Shown: one piece after another, positions 1 through 64,000 of the stretch
How the letters are laid out: the number at the start of each line of letters is the position of its first letter
Position numbering within the stretch: position 1 is the stretch's first letter
Source of the DNA: Tetraselmis striata
Lineage: Eukaryota > Chlorophyta > Chlorodendrophyceae > Chlorodendrales > Chlorodendraceae
Length of the DNA stretch: 64,000 nucleotides
Direction: 5' to 3'
NCBI GenBank assembly: GCA_006384855.1
Contig: VCJN01003488.1
Span: 1 to 64,000 of the forward strand
Notes under the pieces: generated by a model
Seen by the model: only the letters and a program-made list of their open reading frames with translations
Told to the model about the DNA's origin: nothing
Databases searched by the model: none
Made by a program: the position numbers and the translations under genes

Positions 1-1633
1 CATTGTGTAGATTGCAAGGTTTGGGATTCAAGCATAACCGGTACTTGTATCATCATTTTATTGAGCGCATATGGCGACTGATGATGAGGCACAGCAAGTG
101 TATATGCTAATACTTCAATAGATACTACCTACTAGCCAGGCAACTGAAGACAGGTACAGGCTGTGATGCTGCGTCTGAAAACAGTCTGCAAGAGCAAACT
201 GGATATCATAATGCGATGCTGATTTACGTTTTCACATCTATCCGCCGATATTTCCATTGGTAAACACATAAGGACTCATCGCTGCTGCTTCACCTGGCTT
301 CACTTTGATGCATTATTTTCCGTGCATCAACTGCCGGGACATCACGAGGCTCGACTGGCTGGCGCAGGTCCTTTCAGTGCTTGCAGCATTGTCTCATCAT
401 AGCTGATCATGGTGGTGAAATGAGTGCCCCCCCTTTTCCTCTCTACTCCCTCAGCCTCTCCTTCCAACGCACTGAGACTGTCGGTATGTAGTTTATTGCA
501 CAAGTAGCACCGTTATAAGCAAGCAAACAGTTTTCGTAGTTGGAACATTATGGCCGATATGGATAGGTGACTAGTGGTAGGTAGGTAGCGCGGTGTACAT
601 AATATACAAGTATACATGCATCACAGAATCCTGGAGTTACAAGGTAGTCCCTGGTAGTAGGGTATTGCTCGAGGTCTAAGGATTTAAATCAGCTTTGGTG
701 GAAACGAACCAGGGCCTTGGTTTCCCTTTCCTTATCACTCAGTAATTACCACCCAGCCTCTGCGCCGTAGTTACCTTTGCATGTCCTGATGATTATCCGG
801 TTATTACCAACACATTCTGCACTGGACAGTACTTTAAGACCTTACATGTTCAATGCTACGACCACAGTAAGTGCGCGCGAATCTCGCGAGTCACAGTACC
901 AGTACAGGGAGCGCACCTGTAGCGCACCATCACAACTTTTAGCAGTTGGTGGATTTGTTACTGCCTTTTTTGTAATTCACACCAGTAGCGCACCATCACA
1001 ACAGCAACAGCAATGCATTACTTACTTGAGGGTAAAACGAGGCGGGAATAATTATCGGTCATTATTACTAACTATCACCGTAATAATTAGCGCTACAGGT
1101 ATAATACCAGCATGTGTATTTTGCCATTATCGTTATCGGGGTGTTTATACGCACGTGCATATAGTCGCTATGCTCCCGGTAATACCAAAAGGGCGACTGA
1201 ACCGGTTTTTTCCGCCCCCCGGGACAGGACTAAGCCGGTTTACTTCGTTCACCGATCGCTACGGGTACGAGTAATTCCCTCGAATTTGCACAAGCATAAA
1301 ATGTAGACGACGACACAAAGAACGATACCGACGCGATTGAAAGCAAGTTCCGTTTTAAATTCGTAAGGTAAATGTGTAGTTACTGCCGCGAATATTACAA
1401 CAATACAGCGCGCGAAACAAGCTGTTGTGCCGCTTGCAGCGAGCGGGCTCCGTAAGTTGTCTATCGGCGCGGGCAGCACCGCGGATGCGGACTAGGTGAT
1501 GTCCTCGGACTCGACATGTCGCGGCCCCTACCGCAGCAGGCGGGCCATAGAACTGTGCTAGGTCCCGGCGGTTGAACATAACAGAGAGATCCCTGGTGTT
1601 CCTTCGCCGTAGACGGCGTGAGAAACCGGCGCT
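1..1633. other. 5' flank, no gene recognised
   Basis: No coding region with recognisable family features or convincing splice structure was found here. The short open frames have no similarity I can name. The last few hundred bases, which become GC-rich from about 1,400, are the likely promoter and 5' leader of the following MYCBPAP-like gene, but I see no clear TATA box. Confidence 0.4.
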
Positions 1634-4600
1634 GTGGCGCACGTGGCGGACGGCGCAGCCATGGCGGTGCTGGAAAGCGGCGAGGTGTCCGCGGGCCCCG
1701 GCGGCGGCATGCCGCCCCTGGCCACCGGCGACGAGCGCAAGGGCAAGAAGGTGGTGGTCGTGCGGCGTGCAGGAAGCACCTCCTCCTCCGCTGTGGGCAC
1801 GCCGCGTGGGGGCGCCTCCCCCACGCCCCCCGCTGCCACTTTGCCTGCCGGCAAGACCGTCAGCGGCGCCGAGCGGCTGGAGCGAAAGCGGGCAGCGGGC
1901 CGGCTGCGGCGTCACGATGTGCTTGGTGGGGTGGGCGCTTTCGAGGCAGAGCTGGCGGCCTCTGCGCCCCCACCCTCTCCGCCAGCTGAACCGCTCAACA
2001 GGCATACCTATGACCTGGGGCGCATGCCGCCAGAGGTTGTGGAGGCTGCCATGATTGCTCCGGACAATGGCGTCGCGGTGATAAATGCGTTTGAGACGCT
2101 GCTCGCTTCGCGGTGGAGTGGCCCTCCCCTTCCTCCCTGCCCCCCTCTCACAATTTACTGCGTAGCTCTATCCACACGCAGTCCCAGAGTATAGCCATTG
2201 CTTGCCTACAAAATCCTTGCCATGTCATGGCTGGATGCGGCTCTTGCTCGCTGCTCATGACACAGTGCACGGCATCTATCTATCTATCCACACTATCTCT
2301 CAAACATACCCCCCCCCCCCCCGCTGTGTCTTTGTGATGGCGCCACTACAGGGCGGGCATGACAACGCGCGCAACGCAGATGCGCACCACGCGGCAGGGC
2401 GCCGGGACGGCCGACCTGTATGGGACTCGCACATGGGGCAACAACTACCCTGAGGGCCACCCCACCGGGAGGCTGATGGAAGAGCGGCGTGTGCGGGCTC
2501 TGGCGCGCTGGGAGGAGACGCAGCGCGCTTGGGCAGCAAATGAGGAGGCGCTGGTGGCAACGACCGGGCAGCCAGCGAGCTCGCTGGCGATGTCCAAGCA
2601 TCGCGCCGTGGAGTACCGCACGGCGCTGCAAACCAAGACGCAGCTCATGAAGGCGGTGCCGCTGGCGGATAAGGGGCTCGGGCCTGCACAGTGGGCCATG
2701 AGTCTGCGCGATGGATGGACGCGCTACGTGCAGATTGGCAATGTCTTTAGCGGCCTCTTTGTACACATTGAGGAGCGGCCTGCCGATGCTCCGGGCGCTA
2801 ACCTGCGCCCCATTGAGATGGTGCAGCAGCTCGACCTTGACCGCCCAGGTGCGCCTCTTTCATCGCCTAAGTAACCCCTGCAGTCGTTCTCACCTTGGTT
2901 TAATCACGCTCCTAAGTCAGCTTCCATCTAAATCAAGCTGAGCCTCACTGTGCTAGGCGTCCATAAAGCAACTCCTGTTGCTATGATCGCAGCCCTTCTG
3001 GCTCATTCTTTACATAACTGGTAGTCGGCACCGTCCTTGGGCGCCGGTTGTCTGTGCCCGGAGCAGCACGATGCGTGTAGGACACTGAGTCAGCCTCTCC
3101 CGCGTTTACTCTTGATAAATGCTATTGCCATCTGCAGAACTCGCTTGCTTGCTTGTCACATGGGACCTTGACATGTCCGCCCCGCCACTCGATGCTCTGC
3201 CACTTTCAGGCACCCCATCTGCCAGCATGTCTACTCGCGCAAAACTGGACACACTACGCGATGTGTCCCTTACGGCCCGTGGGCGCGCGTGGGCCCAGGG
3301 CGGTTACCTCAAGTACCGCAAGAAGCTGTACGCACAGAACCTCAAGGTAGGCCCCATCTTTTCACTAGAGTTGTCTTCAATTGACCCCCCCCCCCCACCC
3401 CCCCCCACCCACCTACCCACACATTGCCCTTTAGCCTGCTGTGGCTGGGTCACTGAAAGCATCAACCCATCGCATGCCTCTTGCAGCTGGTGGTGCCCCA
3501 AGAGCCGGAGTTTGGCGAGCTGCACGTCAAGGGCGTCGGCGTGGAACAGGCGATGTGGGAGCGTGCAAATGCAGCGGTCACAATTCAGGATGTAGAGGAT
3601 CAGCTGGCGCGTGAAGATCCCGAAGCACTGGCGTCGCTGCAGGTGCTCCCCCCCCCCTCCCCCCCCCCGCTCCCATCCCCTTCTTTCCATCTCCGTGAGT
3701 GTTGGTGGCATCGCTGCATCAATATTAAAAAAACGCAGGAACAAAGGAAAGGGGGGTGCTGAGAGGTGCGCCTTGGTGGCTACAATAGAGCGCGCGGGCA
3801 GAGGAGGAGGCGCGCCTGCAAGCAGAGGAGGAGGCGCGGCGGCAGGCGCTGATTGACCTGATGGAGAAGGACAAGTCACGCCCACGGGAGGTTCGTTTGG
3901 TCCAGCCCTGGCGCGTTCCTGCAGCATTTGTCTTGTACTGGCAAAGCTCGATATCCACCTAGGAAGGCATGCCACGTTGTGCTGTCTTGACGAGCTTCGG
4001 CAATGCGGCAGGGCCCGTCTGTTTTTATTGCGGAACCACGGCTGGTGATGGTGGCGGAAGCGGGCGAGGTCAGCCGCGCCTCGCTTTGCGTGCAAAACAA
4101 CGGAAGCACTGCGCTATCCTACACATGGAGCGGCAAGATGCGCGACCTACCGAAGAACGCCAAGTGACCCCCCCCCCCCCCCCCCCCCCCTTCCAGGAGA
4201 CATGCTGCCAGCGCTTCTGCTATCTTGACAGTGAGCTCACCTTCTGAGCTGACTTTATGCTGTCCGTCCCAGGGCTGGCGGCACTTATGACGTGGAGCGA
4301 CTTTACCTCAGCGACCAGTCGGGCGTCCTCCTCCCGCGGCAGGTAGGCCCCATCGACGCCCACAAGAGCCACTGTGCATGCATGCCGGAACCGCTGCAGG
4401 ACGCCATATTCATGCTTGTGTGCGCAGATGTCCTTCCTCATGCCGCGACACACCTTTTTGCCTTAAGACAATGCTGCCCTATCTGCATGACGGCGCAGGT
4501 TAAGTACTTTGACTTCACCTTCAAGAGTGACCAACCCGGAATCTATGAGGCCAAGTGGTCGTTGGCCACGCATCCGCAGCTGCCCAACCCTCCGGGACCT

Positions 4601-6223
4601 GTCACCCTGCGCGGGGTTGCCTCGACACGCGACACCAGCAAGTTCCGCCGCCGCCTGCTAGACGCGGACCTGAACGAGCGTGTCAAGGCCGAGCAAGTTG
4701 GCGTGGCGCTGGAGCGCATCCTCCGCAATGTGGTTACTCCGCCGCTTGAGCCCGAGGACGCCCCCACAGACGAGCAGGCCGCGGCCATGGCGACCTTCTA
4801 TGCCCTCAACGGCGAGCGGCCGGGGCCGCCACTGTACTTCCGACCGGACCTGCACGCCGCAATGGGCGAGCTCTATGAGCACGCGCTCGCGCTGCTACAC
4901 CCAGAGCCCACGGAGGAAGAGCTGGCGGAGCAGGCCGCCAAGCCCGCCAAGGGCGGCAAGGGCGGCAAGGGTGCCCCCCCCACCTCCTCCCCCCCCCCCC
5001 CCCCCCCCCCCCCTCTCGAAAGAATGAGCTGCAAAGCACCGCAATTGATGCGGTCTTGTCACCCAGCGCTGCCCGAGTCCATTAACCCATCGGTGCCGTC
5101 CTGCTCCCCTGTGTGCAGAGTCCAAGTCAGAGGAGGCGGAGACAGAGTTCCCTCCACAGTGGTCGGGGCAGGTCGAGGCGCTGGAGCAGCTTGTGGGGCA
5201 GCTGGCGCAGGCGGAAGTCGTCCAGGGTGAGGCAGCGGCAGCGGCGGGAGCCAAGCTGGAGGCCCTGCTCGACCAAGCCCGGGTAAGCCCCCCGCCCAAG
5301 CCTTTTATCCTGACGGCTGTAAACTGTTACATGGTGCCGTGAACTAACTGCCTGTGGGATGCCAGGTCCCGGCAAGCCGGGGTCAAATGCACCAGCATGC
5401 CATGCGCAGCATCATGAAGCGCATGGGCGATGCTGTTGCGGACGTGGCGGAGGAAAGCTTGGCGGAGGCCGTCCGCAGGTACTTTTCCTCCCAGCCGCTC
5501 AAACCCCAACCACGCGCACTGGGTGGATTTGGCCTTTATCTGTGTTTGTGCAACTGACTGCGGTGCTTGTTTTATCACCCCGGCGCGGCATCTGTAGGGA
5601 GGCAGAGCGCGACGAGGCGGAAGACGAGGCAGAGGGCGGCAGCAAGAAGCCGCCGCCGCCAGCTAAGGGCAAGAAGGGCGAGCCCCCGCCGCCAAAGTAC
5701 AACAAAGAGGAGTTCATCGAGCTGCTTGAGGTAATCCCGTGCGCCTGCACTCGAAGAAGGGAGCCTACCTTGGCTGCCAGAAGCAGGGCATTTGGCCCTG
5801 GTGCACATTCCTCTCAATATTCTCCCCTCTGTGCGGTGGCAGGGGGCGGCCAAGGGCGGCGTGCTCTCGGCTGGCGGACATTTCCAGCGCGCAGTACTGG
5901 ACCTCAGCCGTGCAGCAGCAGACCACTTGGATGCCAAGATCGCCGGCGCCACCGAGGCGCTGGCCTCCAGCAGCAGCAATGACGAGGCGGCTGGCCTGGC
6001 GTGGGACAAGTTTGCGCTGTTGCGCACCAGGCGAGACTTGCGGCTGCCTGGCGGGCATGAGGCCTGGCGGCCTGGAGAGGAGGTACAGTTGGAGTTTTCT
6101 GACGATGAAGCGGAGGGGGCTGAAGAGGAGGAGCGGGAGGAGATGGAGGAGGCTGGAGATGAGGGGGCAGCTACGGATGGAGCGAACGAGGGGGAGGGCG
6201 ACGAGGATGAGGAGGAGGATTAG
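1634..6223 (+). CDS. MYCBP-associated protein family (cilium central apparatus, FAP147-like), about 12 exons
   Basis: Spliced gene. Likely exons are 1634-2108, 2351-2847, 3210-3345, 3488-3642, 3788-3890, about 4010-4164, 4274-4341, 4499-4970, about 5120-5282, 5366-5479, about 5598-5730 and 5843-6223. The junctions are GT..AG and keep frame. MYCBPAP hallmarks seen are a Tyr-Asp-Leu-Gly start of the conserved region, a segment with WTRYVQIGNVFSGLF, and an ASH/MSP-like beta domain in two exons (LVMVAEAGEVSRASLCVQNN, then FTFKSDQPGIYEAKW). A Gly-Lys/Pro-rich linker and a long Asp/Glu-rich C-terminus follow. Family knowledge: the Chlamydomonas homologue FAP147 belongs to the C2a projection of the central pair, so the product probably acts in motile flagella. 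Several introns carry long poly-C runs. The start is 1634, or the in-frame Met at 1661. The family is well supported; exact 5' exon limits are less certain. Confidence 0.82.
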
Positions 6224-7260
6224 CCTTTCCATCGCACCCCCCTGGCCGTGGTTGGCCCCTGTGTTTGTCGCGTTCGCTCTTGTGCTCAGAGCGGTCTTGG
6301 AACCGGCAACCTTGACTTCAATGTATCATCAGTACTTGTCAGTGTCTGGTGTCAAACATCAAACCGCTCAGCGATGAGTTAACAGCCGAACGCACTCAAA
6401 GATAACACTCACGTAGGAACGCTCACCATCTGCTATGTACTGCCTGCAGCGAGCGGCGCCCGGCTTAGGCTGATGTTGGAACTAACGGCACCGGAAGCAA
6501 AGCGTGCGAATTCCAACACTTGCCCTGCCACGGTGCTATATACCGCAACGTATAGACGCTCGTCCGCATGAGCCGCTCAGGCGTTGTCCGGCGAATTTCG
6601 GGGCCATGTGCGCGTAGTGCCGTGTGGTGTTGTTCCTTCTCTAGCAGCAGCAGCTGCACAGCGATGTTCCGCAGCTGTATGCTCAGTAATCATGTAGGAG
6701 CGCTCACTGCTGTGCTTGTACGAATGCTCCGAATGTGATTCAGGTACATACGGAAAAAACATTCAACCGCGTTATAATGGTTTTTAAGTGCGCGTTATCG
6801 GTACACGCAGTACGAGACATATAGCATGATACATAAATGTCGCTTATATGACATGATAATTGCGCAACTGCGATCGTATTGCTGCTACTTATATGGTACG
6901 AATGTGCTTGTCCGTGATTACCTGGATCTGTAATCGTATCCTTCTCAGGTTCGCATAGGTCAGCCCGTGTTGGGATGTCATTTGCCCATGGACCAGGTTG
7001 TGCATTTTGGTATATCCCTTATACTGACAGCATAGCTCCCCAAGCTCGGTCGCTCGCTTCCCCACACATGGAACGCTGCGGGTATTCCTGCGATTGGGTG
7101 GGGCGGCTGCTCCAGGATAGACTGATGCAGGCAAGTGAGCCCGCCAGGGTGTTCCGAGCTTCACTCACACACCATCGGCGGTTATTGTTGCATGGATGCA
7201 GCCGGTAGCGCAAGATGTACTGTATCAGAATATCACTGTGTATGTGCGGCGCATCACAGG

Positions 7261-7292
<32 letters not shown>

Positions 7293-7319
7293 CGGGACCT
7301 GGTCGTTCATACATGTGTC

Positions 7320-7365
<46 letters not shown>

Positions 7366-8084
7366 AATCCTCTTAGGGCGACAACGTCACTGCCGCACCG
7401 AGGAGGGCCCGTACATGAGTGGCTAGGAGCAGGCTGTGGCGTTGCCGGCGCGGGAATATCGGGGGGTGTTGGAGGAGCTGGCAGTGATGAGCCAAGACGC
7501 AGGCAGCGGCACCTGGGAGGTCCCCGCGCACAATTTCAGCGCGCCATTCCGGGAGCTGGTCGCCGATGCGTCCAGCAACGCCTATACGCTCGATTGGCGG
7601 GGGCGAGCAGGGCGCGCGCCGAGCGATCTGAAGGAGCCGGCTGGATGTCTCCCCCTCCCCTCCGCACACAGTAACAGTTAATTGGTTTCGCCATTCGCAA
7701 AGATAATAAATAGTTTTGCACCATCTGGTCACAGATTCTGTGCTGTATTCTGATGAGCAGAGTGCTTCCCTCTTTGCGGGGCAAAGTGTTTGTGTTTGGG
7801 GGATCAAGCACAGTACCATATATGAAGCGATTCAAGACCGTGGTGACGGGGAGGACCTCTGCAGTTCTGAAAAGTCCGTCTGGCTGAAAGCTGGCCGCAC
7901 CGCAGCTGCGGCCCACGTTTTAGTGTGTGGCTCCGGAACCCCGAGGACGCGGTGTCGCCTGACACCGCCTGTCCCCCCCCCCCCCCCCCCCCCCCGCCCC
8001 GCCAGTCCTAGATCTACTACTGGAACGAGGACATCTACAAGAACGTTGATGGCTGAGTCTTGTCCTTCCACGGCCCTGGTACTG
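6224..8084. other. intergenic, simple repeats, no firm gene
   Basis: After the MYCBPAP-like stop there is low-information sequence with dinucleotide repeats near 7.3 kb and a poly-C run at 7976-7995. An 81-residue open frame at 7436-7681 (+) has coding-like composition, but no family, splice partner or motif was recognised, so it is not called as a gene. Confidence 0.4.
7262..7363. repeat. paired (CA)n and (TG)n microsatellites
   Basis: A CA repeat at 7262-7290 is followed about 30 bases later by a TG repeat at 7321-7363. The two tracts are complementary, so the single strand could fold into a hairpin. They are simple-sequence repeats with no coding role. Confidence 0.9.
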
Positions 8085-8257
8085 ATGGCAATGCGTGCCT
8101 CCTTGCCCCCCGCCATCTCACCTAGCAACATTGTCATCTTAATGTACATTGCCTCAATTTGAATTCGCATCGACCGTTTAATGATGAGTAATGGAATCAC
8201 TGATTTAGCGGCACGCTAATTCCATTATCGCAAGATATTAGTTTCTACATGCAGCTT

Positions 8258-8971
8258 TCATCCGATGACGGGCTCCGTCAGGAAGAAGAGCCCGTAGCGC
8301 GTGCCGTCCACCAGCTCCGTCACGCCATGCAGGATGTCGGCCGCGTGGATGGTGGCCGACCCGGCGGGGCGGCGGGGGCGGTGCAGCCCCGCCCCGTTGG
8401 CGAAGACCAGCTTCCCCCCCGTGTACTCGGAGTCCCCGTTGAGGGCGACCTGCATCGTGCGGAGCGAGTGGTCCAGGTGGAAGTTGATGCAGTGGCCTGA
8501 GGCCTGGCAGCGCCGCAGCCGGATGGAGCTGAAGTCGGAGGGGAAGCCGGGCAGCGCCTTCAGGCCCTCCACGGGGCCGTCCCCCACAATACCGCGCAGC
8601 TCCTGCTCCGTCAGGGTCACCTTGAGGTCCCCCAGCTCAAGCGGATCCGAGCACATCGCCGCGGCTTGGTCAACGTACCCAATAAGCAACGAGCGGGCCT
8701 CCGGCAGGAGAACCGGCCCGGGAAGCCACGCAAACTCGGCGGCAGGGTCGGCGGCAGGATCGGCGGAAAGGAGGGCCTGGACGTCCTCGGGGCTGGCCGC
8801 TGCGTCACCTGGCACCCCGTGTTCTTGCCGATGTGCCAGGAACGTGCGCCCCGGGCTGTGCTCATGCTCAGCAAATGTCCCGATGTCTTGCCGCAACTCA
8901 AGTACCGCTGATAGGTTTCTTCTATCTGGAACACTTCTGACGGTTCTCGACTCGATTATCCTGCACATCAA
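8258..8971 (-). CDS. P4H-like 2OG-Fe(II) oxygenase, copy 1
   Basis: Intronless open frame of 237 codons with the double-stranded beta-helix signature of prolyl-4-hydroxylase-type 2-oxoglutarate/Fe(II) oxygenases. An HxD iron motif lies in INFHLDHS, followed by a Gly-Gly-Lys-Leu-Val-Phe strand. A distal His in ADILHGVTELVDG and an Arg in TRYGLFF would bind iron and 2-oxoglutarate. Substrate unknown. It differs from copy 2 (16752-17390) at only a few residues. Shared sequence begins near 8886 (ACATCGGGACATTT), so the annotated start at 8971 lies in non-homologous sequence and is uncertain. The base before the shared block in this copy is an AG, so an upstream exon is possible. It sits downstream of the RING gene on the same strand. 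Confidence 0.8.
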   Translation of the reverse strand: MMCRIIESRTVRSVPDRRNLSAVLELRQDIGTFAEHEHSPGRTFLAHRQEHGVPGDAAASPEDVQALLSADPAADPAAEFAWLPGPVLLPEARSLLIGYVDQAAAMCSDPLELGDLKVTLTEQELRGIVGDGPVEGLKALPGFPSDFSSIRLRRCQASGHCINFHLDHSLRTMQVALNGDSEYTGGKLVFANGAGLHRPRRPAGSATIHAADILHGVTELVDGTRYGLFFLTEPVIG

Positions 8972-9445
8972 CAGGACAGCGGCCGATTCAGTGCTGTTGA
9001 GCGCTAGCTAATGCTAATGCGCGCATCAAGCAAATCACCAGTGATCACCAGTGGAGTAGTGAATCAGCGATGGATGTGGCGGGGAAGCAGTTGACAGGCC
9101 GGTATCGATATGCTGTGGACGCGTTACAGCGTTCCAATGAGACAGTGACAGGCACTGATAGACGACCGGTTTCGAAAACCCTCACCGGATGGCCGGCGTC
9201 GATGACGCTATGAGCGTCGCGTCATCGAGTGGTGCGATGTCACCCGTGCCACTACTTCTGCTGAACAGGCGCCTCCTGCAAGATGAAGTGGACAGCGATC
9301 CGCTCATCGTTTCATCGAGCAGATCAGCAAGGGACACGGTGACTGATATGACGACGACGAAGAAGAAGATGTACATGGCAGTCTCAAGAAGAATTTCATG
9401 TGAACAAAAAAAACGGAAATAACAGGCCACTGGCGTCACGAGGGC

Positions 9446-10351
9446 TCACCAGGAAGACGGCCTCGACGGCCTCGATGGCATTGATGGCCTCGATAACCCA
9501 AATATCTTGCTCCCCTCATGCTTGGGCAAGGCCTCCTGCAGGAAGTGACAGTACTTGCACTGGGGGCCCGCCGTCGGGCCGCACCGCCCGTCCGTCCCAG
9601 GGATGTCGTACCTCCCTCCACAGTACAGGTAGTCGTGGCCGCTGAGCCCATACCAGTCGCCCCCGGGCTTCACTTCGTGCCCACGGGCATTGAAAACCTT
9701 GGTGTCCCTGCAGGCTTGGCATTGCGGGCCGTGGTTGGGGCCGCACACGCCATTGCTTCCGGGTATAGCTCGCTCCCCAAGCCGGCGGCCGCAGTAGAGT
9801 TTTGCCTGGCAGTGAGAGTCGACCCCGAGCTTCACCGGGGCGCCATTAGAATTTAGCGGCGACTCGCAGTCGAAGCTGCTGCCGGCGCTGCTGTCCTCCT
9901 TATTCTGGAGCGCATGCAGCAGGAGCCGGACGTGTTGCTGTGCGTGCTGCTCCATGTGTTTGGCGTGGTCCACTGCTGCGTGCTCTCCCTGATGGCATCC
10001 GGGGATGTCGCACTTCCGCATGCAGAAGCGGCACGACTCCTGCACGTGCTTGTCGACGGTGCCCAGCGTGAGCGCCTCGCGGCAGCGCGGGTGGCTCTCG
10101 CACCTCAGGGGGAGGTTCTCCAGCTGGGCCCGGAGGACATGGTGAAGCGGGCGGAAGTCGGAGCGAGAACAGTCCTTCAGGCAGTGCGGGCAGGATCGGT
10201 TAGAATCCAGCCAGCGATGCACGCAGGGGCGGCAGTAGGCTGTCTCGCATGCGCCGTGCTCGACGGCGTTCACGACAACGCCGTGGCAGATTTCGCAGAG
10301 AAAATGGCGCGGCACCTCGGCCGCGAAGCGTTTTGGGTCCAGAGAACACAT
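9446..10351 (-). CDS. RING/TRAF-type zinc-finger protein with CGPxxGPQC repeats, copy 1
   Basis: Intronless, 301 codons. Order of parts: an N-terminal RING-like finger (CEICHGVV ... CRPC ... CPHC), a Cys/His-rich TRAF-type segment (LRCESHPRCREAL, HVQESC, GCHQGEH, HAKHMEQH), and two C-terminal repeats of the form Tyr-Cys-Gly-Arg ... CGPxxGPQCxxC. The architecture suggests an E3 ubiquitin ligase or signalling adaptor. The position of the usual RING His (Cys-Gly-His-x-x-Cys) reads Cys-Glu-Thr-Ala-Tyr-Cys, so zinc binding at that site may be altered. The start at 10351 matches the start of copy 2, and an in-frame stop lies upstream in this copy. The last 20 residues (Ser/Arg/Pro-rich) are not shared with copy 2. 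Confidence 0.78.
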   Translation of the reverse strand: MCSLDPKRFAAEVPRHFLCEICHGVVVNAVEHGACETAYCRPCVHRWLDSNRSCPHCLKDCSRSDFRPLHHVLRAQLENLPLRCESHPRCREALTLGTVDKHVQESCRFCMRKCDIPGCHQGEHAAVDHAKHMEQHAQQHVRLLLHALQNKEDSSAGSSFDCESPLNSNGAPVKLGVDSHCQAKLYCGRRLGERAIPGSNGVCGPNHGPQCQACRDTKVFNARGHEVKPGGDWYGLSGHDYLYCGGRYDIPGTDGRCGPTAGPQCKYCHFLQEALPKHEGSKIFGLSRPSMPSRPSRPSSW

Positions 10352-10490
10352 GCTGCGAAGGGGGGCGGCGAGAAAGGTGCGAGAACTCGGGGCAGGGCTA
10401 CACGGCGGTTTTGCAGAGACAAGATCGGTGCTGTCGTCCGTGGGTCTTCAAGCTAGGTCTGTTCTGCCGACCAGCTGCACTACGTGTAGA

Positions 10491-11072
10491 AACCGCCAGT
10501 AGCGTTACGTGTAATAATAAACAAGCTGTGACGATAAATGTTGGTTAATACAGGCAGAGCGTCCAGAGAATGCACGGATGATGCAGCGTACCTTGAAACA
10601 AAGCCGACCAGGCACAAGCGCACCTTGCGCCCGACCGCGGTCCGAGGTCCGCGGCCGGCGGTGGCTGTTATGCTGAGCTAAGCTAGTGCGCTGCGCATTG
10701 GTGCGCGCGGCGCGCTCAAAACCCTACAGGTATATAAAACACCCTACAACGATGTCGTACCCTACCCCACCATGCGATATAGACAGCGCGGTTCCCCGAG
10801 CTTAATGGGAGTACATGTGCTGATTATTACTTGTGCGGTTCCCCGAGCTTAATTAATATCTTGTTTAGAGCTCTGTTGTTGGGGTTTCCTTGCCCGCTTT
10901 ACACCAGTGAATGCGGGTGTCGACACCGGCCCCCCGCGGCCTCTGCGCCACGCCATTGACTACGTGGCGGCCACAAAGCAATGAACGCCCGCCGGGCAGT
11001 CTTGGCGCTTTAGCACTAAAATGCCGATGTATGGCAGTCTTATTAGCGAGCCGCCCTCGGCGAAAACATCGG
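10491..11072. other. spacer, no gene recognised
   Basis: No coding signal. A 19-base sequence, GCGGTTCCCCGAGCTTAAT, occurs twice in direct orientation near 10,788 and 10,837. This may be the remnant end of a mobile element. Confidence 0.35.
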
Positions 11073-13020
11073 TCACCCCATTATCTGTCGAATCTTAATT
11101 TTTGAAAGATGAATGACAGAGAGCCTATCGGTTTTGGGTCGGGTTCTTAATATGTTGGCAGGTTGGGCACATTGCGCAGTAACGGCGAACAATATTGCGC
11201 ATGCGCGGCCTACATCAAAATGTGCGCGAATATTGAGGAGTGATGTGCGTTCGAAATCGGGGTGACCGGCGGCATCATGAAACTCGCCGATAATCAGATT
11301 GAATAGTGTATCGTCGAAAGTGGGGAGGCATATTTTACCGGCCATGCAATTAAGCTCATCAGCAGAATCAAAGCGAACCCCATTGGGCAAGCGGGATCCC
11401 GCATAGGTGGGATCGAATTTTTAATCAGATCTAATGCGGGTAACGACAGCAGCAGGGTCCACTTGTAAGTGGCACATGGTGGATAAGAAATCCTGCATGT
11501 GTTCGAGGTCTTTGTCGAGTAATTGTTATTGGTCTAGTGTGGTTAAGTCATATAGCGCATATCAGGGCGACGAGACAGGGCATCGGCCTTATTTTGAAAG
11601 CTCTTGCGGTACATACTTTCAAGTATGTATTGGTTTACTAATGCGGGGGTGTTTGGCCAAGTATGGGGAGATGGTGTGTAGCCACAGTGCGTGGCGGCGG
11701 CCTTACGCCGGCTGGGTAGGGAGGTGACGAAGAGTGGCATGATAAGTAATAACAATGATTGTTGAACTGCCCTCTATATGTAGCAGCGCCATTCATTTAG
11801 CGCACAAACAACACCAATAAGTGATAGTAATTCTTAATCATAAGTTGGATATCGAGTGTGGGTTTCTTGGAGCGCCTTGGCATAATAGGCACAAAGGGCG
11901 AAGGTTGCCATCAGAGTTTTTTTGCAGAAGCACAGCGCCAAGGGCGTATTTGGACGCATCGGTGGTTATAACAAATTCGGAGTCCGGGCCGGTTCGTGGG
12001 GACATGAGCACCGGGGCGGAGCAGAGGGCTTGTTTAAGAGCATTGAACGCATAATGATCACGCTCACCCCATACAAACTTTTCGGTTTTTCGGCATATGT
12101 CGCAAAGTGGGGCAAGCATATGGGAGTATTTGTGTACGTAACGTCGGTAGAAGTTGCAAAAGCCTAAAAAATGTTGTATTTTGTTGTAACGTGCGGGGCG
12201 GGCCCCAGTCTAACAGCCTTAATTTTATTGTCATAGGGACGGGAGCCGGAGCGGCTAATCATATGATTGACTGAAGTGTTCGACTTCGCTTCGGGCAAAA
12301 AAGCTTTTAGGCAGGCGAACGCAAATGTCATGTGCAGCCAAGAGGCTCAGCGTGGTGTCTAAATGTCGTAAATGGTAATCGAGGGAATTGCTGAAGATAA
12401 GTACATCGTCGAGATAGACAAGTATAAAAGAGTTTTTGTGCGGTTGTAAAACGTGCTTAATCCAACGTTGAAAGGCAGATGGGGCATTCGTAAGGCCAAA
12501 TGGCATGACCAAAGATCAAATTGGCCGAATTGGCATTTAACGAAGTTTTCGGTGTGTCGCATTTTTATTGTAAGTTGGTGGTACCCCAAAGCAAGGTCAA
12601 GGGCAGAGTAAACGGCAGCTCCAGAGAGCATATCTAATAACATGTCCGCATGTGGGAGCGGGGATTCGACACACTTAGTATAGTTGTCTAATTGGAGATA
12701 GTCGATGCAGGGGCGTAAGCCACCATTGCCTTTGCGAGCAAATAACACGGGGGTTGCATTACGGGAAAACGATTCCTTGATAATACCTTATCTAAAAATC
12801 AATTTTCTGTCGTTTTAATTCCCCTGATTCAGCAGGGGAGAGGCGATATACTTTTTGCCGGGGGAACAGGTGCATTAGGGACCAATGGTATATTTCAAAG
12901 TCAAACCCAGCGCGGGACACCGGGAAAAGTTTCAACGGTTGGCATGTTTGTTTATGCTTTTGGAGTAAAGCTGTAATTTGTTCAGTATATTCATGGGATT
13001 ATTGGTCACTCGATGGTCAC
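11073..13020 (-). pseudogene. decayed Ty3-type retrotransposon pol (RT, RNase H, integrase zinc domain)
   Basis: On the minus strand the Ty3 order can be followed despite stops and frameshifts. A pre-RT segment with Tyr-Arg-Leu-Ser-Pro-Ala-Glu lies near 12,850. RT motifs follow (RPCIDYLQLD, YSALDLALGYHQL, MPFGLTNAPSAFQR, and the catalytic LVYLDDVLIFS near 12,420). RNase H follows (FVITTDASKYALGAVL near 11,960, NKADALSRRPD near 11,560). The last part is an integrase H2C2-like segment (HDAAGHPDFERT near 11,260, with a downstream Cys). Several breaks make it non-functional. No LTRs or integrase catalytic core were identified. It lies between the arms of the inverted RING/2OG duplication. Confidence 0.85.
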
Positions 13021-13935
13021 CGCTGCGATATCATGTGGGATCTCTGTCAAGACACTGCAACAGCTAGTCGGTGCACGCCCACCCACCCACCCACCCAGGT
13101 TCTCGAACTTTGCATCGATGGCACAGCTTTTGTAGGTTAACATGCTAACCTGCACCTTCGGTGTCTTCTCCTTAGTCAAAGCTGTCGTTTGGTCCGAGCG
13201 GAATATATATTCAAGTAGACTATTGAGCCTGCCTGGCCAATAAACGTCGACACGTCGTTGCTAGTACATGGCAGAGTATGAGGCGGAGGGCGCTGCGGCC
13301 GCAGCCGCGGGACTGCCCCGTGCCCCCGCGCAGACAAAACAATGATCAACCACGACGGCACATATTTTCAGGAGGTGTCGTCTGACGAGAAGGTGGAGGA
13401 CAGCGGCTCAGAGTGGGGCGGGAGTGGTGACGGCGGGCACGGCGGTGTCCAGGGGAGCGAGGGCGAGGAGGGGCCGCCCGAGGTTGGGCGATGCCGCATT
13501 ACCGCCTCCGAGCTCGTCCTTCATTGTCCTTGACAGCTGCGGCCGCCGCACGTTCGGCGCTTCGGCTGGCATGTTCTGCCTCAAGCATATGCCTCAGCGA
13601 GGCGGAGGCATACAGTGTCGAGCCGACGCGCCGGGGGTCCCTTCCTGTGGAAATTTGTACAGGTGGAGTGCCTTATGTCGCAGCTGCCGCTGTGGCTAAA
13701 GGGGGGGGGGGATTTCCAGGCTCATCACTGAACTTGCCGTTTTATGTCCGTAGAACGGTAGCGGGCAACATCTGCACCGCCTGCCAACGCCAATTGGTCA
13801 ACCGCTTCGTAGATGTCGACACTGCGGCCCTTGGCGACATGATTCGCCACCGCGCCTTCAAGGGCGGGGTGGGCGCCCTCAGCGGAGTCGCCGCCAAGTT
13901 TCCAAGAATATATATATATATATCTATATATATAT

Positions 13936-13984
<49 letters not shown>

Positions 13985-13988
13985 TACA

Positions 13989-14022
<34 letters not shown>

Positions 14023-15200
14023 CATGCAACGTTTCCCCCACGCGTTTGTATTCCGGCAAGTCCAGCCAAAAGGCAAGGCAAGCGACTGGGAATATAGAGA
14101 AGATTACTGGAAACAACATCAATGCCGAAATACACACCGAAAGGGCCAAAATAGCATAACTTGGGCGGGCATAAATGGGGAAGATCAACGTGTAGTTCAC
14201 CAAAGTCATCAACCGCAGTTAATAGGCCGTCAAACTGCGTCATGCCCCAAGGGATGTAGTTGTGGCCTAGGCGGGCGAGAGGCAGAAGTTGAGGGCAGGG
14301 TATGATGAACACAGGAAGGGTACCCACACCACCCCAACTAAGTCGGGAGACAAAAACATATCAAGCTCGGCATTTAAAAATAAATGCAGACCCCCCCGGA
14401 CAAAGACGAGAACCTTGTGGGCGAACACCACCGGATACGGACGAGAATGAGTCCGGAACCCATCAGACTGCGCAGGGGCGCCGGAAGAAAATATCTAAGA
14501 TCAGGATTCCTGTACGGGGATTCGGATCATTTAAACGGGGACAAATCACGGCAGCTAATAAGGCATCTATCGAGCGCTGTCCGAAGCAGATTGTATTTAT
14601 TTTCGGAATTACGGAAATCTCCGGTTTCGGCAGAAAGAGATTGCACGGGTTATTCAGACGTTGGCTCCATCAAGAGAAAATCGCCCGGAGAAATACCTGC
14701 ACATACCTTGTCACCGGACTGCGGAGGGCGCCCAACCCGGAATTAATACAATTTTCCGTTAACTGTTGAGGTTACAAGATTTTAGTGCAAAGTTTTCGGG
14801 CAACATCATACGGACTGGAAAATATTGGCCAAAGTGCATGCCACAAGGGGTAAGCCCGGATTACAAAAACGATCGCCGCATGGCGGGAACAAGGATCGCA
14901 AAGTACAATGACCACGACATGCTACAATGTGACTTCATATCGCATGTATAAGCGACTAATATAATATCGCTAATCCTTATATGGAGTTCCCTTTTCCCGC
15001 CCTCTGGACAGGACTGGCAACAGTGAAACCCTTGCGTGTCTCTACGACGGCCGTTTGGGCAGCGATCCAGTCACGGAAAGCCCTGGGTAGGCGACGCTCC
15101 GTTATAGTCATCAAGCAAATTGCCGAAGCATTCTGCAAGACTGATTGAAGGCCAGTGACAGAATTTCCAACACTGTTGGATCACTGTCTAAAACACTGCC
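13021..15200. other. centre of the inverted duplication; repeats and retroelement-like debris
   Basis: No gene is supported. The minus-strand open frame at 13725-14327 and the overlapping plus frames at 14302-14951 have no recognised domain; they may be gag-side debris of the adjacent Ty3-type element. Two short (CCCA)n and (TA)n-type simple repeats are present. Confidence 0.4.
13906..14020. repeat. (TA)n and (CATA)n microsatellite
   Basis: A run of TA dinucleotides (about 13,908-13,979) passes directly into a CATA tetranucleotide run (about 13,981-14,019). The TA part is self-complementary and can extrude as a cruciform. Confidence 0.92.
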
Positions 15201-15620
15201 ATGAAAATACCCGGCACTGACCACGAACGGTCCGCCCGCCCTATCCGTTTGGGCGTCTTTATTTTGGTTTATGTATTATGGTCACGCGAGCACTGCGCGC
15301 ATCGCGCGCCGCAGAGCTCAGCACGGCCCGCCTGGCACGCAGGGCTACGAGTTCACATTATCTCCGCCCGCGTATTTCCGCCCGACTTCTATCCGCCCGA
15401 CTTCTATCCGCAGATGCCGCGGTCGGGGCTGGGCAGTGCTTGTCGCGTCGTCTCCACCTTTCGAAGCAAGCTGCATCGCTTTCTTCTGCCTGCGCAGCTG
15501 GTGGACAGAATATACCAGGCTGGCAGACCCACCGACCACAGTACCGCTCTCGTCGCGACACATCCGCCGTGTAGTCTTGCCCCGAGTGCTGCTACCTTTC
15601 TCTCCGTCCGCCTTCGCAGC

Positions 15621-16490
15621 ATGAGTTTCCTGGACCCAGAACGCTTCACGGCCGAGGTACCGCGCCATCTTATCTGCGAAATCTGCCACGGCGTTGTCAT
15701 GAACGCCGTCGAGCACGGCGCATGCGATACAGCCTACTGCCGCCCCTGCGTGCATCGCTGGCTGGAGTCGAACCGGTCGTGCCCGCATTGCCGGAAGAAC
15801 TGCTCTCGCTCCGACTTCCGCCCGCTTCACCGCGTCCTCCGGGCCCAGCTGGAGAACCTCCCCCTGAGGTGCGAGAGCCACCCGCGCTGCCGCGAGACCC
15901 TTACCCTGGGCACCGTCGACAAGCACGTGCAGGAGTCGTGCCGCTTTCGCATGCGGAAGTGCGACATCCCCGGATGCCATCAGGGAGAGTACGCAGCAGT
16001 GGACCACGCCAAACACATGGAGGAGCACGCACAGCAACACGTCCGGCTCCTGCTGCATGCGCTCCAGACCAAAGAGGACAGCAGCTCCCGCAGCGGCTTC
16101 GACTGCGAGTCGCCGCTAAACTCTGATGGCGCCCCGGTGAAGCTCGGGGTCGACTCTCACTGCCAGGCAAAACTCTACTGCGGCCGCCGGCTTGGGGAGC
16201 GAGCTATACCCGGCAGCAATGGCAAGTGCGGCCCCAACCACGGCCCGCAATGCCAAGCCTGCAGGGACACCAAGGTTTTCAATGCCCGTGGGCACGAAGT
16301 GAAGCCCGGGGGCGACTGGCATGGGCTCAGCGGCCACGACTACCTGTACTGTGGAGGGAGGTACGATATCCCGGGGACAGACGGGCGGTGCGGCCCGACG
16401 GCGGGCCCCCAGTGCAAGTACTGCCATTTCCTGCAGGAGGCCTTGCCCAAGCACAAGGGCAGCAGGCTGGCGCGGGGGACCCGCGGGTGA
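15621..16490 (+). CDS. RING/TRAF-type zinc-finger protein with CGPxxGPQC repeats, copy 2
   Basis: Paralogue of the gene at 9446-10351, intronless, 289 codons from the Met that aligns with the copy 1 start. The frame is open back to 15201, but copy 1 has an in-frame stop in the matching leader, so the longer N-terminus is doubtful. The parts are the same: a RING-like finger with Cys-Asp-Thr-Ala-Tyr-Cys in place of the usual His site, a TRAF-type Cys/His segment, and two YCGR ... CGPxxGPQC repeats. Homology with copy 1 ends just after LPKHKGSR, and the last residues differ. A GGTGAGG donor-like site at the stop leaves open a spliced read into the 2OG gene 260 bases downstream; there is no comparable site in copy 1. 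Confidence 0.78.
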   Translation: MSFLDPERFTAEVPRHLICEICHGVVMNAVEHGACDTAYCRPCVHRWLESNRSCPHCRKNCSRSDFRPLHRVLRAQLENLPLRCESHPRCRETLTLGTVDKHVQESCRFRMRKCDIPGCHQGEYAAVDHAKHMEEHAQQHVRLLLHALQTKEDSSSRSGFDCESPLNSDGAPVKLGVDSHCQAKLYCGRRLGERAIPGSNGKCGPNHGPQCQACRDTKVFNARGHEVKPGGDWHGLSGHDYLYCGGRYDIPGTDGRCGPTAGPQCKYCHFLQEALPKHKGSRLARGTRG

Positions 16491-16751
16491 GGCTTTGTGA
16501 AACCAGTAGTCTCACTGTTTTTGTCATTGTCTGTTTTTGTTATAATGCCTCAGCCGCCTCTCGTTCGGGTTGCAGATTTCCTTTCTCGCCGTATCAATTT
16601 CTAGCTCCCTCAATCCCTCAATCCCCCTCCGTTCTCCGGCTTACTGATTTCCCATGAGCTGCTGTCCAGCTGAGTATCCACCCGCAAATATTGCTGAATC
16701 GGCCGTTATCCACTATATGCTGATGACCTTGCAAGGTCGGCCGAAAGGCCT

Positions 16752-17390
16752 GTGATGGCGGACATCGGGACATTTGGTGAGCATGAGCACAGCCCGGGGC
16801 GCACGTTCCTGGCACATCGGCAAGAACATGGGGTGCCAGGTGACGCAGCGGCCAGCCCCGAAGACGTCCAGGCGCTCCTTTCCGCCGATCCTGCCGCCGA
16901 CCCTGCCGCCGACTTTGCGTGGCTTCCCGGGCCGGTTCTCCTGCCGGAGGCCCGCTCGTTGCTTATTGGGTACGTTGACCAAGCCGCGGCGATGTGCTCG
17001 GATCCGCTTGAGCTGGGGGACCTCAAGGTGACCCTGACGGAGCAGGAGCTGCGCGGTATTGTGGGGGACGGCCCAGTGGAGGGCCTGAAGGCGCTGCCCG
17101 GCTTCCCCTCCGACTTCAGCTCCATCCGGCTGCGGCGCTGCCAGGCCTCAGGCCACTGCATCAACTTCCACCTGGACCACTCGCTCCGCACGATGCAGGT
17201 CGCCCTCAACGGGGACTCCGAGTACACGGGGGGGAAGCTGGTCTTCGCCAACGGGGCGGGGCTTCACCGCCCCCGCCGCCCCGCCGGGTCGGCCACCATC
17301 CACGCGGCCGACATCCTGCACGGCGTGACGGAGCTGGTGGACGGGACGCGCTATGGGCTCTTCTTCCTGACGGAGCCCGCCATCGGATGA
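16752..17390 (+). CDS. P4H-like 2OG-Fe(II) oxygenase, copy 2
   Basis: Intronless, 212 codons, almost identical in protein sequence to the gene at 8258-8971. It carries the HxD motif in INFHLDHS and the distal His and Arg in ILHGVTELVDGTRYG. Shared sequence starts at 16762, ten bases after the annotated Met, so the real start or 5' exon is uncertain. A TGTAA polyadenylation-like element lies about 95 bases after the stop. It follows the RING gene on the same strand, repeating the gene order of the left arm. Confidence 0.8.
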   Translation: MMADIGTFGEHEHSPGRTFLAHRQEHGVPGDAAASPEDVQALLSADPAADPAADFAWLPGPVLLPEARSLLIGYVDQAAAMCSDPLELGDLKVTLTEQELRGIVGDGPVEGLKALPGFPSDFSSIRLRRCQASGHCINFHLDHSLRTMQVALNGDSEYTGGKLVFANGAGLHRPRRPAGSATIHAADILHGVTELVDGTRYGLFFLTEPAIG

Positions 17391-17560
17391 GAGCACTGTG
17401 TCATTCCTCATGACGATGGAATTAACGTGCCGGCGCAGCAGTCGTCCCATTACTCATCAATAAAGAGTTGATGGGCGTTTCATTTGTAAGAATGCTCATA
17501 TAGTTGCTGATGTTGTCAGGAGGGGTGGCGTGAGAAGGCAAGGAGGCACGCATCACCGTT

Positions 17561-17917
17561 GCATTTGGGACCGCCCGTGCCGTAATGGCTGCATAGGGCA
17601 ACTCAGACTGGCAGAGGGCTTCACCTTCGGCGTTACCACGTAGGGCGCAGCTATTCCGAATCAAAGCAAAGCAGTGGCAACACTGTGATATCCCTTCAAG
17701 GCACGGTTGAGTGTGGTTTTTCAGAAAACAGCGGGTTTGCGAGATGGGAACCCCGGGTTTACAGAAACACGGCGGCATTGAGCATCTCTAAGGCTCAGCC
17801 AGATTCATGGCTTGTAGCTCTTGACATGAGAGCCCGTGTGCACTCAGGGAGGCGGCGGTCGTATGCGAGAGGTGCGCAGCAGGTCTGGTGTCTCTCCCAG
17901 TGGGTGTGCGCCGGACC
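17561..17917. other. short spacer, probable 3' UTR of the SRA-SET gene
   Basis: No separate gene. On the minus strand a TGTAA element lies at 17759-17763, about 156 bases after the SRA-SET stop, a position suited to polyadenylation if the organism uses the green-algal signal. Confidence 0.35.
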
Positions 17918-20900
17918 TCAGGCCTCGGGGGCGGCCTCAGCGGCTTGGCCATTCTCTTGCCTAGCCCACTCAGGCATGCAGGCCTCGTCGCCAAAATGGT
18001 ACCCGTAGTTGTAGGTCAGCTCTGTCATGGCCGGGATGTCGCAGTTTGCAAAGAAGGCGACCCTGAGATGGAGCACGGGTCAAGGGGCACGGGCTCAGTA
18101 CACCTAAAATATCCCATGTGAGTCGCCTGGGAGAAGTTGGGTGGCATGGCGCAAGAACTGGACAGCGACGCCGCCGCACGTGCAGCCAGGTCATGCCACG
18201 TCCGCCCAAGCACACACAATGAATGTGTGAGTGACAAACCGTGTGCTGCAGGAGAGCTGGTTCTTTATGCCAGTGAATGCACTGAAAGGGAATGCACGGG
18301 TCAGGAGGGGAGGACGGGGGACAGGCTCTCCGGCCTGCACCTGTAGAAGATAACGCTGTGGTTCTGATCGGTGAAGACAGGCTGGATCTCGAGGTTGCCG
18401 GCGTTGGAGTGGTTGAGGAAGCGGCCCACGTTGCCGATGTGCTGCGCATCGATCACGGGCGGGTCGTGGCGCGCCAAGCAGCGCTCCACCGCCTGCGCGC
18501 GTTCCTCCTCTGAGGTAGCCGCCCCCAGCGCCTGCAGAGCCTCGTTCCCCTCCAGGTCTTGGTCGCCCAGATACTCGACCATGTGGTGGTCTGCAGGCGC
18601 ACACGGGCGCAGCTTTGTGTCAGCCTGGATACACCTCTGTCAGGCAATGCCAAGCTGTGCTGACAAGCAGCGGGTGATAGTGCCCCACTCACAGTGGTCC
18701 ATGCCGAAAAAGTAGTGGTGGTGCTCTTTGCCAAGGGCCTCCTGCATAGAGGACAGCCACATATTGAAGTTAGCACAATTTCCTGGCGGTATGAAGTCCC
18801 CCCCCCCCCCCCCCCCCTCTTGCCCACATTCCTAGCCATCAGCCCTGCCTCTGGGCAGATCCGCTGGTAAAGGGCCGTGCTGCGGGTAGGGAAGGGGGAA
18901 CCGGCCCCTGCAAGGGCCGGGCTGCTCTCACCGCGTCCGCGTGGGTAAGGAGGTGCCCCGCGTACTCGCACACGAAGGTGCCGCCCGGGATGAACTCGGT
19001 GCAGCGCACGCCCCAGCCGCGGGAGCCACCCGGCGTCTTGAAGACCTCCAGGGGTAGCCGCACCCCGGAGGCCACCACCTTGTACTTGGGCGGGGCATCG
19101 ATCTCGTCGATGCCGTATACATGCGTCTCGCCCAGGATGAGGGGGTTGTGAAAGTAGGTGTTCTTGGCCAGAGCTGGGGGCTTTGTCATCAGTGGCATGT
19201 AGAAGCGGTCTGCGCTCGCTGCGGCGCTCTCAATGGACGGCGCCACCGCGGCACTGAGCACTGTCTTTGTCACGTACCTGCGGAGGTACCGAGCACGTCC
19301 GGGGAGGGTCAGGTGTGGTTGGCAACGCTGAGTGAAAGAGGATGGTCGGGGCATATGTGTCGGAGCACTCACTGGATGTTCGGGATCTGTTCACTGTCTT
19401 CCGTGTTGATGACTGGGATGCGGACGCGCTCCTGCAACCACAACCACGTTGGAAGCTGCAGAGGACATACATGGCGCCCAGTGGCTGAGACCCACGCCAG
19501 CGCACCTTGCCATTGGAGATGTCTTCGCAGAGGACGCCTTCCCGAGCCTGCAACTCTATGAGGCGCTCTGCCTCTTTCTCCTGCGCACGGCGATAAGGCC
19601 AGGTTACACACCCCGCGGGCGGCTATGCCAAGAATCCTTGCATGAATCAGCTGATGCGCAAGGTGGAAGGCCGCAAAGGAGCACCTCTATGGACTTCTTG
19701 CTGGCCGCGGCCCTCGGGCGCTTGCCAACCAGAGACACGTTCTGCCGGCCAATGGCCCAAAGGAGCGCCTGCTGAGCCTGCGGCCGAAACGCCACAGAGG
19801 CGGTGACCTCCTTTGTGTTGTCCCTGTGCTTCTTCATGCGGAATAGAATGACCTGCAAGTTTCAGGTGCCACGTTGCGCTTAGCAATATCGCAAAGATGT
19901 GGCGCATCGCTCCATACCCAGAGAGTCGCGGTGAGTCTACCTGCCCTTAACGTTGTGGCATCCCCCAAGACACAGGGGCCACACTTGCAAAGGCTGGACG
20001 AGGGGCTCGCCGGGTCTAGCATAGTTGGTTTGGGATGGGGGAGGGGGGGGGGGGGGGGGGGGGGCACCCCACCTTCCGGCCGCTCTTGTCCACGCTGTCC
20101 GCTAGCCACGTCTCCATCACATTGTAGAGCCCCTCATACACGTAGCTGACGTTTTTCTTGGCTGGGTGGGGTGCGTATGCACAGGGGGAGCAAGCCTCAG
20201 GCATCCAAATGCACAAGAAGCAACAAGACATGCAGCACATATCAACACTGGCATCCCTTGCCCTTCATGGTTATGGCGTCCCGTGTGGGAGCGCACCCCT
20301 GCCCCGCTCATCGGTCCCCTTGGTCTCCACGCGCCGGATGACGCGCACCGGCTCTCCGGAGGAGATGTTGTATTTCAGGGCGAGATTTCCTGCCGTGCAC
20401 AAGCCGCAGGTACATCAAGGCAAACTCCGTGTGGCACGCAAGGTCTTGCCACGTAGGTGGGCATTGGTAGGGGACACTTGATGCGTGCTATGGAGTTGGC
20501 GAGGGGCTCACCGCTCTTGTACTCTTGGTCGCTGCTGCCCAACCCCATGCCAGTGTATGTGAACTCGTCGCCGTCGTCCTTGTCATCGTGGTATGCCCCG
20601 GACATGACGATGGAGTAAGCACCCTTACGCTCCACCTCCCTGCCGCGGCCAGTGGAACGGTGGCAGGGTCAGAGAGAAACGCGAAACCCGCAAGGGTGCC
20701 CTTTTGGTGGATATTTCTACTGGTGGTTTTGCTGGAAGAAGCGAGACGGCACCAATGGGGCCATGTGGCATGATATAATCCAATATCTAAGAGCGTTGAG
20801 GGGGCGCACAGGTCTTTGGGCCAGCCGATGCCGCGCATGATGCCATTGTGGAGCCTGGCCACCTCAAGCTCGCCCTTCTCTTTGAACTCGCTGCCTGGGG

Positions 20901-22024
20901 GTGCGCCCAACACCAGGCCGTAATTCATGGGCGGCATGAGGCCTTGCTCATACATCTCCTTGCACGCCACCATATCCGGCTTGGCCTGTGTAGCAATGCC
21001 CAGACCATGGTGTGAGCGCTGGGATGTGGGCAGATTGTTGGCATCTTGGCATGCGCTGTGATAGTGTGATCCCTCTGCGCCGTTCCAATAGGACTTCCGG
21101 AGAAGGATCCATGCCAATGCGAAGTTCCATCCCATGCAATGTTGACCATGACAACCCCCCCCCCCCCCCCCCCCGCCCACCACCAACCTCCTTCATCCCA
21201 CCCCCTTCACCCCTTCTTTACAGACAGACAAAAGGTGGGCAAAAAGGGTGCAGTAGCTCCCCAAAGGCTCGCACCGTCTTCGCATCAATGCATCGCTGCT
21301 TTAGCTGGTTGTACACCGCCATGCGCGACTTCAGCGCGTCCGCCCCTTCCTCCTCTGTCACGGGTGCTTGCGCGGCGGGGCGCGATAGTGCGGGTGTGGC
21401 CACATCGTGCCCTTCAGTTGTCTTCCGTCTCTTTTCCCGCCCCTGGGAGGAACCATCATGACATCACCAACATTACATCAGGAGAGGCCAGACAACCCAT
21501 GGTCCATCCAACAGTAAATGCCCTCACTCCCCGCATCAAGCGCCCCTCCAATCAAACTGACATGCACCTGCATACACATACAAGTACAATTGGCGCTGCC
21601 CTGCACAGCCCCGTCGCAGTCCTGCTGAGGCACTAACCCCGGGTGCCGCGTCTCCGTCGCTCCTGGGCGTGCCGCTGCCGACCTCCGTGTCGCTCGGCTG
21701 CGCGGCTGCCGGCTCTGCCGCGTGCGCCGCGAGTGCTACCTCTTCTACCAGATCATCGGCCAGCATCGTTGGACCACCTTCGCCCGGCCGAGAGCCTGCG
21801 GACTGGAATGCAATCAGATCAGGCGCTGTTAGCGCGGCGTGGCCGTGGAGCCCGGACTCGTGCGACTCGTCGACCTCTGGCCCGGGTGCACCGCGGAAGT
21901 GTGTGCGTGCTGCTGTCGCTTCCACCGGCGGCGTTGGATGCGGTGAAGCGTTTGTTTGTGCCGGGGCCCAAAGCACGACAGCGCCGCAGGCAGCGGCTTC
22001 CGGCGGCTCGACGCAGCACAGCAC
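17918..22024 (-). CDS. SRA-SET (SUVH-like) putative histone methyltransferase lacking the pre-SET and post-SET cysteines
   Basis: Multi-exon minus-strand gene. From the N-terminus there is an Ala/Pro-rich region (start at 22024 tentative) and a short helical exon near 21,300. An SRA/YDG domain spans several exons about 20,990-19,850; it reads LVLGAPPGSEF, then SGAYHDDKDDGDEFTYTGMG, then NLALKYNISSGEPVRVIR, then YVYEGLYNV. A linker with LCEDISNGK and VRIPVINTEDSEQIP is typical of SUVH proteins. The SET domain follows (RGWGVRCTEFIPGGTFVCEY near 19,000, VGRFLNHSNAGN near 18,420, ELTYNYGY near 18,010), with the stop at 17918-17920. Known role of the family: binding methylated DNA and methylating H3K9. 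Unusually, the stretch between IPN and LEVFKT holds no cysteine, so the three-zinc pre-SET cluster is absent. There is no post-SET CxC motif either, and NHSCDPN is replaced by NHSNAGN. Introns hold poly-C and poly-G tracts. Confidence 0.82.
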
Positions 22025-22867
22025 AATGGCGCTGGCGGTTGGGGTGCGAGAAAGTCAAATCCAGCGCCTTGCGTGTCTGGGTTGGCGGCGGCGGCAGCGG
22101 TCGCTTGCTGTTTCGTTTGGGCTGCCCTGCATATCTCCCCCGAGCTTTCGGACGTGAGCGATCTCCGCTTGAACGCGCGATCGAGGCGCAGCGGTAGAGC
22201 CGCTGGAGCCACACGCACCGGGTCCGCGAGGCATCGGGGGTTTCGCACCATGTTATTATTATTGTTATTATTGTTATTATTATTATATGGTCGCTATCCA
22301 TACAGTCGCAAGAATCATTATTATTCATATTCATGTGCTGTACATGTTTCAGAGGTTTGAATTGCAAGGGGCGAAGTGCGATGGCTGTTACCCGACTTAT
22401 CCGGCGGTAGTAACTGCAAATTCCGATGTACGCGGCTAGTACGCCACAGCCGTGTGTCGGCGTCCGTCCCTCACTTACCCCCATAAAACGCTCCGCGACG
22501 CGGCAGTGTCTCCATCTTCTGCCTTTGCGCCAGCTTATAGCTATCGCAACGGCATCGAGACTCTCGCAGTCTCGTAATAATGTGACACACACGATCTCAC
22601 AAACGTTTCGACGCGTGCCAACCGCTCACCGATCGCGAGACTGCAACGAGAACATGATGTACTATGGATAACACACGGTTGCCTGAGGACATGTACGATT
22701 CGGAGGGGGGCGGTGGAAGCAACGCCGCGAGTGCGAGACCTACCACCGCTAGATAGCCTCATTGCGCTTGTGCAACGGATGATGGCATGATGCTGCGACT
22801 CGACGAGTTAGACTCCCGCACTACCCCTTCCACTCAACAACCATTCCCGAGACGCTAAACGGCGGCC
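22025..22867. other. upstream region, no gene recognised
   Basis: Likely promoter side of the SRA-SET gene. It contains a TTATTG/TTATTA-rich microsatellite at about 22,252-22,290. The open frames here are in GC-rich sequence and show no family features. Confidence 0.35.
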
Positions 22868-25263
22868 TTGAGGGTGACGAGGAGGACGACGACCCTCCCC
22901 CCGGTTCCACTGCAAAATCTCCCATGCACGCGGCGTTCATCGACCCGCACAACTGGATCGAGTACATCGCTACGGGCATACGCCGAGTTTATGCCACGTG
23001 TAGGACTCACCACCCATGGGATGTGGAACCCACGCAACGAGTGGGACCGCTACCTCAATGACCAGAAGAAGCACGTGACGCGCGACGAGCATCGCCACCT
23101 GCTACCTGCGCTATGAAGTTTTTACCGCCTTTGCGTACGCGGCGCTCGCTGACGTTGTGGTAACGCTTTACGCACAAAACGCCACCGCCCGCGCGACACC
23201 GCGGACACCAACGACCTACTCATCGACGACTCCGCAATTCGCACTATCGCGACGTGCGGGCATGATATTGAGGACTCGCCTATCTGAGGCGTTTTTAACA
23301 GCGCAGGAAGGCACATACCAACGAAGAGCGAGTCGCCGAGCGCTTCGTCTTCTTCCCCTTCTTCGACACCGCCGCCGCTGAGCGCTCCATCGATGGCGTC
23401 GACAACCTCGTCCTCAACGCCCTGGACGGAAAATGGCTCAAGTTGAGCCTCCACCAAGCGGCGGCAGCGGAGGGAGCGACCGCGGAGGGGGCGGTGGAGG
23501 GTGCAGCGGCAGCGGCCGCATCAAGGAGCAAGAGCGCGCAGAGCGAGCACAACGACCTACCAAGGAGAGGGTGGACAAGAACAAAGACAAGGACATGATC
23601 AAGGGCAAGCCTCAGCCCGACAACCATGCGAAGAATACTACTACCCCGCAAGCCGAGGAGGAAGAATGACGGTTTGCCTCGCCGGTCCGGGTCGTGCTAT
23701 CCATGTTCAAGCTACATGCGAAAATGCGTGCGGGGACAATGGCGGCAATGGCAAGACATCTCGGAGCGAGCGATAAAGTCCTACACTGGTTCCGGGAGGG
23801 TGCCCGGACCCCTTTCAATCACAACCGGCCCCCAACCCACTTCCACAACGGCATCGGCAATTCAGCATGCGGGACGCTAAGCCGGCGCGCAGCTCACCTT
23901 CCTCGAGTGCGAGGTTGCCCGCTTCGTGGCGTCCGGCGCGTGGGAGTTCGGCACATACCGCAAATGGGTGTCAAGACTCTTTTTGGTACCCAAACCATGC
24001 GCCAACCATTGGCATTGCATCATCGACCTAGGCGTGCTGCTCAACTCCTACTGTATGCGCAAGCGGCTCAAGATGGAGACTCTATAAAGAGTGCGCCACC
24101 TCACCAAGAAGAGAGAATGCATGTTCTTCTTCGACCTACTAGACGCTTTTGTGCCCTAGGCATCGAGGAGCGGACCGAGACTACTTCACCGTGGACGTCC
24201 GAGGTCAAATAGACGAGCTCGCCGGTATGCCGATGGGCTGGAGCCCTACTACTTCGTCACTACGCTCACCAAGGTATTCATCACCTACCCGCCTCGGCAA
24301 ACCCGAGCCCGAGCCCCCCTCATCGTCTACGCAGCCCACACGGAGCAAGCGCTACCTCCGGCTGACCAAGGGGAGAGGAGCGCGCATTCTCACGTACATG
24401 GACGAGTTCCTCCCCTTCTCCGCGTCGCTAGAGCAGGCGCTCCACCTCCGTGCCGGCGGTTCGCCAGCCTCCTCGACGCCTTGGGGCTGCAACGCAATCC
24501 CAAGAAGGGCTACTGGGAGCCATGCCAGTTTGGCAGGCAATTGGGGATGGCCATCGACTCAGCACCAGGTATCATCGACGCGCCGGCAGACAAGCTAGCC
24601 CGGCTCTCTCGGCATGCCACCCAGCTCATCGGCCAAACCACCCCGAACGCCTGGTGGCTTTCGGTGCGAGAGCTGCAGGTACTGGTATGGGAGGCGCAAT
24701 ACCTTTCTGGCGATTCCGGCGGCCAGATTCTCCTGCGGGAGCACCACTCCGTGGGCGACCGGTGGGGCGGGCGCGTCCGGATGACGCCGCCGCTCTACCG
24801 CGACATGCAGTGGTGGATATTGGTGCCCGATCAGGGTAACGGCAAGCCTATCCACCGCCCGGTGGAGACGGCCTATCACCACATCGACAGCTTAGAGTAC
24901 GGGGGGAGCGGGGTGTTGAACGGCATGCTAGAGGCGCGAGGATTTTGGGGGTCGGCGGAGGAGCGACAGCACATCACATGGAAGGGGCTAAAGGCGGTCC
25001 GACTCGCCGTGGAGAGCCTTCTCCCGTACCTCGCCGGGCGCAACTTCAGCATGAACGAGGACAATCACTCGGCATGTCACGTTCCGACGGGCCAAACCTC
25101 ACGGTCACCCGAGATGATGGCGGAGTTGCGACGGCTGTTGTGCTTGCTAGACTCGCACGGCTTCCAATTGCGCGCCTGGTACATTCGCTCGGCAACGAAT
25201 TTCTCGGCGGACAGTCTCTGCCGGCACCTCGACAACCGAGTTTTGATGCAACGTTGGTTGTAG
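22868..25263 (+). mobile_element. decayed DIRS-like retroelement (gag-like, RT, RNase H)
   Basis: The frame changes several times, so this is a relic. A gag-like part near 23,300-23,480 can be read as RFVFFPFFDTAA and IDGVDNLVLNALDGKW. RT follows: KVLHWFREGARTPF near 23,790, LFLVPKPCANHWHCIIDLG near 23,980, an RT active-site relic reading YMDEF near 24,400, and LGLQRNPKKGYWEP near 24,490. The RNase H domain at 24,850-25,250 is intact in one frame (HITWKGLKAVRLAVESLLPY, MNEDNHSACHV, SRSPEMMAELRRL, AWYIRSATNFSADSL). These motifs are typical of the DIRS group, which normally also carries a tyrosine recombinase; none was seen here. Confidence 0.8.
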
Positions 25264-26854
25264 TATGCCATATGACTTGGCCAGACGACCAGTGCCAATG
25301 ATGGCAACACTAGTTGTAGGAGTGGGTGGTGGCAACTTGTAACATTTTTTGTATTCTCAAAAACATTGCGGTCTTTTGTCTCTGCACCACCACTGTACAC
25401 CACCACCTTCCTCTTTGAGTCTCGACCGTGTGAGACTGTCGCAATCACAGGATCGATGTTGATTAAAGTCTGGCTTCAATCATGTATGTAGAGTTTCACA
25501 CTCCGCTAAACCATGTGTAGCGTTTATTCAATGAAAGGGCAAATATCATTATGTGTTCCATAGATTATTACCTTTTGGTTTATAGGTGGCACATTTTGCT
25601 TTTGCTAAGAAACGGTATGAGCTGGTCAGATAGTTGCGTAGGGAAGGCATTCATGCTACCTTATTTGGATGTTTTATTGTTTGCAACCCCTATTGATGTT
25701 GGTGCTTCAACTCTCGGCAAGAGAGTTCAATTCAAATTCATATCTTACATCACACTACGTGACTACTACTACGGGTTTACTCCTCAAGCGATGCTGTCTC
25801 TGGCCGTAGTCCGCAGCCGGCGCCATCGCGCCGGTGTGTGTGGCTGCTTGGAAGAAGGCGCGCCGTTGCGCCAACTGCACGTTGCTGGGGAAACCTGGCC
25901 AAGGTCACTACATACTCCCGCAACTGCCCGCTCCCCCCCCTTCCTGCCTGGCGTAGACGGCCCGGCGTAATCGCGGCGCTGTCTGATGCTTCCGATCGAG
26001 GTGTCAATGGCGATGTCGCGAGGAACTGCGCGGCAGATCGGCGCCGAGCCGGCGTCCATCAGCACCGCGATCGCGCGCGCCGGGCTCGGGCCGCAAAATC
26101 GGATTCATTATACAATGTAATGAAAGTTCACCGTCACTTTCAGTTTTAGAGGCAGTTAAATCCGCATGGTCAATTTGCCCAGAATTCCGGTCATAAATGC
26201 ATTTATGGAAAAGTACCCCAACTTTGCAAATTGCCACCCCAAAAGTACCCCAATTTGCAAAAAACCCTTAAATATACTTGGTTCACCGAAATTTCCTGTG
26301 GTAATAGTGCAAAGACCATGGGCAAATGCTGCCTTGTGCCAAATATGTCAATAATGTTTTGTGTTGATGGCCATTGAGTGAAGGACGAAAAGCCTGCGAA
26401 AATGGCATTATTTCAATCGTATGAATTATTGTCTTAAAATTCCATGTGCAGAAAATTTGGGTATTTCTTTTTCTAGAAAACCCGTTCCCAAATTCATCTT
26501 ATCGAACGTGCGACTAAATAAAACTGGAGAATTGGACATTATGCAGTATTTGCACGGGCATGTAATTTGGAGCGAAGAGTAACGAATGCAACGTCGGGTG
26601 CCATTGACAGTGTATTTCCGAATTTTATTGCACTTTGTAAGAGCGATCAATGCCGCACTATCAAGTACGCAGTACATCGTGCGCATAATGCGCCCGCGCT
26701 GGCTATGAAACTGCACTTCGCACATTCTGTTATTCCGGTATAATTTCGTTCAGAATACAAATATTACCCGTGGGCAGCACCATCGATGCCTGACAATGAT
26801 GTCAAGAGTAAAGACACGTGCTGTTCTCCATATTTCCATGAAATTTTCGCTGAT
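25264..26854. other. intergenic, no gene recognised
   Basis: AT-richer sequence without a supported gene. The first 200 bases may be the 3' end of the preceding retroelement. No terminal repeat was identified. Confidence 0.35.
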
Positions 26855-26862
26855 GTTGGGAC
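26855..26862. repeat. target site duplication, left copy
   Basis: GTTGGGAC directly precedes the CAGGGTT end of the MITE and recurs at 27268-27275 directly after the other end. Eight bases is the duplication length typical of hAT transposons. Confidence 0.8.
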
Positions 26863-27267
26863 CAGGGTTGGGCTGCAATCCACTTTCCAGTACTGCAGGC
26901 TGCAGTGCAGCACTGCAGGTTGCATGCAGGCTTCATTACGGCAGGCTGCAGGCAGGCTGTAGTGCAGGCTGCAGTGCAGGCTGCAGTCAACATGCTGCAG
27001 TACTGCAGGCTGCAGGCAGGCTGCAGTACTGCAGGCTGCAGGCAGGCTGCATGCAGTCAACATGCTGCAGTGCAGACTGCAGTAGCATTGAAACTGTTGA
27101 TTATAGGGAAGGGCGGGACAGAGAAGGGCATATATGTGAGGCACTTTGGGTAACTGCACTGCAGCCCCTTTTCGGGAAGTACTGCAGGCTGCAGTGCAGT
27201 AGCTTAACTGCAGGTAGGTTGCAGTTTCTGCAGTCTGCAGTGCAGTAGATACTGCAGCCCAACCCTG
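26863..27267. mobile_element. non-autonomous hAT-type MITE, 405 bp
   Basis: The left end reads CAGGGTTGGGCTGCA, and the right end is its exact complement, TGCAGCCCAACCCTG, giving 15-bp terminal inverted repeats. An 8-bp target duplication (GTTGGGAC) flanks it. The interior carries many copies of CTGCAG and GCAGGCTGCAGT in both orientations at each end, like the subterminal binding sites of hAT transposases. There is no coding capacity. Superfamily assignment rests on the CAGGG termini plus the 8-bp duplication. Confidence 0.85.
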
Positions 27268-27275
27268 GTTGGGAC
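27268..27275. repeat. target site duplication, right copy
   Basis: GTTGGGAC, identical to 26855-26862, immediately after the right terminus of the MITE. Confidence 0.8.
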
Positions 27276-27791
27276 CTGTCAATTGACAGATGACTGGGTC
27301 GGCCCGCACCCCGAATTCCCGTCGAATTCCCGCGCCCCGGTGGCCGTCGATTTCTAACCGGTCGATTTCTAATCAATTTCTAAACAAGCGCTGCCAGCTG
27401 TTCTCTGTTCTTCAGCGTTCTCTTTTGGGGTCACATGACCCCAGGATCATTTTTATGATTCTGCATAATGTACTGTGGTGAACCGGCTTCGCCAGTAACG
27501 TTTCTGCTTCCTTAATAATGTTTATACGGGTACCGGGTGCGCTTTGGGGGTACGCTACCGGGTACGCTACCATTATTTGAGGCGGCGGCAGCAGGTAGCG
27601 CTGCTGGCGGAGGGCACCAATCAGCAGCGCAGATCTGTACGCTGTACCGGGTACTGTGGTTTTTCCTGGGCACGTCCTCAGACAGGTTTCTCTTCTCACG
27701 CTACTCGGGCAACAACCCCAGCTTGGGGCCTTTTACAGGTGCAGGGTACATAGCCCAGCGTCACGGACGCAGACCGGCCGTCCCGGGAAGG
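27276..27791. other. promoter side of the bL33 gene
   Basis: No separate gene. The bL33 frame is open upstream to 27537, but the extra residues are low-complexity and unlike an L33 protein. They could hold a presequence if translation starts earlier. Confidence 0.35.
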
Positions 27792-27971
27792 ATGGCGGGC
27801 AGCAAGGCCAAGACGGGGCGGATCCTGGTTAAGCTGCTATCCAGTGCGGGGACCGGCTTCTTCTACGTCACCAGTAAGAACCCGCGCAAGACGCCCAAGA
27901 AGCTCGCCTTCGTCAAATACGACCCCAAGGTGGATCGCCGCGTCCTTTTTGAGGAGACCAAGCTGAAGTGA
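27792..27971 (+). CDS. organellar (probably mitochondrial) 50S ribosomal protein bL33
   Basis: Single exon of 59 codons that matches the whole length of bacterial-type bL33. It begins [20 protein letters not shown], contains FFYVTSKN and [10 protein letters not shown], and ends with Glu-Thr-Lys-Leu-Lys. bL33 sits on the large subunit near the E-site tRNA. The CxxC zinc motifs of some bacterial L33 forms are absent, as in mitochondrial L33 (MRPL33). The start at 27792 gives the standard family length without an obvious cleavable presequence, which is usual for mitochondrial L33. The frame is open further upstream. A poly-C run follows in the 3' region, and a TGTAA element lies about 260 bases after the stop. 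Confidence 0.88.
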
Positions 27972-29243
27972 GGCGGCCTGCTTTTGCCACAGAGCTGGTG
28001 TATCGAGCCGGCGCCCCCCCCCCCCCCCCCCCCACCTACTCGCCCCCCTCTCACCTGGGATGCCAGCCCTGCCAGCAGAGCGCGCGCCAGGCCAGCTGCA
28101 AATAGTGGGCGGAGCTCATATGCGGCAGGCGTAGGGCTGGGTGCCTTTACACCCATGTGATCCCAGCATGTTTCCCCTCCCAGCTTGAGGCACTGAGCTC
28201 CGCCTCCCCTGCCAGTGCGCTGTGGGGAGTGTAACCGGCGGGATGTCAACACTCCAATTCATGCACGAGTAGATGCCCACCCACATACCAATTTCATCTG
28301 TGGCAGCAACGGGCTGATGGGCTGGGCGCACGCTCGGGGCAACTGCCTGCGGGGTCTGCAGAAGGAGTGAAATCAGGGCGTATGTGAGGGAGGGAGGGGT
28401 GTGAGCGGGTGTTCCGGACAGGGGAGGCAGTTTGGCTGGCGGGGACGGGAGGCAGCGCGGAAGCCGGCTAGGAGACGCTCGCTGTTGTTCCCAAGCTGTT
28501 GTGCAGCGCAGTGGGTGTTGACCCACCCGTGCTGCTCCGCCTGTCAGACACGTTCCTGCCACTGCTGCCGCCGGCTTCCATTATCTGGTTTTCAGCACGC
28601 AGGCACGCGCTGTGGCACTCCTCTGAAAGCAGTCTGTTACCTGCATCCGAATCAACGGGTGTAGCTATAGATGGGGTAAGCATTGTCACGACCCCTAAGA
28701 TACCCCCAGTAAAAGTCTCCGGCGTGCACTCTCATTCTGGTGATGAATGCCCGTCCCACTTGGCCATCATCACACAGAAAGCAAATGGCATGACTGCATC
28801 GCTGCACCGGGACAGGTATCGCGGCTTGCATCCCATTGCATGCGTGTGGGGATGAACTCGCATCGCGAAACCGAGACACGCATGGTTACTTGGACTTGGG
28901 TGTACCATCTGGTAGGACCATGCTTCATCCCGGCTGCGAGAGCATGCCGAGGCAGCTTTGGCGTGTTTGTGAAATCGAAGGCCCCTTGCAGAGTGTACGT
29001 GCAGCTGCGTGCTGCTGGCAAACAGCAGTGGGCTGTCCAACCTGTTTCACAGGGAGGGAATGCTTGCCTGCGCTATCTATGTGCAGCCCATTCTCAGGGT
29101 TTACTCTTGCAGCGCTTACAGGCATCACGCATGACGGTGCCATTTTTTCTCGTTGCTGCTGGCGCTCACATGGCTTACCGACCTTTGAGGAGCGCGGGCG
29201 GTGACGATTTAACCCTGTCCAGTGTGTTGGCAGCGTTGGCGCG
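27972..29243. other. intergenic between bL33 and the kinase gene
   Basis: Holds a poly-C tract at about 28,014-28,032 and the converging 3' regions of the two genes. On the minus strand a TGTAA element at 29116-29120 lies about 125 bases past the kinase stop. Open frames here lack recognisable domains. Confidence 0.35.
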
Positions 29244-31310
29244 TCACCGCTGTTTCATGCTCTGGGTGCGCCGATGCAGGCTGAGCTTCATATTGTTGTG
29301 GCGCACGTCAGGGCTTTCGACTGCGTCATCGCGCCGCGACTGGAAGCGTGGGACGGAGTTTATGGCGCGGGTGAGCACTGGCCGTGGGCTGAGCGGGTTG
29401 TGTGCAGATGTGGTTGCACCGCTGCTCGGGGTATCTGTCGTGGAGAAGCGCCGGTGGGAGCTCATCCGCCGCAGCGCTGCCGAGCCAGCCAGCACAGCCG
29501 ACCTCATCACTGAGCGCAGCTTCTGCGCCAGCGTGTTAGCCATGTTGGCCAGCGCGCCGCTGAGCACCGCGTTCTGGGTGCCTGTGAACCACGGGTGCGC
29601 GAGTACCTGCGCAGCCGTTAGCCGTTTGCTGGTATCTGGCTCCAGTAGGCCGTGCAGCAGCGCCTTGGCCTCGGGCGACACGCTGGCCCACACAGCGTCG
29701 TCCATCGAGAAGCTGGCCGCACGGATGAGGTTGAACAGCTCTGGCTCGCTGTCGCTCATGAAGGGCGGGTACCCGGCCAGCAGGATGTGGAGGACCACGC
29801 CCGCGCTCCACATGTCCACCGGTGGCCCGTACGGGTTTACGCCCGCCTGCCTTGCTGCAGTCAGCACCTCTGGCGCAACGTAGATCGGCGTACCGACCAC
29901 AGACGTGGAAAGCTCGGGGATGTCCACGTGCTTGGCCATCCCGAAGTCAATCAGCTGCACTGAGGTGACATCACCGGGCTCCTTCAGCATTAAGTTCTCC
30001 AGCTTGATGTCCCGGTGCACGATGCCCTTCGCATGAATGTGCGCCAATGCGAGCGCCAGCTTCTCAAAGCATGCCTGCGGAAACCAGCACATTTCCAAAG
30101 TGTGAAAGGGAGGCAGAGTTTCAGCGGTAGGGTAATGAGAGGCATGCAATTGCGAGGCATGCATGCGCTGGGCGGAACCCACCCGTGCGTCCTGCTCGGT
30201 GTACGTTCCCCGGTTGACCAACGACTGCAGCAGCTCGCCGCCCGGCAACAGCTCTGACACAATGTACATCTTGCCCCCCTCCTCGAATGCAGCCTCCACC
30301 TTCATGATCGCCTCATGGCTCAACTTCCGCAGGATGGCGAGCTCTCGCTTGGCGATCACCAGCGATGCCTTGCCACCCGGCCCTGTGTTCATGATTTTTA
30401 CTGCAAACTTCGCCTTGGTCTCTCTGTTTGTGGCCAGCTTCACTGTGGAGAACGCGCCGCGCCCCAAAGTCTGCCCAACCTGTGATCACCCCGCCAGCAA
30501 GCCAGAAGCGCATTCTTAAAAACGGAACACGCAGTTCAGAGCATGACCTAGACAGGAGTACACTTTGAGTTCCGCCCCTCTGAAGTATGAACAGTTAGGG
30601 CGGGCAACCCAATTGCTCTGCCCACTGTTGCCTCATTTTTATAAAGAGTTCAAGGTCGAGCCAGGCCCGCGCACCTTGAAGCGCTGCCGAAACTCGCCAC
30701 CCTTAGATGACGGCGACACATAGCTGACGCCACGAACGCCGCGGGTGCCCTTGGCATCCTCCAGCAGCTGCTCGTGCGTGCGCCCCGTTACCGAGCATGC
30801 CTCCTGTAGCACCGGCGCGGCCAGGGCGGGCCTGGTTGTACCCACGCCAGAGTCTGGAGGCGGCGCTACCACAGCTCCGTCCGGCGCCTTCGCCAAGGCG
30901 GTAGGCGTCATTTCTTTGGCGCTGTCGCCGGCTTGGAGTCGCAACCGGCCTTGCATGCCAGTGCCACTCCCAGGTGCGCCACCGTCGGAGCTCGGGCACG
31001 GCGTAGACCCGGCGGCCGCTTCGCCCCCCACCTGCGCTTGCGACTCTCGAACCTCATCACGCAGCGCGTGCACTTGCCCACAACCCGACCCTTCAGATTT
31101 GTCTTCCGAATTTCCCCCAGATTCATGAGTTTGAGCGGCACCCCAAACCGGACCGTCGACAGGTTGAGCGGACGAGCCCGGGGGTGCATTCGTATCTGAT
31201 TTTTCGTGCGTTCCTCCTCCCGGCGCGCTGCCGGCAGGTGCAGCACGATGGGCGCCCCCCTGCGTTGGGGACACCCGCCAGCATCCGCCTGTGCTGCAGC
31301 TGGCGCCCAT
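29244..31310 (-). CDS. CaMK/CDPK-like Ser/Thr protein kinase with N-terminal myristoylation signal, 3 exons
   Basis: Exons 31310-30675, 30479-30183 and 30074-29244 join in frame. The chosen start gives MGASCSTGGC, which fits an N-myristoylation site (Gly2, Ser/Thr6) with nearby cysteines for palmitoylation, so membrane attachment is likely. A roughly 200-residue low-complexity region follows, then a complete kinase domain. Glycine loop LGRGAFSTVK, Lys in FAVKIMN, catalytic HRDIKLENLML, DFG in LIDFGMAK, APE in YVAPEVL, and VDMWSAGVVLHILLAGYPPF are all present. After the kinase domain comes a helical, basic segment (MANTLAQKLRSVMRSAVLAG) like the autoinhibitory junction of CDPKs, but no EF hands follow. 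The family is CaMK/CDPK-related; whether it is calcium/calmodulin-regulated is inference. Confidence 0.88.
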
Positions 31311-33514
31311 ATCTATTCCAGCGGTACACCTGAAGTTGCCGCCGTGAGAAGCAGCGAAGGGGTAGGTCGTGCGTGCTGCAGGGACTATCACCGCGACGGG
31401 CCGGTTCCTGGCCAGCTGCTCGCGACGAATCAAGTGCACCCCGTCAGCAGCATCTCATCCAGCACAGCAAACCTATAAATCTTAGGACTTCTGCTCCGAG
31501 ATGGACACACAGCGACTATTAAGGCCCAGTTTTTCTGTTGTGCAACGCATACAAAAAACGTACAGTGCGTGACGGACCAGGTGCGTCGCGTCACCTCACG
31601 TGGGTCACCGCATGCCACCACTGTGGTCAGTGTTGTGGGTTTGTGGTGTTGTGGTGCTACCCTCCCAGCCAAGGCGACCGGGTCCGGTGGGCTCGCAACG
31701 CAAGGTAGCCGCAGCTTGATTCCACGTGTTTTCAGCGTAGGGCATAGAAATACCCTGTAAAACCCTAGATGTGCACATCATACGTGCGATCTCACGCATT
31801 TCCGTGATTGCATCTAGCAATATGTAGCATTTCACCAATGCGCGATGTAAATGCGTATGCGTCCACCATACGCCATCGCATTCATTGTGCGACTACTAGT
31901 CGCTATGGGCGGCTAGCTCGAGGGAAGATGAGAATATGTGCTCACAGGGCGGCAATCAATTTGGCGACATGTGGCGTGCAACCTGCGCACGGATTAAGAC
32001 CCACACGTTCATTACTTTTGACGCTTGTAGTAGTGCAGGCTGCAGCATAGTGAAAATAAAATGTAAGTACACATGGCAGCAACAACAAGATCATGCAGCA
32101 GCACAAGTCACCTGATTTCCCAGCACACAAGCAGCACAGCGCCGGGATATGCTCCCTGGTGGGGTTAGTCTGTGTGTGCGTGTATTAGTCCAACTCCATT
32201 GCTGAAGAACACGTCAATTGTCTGATGACGAATTCGTCATCACAGACAATTGACGAGTGGTCCTGGGGGAGATTCTCATCCAACGTTTACATTGCTGCAT
32301 TCCGCACATGATGATGTCCGACTGCTGGCCATCGGTGTCCGCCATCCTTGCGTTGGTGGCTGGGAACGAGGAGAGAAGTTCATGGGCTATCCGAGGGCGA
32401 CTGCCCACCCTAGGCAAGCGCCATTGCTAACATACAACCACGGAATGCAACACGGCTGCATGGACGGCTGGCAGCGGCCAATGTTGCAGCTCAGCCCCAG
32501 GCATGTGGGCAGATACAGCTTAATTACGCGCGAATGAAGTTGACATATACGCGAATGAAGTTACCCCCGAGCGACTGCCCCCCCCCCAACTTTTAGCCGA
32601 AATCGGCCCATAAAACGGTATATAAATTCGTATCGGCCTATTATTATTTATCCGTTATTTTGGTCGAAAATCGTGGTGCTGTACCCACTCTGTACCATGT
32701 AGTATTATATTAGAATGTACTACACCGCGCAATTGCTGTAGTGGACGTTTCCTATATTGCCTTTTTGGGTGGTTTCCTGATCGCCTTTTGCAGCTAGCTC
32801 ATGTAACTATTTATTAGAATACATCAGTAGTTTTAAATAATTGCTATCTATCGTCTCAAAGCGGTATTTGCATGCAAGCTGTAAACGCAACGGTACCGCA
32901 GACTTCCTCGTGTTTATTCTGATCTTTCTATGTCCTGGACGGTGGCTGAGCTGGTTTGCTGCTGTGGTACTAGTTGGTGATGAGCGCCAACAGAGTACCG
33001 TCAGTCCCCATGACCTGGCCCTGAGGGCCTTGGATGCTTATCGACACTAAAGTGAAGTCAAGTCTAGACAAAGTGGCAACGGACTTGTCACAAAGTATTG
33101 TTTGCTGGCAGCTCGGTTCAAGGAGCAAAAATGTGGGTTCCCATCATTAGCCCGCCGGCACCGCCCAAATGGCCATTCAGGTACTGGTTCTTCAATCAGA
33201 ATCCACAAACCAGACTACGTCCACACGTAGCAAATGATGCGCCTGCTTACCCGTCACAAAATAATGGGCATACCAGGGTGTAGAGCAATACCTACCGGCA
33301 GTCATGGGCCCCAACGGCGGGGAAATGGCATCTCTGCATAGGCCCATACTAGCCAAATCTTGAGGATACTACCTTCACTTACGGGCGCGTTGATTGGCTG
33401 GTACGAGGGTTACGTCGAAAAGATACATCTCCATAGATACCTGTTGCCAGCAGACAAAGGCTGGCACCAGTGAACACCCCCAGACGCTCACATCCCACAC
33501 GAAACACAAATGTC
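31311..33514. other. intergenic, no gene recognised
   Basis: The 5' part is the promoter side of the kinase gene. The rest shows no coding support. It contains a 42-bp palindrome at 32213-32254 and AT-rich stretches near 32.6-32.9 kb. Confidence 0.4.
32213..32254. repeat. 42-bp palindrome
   Basis: GTCAATTGTCTG and CAGACAATTGAC face each other around ATGACGAATTCGTCAT, giving an almost perfect inverted repeat with two unpaired bases. It can form a stable hairpin or cruciform. It may be a footprint of a palindromic element or a dyad binding site; nothing nearby decides this. Confidence 0.8.
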
Positions 33515-33701
33515 TGATCTAAACTAGTTTATGGGGTTTCCATCCTTGACCTAACCGCTTTGTAGCTACAAGTGCTGCTCAGTGGTACGGGAACTAGTAA
33601 CTGTTGTTGCCCCCTTTGTTGGGTGCAGCACGAGTAGATATAAAAGCAGCCAGAACAGCTGAGCCTGCCATCTTCCAGTTTTCGCTGCGTTCCACGCAGC
33701 G
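33515..33701. repeat. split direct repeat A1
   Basis: 187 bp, starting TGATCTAAACTAGTTTATGG and ending at GCTGCGTTCCACGCAGCG (itself a small hairpin). The same sequence is at 36211-36397. It contains TATAAAA. Confidence 0.9.
33639..33645 (+). promoter_or_regulatory. TATA box within repeat A1
   Basis: TATAAAA lies about 170 bases upstream of the gag-like start codon at 33815, so the repeat may carry the element's promoter, as in LTR-like ends. The same box recurs in A2 at 36335-36341. Confidence 0.5.
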
Positions 33702-33814
33702 ATGTAAAAACTGTCTCGTAACCCGTTGCGAGCAAGGTCACCCCAGGTTGTTCAAGACCACACCCGGCTCGCCACCCGAGTGTGATATTCTCGTCCGTAC
33801 GTCCGTGCGTTACT

Positions 33815-34690
33815 ATGCCAGATGGAGAAGAACCCGTCGCCGAGCCGATGTTGGGGTCGCTGAACGCAGATATGAGGGCTCCGTCTTCATTACTGCGAGA
33901 TTCGGCTACAGCTATGGCGCAATTGACGGCTCGTGATCGCGTTGTTGGTGGGGAAGGGGCACATGGCTCCGGCTCCGGGCAGCGCATTGCGGGACAGCCG
34001 ACAGGCAGCGGGGGAGCCGCAGAGCGCCCCGACTTGCTAGAGCTAGCCCAGAGCGGCCATGTCGGAGCAAAATCCGTGAGTGCCGAGGATGACTACCTCG
34101 CGGTGCCAGAGCTACTGCAGAGAGCAGAGTCTGGTTTAGAGGACGTTCAACCGGTCAGCCGAGCGCCAGGACCCTTACCCCTGAGTGCAGACCTAACGAA
34201 CGAGTACCTCAAGCAGGATGACCGGCGTTTGCCGACCCAGGAGGAGTACATGTGGATGTCGTGTTTCGGGGCCTACACGGCCGCACTTTTCGTGGCTCTC
34301 GACGAGCTGCTACCTTACGCCCTGTTCGTTAACCAGGACTTCACCCCTTACCTCGCGAGAGCTCGGAGTCACGCCGAGGCCATCGCCAAGGCGTTTCGTT
34401 TCCGTCCGGCCTTCCTGCGGAGGCCGAATGAGAGCAAGCGTGTGCGTGATGACCAAGGTGTTCTGGACGTGCTGCTAGCTCAGCATTTTCAGCCTGCTTC
34501 GGAGCATCTGGGTTCCGCGATTTTTGGGGACCTCACGAAGGACTGCGAGGGCCGTGTCTTCGCGGCGACTGTTGCCAGCAGGGCAAAGGCGACCGCTACT
34601 GCTCGAGTGGCGGCTGCAGCTGCAGGTCGCGGGCGTGAGCGAGGACGTGGCGGTGGGCGTAGGCGTGGCCGCGAAGGAGAGCGCGAATGA
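33815..34690 (+). CDS. gag-like protein of the split-repeat retroelement
   Basis: Intact ORF of 291 codons from the Met at 33815 (the frame is open to a Met at 33782). The middle region (EEYMWMSCFGAYTAALFVAL, then LFVNQDFTPYLARARSHAEA) is alpha-helical and looks like the capsid region of DIRS-group gag proteins. The C-terminus is an Arg/Gly-rich tail (GRGRERGRGGG) suited to nucleic-acid binding. There is no zinc knuckle. No individual residue assignment is possible; the family call rests on composition, position after repeat A1, and the neighbouring recombinase-like remnant. Confidence 0.6.
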   Translation: MPDGEEPVAEPMLGSLNADMRAPSSLLRDSATAMAQLTARDRVVGGEGAHGSGSGQRIAGQPTGSGGAAERPDLLELAQSGHVGAKSVSAEDDYLAVPELLQRAESGLEDVQPVSRAPGPLPLSADLTNEYLKQDDRRLPTQEEYMWMSCFGAYTAALFVALDELLPYALFVNQDFTPYLARARSHAEAIAKAFRFRPAFLRRPNESKRVRDDQGVLDVLLAQHFQPASEHLGSAIFGDLTKDCEGRVFAATVASRAKATATARVAAAAAGRGRERGRGGGRRRGREGERE

Positions 34691-34726
34691 CGGTGTGGGG
34701 CGCCTTTCGTCGGAGCTGCTGGAGCT

Positions 34727-36200
34727 TTGCGAGGCCACCTTTCGGTGACCGCCGCAAGACGCACCCTTGCAGCTCAACGGCGAGATGAGCGCCCTGTGTC
34801 CGGACCTGACCCTCCCCCCACCTTACAGACTTCATTTAGACCTTCCTCGGTGCGGCGCTTCTTACAGCTACAGCCGAGTGCGGCTCAACCATCCGCACAC
34901 CTGCACATGGCGACCCCGCCAAACGGTTTTCTTACCATCCCGTCTCTGCGTCCGTCGGTTGTTATACTGCGTGTTACAACTGGTTCGCAACGACCAAGAT
35001 TCGCGTGTGTACGTTATGCACGTGACAAGCGCTACGAGCGCGAAGGGCGCGCGGGGCGGCCCTCTTACCTGAACCTAGCCCCGCAAACCCGTACTGGAGC
35101 TACTGCAAACCCGTCCAGCAGCTACCGGCCAACCGCCGGGAACTTAACCGCTGCTGCCGAGTACTTTGCGGACAGTAGTCGTACCGGTGGAACTCTGTCA
35201 GTAAAACAACGCACGTACGTGACTGCCGAGCCCGAGCCTGTCGCTCCCTGGGCTGCGCCACATCCGGCTGCAGGACGCGATCGGCTCGGACGAGCGAACG
35301 CTCCTGTCTGCGATCAAACGTTCTTCGAGCTGCACAACCTCGCTCCAACCGCCAAGGGCAGCCTACGCCTACCTTCAACGAGGCATGGACTGATGCTGCG
35401 TCACCACCGGCTGGACGCTGCCCCTTTGCGTGTTCCTCTGCCTGCGGATGTAGCCTACCGCTTCGTCGCAATGGCCGAGCTAATTGTGCCTGTTTCTACC
35501 CAGAGTACCACCTCGACTTCCGAACCTCTTGGTCTCGGTTGTCAACCTCATGCTCTATGCCAGGGGCCTCAGTGGCGTCTCCTGTCGAGTGCAAGAGAGG
35601 CGTGTCGACAACTACGACATCACCTTCCGATTGCTCAAGGGCGCGTGCTGGTCGAGGACCCGACAACCTGCGCGTACTTCCCTTTCTGGCGTCCGGACAA
35701 CCTCAAGTGGCACGTCTCTTGCACCACTTCATCGACAACGTCCGATCTGTCCCCCTGGTTACTGTTGGCTTGGCTACATCAAACTCTGGGCTGTCACCGC
35801 GGCTGAGCAGTCAAACCCTTGGACTGCGGCTACAATGTCAGACTGGCTGTTTGCAGCCATCAGTCTAGTCAACGCTGCCCCCCTGCTAGCGCTTCCTGAA
35901 CCTCACACAGTCTTCGCAACTGCGCAGCCCCTGCAGCGAACGCCATCAGAGTGACATGGTCCCCATCCGCTACCGCTTGGGCCACTAACTCTGACGCCGT
36001 TCTGGACTACGTCATCCTCAAGTTCTACCTTCACCTGGCGCGTGGCTCTTCTTTGGCCACATCGCCCCCTCCGCCACTTCCAAGTCCAACAGGACTCCGC
36101 AGCGGTGGCCTTCCCAGTGCCTCCTTCATGACTTGGCGCTACCCCTTCTCCGTCAATCCACCGCTCTCTACGTTCGCTCAAGACTGGCAAAACCAGACTC
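34727..36200 (+). pseudogene. tyrosine-recombinase-like region, frameshifted
   Basis: The reading frame must change at least twice. Weak family signals follow the expected order. An N-terminal core-binding-like helix reads AAEYFADSSRTGGTLSVKQ near 35,150. A segment LPADVAYRFVAMAE lies near 35,440. A C-terminal SDAVLDYV lies near 35,990, followed by a hydrophobic/basic tail, resembling the catalytic-Tyr region of DIRS recombinases. The Arg and His catalytic residues could not be placed with confidence. It could instead be spliced or simply decayed. Confidence 0.45.
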
Positions 36201-36212
36201 AACTTTGAAATG
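36186..36212. repeat. split direct repeat B1
   Basis: 27 bp from GGCAAAACC to TTTGAAATG, abutting repeat A2. Repeated at 36491-36517. Confidence 0.88.
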
Positions 36213-36397
36213 ATCTAAACTAGTTTATGGGGTTTCCATCCTTGACCTAACCGCTTTGTAGCTACAAGTGCTGCTCAGTGGTACGGGAACTAGTAACTGT
36301 TGTTGCCCCCTTTGTTGGGTGCAGCACGAGTAGATATAAAAGCAGCCAGAACAGCTGAGCCTGCCATCTTCCAGTTTTCGCTGCGTTCCACGCAGCG
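36211..36397. repeat. split direct repeat A2
   Basis: Identical to 33515-33701 over 187 bp by visual comparison. It follows B1 directly, and 93 bases separate it from B2. Confidence 0.9.
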
Positions 36398-36490
36398 CCC
36401 CCCCTGACTCCGTTTTCCCTCCACGCTTTCGCTAAACCATCCTGCCAATTTCGGCTCTTGACCGTGTAAAACAGCCTGCGCGACCTTTTT

Positions 36491-36517
36491 GGCAAAACCA
36501 GACTCAACTTTGAAATG
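36491..36517. repeat. split direct repeat B2, right end of the element
   Basis: Same 27 bp as 36186-36212. It marks the predicted right terminus of the element. Confidence 0.88.
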
Positions 36518-37091
36518 TGTACTCCTACAGCTTTACGCAATGGGCAGCAAAGCCGGAACACTTGGCGAAGGTATGCCCGGGTGATCTCGATGTGTACTCG
36601 TGCAGATTACCCAAGTCCTTCTGCCGGCTGGTCCCTGAGACCCAGACCAATGGACTGCAGAAAACACCAGGTACAACGTGCATGTGCCAGCAACACTGCA
36701 GAATACACTTGGAAAACACCACACTACCAGACACTACTGGTTTTTCCTACGAGTATTTAGCGCCACTGTTCTTGAACTGAATGGAAATATGCTTGTACTA
36801 GTACGACCTGTAAATAAATTGTAAACAAAAAGAGCTGCGCACCAATGTCGACGATTTCAGAAATAAACATGAATTTGGATGGCACCTTCTGCACCAAAAT
36901 TGCCTTGACAACAGAATTTATCATCACAGCTCTTGCCATCAGATGCGAGCGCAACTGACAGACCCTTCAATGGAAGCAGCAGGTGAGCTGTTGGCTGGCT
37001 AGATGCCCATCAGATCCCTACACGCTGTGGATGTATCCGCCAGCATCAAGCACGGCGTCCCGGATGAAGTAGCCGGCATGATAGGGGCTGT
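36518..37091. other. intergenic, no gene recognised
   Basis: Flank of the retroelement and 3' side of the TMEM115 gene. No coding support and no recognisable repeat. Confidence 0.4.
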
Positions 37092-39155
37092 TTACTTCTC
37101 GCCATTCGCAGGCTTGACTTGGCCTTCTTCCGCAGTGGTGCCGTCCTTTGCAGGCGCTTCAACATCTCCTACGCATTGGTCGCCATCGATACTCGCCAGT
37201 CAGCATTTAGCATCCACAAGACCTTCACAAACTCGACGCTAAACAAGCAGAGCAACTTGATAAAATGCTTTACACACGCCGCACGGCATTCGGTGTTTAG
37301 GGACCCCCTGGGCACGGCAAAGCTATATGTACCTGCCGTAGCAGAAAGCCGCTCCTCCAGCGCGCGCGCTCCGCGCTCCCTGCACAGCAGCAGCATGCTC
37401 CAGCGAGTGAACTGGTGAACCCCTCCCTTGACTCGGGCATAGGGCCAATCAAGCATCAGCACTACTGTGCGCCTCCCCCGGCTCCCTTACCTGCGCCTGT
37501 TAGACTCCTTCTGGTCTGACCCCGGCAAAGGCTGGCCATCCAGCACATAGCCTGAGGCGTTTGCCTGGACAGCGGATGGCAGTCAAGGAGTCAGTTCGGC
37601 GCACATGCAGTGGCATCCGGATTCACCTCCACCACGCGCAGCGAGTGCGCTGAATTCTTGCCTGCTTTGAGGCGCAGCAGCAACCAAGAATCCCAGACAC
37701 CTTGTCCACAGCAGGGCGCACGATCTCCGGGAAGAACGTTGCGAATCTGAACTCGTCGCTGGGATCACCCCTGTGGAGAAGCGCGCCAACAGTTGTCAGC
37801 ATATGGTTTAGGCGCACGCTGTTGTGGCAAATAACAGCGGCAGCAGTGGCAGCGCAGGCACGTACACAAGCTTTCCGTCCATTTTCTTTTGGAAAAACCT
37901 CAGGTACAGCCTGCAGAGCAAACACACGAGGCGGTAATAAGCGTGCCAGTTCATGTACGAAGGTGTAGCGGCCAGTTGAGCCACGGATAAGCTAGAACAT
38001 GTTAACATAATGGCACAGTCGCTCGGAGGGGAGGCAAGGTGAGGAGTTCAGGAGGGAGCACCATGAGAAGTAGGTGCCCGACACCACAGCGCAGAGGGTG
38101 TAGTAGCTTTCGTTGACGCCAGCAATCGCGCAGGTGAGCAGAAGGTAGATGCCGGGGAGGTACTGCAAGGTCGGCGCCGCAAGGGTGAGTTGCTGCAGGT
38201 TACTAGCACGCAGCAGGAAGGCAGCTTAGAACGCGTCGCCGCCATGCAGTAGCACCGGGGGGGGTGGGGGGGGGGGGGGGGGGGGGACTCACGGTAGCCT
38301 TCAGCTTGAGGACAAAGAGCAGGCGCAGCTCGCTGTCGGGCATGATCTGCTTCACGGCCACCAGGTACGCGCCAAGCAGCGCCTGGAAGCCGCAGTACTT
38401 GCCGTAACTGGGAGGAGAGGACCGGGGACTGGCTTAGATGAAGGCCGTTCCCCCCTGACTCCGGGCAAAGACACGCACAGGGGAGAGGAGGAGAGCAAGC
38501 GAGATGAGGGGGAAGGGGGGTGGGGGGGGGGGTGGGGGGTGGGGGGGGGGGCGCACAGGATGAAGCCCAGCCGGGGGCCAAACATGTAGGCCAGGATGAG
38601 CGAGGTGAACCCGCACACGCCCGCCATGGTGCTGACCACCAGCGTGTACTTTAGGTACTCCTTGGAGCCGTAGATGGGCTCGATGATTTTAGAGAGGAAC
38701 AGCACGGCAAATATGTCCAGCGCCACCTGCGTTGCGGGGGAGGGGTGCCCAGGTTGAGCGCCCTGATACCCGCATCAGACAAACTCCCCCACTGTCACCC
38801 CTTCTCCCCCGTAGACGCGAGTGTGGCTGTTGCACGGGCTGCACTCACCAGCGCGCCATGCGTCTCCAGGAATTGCGATGTCAGGATGTTCCAGACGCAC
38901 GGGATGGTCCTACACAGCACGACCCAGTCTCAGACTGCCTGTGGCGTGGTGTGCGAAATGTAATCTGCGTAGTACGTCCTGAGAGGCGGATACACACGGC
39001 GCTCACCTGCCAGGCACGAGCGCGAGATACGTCGTCGAGGGCGGGGACACCTTGGCGGTGACATAGAGGGCGAGCACCACAACAGCCAGCAGCTTGGAGA
39101 GCCGCGTGAATCCGGAGAAGAGGCTGGTGTTTGGCGGTGGCGGACGAGGTGGCAT
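37092..39155 (-). CDS. TMEM115: TMEM115 family Golgi membrane protein (rhomboid-like fold), about 9 exons
   Basis: Exons join in frame on the minus strand: 39155-39007, 38909-38849, about 38729-38565, about 38408-38290, about 38164-38062, about 37917-37873, 37767-37701, about 37556-37487, about 37412-37333 and 37215-37092. Conserved TMEM115 segments are IPCVWNILTSQFLETHGA, IIEPIYGSKEYLKYT, FQALLGAYLVAVKQIMPDSE, YLPGIYLLL, LYLRFFQKK, and the family's strongest motif, RGDPSDEFRFATFFPEIVRP. A basic helix RGARALEERLSAT and a short hydrophilic tail follow. Several hydrophobic helices are present. Known role of the family: an integral Golgi protein implicated in COPI-dependent retrograde traffic and glycosylation; it is rhomboid-like without protease residues. 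Two introns hold long poly-C (coding strand) tracts. Confidence 0.88.
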
Positions 39156-40643
39156 CTTGAAGTGGCGGGGCCGGCAGCGGCGGCTGCTGGCGGGTAGTCA
39201 ATGATGCGACCTGCGAAAGTGGGGAGGCTTCAGAGCAGACACTGCCGATGGTGAGTGGCCGATGGAGCAACATAGGCACACAAATGGGTTTCAAATGGAG
39301 CCTCTGCGTGTGAGGTTCTGTTTGCGGCCACTATCAAACCATCGACTAATAATGGCTTATCCGTATCGCCTGTCTCGGTAGCTTTGCATCACTGCACAGG
39401 CCCAGCTCTGCCCATCTTAATATTACCTCAACAGCCAACAGCCACCGCCACTCTCATCCAGTCTCATTCCCCACATCTATCATACTTGTCTCCCAGCCCC
39501 CTTCCCGTGAGCGCCCCTACCAGCGTTAGTCTGTGCTTGCTCTGCGCTCTGGCGGTCCGGACGCGGGTCAGATCGTCCCCGCCGTTTCAGCGGCGGATCC
39601 TACACGCCCCGGGCGGGCCAGCGCCAGAGCGGGCCGAGCGCACAAGGTGCCCGCGCTTTGTGTGTCGGAACTCCCCGAGCGCGGAAGACCGCACGGAGCA
39701 GGGGGTTATGTGGTGCAATGGCGTGGCGGTAAGGGGAAGGGCACCTGGATGGCTCGAGTGCGGCCAGCCTCCCGGACGGGTTGGGAGTTGTGTTGGTTGG
39801 GGAAAGAGGTGGAGGGGGGACGGGGTGGGGGGCACCTTCCGGCACAGCGCGGTGGCAGCGCCTTGGTCTCGACGCAGCTGGGCGACGACGCCGATGGAAG
39901 CCAGCTGTTGATATCGGTACGAATACGAGCAGCTTGGCAGCGAGTAAGGATTAGCTGCTGCGTGGTGGCGCGCTGTCCTGACCCTGGTGGCCGAGCGTCG
40001 GACTGATCGTACCCGTATGTCAGGTCGCTGCTGTGCGCGTCCCGCCAGCTCGACTACAGGTGCGAGTATAGGGTGCGACGACTTGCCCCGGCCAGGCGCT
40101 CGCTCTGACCGCGCGTGTTGACCGCGCGTGTCTCCTCCTGGCCGCTGCTGCTGCCTCTGGGCACCGCGGTAACCGCGCGCGTATGAACATCACGACGCCG
40201 CAACGCACTACGGAAAAAAGCGCAAAGGATACCGGCCTATAGACGAATAGTATACGAATTAAAGAAACACAATTGGCGCAAATATGCCGTAATTATCTAA
40301 GCTAGTTTATGGGGTTTCCTCCTTTCATAGTAACCCTTGATTAAAAATAATCGACGCAGCTCGGCACGCAAGCCAAATATATAAATCAAATAAATAAATC
40401 AGTAGGCGGAAGCCGCCAAGTGCAGGCCACCGCGAATAATCGGTAGGCGGCCCCAAAATCGTCTTACGACAGTAGATTACTGGTACACGGGCCGGTATGG
40501 GCGGGTACAGGGTACCAGGAGGGCGCGATGTTGTTATGATCCGTGTGGCGCATCGCTCCCTGGGCACCTCGCTCGGCTGCCGCTATCACTTCGACTGCCA
40601 TTTCCTTCCGAAGGCGACGCTGCTTAGCCCTTCTGACGCAGCC
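39156..40643. other. intergenic, no firm gene
   Basis: Divergent promoter region between TMEM115 and the SDR gene. A 157-175 codon overlapping pair of open frames at 39,384-40,006 is GC-driven and unrecognised. A retroelement-end fragment lies at about 40,296-40,322. Confidence 0.35.
40296..40322. repeat. solo fragment related to split repeat A
   Basis: ATCTAAGCTAGTTTATGGGG followed by TTTCC differs from the start of repeat A (33515, 36211) by about one base over 25. It is probably a terminal scar of a related element. Confidence 0.6.
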
Positions 40644-42259
40644 ATGCTGGGCCTTGTTATGCCGCTGCTGGGCAAGCTAGCCCTGTACGTCTCGGCCTTC
40701 GTTCTGTCACTCTACCTCCTGCCGCAGCTGCTGCTGGCCACGCTCTGCCGCTCGCAGGACCTCAAGAAGAAATATGGTGCCACCTGGGCGCTTGTTACCG
40801 GCGGCAGCAGCGGTGAGTCCGCCGATAGTCTGCCTGTGGTACTTGCGTGCGTTCGTGGTTTCTGGTTAGTGCCGCGTCTGGGTGAGACATTAAGTGTGAG
40901 TGTCCCTCCAGCGTCTGTGCCTGGATGACGCCGCATATGCCCACTGGACGAAGGTGCTGACGGCGTCATCCTGCCTGCTTGTCTGGTATTCGCGGCCTCC
41001 GTAAAGGCATTGGAAAGTCCCTGGCCTGGAAACTTGCTGGTCAGGGGCTGAACGTCGCGGTAGTTGCGCTGGACGACCAGCTGCTGAACGACACAGTGGA
41101 CGAGCTGCGAAGCGCATTCCCCAAATGCGAGTTTGTCAAGGTGATGCGCCAGCGGCGGCTTCCAGCAGGAAGCTTGTAGCACGGCTGCTGGCTGACACCT
41201 TCACATGCGCGGTGCGCCACAGGTGGGAGCCAACCTGGGCGCGCCTGGCTACCTGAGCGCCATCCAGAAAGCGACAGAGAAGCTGCCGATCTCGCTGGTT
41301 TTTTGCAACGCCGGCTACATGGTGACAGGCTTCTTCAATAAGACGTATGCCCCAAGCTGGCAGCTCATGCAAACACCCATCGTTGCAGCGCTCCGGCGGT
41401 ATGACTTACCTGCCTCCTCCCGCCCCCCCCCCCCCCCCACCCCCCACCCCCTCTTCTACCAAAGCCCTCTGGATAAGCAGATGGCGAACATGGAGTGCAA
41501 CGCCACAAGCGCGGTCCAGATCACACACCACTTTGTGTCCAGCATGGTGAGCAGACCTGCCTGCTCCTCAGCACGGGATCACGATGCCAGAGATGGCCTG
41601 TGGGCAATGCTTGAGGGCGGCTACCTCCTGCTTGTTGGAGAATGTTAAATGTCTATACTTGCCTAAGCCGGTGATGGCTGCGTCCGCTCCAGGTGGAGCA
41701 GAAGTTGCGGGGCTGCATCGTGTACACCTCCAGCGCGGCTGCCATGATGCCCTCCCCTTTCACAGTCCTGTACGCCGCCACCAAATCCTTCATCTCCTCC
41801 TTTGCTGCCTCGCTGGCCGCAGAGGTCAAGCACCATGGCATCGATGTCTGTGTAATCCACCCCTCCCCCGTGGCCACTCGCTTCTATGACAACCAGAAGA
41901 AGATCGACCTCCTGGACTTTTTCAAGGTCAATCGCCCCAATATCCCTACCATCAGGATTGTCCCATTCCATGCTCCTCTGCATGCATGCGTATTTGCAGC
42001 CAGTGCTACCATCCGACCATTCCTCAATAGTCTTGCTGCTTGCCCCCTTCGCTATCCCATGCAGGGTCTCTCTGTCAGCCCAGATGAACTGCCCGACGTC
42101 ATTTTCGGTTCGGTCGGCCGCACCGTGTGGCGTGATGTCGGTGGCACCGCCATCGCTTTCCGCATGATGATGAAGTTCATTGACTACAATTTCCTCGCGA
42201 CACTGCTCTCGCACATTGCCCACCTGCTGCCTGACTTCAAAAGGCACGTGAACAATTGA
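40644..42259 (+). CDS. membrane-anchored short-chain dehydrogenase/reductase, 6 exons
   Basis: Exons are 40644-40812, 41008-41141, 41222-41348, 41463-41545, 41693-41924 and 42064-42259, with in-frame GT..AG junctions. The N-terminus is a hydrophobic helix (ALYVSAFVLSLYLLPQLLLA), suggesting ER or plastid membrane anchoring. The classical SDR features follow. The cofactor loop TGGSSGIGKS spans the first junction. NAGY lies in the third exon. The catalytic Ser is in VYTSSAA, and YAATK supplies Tyr and Lys. IHPSPVATRFY follows. The layout resembles very-long-chain 3-oxoacyl-CoA reductases and 17-beta-hydroxysteroid dehydrogenase-type SDRs, but the substrate cannot be read from sequence. The intron at about 41,400-41,460 has a poly-C tract. 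Start 40644 was chosen because it immediately precedes the membrane helix; the frame is open to 40497. Confidence 0.85.
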
Positions 42260-43047
42260 GGTGGCATGTCAGAGCCTGGCAGTGGTGCGCTTTCAGTCTG
42301 ACACGCAGGACCTATTGCACGAGTGGCACCTCTCCACTGACACGTCGTCATTCCGGCAGAGAATGATAGGGCCCGGGGGAAAGGGGCGGCAATTAACATT
42401 CCGGCCGCATCGCCACTTTAACGATGGCACAACTGTATGCATTCCGTGCATCTGTGGCGGCTGAGGCCTGAACCTTCTCCCCCCTCTCTGCTGCCAATGC
42501 CCAGCCCGTGGCCATGACGGTCATGAAATGCGTAATGGCGCCATGACTCAGTTGAACACAGTTTCAACAAGGCAGCCTAGCCGGCGTTAAGTTCAATCTC
42601 GGATGCAGTGTACTGCCGCTAGCGTATTATACATTTGTAGATGCAGCAGCCTGACGACGACAGCATCCGAATCATTGCATGTAGTCTTCCTCATTTCATG
42701 GCACTCTTCATTCCTTTTCGCTGAAGGCGCACGCTACAAAAGTACATATTAAAATGATTAGGATGAGTTGTCGGCTGGTTGCTAGCTAGAGGCAGCGAGT
42801 GCTACCAGTGCCACTCTTTATCTGGGTTGGAGATCCTTATTTTTGAATCGCTAAATACAAATCCTTGCTACTGAGTGTCGTGTGTCGATGTGCCAGACGG
42901 TGTCCGACCGTACGCTAGCTTACGGTCATTCCTGCCATAATCCTTCCAGTTATAGTTAAGAGTTCCGCGACGCAGCAAGGATATCATAAGAACACTCAAT
43001 TAAACCGCTACTACCCGTACCGATAGCAAGAAATCCTATGGGACTAC
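42260..43047. other. intergenic, no gene recognised
   Basis: 3' side of the SDR gene and unassigned AT-richer sequence. No coding support. Confidence 0.4.
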
Positions 43048-43215
43048 TGTTGACACCAATGCTGCTGCCACTGCTGCACACCAGACAATGTAGCTAGGGT
43101 ATGCGTATTAATACTTTAGCACATATCTAATACCTAAGTACTATATAAGTACTAATACGCGTACCCTAGCTACATTGTCTGGTGTGCAGCAGTGGCAGCA
43201 GCACTGGTGTCAACA
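43048..43215. repeat. 168-bp near-perfect inverted repeat
   Basis: Arms 43048-43110 and 43153-43215 are 63 bp each and complementary with two mismatches. They are separated by a 42-base AT-rich loop that itself contains AGTACTATATAAGTACT, another palindrome. It lies directly at the 5' edge of the DIRS-like relic, and its right arm overlaps the first codons of that relic's open frame. Possibilities are a foldback element, a hairpin RNA source, or the terminus of an unrelated element. Confidence 0.92.
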
Positions 43216-45273
43216 ACTACCCTTTTGCATACTCACTTCAGTCGGTCTTTTGCCCTGCTGCCAGGCAACGGCCCACCAGGAGCAGAGGACCCTGGTTGCG
43301 GCAGGCCCGGCGGCACCACCCCTACCTCCACGTGGTTGGCGCTGGTAACCCCTAAGACCCGTGCCCGGCTGGGTGGGCAGGGGGCTGAGCGGGGTGGCCG
43401 GTTGTTCCTCGTATGTGAGCCGGGCGTTCATAAATGGCGGCTCATCATCGCTCTACGACCCCTCAACCGGTACTGCGAGGAGCGAAACCTGAGTTTCGAG
43501 ACTCTCCCGCGGCTGCGTGACCTACTGGCTCGGCCATGCGATTACATGCTCTCCATGGACCTACAAGACGGCTTCTACGCCGTCGGCATTGCTCCCGAAG
43601 ACCGAGACACCGTCAACCTACTATATACCGAGGTAAGCTCTACCGGCTGATGGCGGGGCTTCCGATGGGGTGGAGCCTGAGCCCCTACTATTTTTGCTCT
43701 CTCACTGCGGCATTCAACCGCCATTTGCGACCCCCCGACTTCGCAGTGACTTCCCAAGGAGTGCGTCGCGCCAAGCTGAGCATGGGGCAACGTCAAGCGC
43801 TGCGCAACCACTTCCGTAGCTGCCGCATGCTCCCCTGCATGGACGACTTCCTGTTCATTGCGTCTAACCGAGCGCAAGCCTCACTGTGCGCGACTGCCTC
43901 ACCTCCCTGCTCGGATGGCTGGGTCTCAGCCGACATCCGCCCGGCAAGGGCAAATGGGAGCCAGTAAAACGGCTGTAGCACCTCGGTATGGAGATCGACT
44001 CACGGAACGGTGCGATCCGAGCCCCCCCTCCCCCCCCCCCCCCCCCTCGGAAACACAACTCACTCGCGGCTACAGCCCTCGGCCTCATGCGCCGGGCCAA
44101 GCGAGCCAAGCAGGCCAAGCGAGGTGGCTGCATGTGCGAGAGCTTGGGTCCCTGGCATGACGTGCTCAATTCCTAATTCTCGCCATCAAGCCGGCGTAGT
44201 TCTACATGCATGAGATGCACGACGTGCTCCGCACGAAGGACTTGTGGAGCGGGTGCTAAAGATGACGCACCAGCCCCGACGCGACCTCGAGTGCTGGTGG
44301 GTGGCGGACCCCAACCACAGCAACGGCCGCTCCATCTACACGCCCGTGGAGACGGCCTACATGCATGCCGACAGCTCCGGCTACGGGTGGGATTCTGTCC
44401 TCCTTTTTTTTTGAGACCACCGAGGCGCGGGGGTTCTGGTACGACTGCGACCGCGAGCTGCACATCATCTGCAAGGAGCTCAAGGCTGTCATAGTGTCAT
44501 GTACGACGTGCTTACATTCCTCTCGGAGCTGCGAGGTGGACAAGTGTTGCTCCATGAGGACAACATGGGGATGGTCCACGTCCTCGCCAACCTCACCTCC
44601 CGGTCTCCTCTGCAAATGACGAAGCTGCAAAAACTGTGGTTCGTCCTTGACTCCGACGACATCTCCATCCGTGCGAGCTACACCAAGACCACGGCGAACA
44701 TCTGGGATGACCGCCTCAGCCGCGAAATTGACTAGTGCAACGACTGGGCGTTCAGCCCACGCCACTTCAACCACATCTATATATAACATCTCGGGGCGTC
44801 ACAACATCGACCGCTTCGCTACCATGGAGAACGCAAGGCTCGCGCACTACAATTCCCGGTGGCGTGACCATTGCACCGACCACCGACAACATGCGCCTCT
44901 CCGATGGCGCATGGCGCCGTGAGCACAACAAGTGCCCCCCCCCCCCCCCCCCCCCCCCCCGGGCCTCATTGTCATCAAACTCCACACCTCTGGCGCGGTG
45001 GCCACCGTCATCGTGCCTTGCAAGCCCGACCGGGGCTGGCACCATCGCCTCTTGGACATGGCATCCGAGGTGGTTGTCTTCCCGCCCTCCCCGGACCTCT
45101 TCGCGCCCGGCCGCCTCGCCGTGCGCACTAGCGTCGGTCCTCCCAAGTGGCCCGTGGTCGCCTTCCGGCTCCCCTTCGGGCCCGGTGCCCGGCCCCGGAT
45201 TTTCGACCGCCCCTCGTCTGCCCGCCCTCGGGCCGGCCGGCGCCAACCTGCGTCGTGCCCCAAGATCGAGCTC

Positions 45274-45305
45274 GGCAAACCACACAGCCCCCTACCCTTT
45301 GAAAT
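45274..45305. repeat. B1-like terminal repeat of the second DIRS-like element
   Basis: GGCAAACCACACAGCCCCCT through CTTTGAAAT, similar to 45712-45742. A TAGTTGGGGTTTC block follows it, comparable to the start of repeat A elsewhere in the window. Confidence 0.7.
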
Positions 45306-45711
45306 GTTTACTACCAGTAGTTGGGGTTTCATTTTCCGCATGGCGACTGCTGCGCGCGTTCGCCTGCGTACGCGTTACACATGTGGCACGCATGCGATGC
45401 TTGCAGCTATACATCGTACTAAAAAGCACGGTAGTCCGTGTGTGCTTCAACACCCGAAATTTGCATGGGAAGAAACTACCGTACAAACGAGCACGGTAAA
45501 CTCCAGCCCCACGTTGTGAGTCGACCCCACTCGAGGTAGAATTCTTATAGAAACTAGCGGGCATTTGTTGTCCCCATCTTTCACCTTCGCGCCTACCATG
45601 TGGCGGGCCGCGTCCCTCCCTCCCTCCCTCATTTCGTGCTTTCTGTTCTTGAGGGCTGTCGACATGCTCATGCCTTAGAAAACACTACAACCCAAGCCAA
45701 AGCGCCTTTTC

Positions 45712-45742
45712 GGCAAACCACTCAGCCCCCTCCCCTTTGAAA
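45712..45742. repeat. B2-like terminal repeat of the second DIRS-like element
   Basis: GGCAAACCACTCAGCCCCCT through CTTTGAAAT, nearly the same as 45274-45305. It marks the probable right end of the element. Confidence 0.7.
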
Positions 45743-47299
45743 TCCATCCGGAAAATAACACAGCTAGTGATCACGTGGTGGAAGGAGGCGGGGTTTGGAA
45801 ACGAAAGAGGATGGCCGGAAGCTTGAGCTATGATTACACTACATGGTTAGAGATGGCAGGCCCAAAGAACAACACGGTCTGAGACGCCTACCCGAGCAAC
45901 GGGTCGAAGCTTGCGCCTAGAGGACCAACAAACAGAGGCCGCCTGGAGGTCTAAGATGGAATGGGCGCGAAAGATGGAGACGAGCCGCGAAGACATCGTT
46001 AGCAAGATTGAGGGGCAGCCCCGGCGGACTACATGTCGGAGGAACGAAGACATGGGCAACACGCGAGGCATGCCGGCACCTGTAGCTTGGGAAGAAATAA
46101 CACTATGCTGTATTTCCCATCGCGGTTGGATATAGCATACCCTCGGAACAGCTCGTATGGGCGGCGGAGAGCAGCTAACTAGCACGTAACCATTTTCAAT
46201 TTGTGTTTATGCATCGTAATGCACACGGCAGTGAGCGTCGCCAGGTGCCGTCAGGTTATTCATAATCGCATCGCCAGAGGTCGACAGTGACGGAGTTGTG
46301 CTCTGTCGAGGCCGGAATGATCTAGCTCCCAATTACTGCCGGGGCTAGGCACGGGCTAGGCAAAGACCAGTGTCCAGCATCGGCGTTCCGCATTTCCGCA
46401 TCTTAGGTGGAGTCACATGGCCGTCATTGCGGTGGAAATGCCCACCGACCACATGCCCGACGCCATATCGACCTGGCCGAATAACATTATCCGTTCCCTG
46501 CAAGTGACAGAGAGTGCTCACCTAATTCCGAAGCCGAGAGGTGTTGGCCTAGTCCAAGTAAGGTGTCGGCTCCTTCTGCGAGCCCGACGCAGCCTCCGCC
46601 TCCCGTTCCATCACACGGGCGTTTGCATCGCAGAGGTGGCCAATGGTAGTAGCCGCATAAAGGCGCCCTCATTACGCCTCCCGCACCGCCGCGGCGTAGC
46701 GCGGGCTGACCCACGAGCATCGTTGAGAAAGTCAGCGATCATACTCCTGCTAGCGGGCGGAAGAAGGTGCCTTCTACGGTACCGATATACATGCCGGGGC
46801 CTGAGACGGCTAGCCTTCTTGCTGGCTGGCGGACTGGGTGGCAAAGGCTGGCAAAGACTTAGCAGGAACAAAGTTGTGTATGAATGAGCAATGGTCTAAG
46901 GGCTATGCCAGACCTACGGCTGCAGTTGGCGCAAGAGGTCAAGTGCTGGGGCAGCTTTGGCCGATGTCCCGGGGCAAACTTTACTTTTACTTGTCTTGTA
47001 CTTTGTAGTATATGAAATTTCAATCATTTCAATTCAAGACGGGTACCCTGTGTCTGTGCATGCGCGCACCGCCCGCCCGCCGCTCGGCTTGACGAATGAC
47101 GACGCGCAAATCGGCATTCGTACCGATGCCCCTGGGGTGGGGTGCGGGACATAGAGTTTGCTCTCCTGTAACCCCCGGCCAGCCACCCTCCGGACGCAGC
47201 CACCCGATTTCAGTCCACAAATCCCGGACCTGAACCATCAAAGCCGCGTCCAGTCCGGCAAGCAGCAGGCAGGACTTTTGTGGAGTCTGCGCGCGCGCG
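45743..47299. other. intergenic, no gene recognised
   Basis: Open frames at 45,911-46,135 and 46,417-46,887 have no recognised family and no supporting splice partners. The last 150 bases are the likely promoter and leader of the ARM/TPR gene. Confidence 0.35.
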
Positions 47300-50200
47300 A
47301 TGGCGGTTCCAGCGACGGCGGAGGGCGGTGCCGCGGCACCGACCAGCGGCGACGACAGGTTCGAGAACTTTCTCGCGAAGGCCACAACAGACCTACCACG
47401 TGCGCAAAGCCTTTCCCTGTCAAACCCCATTGCATGGCCTGCGGTGCGGTGGCACCGCCGACGCTACTTTCCTCCTGGCGGTGGGGCCACGACGCGGCCA
47501 CTGGCCCGCGGGGCCGTCGGCTGACATGCACCGCCACCCGCCGCACTTCGCAGCCGAGTTGCGCCCCAAGATAGTCAACGGCCTGCGCGCCAAGCACGCG
47601 TCCCCGCCCATCGAAGCGGCGGAGGCGGTGCTGCGGCGCGCCGTGGGCCCTGAGCGCCTCCGCCAGCTGCTGTACTACCCGGACGAGGAGGACATGCAGG
47701 TGCGGGAAGCGTCGCTCCGTCTGCATGCCGAGCATGTTCCGCGCGCCGTCGACATGCGCACAGCCGGGCAGCAAACACGAGGCGAATCAGCAGTGCGGAC
47801 TGGATGCGGACAAACGCCCCACATGTTATGCACATATCAAACCAACCTTGACACTCTTGGCTATCAATAAAAAGCTGTGTCAATAGCATCCAGCGCATCC
47901 AGCATCCGCTTTTCGTGGTCGAAAGCTTTGCAGCAGTGGCGGAAGCACCGTATAGCTGCCTTGCGCTTCCATCTGCACTGTCTGCCATCACCTTTCCCGC
48001 GGAGCTGAATGCCTTGCCCGGCCCACTGGCACACAGGTGTACCCACAGCTTATCTCACGTGCCCCGGAGGGCGCGCCTGAGGTCAGTTGCCGCCACTCCT
48101 GGGAGGGATTAAATGTAGTGGTGGTGGGGGGGGGGGGGGGATTAATTTGGGGTGGGGGGGGGGGGGGGGGGGGGGGTGGTTCGCTGCCTGATTGCTTCGC
48201 CGCCCATCTTGTCCCGGAGCGGTCCCACCCGCTGATGCTCCGCTTGCCGCAACAGGACCACCCACAAACCAAGATGCAGATGCACTGCCTGACAGCAATG
48301 TACCTTGTCCACAGCCGACGCTGGGAGACAGTAAAGGTATGCGTAGCGCCAGCACCCACTGCGCATCCACCTTGAGACCGCAGGTGCATGTGCGGGCGAC
48401 CGGGGCCCCTGCTGACGCTATGCTGCTGTGCGGTGTAGCCCTTCATCGAGGCCGGAGGGCTGCAGGTGCTGGTGGACAACCTGGTTCACCCAAACCTATA
48501 CCTGAGGTGCGCCCCCACCGGCTGACTGCGTTTCCCATGAGACTGTCTCCTCTGAAGCAGCAGGGATGGGGCTGGTGGCGTCAGTGATGCGTCGCATCGC
48601 CACTAAGGGTGCGGGGTGGCTCCAGGGCGTGACAAGCTGTGTACCGATGGGTGCATGGGCCCCCACACAGTGGTCACTCCGCAGTGTCAGTAGTCGTGGC
48701 AGCGCATGATGTCTCTCAGCAATGCGCATACAGAAGCCGCTTGGCAACGGGGGGAGGGGGTAGGGGGGGGAGGGGGTTAGCCTGTCAGGTTGCGCCAATG
48801 CCGAGTGGTTCAGCATTGATCAAGATGACAATGGCAGGGTGCCTGTCAGCATGCAGCTGCCACAGCATCGGAAGAGCCTCACGAGGGGTTATGCTGTCCG
48901 TGTAGGAGGAGCTTGTGAATGCTGACGGGTAGAGTCTTTGCCGGAGCTTTTGATATGCATGGCACCCCGCCATTTGTTTCTGCGCATTCTCATGTGAACC
49001 CTAATCCCCATCGCATGTCACCCCACGCAGGGGTCAGGCGTTCGAGGTGTTTGTCACGATCCAGCAGGAGGAGCTGTACCCCTGGCATGACCCGCCAGCG
49101 GTGCCTGGGGGGCGGGCCGTGTCCGAGGGACCAGACGCCCGCGTCTGGACGGCCATGTTCAGCCTCAGCCGCTCCCCGCTGGTGGCCAACCTGGTGGAGA
49201 ACTCATCCGATCCCTTTCCCGGCGCCGCCTTCCTGGCGCTGCGCACGCTCGCCTTCTTCTGCTCCTGGATTCGCCACCACTACTGCAAAGGTTCCCTCCC
49301 TTCCCCCCCTTCCCTCGCATGACAAGCTTACAGCACCGCAATCCCTATATCCATACTCCACTATACAATTCCTAGCCAACCTATTGGGACGGTAAATTGC
49401 AACAGCACCCGACATGGTGTCGCCCTTCAGCCGCTTGCACCGTCACACCTCTTCCTCTTTCTGCTGTCACTGTTGTGCGGCTCAGGGAGTTGCTGGGCTC
49501 GCGTCCTCTGCTGCCACGTCTATGGACAGCATCAGTTGCGTCCAGCAAGCTGATCTGCTATTCAATCCACTTTGTTGTCAGTTTACAGTCCCATTATCAC
49601 GTATATTCCCCGTTGTCCACCATTGCCGCACCCGTTTGCCATTGACGCCACTGGTATCCTCTATGCCCTTTGCCACAGATCGCATCCTCCGGCTCAGCCA
49701 GCAGCTGCTGGATCTACTGGACAAGTGGCGCGCCCGCGAGGGTGCCATCCCTGAGGAGCTAGACCTCGCATCCAAGCTGTACGAGGACTTTTCGCGCTTC
49801 CCGCCAGCCGATGCCGCGGCCGGCGGCGCCTTGCTTGGCAGCCCGGAGGAGACTACGCTGACGGAGGCGGTGGGCCGAGACAGTGGTCCTGGCAAGGGGG
49901 GAAGTGGCCCAGCGGCTGAGGGCACGGATGAGGAGCACCTTGAGGAAACCACCGACGCCGAAATCAAATCAGGATTTGACAAGTCATGGGTGAGTGCCGT
50001 GCTATGCAATCTCTGCCCTGTGCCATTCCGTCCCCCTCACGTCACTCCGCACACTCTGCGATCCGCTGAAGCCCCCCCCCCCCCCCCCCCCCCCCCGCGC
50101 GGGCGCAAACGCACTCGCTTCTACTCAGCAGCTGTCCAGAGACAACAAAATATGATCTCTAGGGCCGCCGCCTCAGCCTTAGCTCCAAATCGCTGCATGG

Positions 50201-52188
50201 GACTTGATAGCAATACAGGGGTACAGTGGCATATATGTACTTAGTGTTGCATAATGAATTCACTTTGATGTTTTGTTATGGCATAATAAGAGGGATGGAC
50301 ATCTTTCCATCTCGTCCTGGCTCACCAGTAGTACAGATTGTTGCCCATCGGGAGTGTGGGTGGGCCTAACAACACCGCTGCCGTGACCATTCTGGCAGGT
50401 CAATTCAGGCGACAAGGACGCGGCAGACGAGGCGGATGAAGCCAAAGTAGCCGGGAACGAGGCGTTCAAGGCGAAGCGGTGGTCGCAGGCAATTTACCAC
50501 TACAGCCGCGCCATAGACTTGCCGGTGCCGCACTACCGCCTGCTTGACGAGGGCCCAAGGTGCGGCTGTCCTCACTAAATAAGCGTTTCCAGAAAGCCGT
50601 TGGCACTTGCCGGGGGCTCTTGTCTAACAACCCGTGCCTGACACAACCACACTACCACACAACCACAAACGCCCCCCGAGCAGAATGAACAGAATAAATA
50701 GCGATGTCCGTACCCCCCCCCAACAAGAGTAAAAATTGCAAAACTGGTGAAATAATGAAGAAGTGACCGGTAACACCACATGCAATCCCCGACGCGAAGA
50801 TGCAAAACAATATATGTTTTCTTGTCCGTGGACCGATGTTAAGTCTACGGGACACGCTTTGAAGATCTTTATTTTTTGGGAAAGTGTAAGTGGATTGGCG
50901 AATGCGGTATGCACCGTCCATCTTACCTGTATGTACCTGTATGATTGGCCTTAACTTGAGTTTTACACGCTCTGTCGGTCATTTGCTACCCGTTCCCCAC
51001 CCCATTTGCTTATGTTCTGTCGTGATTGAGGAGATTCCCCGCGTACCATTCGCTGCTGTCTGCCCCCCCCCCCCCCCCCCCACCCTGTTGTTGTGTAGTA
51101 AGCATGTGCATCGCTGTTGCCCCACCAGGCGTTCAATCTACCACTCCAACCGCGCCGCTTCCTACCTGGCGAGGGCCAAGGCCGGTGGCGGCAGGGAGGG
51201 CGAGACAGACCAGAACGGCCACCTGGAGGTTCGCCCTCATGCCTCTGGTCCGTCATCCGGGGCTGCTACTTGCTTGAATGTGGCAAAGCCAGGCGGGTCT
51301 GACCCGTGTTGCGCGGGCAACAGGGCCGGGAGCTGAGCAACAGCCAGGAAGCGCGCGGTCTGAATCTGAAGGCGGCGCAGATGGACTGCAAGAGCGCCAT
51401 CGACCTTGATGCAGGTGGGGGGCGCTCCTGGGCATGCCCCACAGCCCCAAGCAGACCCATTCTGCGTGCGTGTATACAGAGTGTGCATAATGTGCGTGCG
51501 TGTAAACATTGCGTGATACTTCTCGGCCACAACGAGTGTTAATGCGTGCACACATGCGTTCTCCTTGCCGCTGTTTCACATTCAGTGTGCCAGCGCGCGC
51601 AATAATGTGTGCGTGTGTGCATGTGTGCGGGGGGGGGGGGGGGGGGGGGCTTGTTTGTGGGTGGGTGTACCAATAGTGCCCACCGCAGTTTTACGCGGCA
51701 CAGTACAGCTAATGATACCCGCAAAGAATACCCGCACAATGTAATTCGGCTCGCAGGTCCTGAAAACAAGAAAAGGGTTTTGTGCCATCAAATTGGAGAT
51801 CCCTTGCCATGTGTGTAGTTGTTTATTGTGAATGGCTTCTACATTACAGAGCAGATTTTGGGACGGCGGAAAAAGCGAAAAGCTATGGCAAACCCACAAC
51901 ATGCTCGCGGTATGAATGTCAGCAATAGCTAGAAGGATTATGTTCTGCACGCACAACAGCGCTGGCGGTCTGGCTGACTGTCGCAACGCCCCGGCCGCAG
52001 GCAATGTGAAGGCGCGGTACCGGCTGGCGCAGTGCCTGCAGCAGCTCGACGACCGCGAAGGAGCGCTGGGGGTGGTGCTGGACGCCCTGCCGCGGGCGCC
52101 CCCCGCCATGCGCGCGCAGCTGGACGAGCTGCGGCGGGCGCTGCTGCCGTGCACGGACGAGGAGGACGCGCTGGAGGAGCTCGACTGA
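47300..52188 (+). CDS. ARM-like/TPR protein with Hsp70/Hsp90 carboxylate clamp, about 11 exons
   Basis: Proposed exons are 47300-47399, 47546-47699, 48037-48081, 48255-48335, 48440-48507, about 49030-49290, 49679-49988, 50399-50561, about 51130-51228, about 51324-51414 and about 52002-52188. The junctions I checked keep phase. The N-terminal half is helical with an ARM-like repeat (PFIEAGGLQVLVDNL, then NLYLRGQAFEVFVTIQ). The C-terminus holds three TPRs: AGNEAFKAKRWSQAIYHYSR, SIYHSNRAASYL and NVKARYRLAQCLQQLDD. The residues expected for an EEVD carboxylate clamp (Lys, Asn, Asn, Lys, Arg) are present, so a co-chaperone role with Hsp70 or Hsp90 is likely. TPR-ARM proteins such as TTC12 and UNC45 usually have TPRs first; here the order is reversed. 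No specific orthologue is claimed. Introns contain poly-G and poly-C tracts. The first two exons are the least certain. Confidence 0.72.
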
Positions 52189-52615
52189 GACGGGCGGGCC
52201 CGCCGCGCAGTGCCAAGCCGCCGATGCTGCTTGCGCTGTTTGGAAGTACACCGGGTAAGGGTCGGGTAACAGCGAGTTGGACTACCGAGGCGCTAATGAG
52301 CTGACTTTGTTCATACCATTAGCCTTCAGAGGACTACATGCTATGGGCAATGCCGACCTTAGAAGGAGCGGCCAACCCTATATATGCAGGTTCACGTACT
52401 CGCGCCGCAAGACAGCTGGCCTGGTTCGCCCGGGAATAAAGTTGTAAGAAATATCAAATTTGACATTTGTTCATATCATACTAGAGCTGTCGACTAGCGG
52501 AGGCAAAGCAGGCGGGTTGGTGCCACCGCCGGGTCCAGTATGCTGGTCTGCACAGCCGCGGCACTTGAGGAAATAATGAGGATTGCAATCCTCACTTATT
52601 GGGATCACTTAAAGC
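52189..52615. other. 3' flank of the ARM/TPR gene
   Basis: No gene. A TGTAA element at 52443-52447 lies about 255 bases after the stop. Confidence 0.35.
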
Positions 52616-53374
52616 ATTGCACTTGTACGCAATCCTTTCATGCTGAAGGGGTGGCCGTTTCTTTTGATTGCACTGGTAGAACTGTTGTCAGCAATGGCAT
52701 ACTTTGGCGCAACACTACCATTGCCCAAGACGGGAGAGAAGGAGGAGAGCACTTTGCTGATGGTGTAGCCACCATTCCATTCCACGTGAACGTGCGCGCT
52801 TCTGTTGGTGGGTAGGCATGCGTATATATCGACTTGAGACCACCATGGCACCGGTGTATATTGCTCGGTGGCCATGGGGTATTGAATTTCACTGTACGCA
52901 ATCCTTTCATGCTGAAGGGGTGGCCGTTTCTTTTGATTGCACTGGTAGAACTGTTGTCAGCAATGGCATACTTTGGCGCAACACTACCATTGCCCAAGAC
53001 GGGAGAGAAGGAGGAGAGCACTTTGCTGATGGTGTAGCCACCATTCCATTCCACGTGAACGTGCTCGCTTCTGTCGGTGGGTAGGCATGCGTATATATCG
53101 ACTTGAGACCACCATGGCACCGGTGTATATTGCTCGGTGGCCATGGGGTATTGAATTGCACTTGTACGCAATCCTTTCATGCTGAAGGGGTGGCCGTTTC
53201 TTTTGATTGCACTGGTAGAACTGTTGTCAGCAATGGCATACTTTGGCGCCGCACTACCATTGCCCAAGACGGGAGAGAAGGAGAGCACTTTGCTGATGGT
53301 GTAGCCACCACCCATTCCACGTGAACGTGCGCGCTTCTGTCGGTGGGTAGGCATGCGTATATATCGACTTGAGA
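52616..53374. repeat. tandem repeat, about 2.8 copies of a 269-270 bp unit
   Basis: The GCAATCCTTTCATGCTGAAG block recurs at 52629, 52898 and 53168 (periods 269 and 270). Copies are almost identical except small indels, and the third ends within CGACTTGAGAC. Each unit carries GCGTATATATCGACTTGAGA. The units are open on several frames on both strands, but the period is not a multiple of three across all copies, so a conserved protein repeat is unlikely. Confidence 0.93.
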
Positions 53375-54642
53375 CGCGTGAGTTTGAGCCCTGACAGTGC
53401 ACGCTCCCGTCGCGGTGCATGGCGTTCTCATGAGCGTGTGCCATTAATGCGGATGTTGTGATTTGCCCAATCGTCAAACCGCTTTCCAAGGGGCACGATG
53501 AGCGGCATTGGCTATTGCGCCCCGCCACATATTGAGTGCTTTTTTATTGTGCAGGTGCATGCTTGCACCGCCCACACCGCAGGATGCTGAGTAACATGGG
53601 TTTGCCCTTGCACCAATACCTCCGAAACCATTGCGCGAGTCTAGACACATGTATGAAACATGTCGCCCAAGGCGCAAACCAAAATGGCGACCAAGTGTAC
53701 ATGGCATGTTGTTGGTTTTGATACCAGAAAATGGGGCAGTGACGTTGACAGCTAATGACAGTTTGCCATTGTTATCAAAATGTATATGTCTGAGACTAGT
53801 AATTAAAAGCGCTCTTGGGCTGCAGCCAGGCACCCCCATTGGCGTCGGGTGATGCCCTTTCAGAACCCCCAGGCCTTCGGGCTGGGCGTGTTTAACCATA
53901 CCATACCATAAAAAGCGCTGCGTGCAGGATTTCACGTGCTAGTCTCAGATTTTCATCCTGATGAATACACAACGGCGAGTTGTCATCAGTGAAATTTCTG
54001 CTTACTTTCGACAAGGCGACCTGCCAGATTGCGCATTAATTCGTATGCCGCCCGCTAGCTGACCAAATACCGCACACCACGTGCCGAGCAGCGAGGTAGG
54101 AGCTGCTCACTCGTGTAATTCTGCCTTGACCTTGCGGTGAAGAACAACTTCCTTTTGATCAAAATATTGGCGTGGCAGGTGCTCCAACCGACTACTAGAG
54201 ACCTGTCATACAGTCTATGTTACATGGATGTCGCCATATAACATGGGCTATGTGCTCGCCACATACACGTTGCATAGCCCCCGCACAATTACACATTTTA
54301 TCTCGAGTTTGCACTCGATGGCTGCAACGGCATAAATCATGCGCGGGTTTTCCGACTCAGTAAGCGAACCAATCAAATTTACACCCATAAAAATTATGCA
54401 AAGACGTTTTGCGGAGAAATGTACATCGACACGCCCTCAGGTTGCATCGCACTACTGCCTGTCTGTCTGTAGAACAATGCAGACGCACTGTACGCAGACG
54501 AGGGAGCAGCGCGGCTCAGTTGACGTCAACTTCTCACTGATGACCCTTGTAAAGCTCCGCGATGACATCCACTTGGGAGCCAATCATGCGGGAGAGCGAG
54601 GTGAGTAGTTATTGCTGCCGATTATAAGATTATATGCTGCCG
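53375..54642. other. intergenic, no gene recognised
   Basis: A minus-strand open frame at 53,474-53,935 has no convincing family match. The rest is unassigned. The region lies 3' of the PhyH-TPR-JmjC gene. Confidence 0.4.
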
Positions 54643-57600
54643 TCACCGTGGGCGGAGGTGCCCCTGGCCGCTATGGAACACCTCGTACGGCACCGCCATA
54701 TGCTCCGCCGGCAGCGGCTCGCGGATGTCGGGCTCCTCGAACTCGTAGCTCTCCAGCACTTCGGACAGCTGCCGCATCGCCGGGTTGCGCAGGCTGCTGA
54801 AGCGCAGCTCCCGGAGCACGCCGGGCAGGTTGGAGTCGTCGATGAAGTTGCCAGACACCGCCACGGTGTCCGTCAGATTCTCCACGTAATGCGGCGTGCC
54901 TGGTGGGGGCCGGGGCAGGGAGAGGAAGGGGGGGGGGGGGGGGGGCGAGCCTCAGAAAGCAGGATAAACAGAATGTAATGGGTTCACAAACATACCCAAA
55001 GTAATTAATTGAATTCGCGGGTCAAAAATATTTAGTGAATGGGAGCACACCGTTCAGCTGGAGCTTGCATGGTATATTCTGACATATTTCCAAATAATCA
55101 TAGTCATCCTCTCTTCTTGCCCCGGGGGGGGGGGGGGGGGGGGGGGGGCAATGTAGATAGACAGATATATAGATATGCACATATAGTTTAACCCTAAGCG
55201 TATAAATCAAATACATACAAATATATGTATCATGTATCTATGTATTTATGTATGTATCACATATATGTGTCATATATGTGTCATACGTATCATATATGTG
55301 TATCACATACATACAGGCATAGATATTTTAATCATACATCATTGTATTTATGTATTTTAATCATATTTATGTATGTATCACATATATGTGTCATATATGT
55401 GTCATATGTATCATATATGTATATGCACATGCGATTACGGTGCCGAGCAGGAGGGCTGTGTGGGCTTTTACCCGCAGGGACAAACAGCACTTCCCCTGCC
55501 CTCAGAATGCACTCGCGCCTGCGGGCAGACCCCGCTAGCGGCTTGCTCTCGTCGCGCAGCATGTTGTCGAGCGGCTGGAAGGATGGGTCCAGCTGGCCGC
55601 GCACCCACGTGGGGTACAGTAGCGGGATGTCATCGGGGTGGAAGAACACCCAGCGCTTGGCGCCGTGCATCATGATCATCCAGAAGTTGGTGTGCAGCTG
55701 GTCCACGTGCAGTGCGCTTCGGGAGCCCTCCGGCCCGATGAAGAGCGTCGGCCATGAGTCGCGGTTGGGCGTGTCGGGCGGCGTGCGCTGCGCGGCGGCA
55801 TCGGGGATCCACAGAGTCAGCAGCTGAAAGAGGCACTCTAGCGAGCTAATGCCAGCAGCCGGTAGCAGTAGGTGTTGCATGGTTGCAGCGGCCGACGGAT
55901 AGGTCTGAGGTAGATTGAGGGCTTTACACGGCGCATCCTGCTATACGATCTTCATAATAGTTTCCTCCCTCGTCGCGTTTCATAGCAAAATTGCATTATG
56001 TGTTGCTCAACGTAACCATGCTTTGGGTCTGCCATATGTTGTTGTTCTTGACCGCCGCGCAAAAAGAGAAAACCACATAGTCCGGAAAATAGCACGGAAT
56101 CTATCACTCCATGGTGCAGTATAATTCACTGCTTTCGTCGGCGCATACACCCCCTTCATGTTACGGGATGTGTATCGTGGTTTTGCTTGTGATTAAGTGG
56201 CTCCTACATGTGCTGAATAAACAGGAATCATTACAGCTCAATTGTGCTTGCACTGGCATCCATTCGCACCGGGAGACAAGGAGGTGGGCGCCTGACAATG
56301 GCAGCGCTATACCTGGAGGTAGTCATGCGCAAAGTACTTGGGAATAGACATGTAGCTGAGCATCTCGCGCAGGTGGATGGGCAGAGACACGTCGAACAGG
56401 TAGAGCTGCCGCTTGTCCACGCCGCCATCGCCGCCGCCCCGCAGCAGCGCCACAAACTCCGCGATGGTCATCAGGCCGTGCGACTCGAGCGACGCCCAGC
56501 TGAGCGAGTCCGCCACGCAGCGCGAGCAGTGCACCAGTTTGCCCCCAAAGGTGGCCGTCAGCCAGTCCAGCGTCCACGGCTCCTCGCACAGCACGTCGCC
56601 CATACCTGCACACACAGGCGGCCGGGAGGTTGTGAGAGGCATCGGCATCTAACCATCATGTGACGAGGCGATCCCTTCCCTAATATGAAAGGCAATGACA
56701 TGGATGCATTTGACCCAAACAATCGCCATCGGCTCTATACAAGTACATTATCCACGAATGCCCTCCCGAGTATCACACTATGGTTGGCGTGCGCTTATTT
56801 CACAGCATGGTCGCCATTGAACTGTAGGCAATTACCAGTAGCTCTACAATACTGGCAGATTGCGCCATTAACAGTGCCGATGCTGTACAGTAAACACATC
56901 CCAATACCAGGTGGATGCGGAGCCCCGAAGTCTTGTTATCGCCCTAGTGTGAACACATGAGAGACAGCGGGGACTCAGAGCCATTTGCCGTCCTGACGGC
57001 GCCATCCAATCCTCTACCCAAGACAGCTTTGGGCATGGTTCTCAAACAACCATGGAACGCTGAGTGGCGCAGGGCTATCTCACAATGACATGGGCGACAT
57101 CAACCTGCCTGTTGCAGCCGATGGCATTGGCGTGGCAGCAGCAACGATTGTTGGCATGGTGTCACGAGTAATGTGAACTGGGCATGTGACAGTCATGGTC
57201 GGATGACAAATTGTCAGGACAACCAGTCTCATCCCTGTGCTGGTCAGCGGTCAGATAACATGATTTTTATAGCGACATGTGTCATGCCACTTTTGTCGTT
57301 CAACTCGTAATCATACATAATCATGTACTCTTATTAATGACACTGTTGCCTATTCAAACAGATATAACAAGGCAAGTGCCATCGCCCCTCCCCCCCCCCC
57401 CCCCCCTCCTCTGACATGGCCCTCGCGCGTACCTGTGATGATGACAGGCTGGCCAGCGCGGGCGTAGCGCTCCCGGAACTCAGCCACTGAGAGCTCCGCC
57501 ACGTCGCGCCGTTCCAGGTCCTGCACGGCCGCGGGGACCGTGGGGCCGGTGCCGAGGGTTACGGCGCGCTCCTCGCGCGCCTGCTGCGCTGCCAACTCGC

Positions 57601-59757
57601 GGCGCAGGCGCTCCCGGTGGTACTCCTCCTGCACGCCCACGCCCCCCTCCGCCTGCAGGGCCCGCTCCCAGCACGCCAGCGCCCTGCGGCGGCGGTGCCT
57701 AGCTGTCAGGCAACGCTTTGCACAACATGGGAACGGCGCAGGTGGGGGCACATGCCGCTCAAGGAAGAGATCGGGGTAAGAGGATTGGGGGAGTGGGAGG
57801 ACGGCGCGGGAACCTCCTCCTTGTAAGAATGGAGGACCTGAAAGCATCTACACGGAACACAAAACGAGGGAAGGGAATGCGCACCCCCTCATTTGCAATC
57901 ATGGAACAGTAAATGGGGGACTCAAGGGGGGGGGGGGGGGGGGGGGGGGGGGGGAGGGGTCTTCTCCTACAATAATGCACAGATCGAGGACTGGAGCAAG
58001 ACTGAACCCAGGAATGATGTGGGACGGGGGGCTCTGGCTCAGTGCAACCATCCACAATGGGTCTGCCCCATGTCGTTCTCCATGAACGGGCGATGGGGAT
58101 ATGAGGGGGCGCACTCCGCGTAATCTTCCAGGATCTCGTAAAGGTAGGCCATCTGCACGAGGCCCGGCACGCCCGCGCTGCGCCCCCCATCCAGGACCCC
58201 CAGGGCCGCCCTCGCGCGCGCCAGTGCCTCCGGCGAGCGGCGCACCGCGTCCAGCGCTGCCTGTGAGCGCTGGCAGCCTCCCGCTGTGCTGCCCTCACCC
58301 TCACCCAGCAGCGTGCTGATGACTTCCCAGATGTGCTTCGGAGGCGACGCGGGGGCAGCCAGAGCATCTGGGCCCTCCTGGGCGCCCGGCAGGGATGCCT
58401 TGCCAGCGGCATCGGCCTGACATGTCGGAGGCGGCGGCAGAAAGTCCGCGAGCGTGTACATGCCTTTGAGCTCCGGCAGCAGGTGGTACGTGAAGCCGTC
58501 GGGCAGCGCCGCCTGGTGCTTGGTCTGGAAGGAGAAGTGGAACAGCAGCCGGTCGCGCCCCGAGGCGTTCTCCCCCGCGCAGTGCATCACACGCGTGTCC
58601 ATCAGCACCGCGTCCCCCGCGGCCACCACCATCTCCGCTGGCGGGTTGTTCACGTAGTACTCGTCCACCGGGCCCAGCATACGCGGCTTGTAGAACTCGC
58701 AGAAGTAGCCTGTGTGCGTGCCGGCCCAGATGAGCGTGGGGCCCATCGAGGCGTCGACGTCCTGCCAGCGTGGGAGCTGATTTAATTGCTATTGGTTTCG
58801 GAGCGTTGTGTCTTAAAGTCCTAATAATAGCAAATGTGGGGAACACACAATATGACCGCGATATGATACGACATGATACCGGAAACAAAAAACTATTAAG
58901 CACAGTATTCGCAGTTGAAAGTAAGATTTAACTCCATTTCATAGACTTATAGATGATATGCATGTCGATAGTGCCCTCGAAGAGCCTTGCGAGAAAACAC
59001 AACGCGTACACATAATAGCACTAGATACGCAGAAACCCATACCAATAAATATTATAATCACTTCCATATACAGGTCGTAAGTTCACTGACAGTCATCAAA
59101 GGAACAAAGGGACTCACCTGCAGCGCCACAAATGTGGTGAAAACCTCCTGCGCGCCCTCCACGTACGTCACGTCCGAGTGCGCCACCTGCCGCGGCGCGC
59201 CCGGGTGCGACGCCATCACGCCCAGCTCCACCAGCTCCGCCTCGGCTGGCAGCCGCTGGCCATACACCGCCGCGTGCGAGGCGACCGCGCTGCGCAGCAG
59301 CCCGGCCGTGAGATCGTCCATGCCCAGCCGCAGGTCGCGCCGATTCTGGGGGCGGCAGACAGAATGTTGCGTTCAGAAGTCCGTCGGGCCTATGCGTGCC
59401 GGAGGGGCCACGGGAATCTTCCACACTGGTCGCCACTCGCGGCCTCGGCGTCTCGCGGCAATCGACGCTGCGCCCCGCACCCTTCCCCCCAGTCACAGCC
59501 AGGGGACTGCACGGCGGGTGCGTGGTTCAGCTCTCAACCTGCGGCGTCTGTATCTTGCTGAAGGCGCCGGCCTCGCCCGTCTCCGCCGCCGCCGTCACCC
59601 GCCGCAGCAGCTCCGCGCGGGCGGCTGCCGCTTCCTCGCGCCGCAGCGCGCCAGGCAGCACCGCGAACCCATCGTCCTCCAGCGAGTCCAGCAGCCCGCC
59701 GGCGTCGATGGCCAATACTCGTGGCGTCGGGGAGACTCCCACGCCTGGTGGCTCCAT
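54643..59757 (-). CDS. PhyH-TPR-JmjC fusion: two 2OG-Fe(II) oxygenase domains in one protein, 7 exons, 748 aa
   Basis: Exons are 59757-59539, 59345-59118, 58761-58115, 57683-57433, 56605-56313, 55823-55472 and 54899-54643; all are GT..AG with consistent phase. The first three exons give a phytanoyl-CoA dioxygenase (PhyH) domain: DGFAVLPGAL, iron HxD in AHSDVTY, and a distal His and Arg in VMHCAGENASGRDRLLFHF. Exon 3 ends MAYLYEILEDYAE, and exon 4 continues ALACWERALQAE, so the junction rebuilds a TPR helix pair. Exons 4-7 give a JmjC domain of the JMJD6/cupin_8 type: GQPVIITG, SIPKYFAHDYLQ, LFIGPEGSRSALHVDQLHTN with iron HxD, and a distal His in TPHYVENLTDTVAVSGNF. Both iron triads look complete. 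Substrates are unknown. A longer start at 59979 would add a hydrophobic segment. The alternative is two genes, with the PhyH part ending at a stop at 58039. Confidence 0.75.
55205..55435. repeat. intronic duplication of TATG/ATATGTGTCA-rich sequence
   Basis: A segment of about 60 bases starting TTTATGTATGTATCACATAT near 55,244 recurs near 55,364 almost unchanged, inside the intron between the last two exons of the PhyH-TPR-JmjC gene. The same intron has a poly-G run at 55,123-55,148. Confidence 0.8.
57928..57954. repeat. poly-G tract in the PhyH/JmjC joining intron
   Basis: A run of about 25 G on the plus strand (poly-C on the coding strand) lies within the 431-base intron that joins the PhyH and JmjC halves. 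Such runs are common in introns of this window and can be a source of assembly error. Confidence 0.85.
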
Positions 59758-62700
59758 CACGTGCTGGCTACGGGCCTGAGAGTGACGGTCGAGACTCGAG
59801 CAGAGACGAGTTGCCGTTACCTTGACAGGAGCGTGTTGTGATGTGGACGAAGTAGTGGCGGCGCTGGTATAAATAATAAGAGCAATATTAACAAATATTA
59901 TCCGCCCTGCTGCTACAGGTATCCCATGCTGTGCTCCTATTTTCGATCTGCTCCGTTTCCTGTCCTTGTCTGAAGTCATTTCGCGACGATTGATTTAAAA
60001 ATATACATACATGCAGGATATTTAATCGCTTACCGGTAAACCGACAAAAATAGGACCTATGTTAGTCGCAGCTAAGAAATGATAAATCGACTACAAGTAG
60101 TAATGATATATATACTGTAATAATTATTACTATACTATTATTATGTGTTTTACGTATGTATGCTGTACGTTTTCATGGCGGTCGCTACATATTTTTTTTC
60201 TTAATATATAGTACTATATCATAAATGCAGTAGCGACGACCTACAATATGTAAATAATCATTATATGTATTATTTTCATTGTTATCGATATTATTCGTAA
60301 TTAAATTGTTATTATATTATTAAAATATACTTGTGCGAGGTGACGCTTCCCCAGCTCCACCTAGGGGTGACGATGAAATGCGGAAACAGCGATGTATTGC
60401 GACTTCCTCCAGCTGGGTCATTATTTGTTGTATTCGTTACATAGCTGATTATTTATACCAACCACGACGGCGCGGCGGCTCGTCGTATGCACCTGCACGT
60501 GGCGGCGTACTGGCGACCCTGCTGTTTTTTTTCCAGGAGCTGCCAAAGCAGCAGGCCCTCATTGGTTTCGGAGCCACGTCCAGTTCATCAGGCAAGGCAT
60601 AGCTTATTTATTCTGAATCATTCATCACCGCACCAGCGGAGAAGTATCGAAATGATTATCCTTAGTGTTTAGTAATCCTTAGGCGATACGATATGTGATA
60701 GTTTTCGCACCGCGCAGTATAACCGACCAATAAAACATATTGCTCATATGATGACACGACTGCGAGCAATGTTGATTATATATATATTCGTCATAGATGA
60801 ACACACGGACGGAGGTGTCTCAGCAATTTTAGATACAATCATATGCTACATGCAGCTTATGACTATATGTGATGATGTGCAGCTGCGTGACACCCGCTCC
60901 AAAGAATCCATCATTAAAAGCAAATATACAATTATGCAAACAATGTGGATTATTAAGGCTTCTTCAGAGGAATGTAATACAGTTACTGAAGCAGTGACTG
61001 GCTAAAGCTGTCATCAGCCACTGACAGCAGGAGATTATTACTATTATTTCTTAATATTGCCGCTGCTAAATCTATGCCGCCACAAATGGCACAGCCACCC
61101 TCGAGATCATATGATCATGTCATCATGCACATGTATGCCACCCTCAGGTAGCCATCGGCGGCATGGGCGTAGTTATTCTTGCTCATATCATCATCCGCAG
61201 ATGCCATCGAAAGTCAAACTTACCGCCAATTATTTTGCTTTGTTGTTGATCTCCAGTAGGCGCTTGCTCAAGCTGTGCGACTTTGCCAGCTATAAAGGCT
61301 GAATCAGTGCATACCACAAGTGGGGTTCTGTGGTGTGTAGTCACTGGGCGGGTATCGATATGGCTGTGTGGACGACGTTGGTACTGGCAGTGGCATGTAG
61401 CAATAGCAATACGCATCAAGAGCAGCGCTACGGCACCACTGAGGAGGAGCCGTGCCAACGCTGTTCAACGTGATCTGATATGATTACCTGACAAACGATC
61501 ATCATGCCGCCTTTAGAATATTGGGGAAGTGACAGACGTACAACGCATTACAAGCCTGTTGGAGGCCAAGCTCTTACAATAATGATGAAACATTATTATG
61601 ATGTACGTACTAGTCCCGCTATTCAGATATTATTACAATTATTTACTGCTTCTGCAGATGCAACTATACGCCCCGAGAGGTGCGATATTATGCCTAACTC
61701 CAGCCTTCGGAATGCAGCTCGTGCCTTGAACCCATTGACATCGCACCATTGGCAGCATCACAAAATGTTCAAAATGTGCAGCTACTCACGGGACTGCCGG
61801 GACAACTCCGTGCGCTATGCTTGACACATGTCCGCCAGCACGCACGGAGGTGGAAGTTTTTGTGAACTAACATGGTCGTGATGCATAGGCTCATGGCCGT
61901 CTCTTAGCGTGGTCGTGATGCAGGGATTCGGATCATCGGATCTCCTGCGAGCATTGTCTCCTACCCGCCAGAAGCATGCCCGTAGTTTTTGAAGTGAGGC
62001 GGGATGGAGGACACGCAAGCGTTGGACATCCCTAGTCGAACAGCGCAGCTTACGGTCGCCATAACACAAAACCGAGCATTATCCGGCATTCAGCAAGGAC
62101 ATAGCTGGGCAGCTTGTAACGGCTAAATATGAAGAAGGTGCCCCAAATAATGACCCGTGATTGATGTAGGTAACGATACGGTGAGGCAGATGTCATATCA
62201 AAGCAGAAGAAAGCAAGGGTATATTGAAAAGGATGAAGACAAAGTACGAAGAAGGCATGAAATGCAGAGAAACGACTTCCATCAAATAAAGGCACCGAAT
62301 TTATCTACATCTATTCGCCACAAAGCCCATCTATTAATACAATACTATTAATACAGCGGCAATAAGGCAGCGGCAAAAAGGTAGTGACACTATTAATACA
62401 GCAACACACATTAGGCTACACTACATTCTCCACACAATCCGGCTGGTAAAGAAAGCAACCGTACACCCAGCCGCGAAGTCCCACAAACGCCCAATAAAGA
62501 GAAGCAGCCGTACACTTCCCCGCGAAATTCTACACTTTGCCACGAATCTGCAGCAAGGGTTCGGATGTAAGTCTCCTCGTGCCCTGCCTAGGGTTGTGAC
62601 TAAGGTGTGACACCTAGCTGATCATGTGCCCTATCCGGGTTCCCAAACATGGCATGAATAAACCCTGTCTTAAGCCCTATCTATCAGCAGGTAGGTGTTG

Positions 62701-64000
62701 GGCTGTCTCGGTCGTGCGCCCCCATATATGGCAGACGCTACGGCAGCCTTAGGCATCACCCTCTCTCTTTACCTCTTGGAACCTGACCACCTGCTATCCA
62801 ATTGTTGGCATGTTTTGAGAAGTTGGACTATATGTGCATGCAACACGCAACATGTGCATGCAGAAGCTACTTTACATGCATGCCTACGGAGAAAAGCAAG
62901 GCATGCAAATTAAGGTACCATCGTAAGCCAAGCCTGCCGTACATGTACTATCTCCGCCCTACTAATTCAGTATTCATACCTCAATTAATTTGTCTACAAC
63001 TAAATATATGTATACCCATGACAAGCCTCAGATGCCGTGATGCCCTCCAACCACCTACAAATCAATAGAAAGTCTCTCTCTCTCTCTCTCCCCCCCCCCC
63101 CTCTCTGACAAGCCCCAAGACATATTCGGTAGTCAATCCGATATATAGATGCAATAAAGGTGCGGCTAGAGAGTGTTTGGGCGTATGGCATGCAAGCTCG
63201 ATGGCAGCCCCCCCGCCCCCCCACCCCCAAACTTGCCATGTGAGCAAATATATGCAAATTATCAAAGGACACCCCAAAGTGTGAAATCATTATTTTATGA
63301 GAATACGCAAGCTATTTCTGAAATGCTAACGCGTATACTAGCGTATTTGACTAAATATTTCAATGTCCTTGGATACAGAGTGTAGAACTCACCAGTATAT
63401 ATTACGATGCAAATTCCGCAATTAGAATAAAATAGAAAATGTGTTGATGATTGCACTGAGCACCAAGGCATCCCAACCATACAGTGGCCATAGTCACCAT
63501 TTAGTCACCCCTCTATGTAGTGCTATGATGTTGCTGACTTGTTGTATGTCGCTGCTACTTGTTACGACCGTTTGTTGCTGCTCCGGCTGCTGCTATGTCC
63601 TCTGCGCAATGTTGCATGCCTATCCAGCTCTCGCGGCTGCTCAGCAAAGTTGGGCTTGGCGCCCCGCACGCTCACCTAGTAGCCAGCGCCGACATACTTT
63701 GTCTAGGGGCAAACCTATGATGTAGAAGGCACTATGTAGCTCACCATATCATGGAGTCCTCCGTGATATCACATGTCCATCAACGTAATGCATCTTCATA
63801 ACATCCATGTTGGGTGATACACACGGGTGGTTATCACATGGCTGCGGTGGGCCTATGGCAGGTGTAACGGGACGTCAGGGAGGGCAACATGGGTGGGGGG
63901 GGGGGGGGGGGGGGGGGGACTACCTGCACTAGCACTTTCGTCTACGCCTGAATGCCGCCATAACCCGCCATGATAATGAAATACCTGCCCGGATACCGCC
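59758..64000. other. AT-richer region, no gene recognised
   Basis: From about 60.0 kb the sequence becomes AT-rich with scattered TATATA runs. A (CT)n tract followed by poly-C lies at 63,072-63,103, and a poly-G run at about 63,896-63,919. Open frames are short and lack family features. No tRNA, rRNA or retroelement motif was recognised. It may be regulatory, transposon debris or genes too diverged to see. Confidence 0.4.

Follow-up and report, generated by a model that had tools for sequence, protein, structure and literature searches.

A predicted Tetraselmis striata gene places a PhyH-type and a JMJD6-like 2OG-Fe(II) oxygenase domain in one chain

Results

The window analysed here, a stretch of 64,000 nucleotides (positions 1 to 64,000 of contig VCJN01003488.1) from the green alga Tetraselmis striata, carries on its minus strand a gene model that runs from 59757 to 54643. 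The first-pass annotation had proposed seven exons in consistent phase and 749 codons including the stop, and the model rebuilt from the window reproduces this exactly: the spliced frame encodes 748 amino acids, contains no internal stop codon, and is interrupted by six introns (193, 356, 431, 827, 489 and 572 nt) that all have GT-AG borders. Exon 1 (59539..59757) opens with the start codon at 59757 and encodes residues 1-73, exon 2 (59118..59345) encodes residues 74-149, and exon 3 (58115..58761) continues from residue 150 to the first two bases of codon 365, the last base of which begins exon 4 (57433..57683), ending within codon 449. Exon 5 (56313..56605) extends to residue 546, exon 6 (55472..55823) starts at residue 547, and exon 7 (54643..54899) holds the C-terminus and the stop codon. 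At 54379..54383 on the minus strand, 260 nt past the final stop, lies the motif TGTAA, which serves as a poly(A) signal in green algae and is a candidate signal here. Intron 5 holds two TGTAA motifs (56235 and 55928).

Coding character was assessed by codon log-odds. Because the first model had been trained on most of this gene itself, the test was rerun with a second model trained on three stretches from other genes: the opening 300 codons of a kinase ORF in the window, a 229-codon part of the JMJD6 exon on contig C187 and 273 codons of a PhyH ORF on contig C1640, omitting the first 100 codons of the latter and the end of the kinase ORF. Both models took as background the five introns of the gene other than intron 3. 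With the model trained on other genes, codon usage was coding-like in all seven exons (+0.80 per codon for exon 1). An in-frame upstream ATG at 59979 was considered as the true start and rejected, with a codon log-odds of -0.94 in the model trained on the gene itself and -0.62 per codon in the model trained on other genes.

A Pfam search of the 748-residue product, a check proposed in the first-pass annotation, placed PhyH, Cupin_8 and JmjC above their cut-offs, and TPR below. The PhyH domain (PF05721) spans residues 27-220, encoded by exons 1-3 (58549..59679, minus strand), and scores 63 bits against a cut-off of 22 (E 6.1e-17) over profile positions 2-211 of 213; a Pfam PhyH match was also obtained at 58549-58761. 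The HxD...H iron site that had been recognised in this half is intact, in that H129-S-D131 in exon 2 (59180-59172) and H209 in exon 3 align with the triad of PHYH (2a1x). In PHYH, the 2OG-binding Arg sits 11 residues after the distal His. Here R220 lies 11 residues past H209 (58584-58549 for the pair) and has a counterpart in the C1640 paralogue, and both points favour R220, while the phmmer alignment instead sets R218 opposite the PHYH Arg. Among solved structures, the PhyH half had no significant match (best SnoN, E 0.11; PHYH, E 0.34).

The C-terminal half contains a Cupin_8/JmjC domain at residues 432-682, encoded by exons 4-7 (54844..57484, minus strand), with 70 bits for Cupin_8 (PF13621; cut-off 27.4, E 4e-19) and 38.9 bits for JmjC (PF02373; cut-off 24, E 1.4e-9); a Cupin_8 match was also obtained at 55470-55766. 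The half starts in exon 4, after a charged helix; exon 5 supplies the N-terminal, JMJD6-like part of the Cupin_8 region, exon 6 the JmjC core with H585-V-D587 (55709-55701), M595 and K602, and exon 7 the distal His, H667 (54891-54889). The nearest PDB sequence to residues 414-692 is JMJD6 (E 4.8e-20), in which HxD...H provides the iron ligands and a Lys binds 2OG. H585, D587, H667 and K602 align with these residues, in agreement with the second iron site of the earlier reading. Two features depart from JMJD6: Met595 replaces an Asn that JMJD6 shares with all four comparators of alignment A1, and a T-P-H stands where these four have W-W-H. Because of these replacements the pocket, or even the activity, may differ from that of JMJD6.

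The same departures speak for a reading that we consider rather unlikely, namely that the gene is fused and one domain, e.g., the JmjC half, is a catalytically dead scaffold, leaving a protein with one working oxygenase and a binding module. Two-barrel 2OG proteins with one inactive barrel are known; Tpa1/OGFOD1 has two similar double-stranded beta-helix domains, of which the second is regarded as inactive. The present protein is likewise a two-barrel chain, but its barrels come from two different families, each barrel retains its three iron ligands, the JmjC half also has the 2OG Lys, and the PhyH half has a candidate Arg for 2OG at a suitable position.

The junction on which the single chain depends is intron 3 (57684..58114, minus strand), which has the donor GTGCGC, the acceptor CCGCCGCCGCAG and, from 57709, a CTGAC that resembles the branch consensus. 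Splicing from the donor after 58115 to the acceptor before 57683 yields the protein sequence ...MAYLYEILEDYAE|ALACWERALQAE..., in which exon 3 contributes helix A and exon 4 helix B of a TPR-like repeat (residues 350-376; 57650..58161, minus strand) that the intron breaks. That this splice joins the halves into a TPR-like helix pair had been claimed before, and the match is indeed found only in the spliced sequence, although it is weak and consists of a single repeat: six TPR families matched the joined sequence, the best at E 6.4e-5, and all six fell under the Pfam cut-off (TPR_1 at 19.4-23.1 bits, cut-off 27.8; TPR_2 at 20-23.2 bits, cut-off 27). In the Pfam search of the tail obtained by reading through the donor, TPR families were absent, and in that of the version starting at 57847 no TPR family was matched, the sole match being DUF4663 (E 0.16).

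Alternative joins were compared by eight TPR residue classes and by codon usage. Among 70 frame-keeping GT-AG joins, only the chosen one has signature residues in seven of the eight classes, and three have six. By codon usage it ranks second of the 70, slightly below a join that uses the acceptor at 57699 (359.9 vs 361.3 bits) and would lengthen the stretch between the two TPR helices by five residues (HRRRR). In the model trained on other genes, the last 25 codons of exon 3 score +0.63 per codon and the first 25 of exon 4 score +1.23, against -0.27 for the read-through tail and -0.42 for the extension from 57847; codon usage thus switches to non-coding at the donor and back to coding at the acceptor. 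The junction is supported because the TPR match is made by the splice, codon usage flips at the splice sites, and the TPR fit is unique among the 70 joins.

These data also bear on an improbable alternative in which intron 3 stays unspliced and the locus comprises two adjacent same-strand genes, or a bicistronic mRNA of the kind known from green algae, with a 389-residue PhyH protein that stops at 58039 and a JmjC protein initiated at ATG 57847. A separate start for the JmjC half had been named in the first-pass annotation as evidence against the fusion, and such an ATG exists, in frame with exon 4, with both ORFs open; the stretch from it to the acceptor, however, is non-coding by codon usage in both models, as is the read-through tail, and the total codon score is 330.4 bits for two genes vs 359.9 bits for the spliced model. 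The spacing of 191 nt resembles the median of 183 nt between the ORFs of Chlamydomonas reinhardtii bicistronic loci (PMC11291117). At those loci, ORF1 is short (median 357 nt) and start codons are depleted ahead of ORF2 (PMC11291117), whereas here ORF1 would be 1170 nt long, the first start is separated from 57847 by 20 ATGs, and splice signals join the frames. Moreover, C follows ATG 57847 while G follows the first start, TGTAA is absent from the 58039 stop to 57684, and the TPR would fall split across two proteins. A single fused gene is, in our judgement, very probable.

Within the same genome, the nearest paralogues of the two halves lie on other contigs, that of the PhyH half on C1640, in an open frame in which Pfam finds a PhyH domain only, and that of the JmjC half on C187. 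The C187 gene matches human JMJD6 at E 2.6e-79, compared with E 4.8e-20 for the fusion protein, and carries a poly-Ser stretch, as human JMJD6 does. Because the best JMJD6 match of the genome is the C187 gene, sequence comparison indicates that the JmjC half is JMJD6-like, yet not the JMJD6 orthologue, which is the separate gene on C187.

The fusion gene is present as a single copy in its own genome. No relative with the same domain order was confirmed among viral contigs (scanned with the whole protein, a JmjC alignment, A2, and a PhyH alignment, A3), genome contigs (whole protein and A2) or phages, collections that do not contain eukaryote genomes as such. The viral and genome contig scans were seeded by a few short peptide patterns and work best for close relatives; the phage scan was run otherwise. 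Three records of a plasmid collection matched, all three to the JmjC half only, and NCBIfam gave no family at E 0.1. The first-pass annotation had considered the architecture undescribed as a family, which agrees with the open-licence PMC literature, where no paper on a PhyH-TPR-JmjC protein was among the matches listed. The single copy and the lack of a same-order relative in these collections would also suit a chance fusion that is recent, confined to one lineage and functionless, e.g., at a decaying locus. To this we give very little credence: 748 codons are free of stops, all seven exons have coding-like usage, both iron triads are complete, and the joining is by an intron.

Discussion

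On the sequence evidence we consider it likely that the locus is a single fused gene and that one or both of its oxygenase domains work. Should the gene be single, both sites are somewhat more likely to be active than not, and should both be active, a similar degree of confidence attaches to the JmjC half being a protein hydroxylase. The earlier idea of one polypeptide performing coupled hydroxylation stands with respect to a single gene and chain, to a pair of distinct 2OG-Fe(II) oxygenase domains whose metal sites are intact, and to a splice-made TPR-like pair; as for the coupling, the two domains might hydroxylate sequentially or in a coordinated way.

In the proposed product of this single nuclear gene, a PhyH-type 2OG-Fe(II) oxygenase at the N-terminus would be connected to a JMJD6-like JmjC hydroxylase at the C-terminus through a short helical linker that includes one TPR-like repeat. 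The gene may have originated when two 2OG oxygenase genes fused. Both oxygenase domains are presumed active. The JmjC half would hydroxylate a protein side chain, since JMJD6 performs lysyl hydroxylation (it is a lysyl-5-hydroxylase), and the PhyH half would oxidise either a different substrate, probably small or acyl-type, or the same client. By holding the two sites in one chain, the linker could give them a common local supply of 2OG, Fe(II) and O2. It might also act as a partner-binding hinge, as first suggested, but the Pfam search of the protein found one matched stretch only and no tandem TPR array that would form a binding groove. More speculatively, and with considerable doubt, the protein could be a bifunctional enzyme whose domain order is fixed by the helical linker and which performs coupled oxidations of a single client or gives a common O2/2OG/iron readout for two substrates. 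As such it could represent a hitherto undescribed two-oxygenase family of green algae.

Oxygen, iron and central metabolism all influence 2OG oxygenases, and a domain fusion ranks with the best hints that two activities serve a common process. A conserved fusion would link PhyH-type oxidation with a JMJD6-like protein hydroxylase and offer a direct way into the search for both substrates; if it is limited to one species, it would be a minor curiosity.

In comparison with known systems, the JmjC half shares the HxD...H and the 2OG lysine with JMJD6, but, besides the Met595 and T-P-H replacements, it sits behind a PhyH domain and is without a poly-Ser stretch. With the phytanoyl-CoA dioxygenase family (PhyH, PHYHD1) the N-terminal half shares nearly the full PF05721 profile and the aligned HxD...H, but it lacks significant similarity to the solved members and belongs to a two-oxygenase chain. 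AspH and the leprecan prolyl 3-hydroxylases are TPR-bearing 2OG oxygenases. A TPR region and a 2OG oxygenase domain also lie in the same chain in KDM6 (PMC4233403). The present protein resembles KDM6A/UTX and the other TPR-bearing enzymes in this combination, but has one sub-threshold repeat, placed between two different oxygenases. Two kinds of 2OG oxygenase are also found side by side at a Nostoc locus where a condensation-TauD protein adjoins a JmjC ORF similar to the JmjC half (E 1e-17); unlike in the fusion, these are separate ORFs, the partner is TauD and not PhyH, and the setting is that of a peptide synthetase.

The PhyH and JmjC domains are joined in one seven-exon gene model

The model rebuilt from the minus strand of the window (59757-54643) reproduced exactly the exon coordinates and junction of the first-pass annotation: exon 1 (59757-59539), exon 2 (59345-59118), exon 3 (58761-58115), exon 4 (57683-57433), exon 5 (56605-56313), exon 6 (55823-55472) and exon 7 (54899-54643), all minus. 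Phase is kept throughout, every intron is GT-AG, and the product is 748 aa plus a stop, with third-position G+C of 0.85-0.91 across all seven exons. Codon bias, TGTAA (the algal poly(A) signal) and intron sizes of 193-827 nt are compatible with a green-algal origin; core-Reinhardtinia intron medians are 198-343 nt (PMC8226300). Upstream (59758-59979), an in-frame ATG at 59979 is followed by no stop before the gene's start, and the 74 codons from it are non-coding-like by codon usage. Other ATGs, at 60012, 60008 and 59927, may begin upstream ORFs.

When the product was searched against Pfam, PhyH (aa 27-220, 63 bits, cut-off 22), Cupin_8 (432-682, 70 bits, cut-off 27.4) and JmjC (573-682, 38.9 bits, cut-off 24) all exceeded their cut-offs, and the TPR (350-376; TPR_2, 20 bits) fell below its cut-off of 27. 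The fusion model is well supported.

Splicing of intron 3 is predicted to create a TPR-like helix pair

The helix pair had been predicted to form across intron 3. The joined sequence matched six TPR families (best E 6.4e-5), whereas in the same comparison neither the read-through version ending at 58039 nor the version from ATG 57847 matched any TPR family, the former matching no family at all; the prediction holds to this extent, with every match below the Pfam cut-off. Among 70 GT-AG joins with both frames open (donors 58250-58039, acceptors 57990-57561), only 58114/57684 satisfied seven of the eight TPR signature classes, the best fit of the set; three joins satisfied six.

Codon-usage log-odds, trained on other genes, gave +0.63 per codon for the last 25 codons of exon 3 and +1.23 for the first 25 of exon 4, against -0.27 for the 24 codons past the donor; an earlier codon model gave the same pattern. 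The 58114/57684 join ranked second of 70. Codon usage settles the donor of intron 3, not the acceptor, because pairing that donor with an acceptor at 57699 gives 361.3 bits. This form would insert HRRRR between the TPR helices, and TPR fit favours 57684. TGTAA is absent between the 58039 stop and 57684, and beyond the last stop the nearest copy is 260 nt away; the test is weak, because intron 5 contains two further copies.

Might the JmjC half instead be started separately, as in a bicistronic mRNA? ATG 57847 shares the reading frame of exon 4 and lies 191 nt past the PhyH stop. The idea deserves serious attention because bicistronic mRNAs occur in green algae, and in C. reinhardtii their median spacing is 183 nt (PMC11291117). 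However, the 55 codons from this ATG to the acceptor score -0.42 per codon, and two genes total 330.4 bits versus 359.9 for the spliced model. The first ORF here would be 1170 nt, against a median of 357 at the C. reinhardtii loci, and 20 ATGs would precede the second, where PMC11291117 describes start-codon depletion. We consider separate initiation improbable, and retain the spliced fusion.

Each half carries a putative iron site

The HxD...H site proposed for each half was recovered by alignment. H129, D131 and H209 align with the iron ligands of PHYH. The PHYH Arg sits 11 residues past the distal His; R220 has this spacing and is also present in the paralogue on contig C1640, although the alignment itself pairs R218, not R220, with that Arg. 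Against solved-structure sequences the PhyH half gave no significant match (best SnoN, 0.11; human PHYH, 0.34).

The closest solved-structure sequence to the C-terminal half was JMJD6 (E 4.8e-20, aa 414-692), followed by JMJD5/KDM8 (1.5e-9), C2orf60 (1.5e-6) and FIH (3.6e-5). H585, D587 and H667 align with the JMJD6 ligands, and K602 with its 2OG lysine. Met595 replaces an Asn found in JMJD6 and all four comparators of the JmjC-half alignment, and T-P-H stands where all four have W-W-H.

The fusion is single-copy with separate paralogues

In the genome (224 Mb, 2903 contigs), seven of ten matches were the fusion's own exons. The others were to the PhyH half on C1640 (35%, 4.5e-20) and to the JmjC half on C187 (38%, 1.3e-14; separately 33% over 205 aa) and C21 (36%, 1.1e-4). 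In the C1640 open frame Pfam recognises PhyH alone, and the frame stops shortly after this domain; the genome profile search placed no Cupin_8 on that contig among the matches listed. PhyH profiles matched at least 23 times on at least 20 contigs and Cupin_8 at least 27 times on at least 23; among the matches listed, only the window's contig, C2808, had both.

The C187 gene matches human JMJD6 at 2.6e-79 and, by this similarity, is the JMJD6 orthologue of the genome, so the fused JmjC is a diverged JMJD6-like relative. The C187 gene (1129-2238 of its locus) has a long poly-Ser stretch past the JmjC domain.

No relatives were found in viral contigs, prokaryote genomes or phages, and plasmids gave three matches, all to the JmjC half alone; these collections lie outside the eukaryotes and are a poor guide to the distribution of the fusion. 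One plasmid match, in Nostoc (NZ_CP117772.1), is a Cupin_8/JmjC ORF (locus positions 2965-3603) following an ORF with Condensation and TauD domains (227-2770), so that two kinds of 2OG oxygenase adjoin in a peptide-synthetase-like setting. Within reach of the literature and sequence searches made, the fusion places known domains in a new arrangement.

Proposed function and neighbouring features

One chain would carry two oxygenases with separate iron sites and a common use of 2OG and O2. For the JmjC half, JMJD6-type protein hydroxylation is the most likely activity; JMJD6 itself acts on lysines within Arg/Ser-rich regions, which it hydroxylates (PMC4233403). The linker's single TPR-like helix pair is too little for a TPR groove, but could suffice for domain spacing or an extra surface at a partner site. 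Coordinated or sequential hydroxylation by the two putative active sites is possible.

Just downstream of the gene, a 269-bp unit is repeated 2.8 times with 97% matches (52616-53375), overlapping a minus-strand ORF (52641-53543) with no Pfam family at E 0.01. Elsewhere in the window are a minus-strand protein kinase ORF (29247-30485; Pkinase, 214.6 bits) and two RING-finger-like ORFs (15192-16487, plus; 9449-10447, minus) whose C3HC4 matches lie slightly under Pfam cut-offs.
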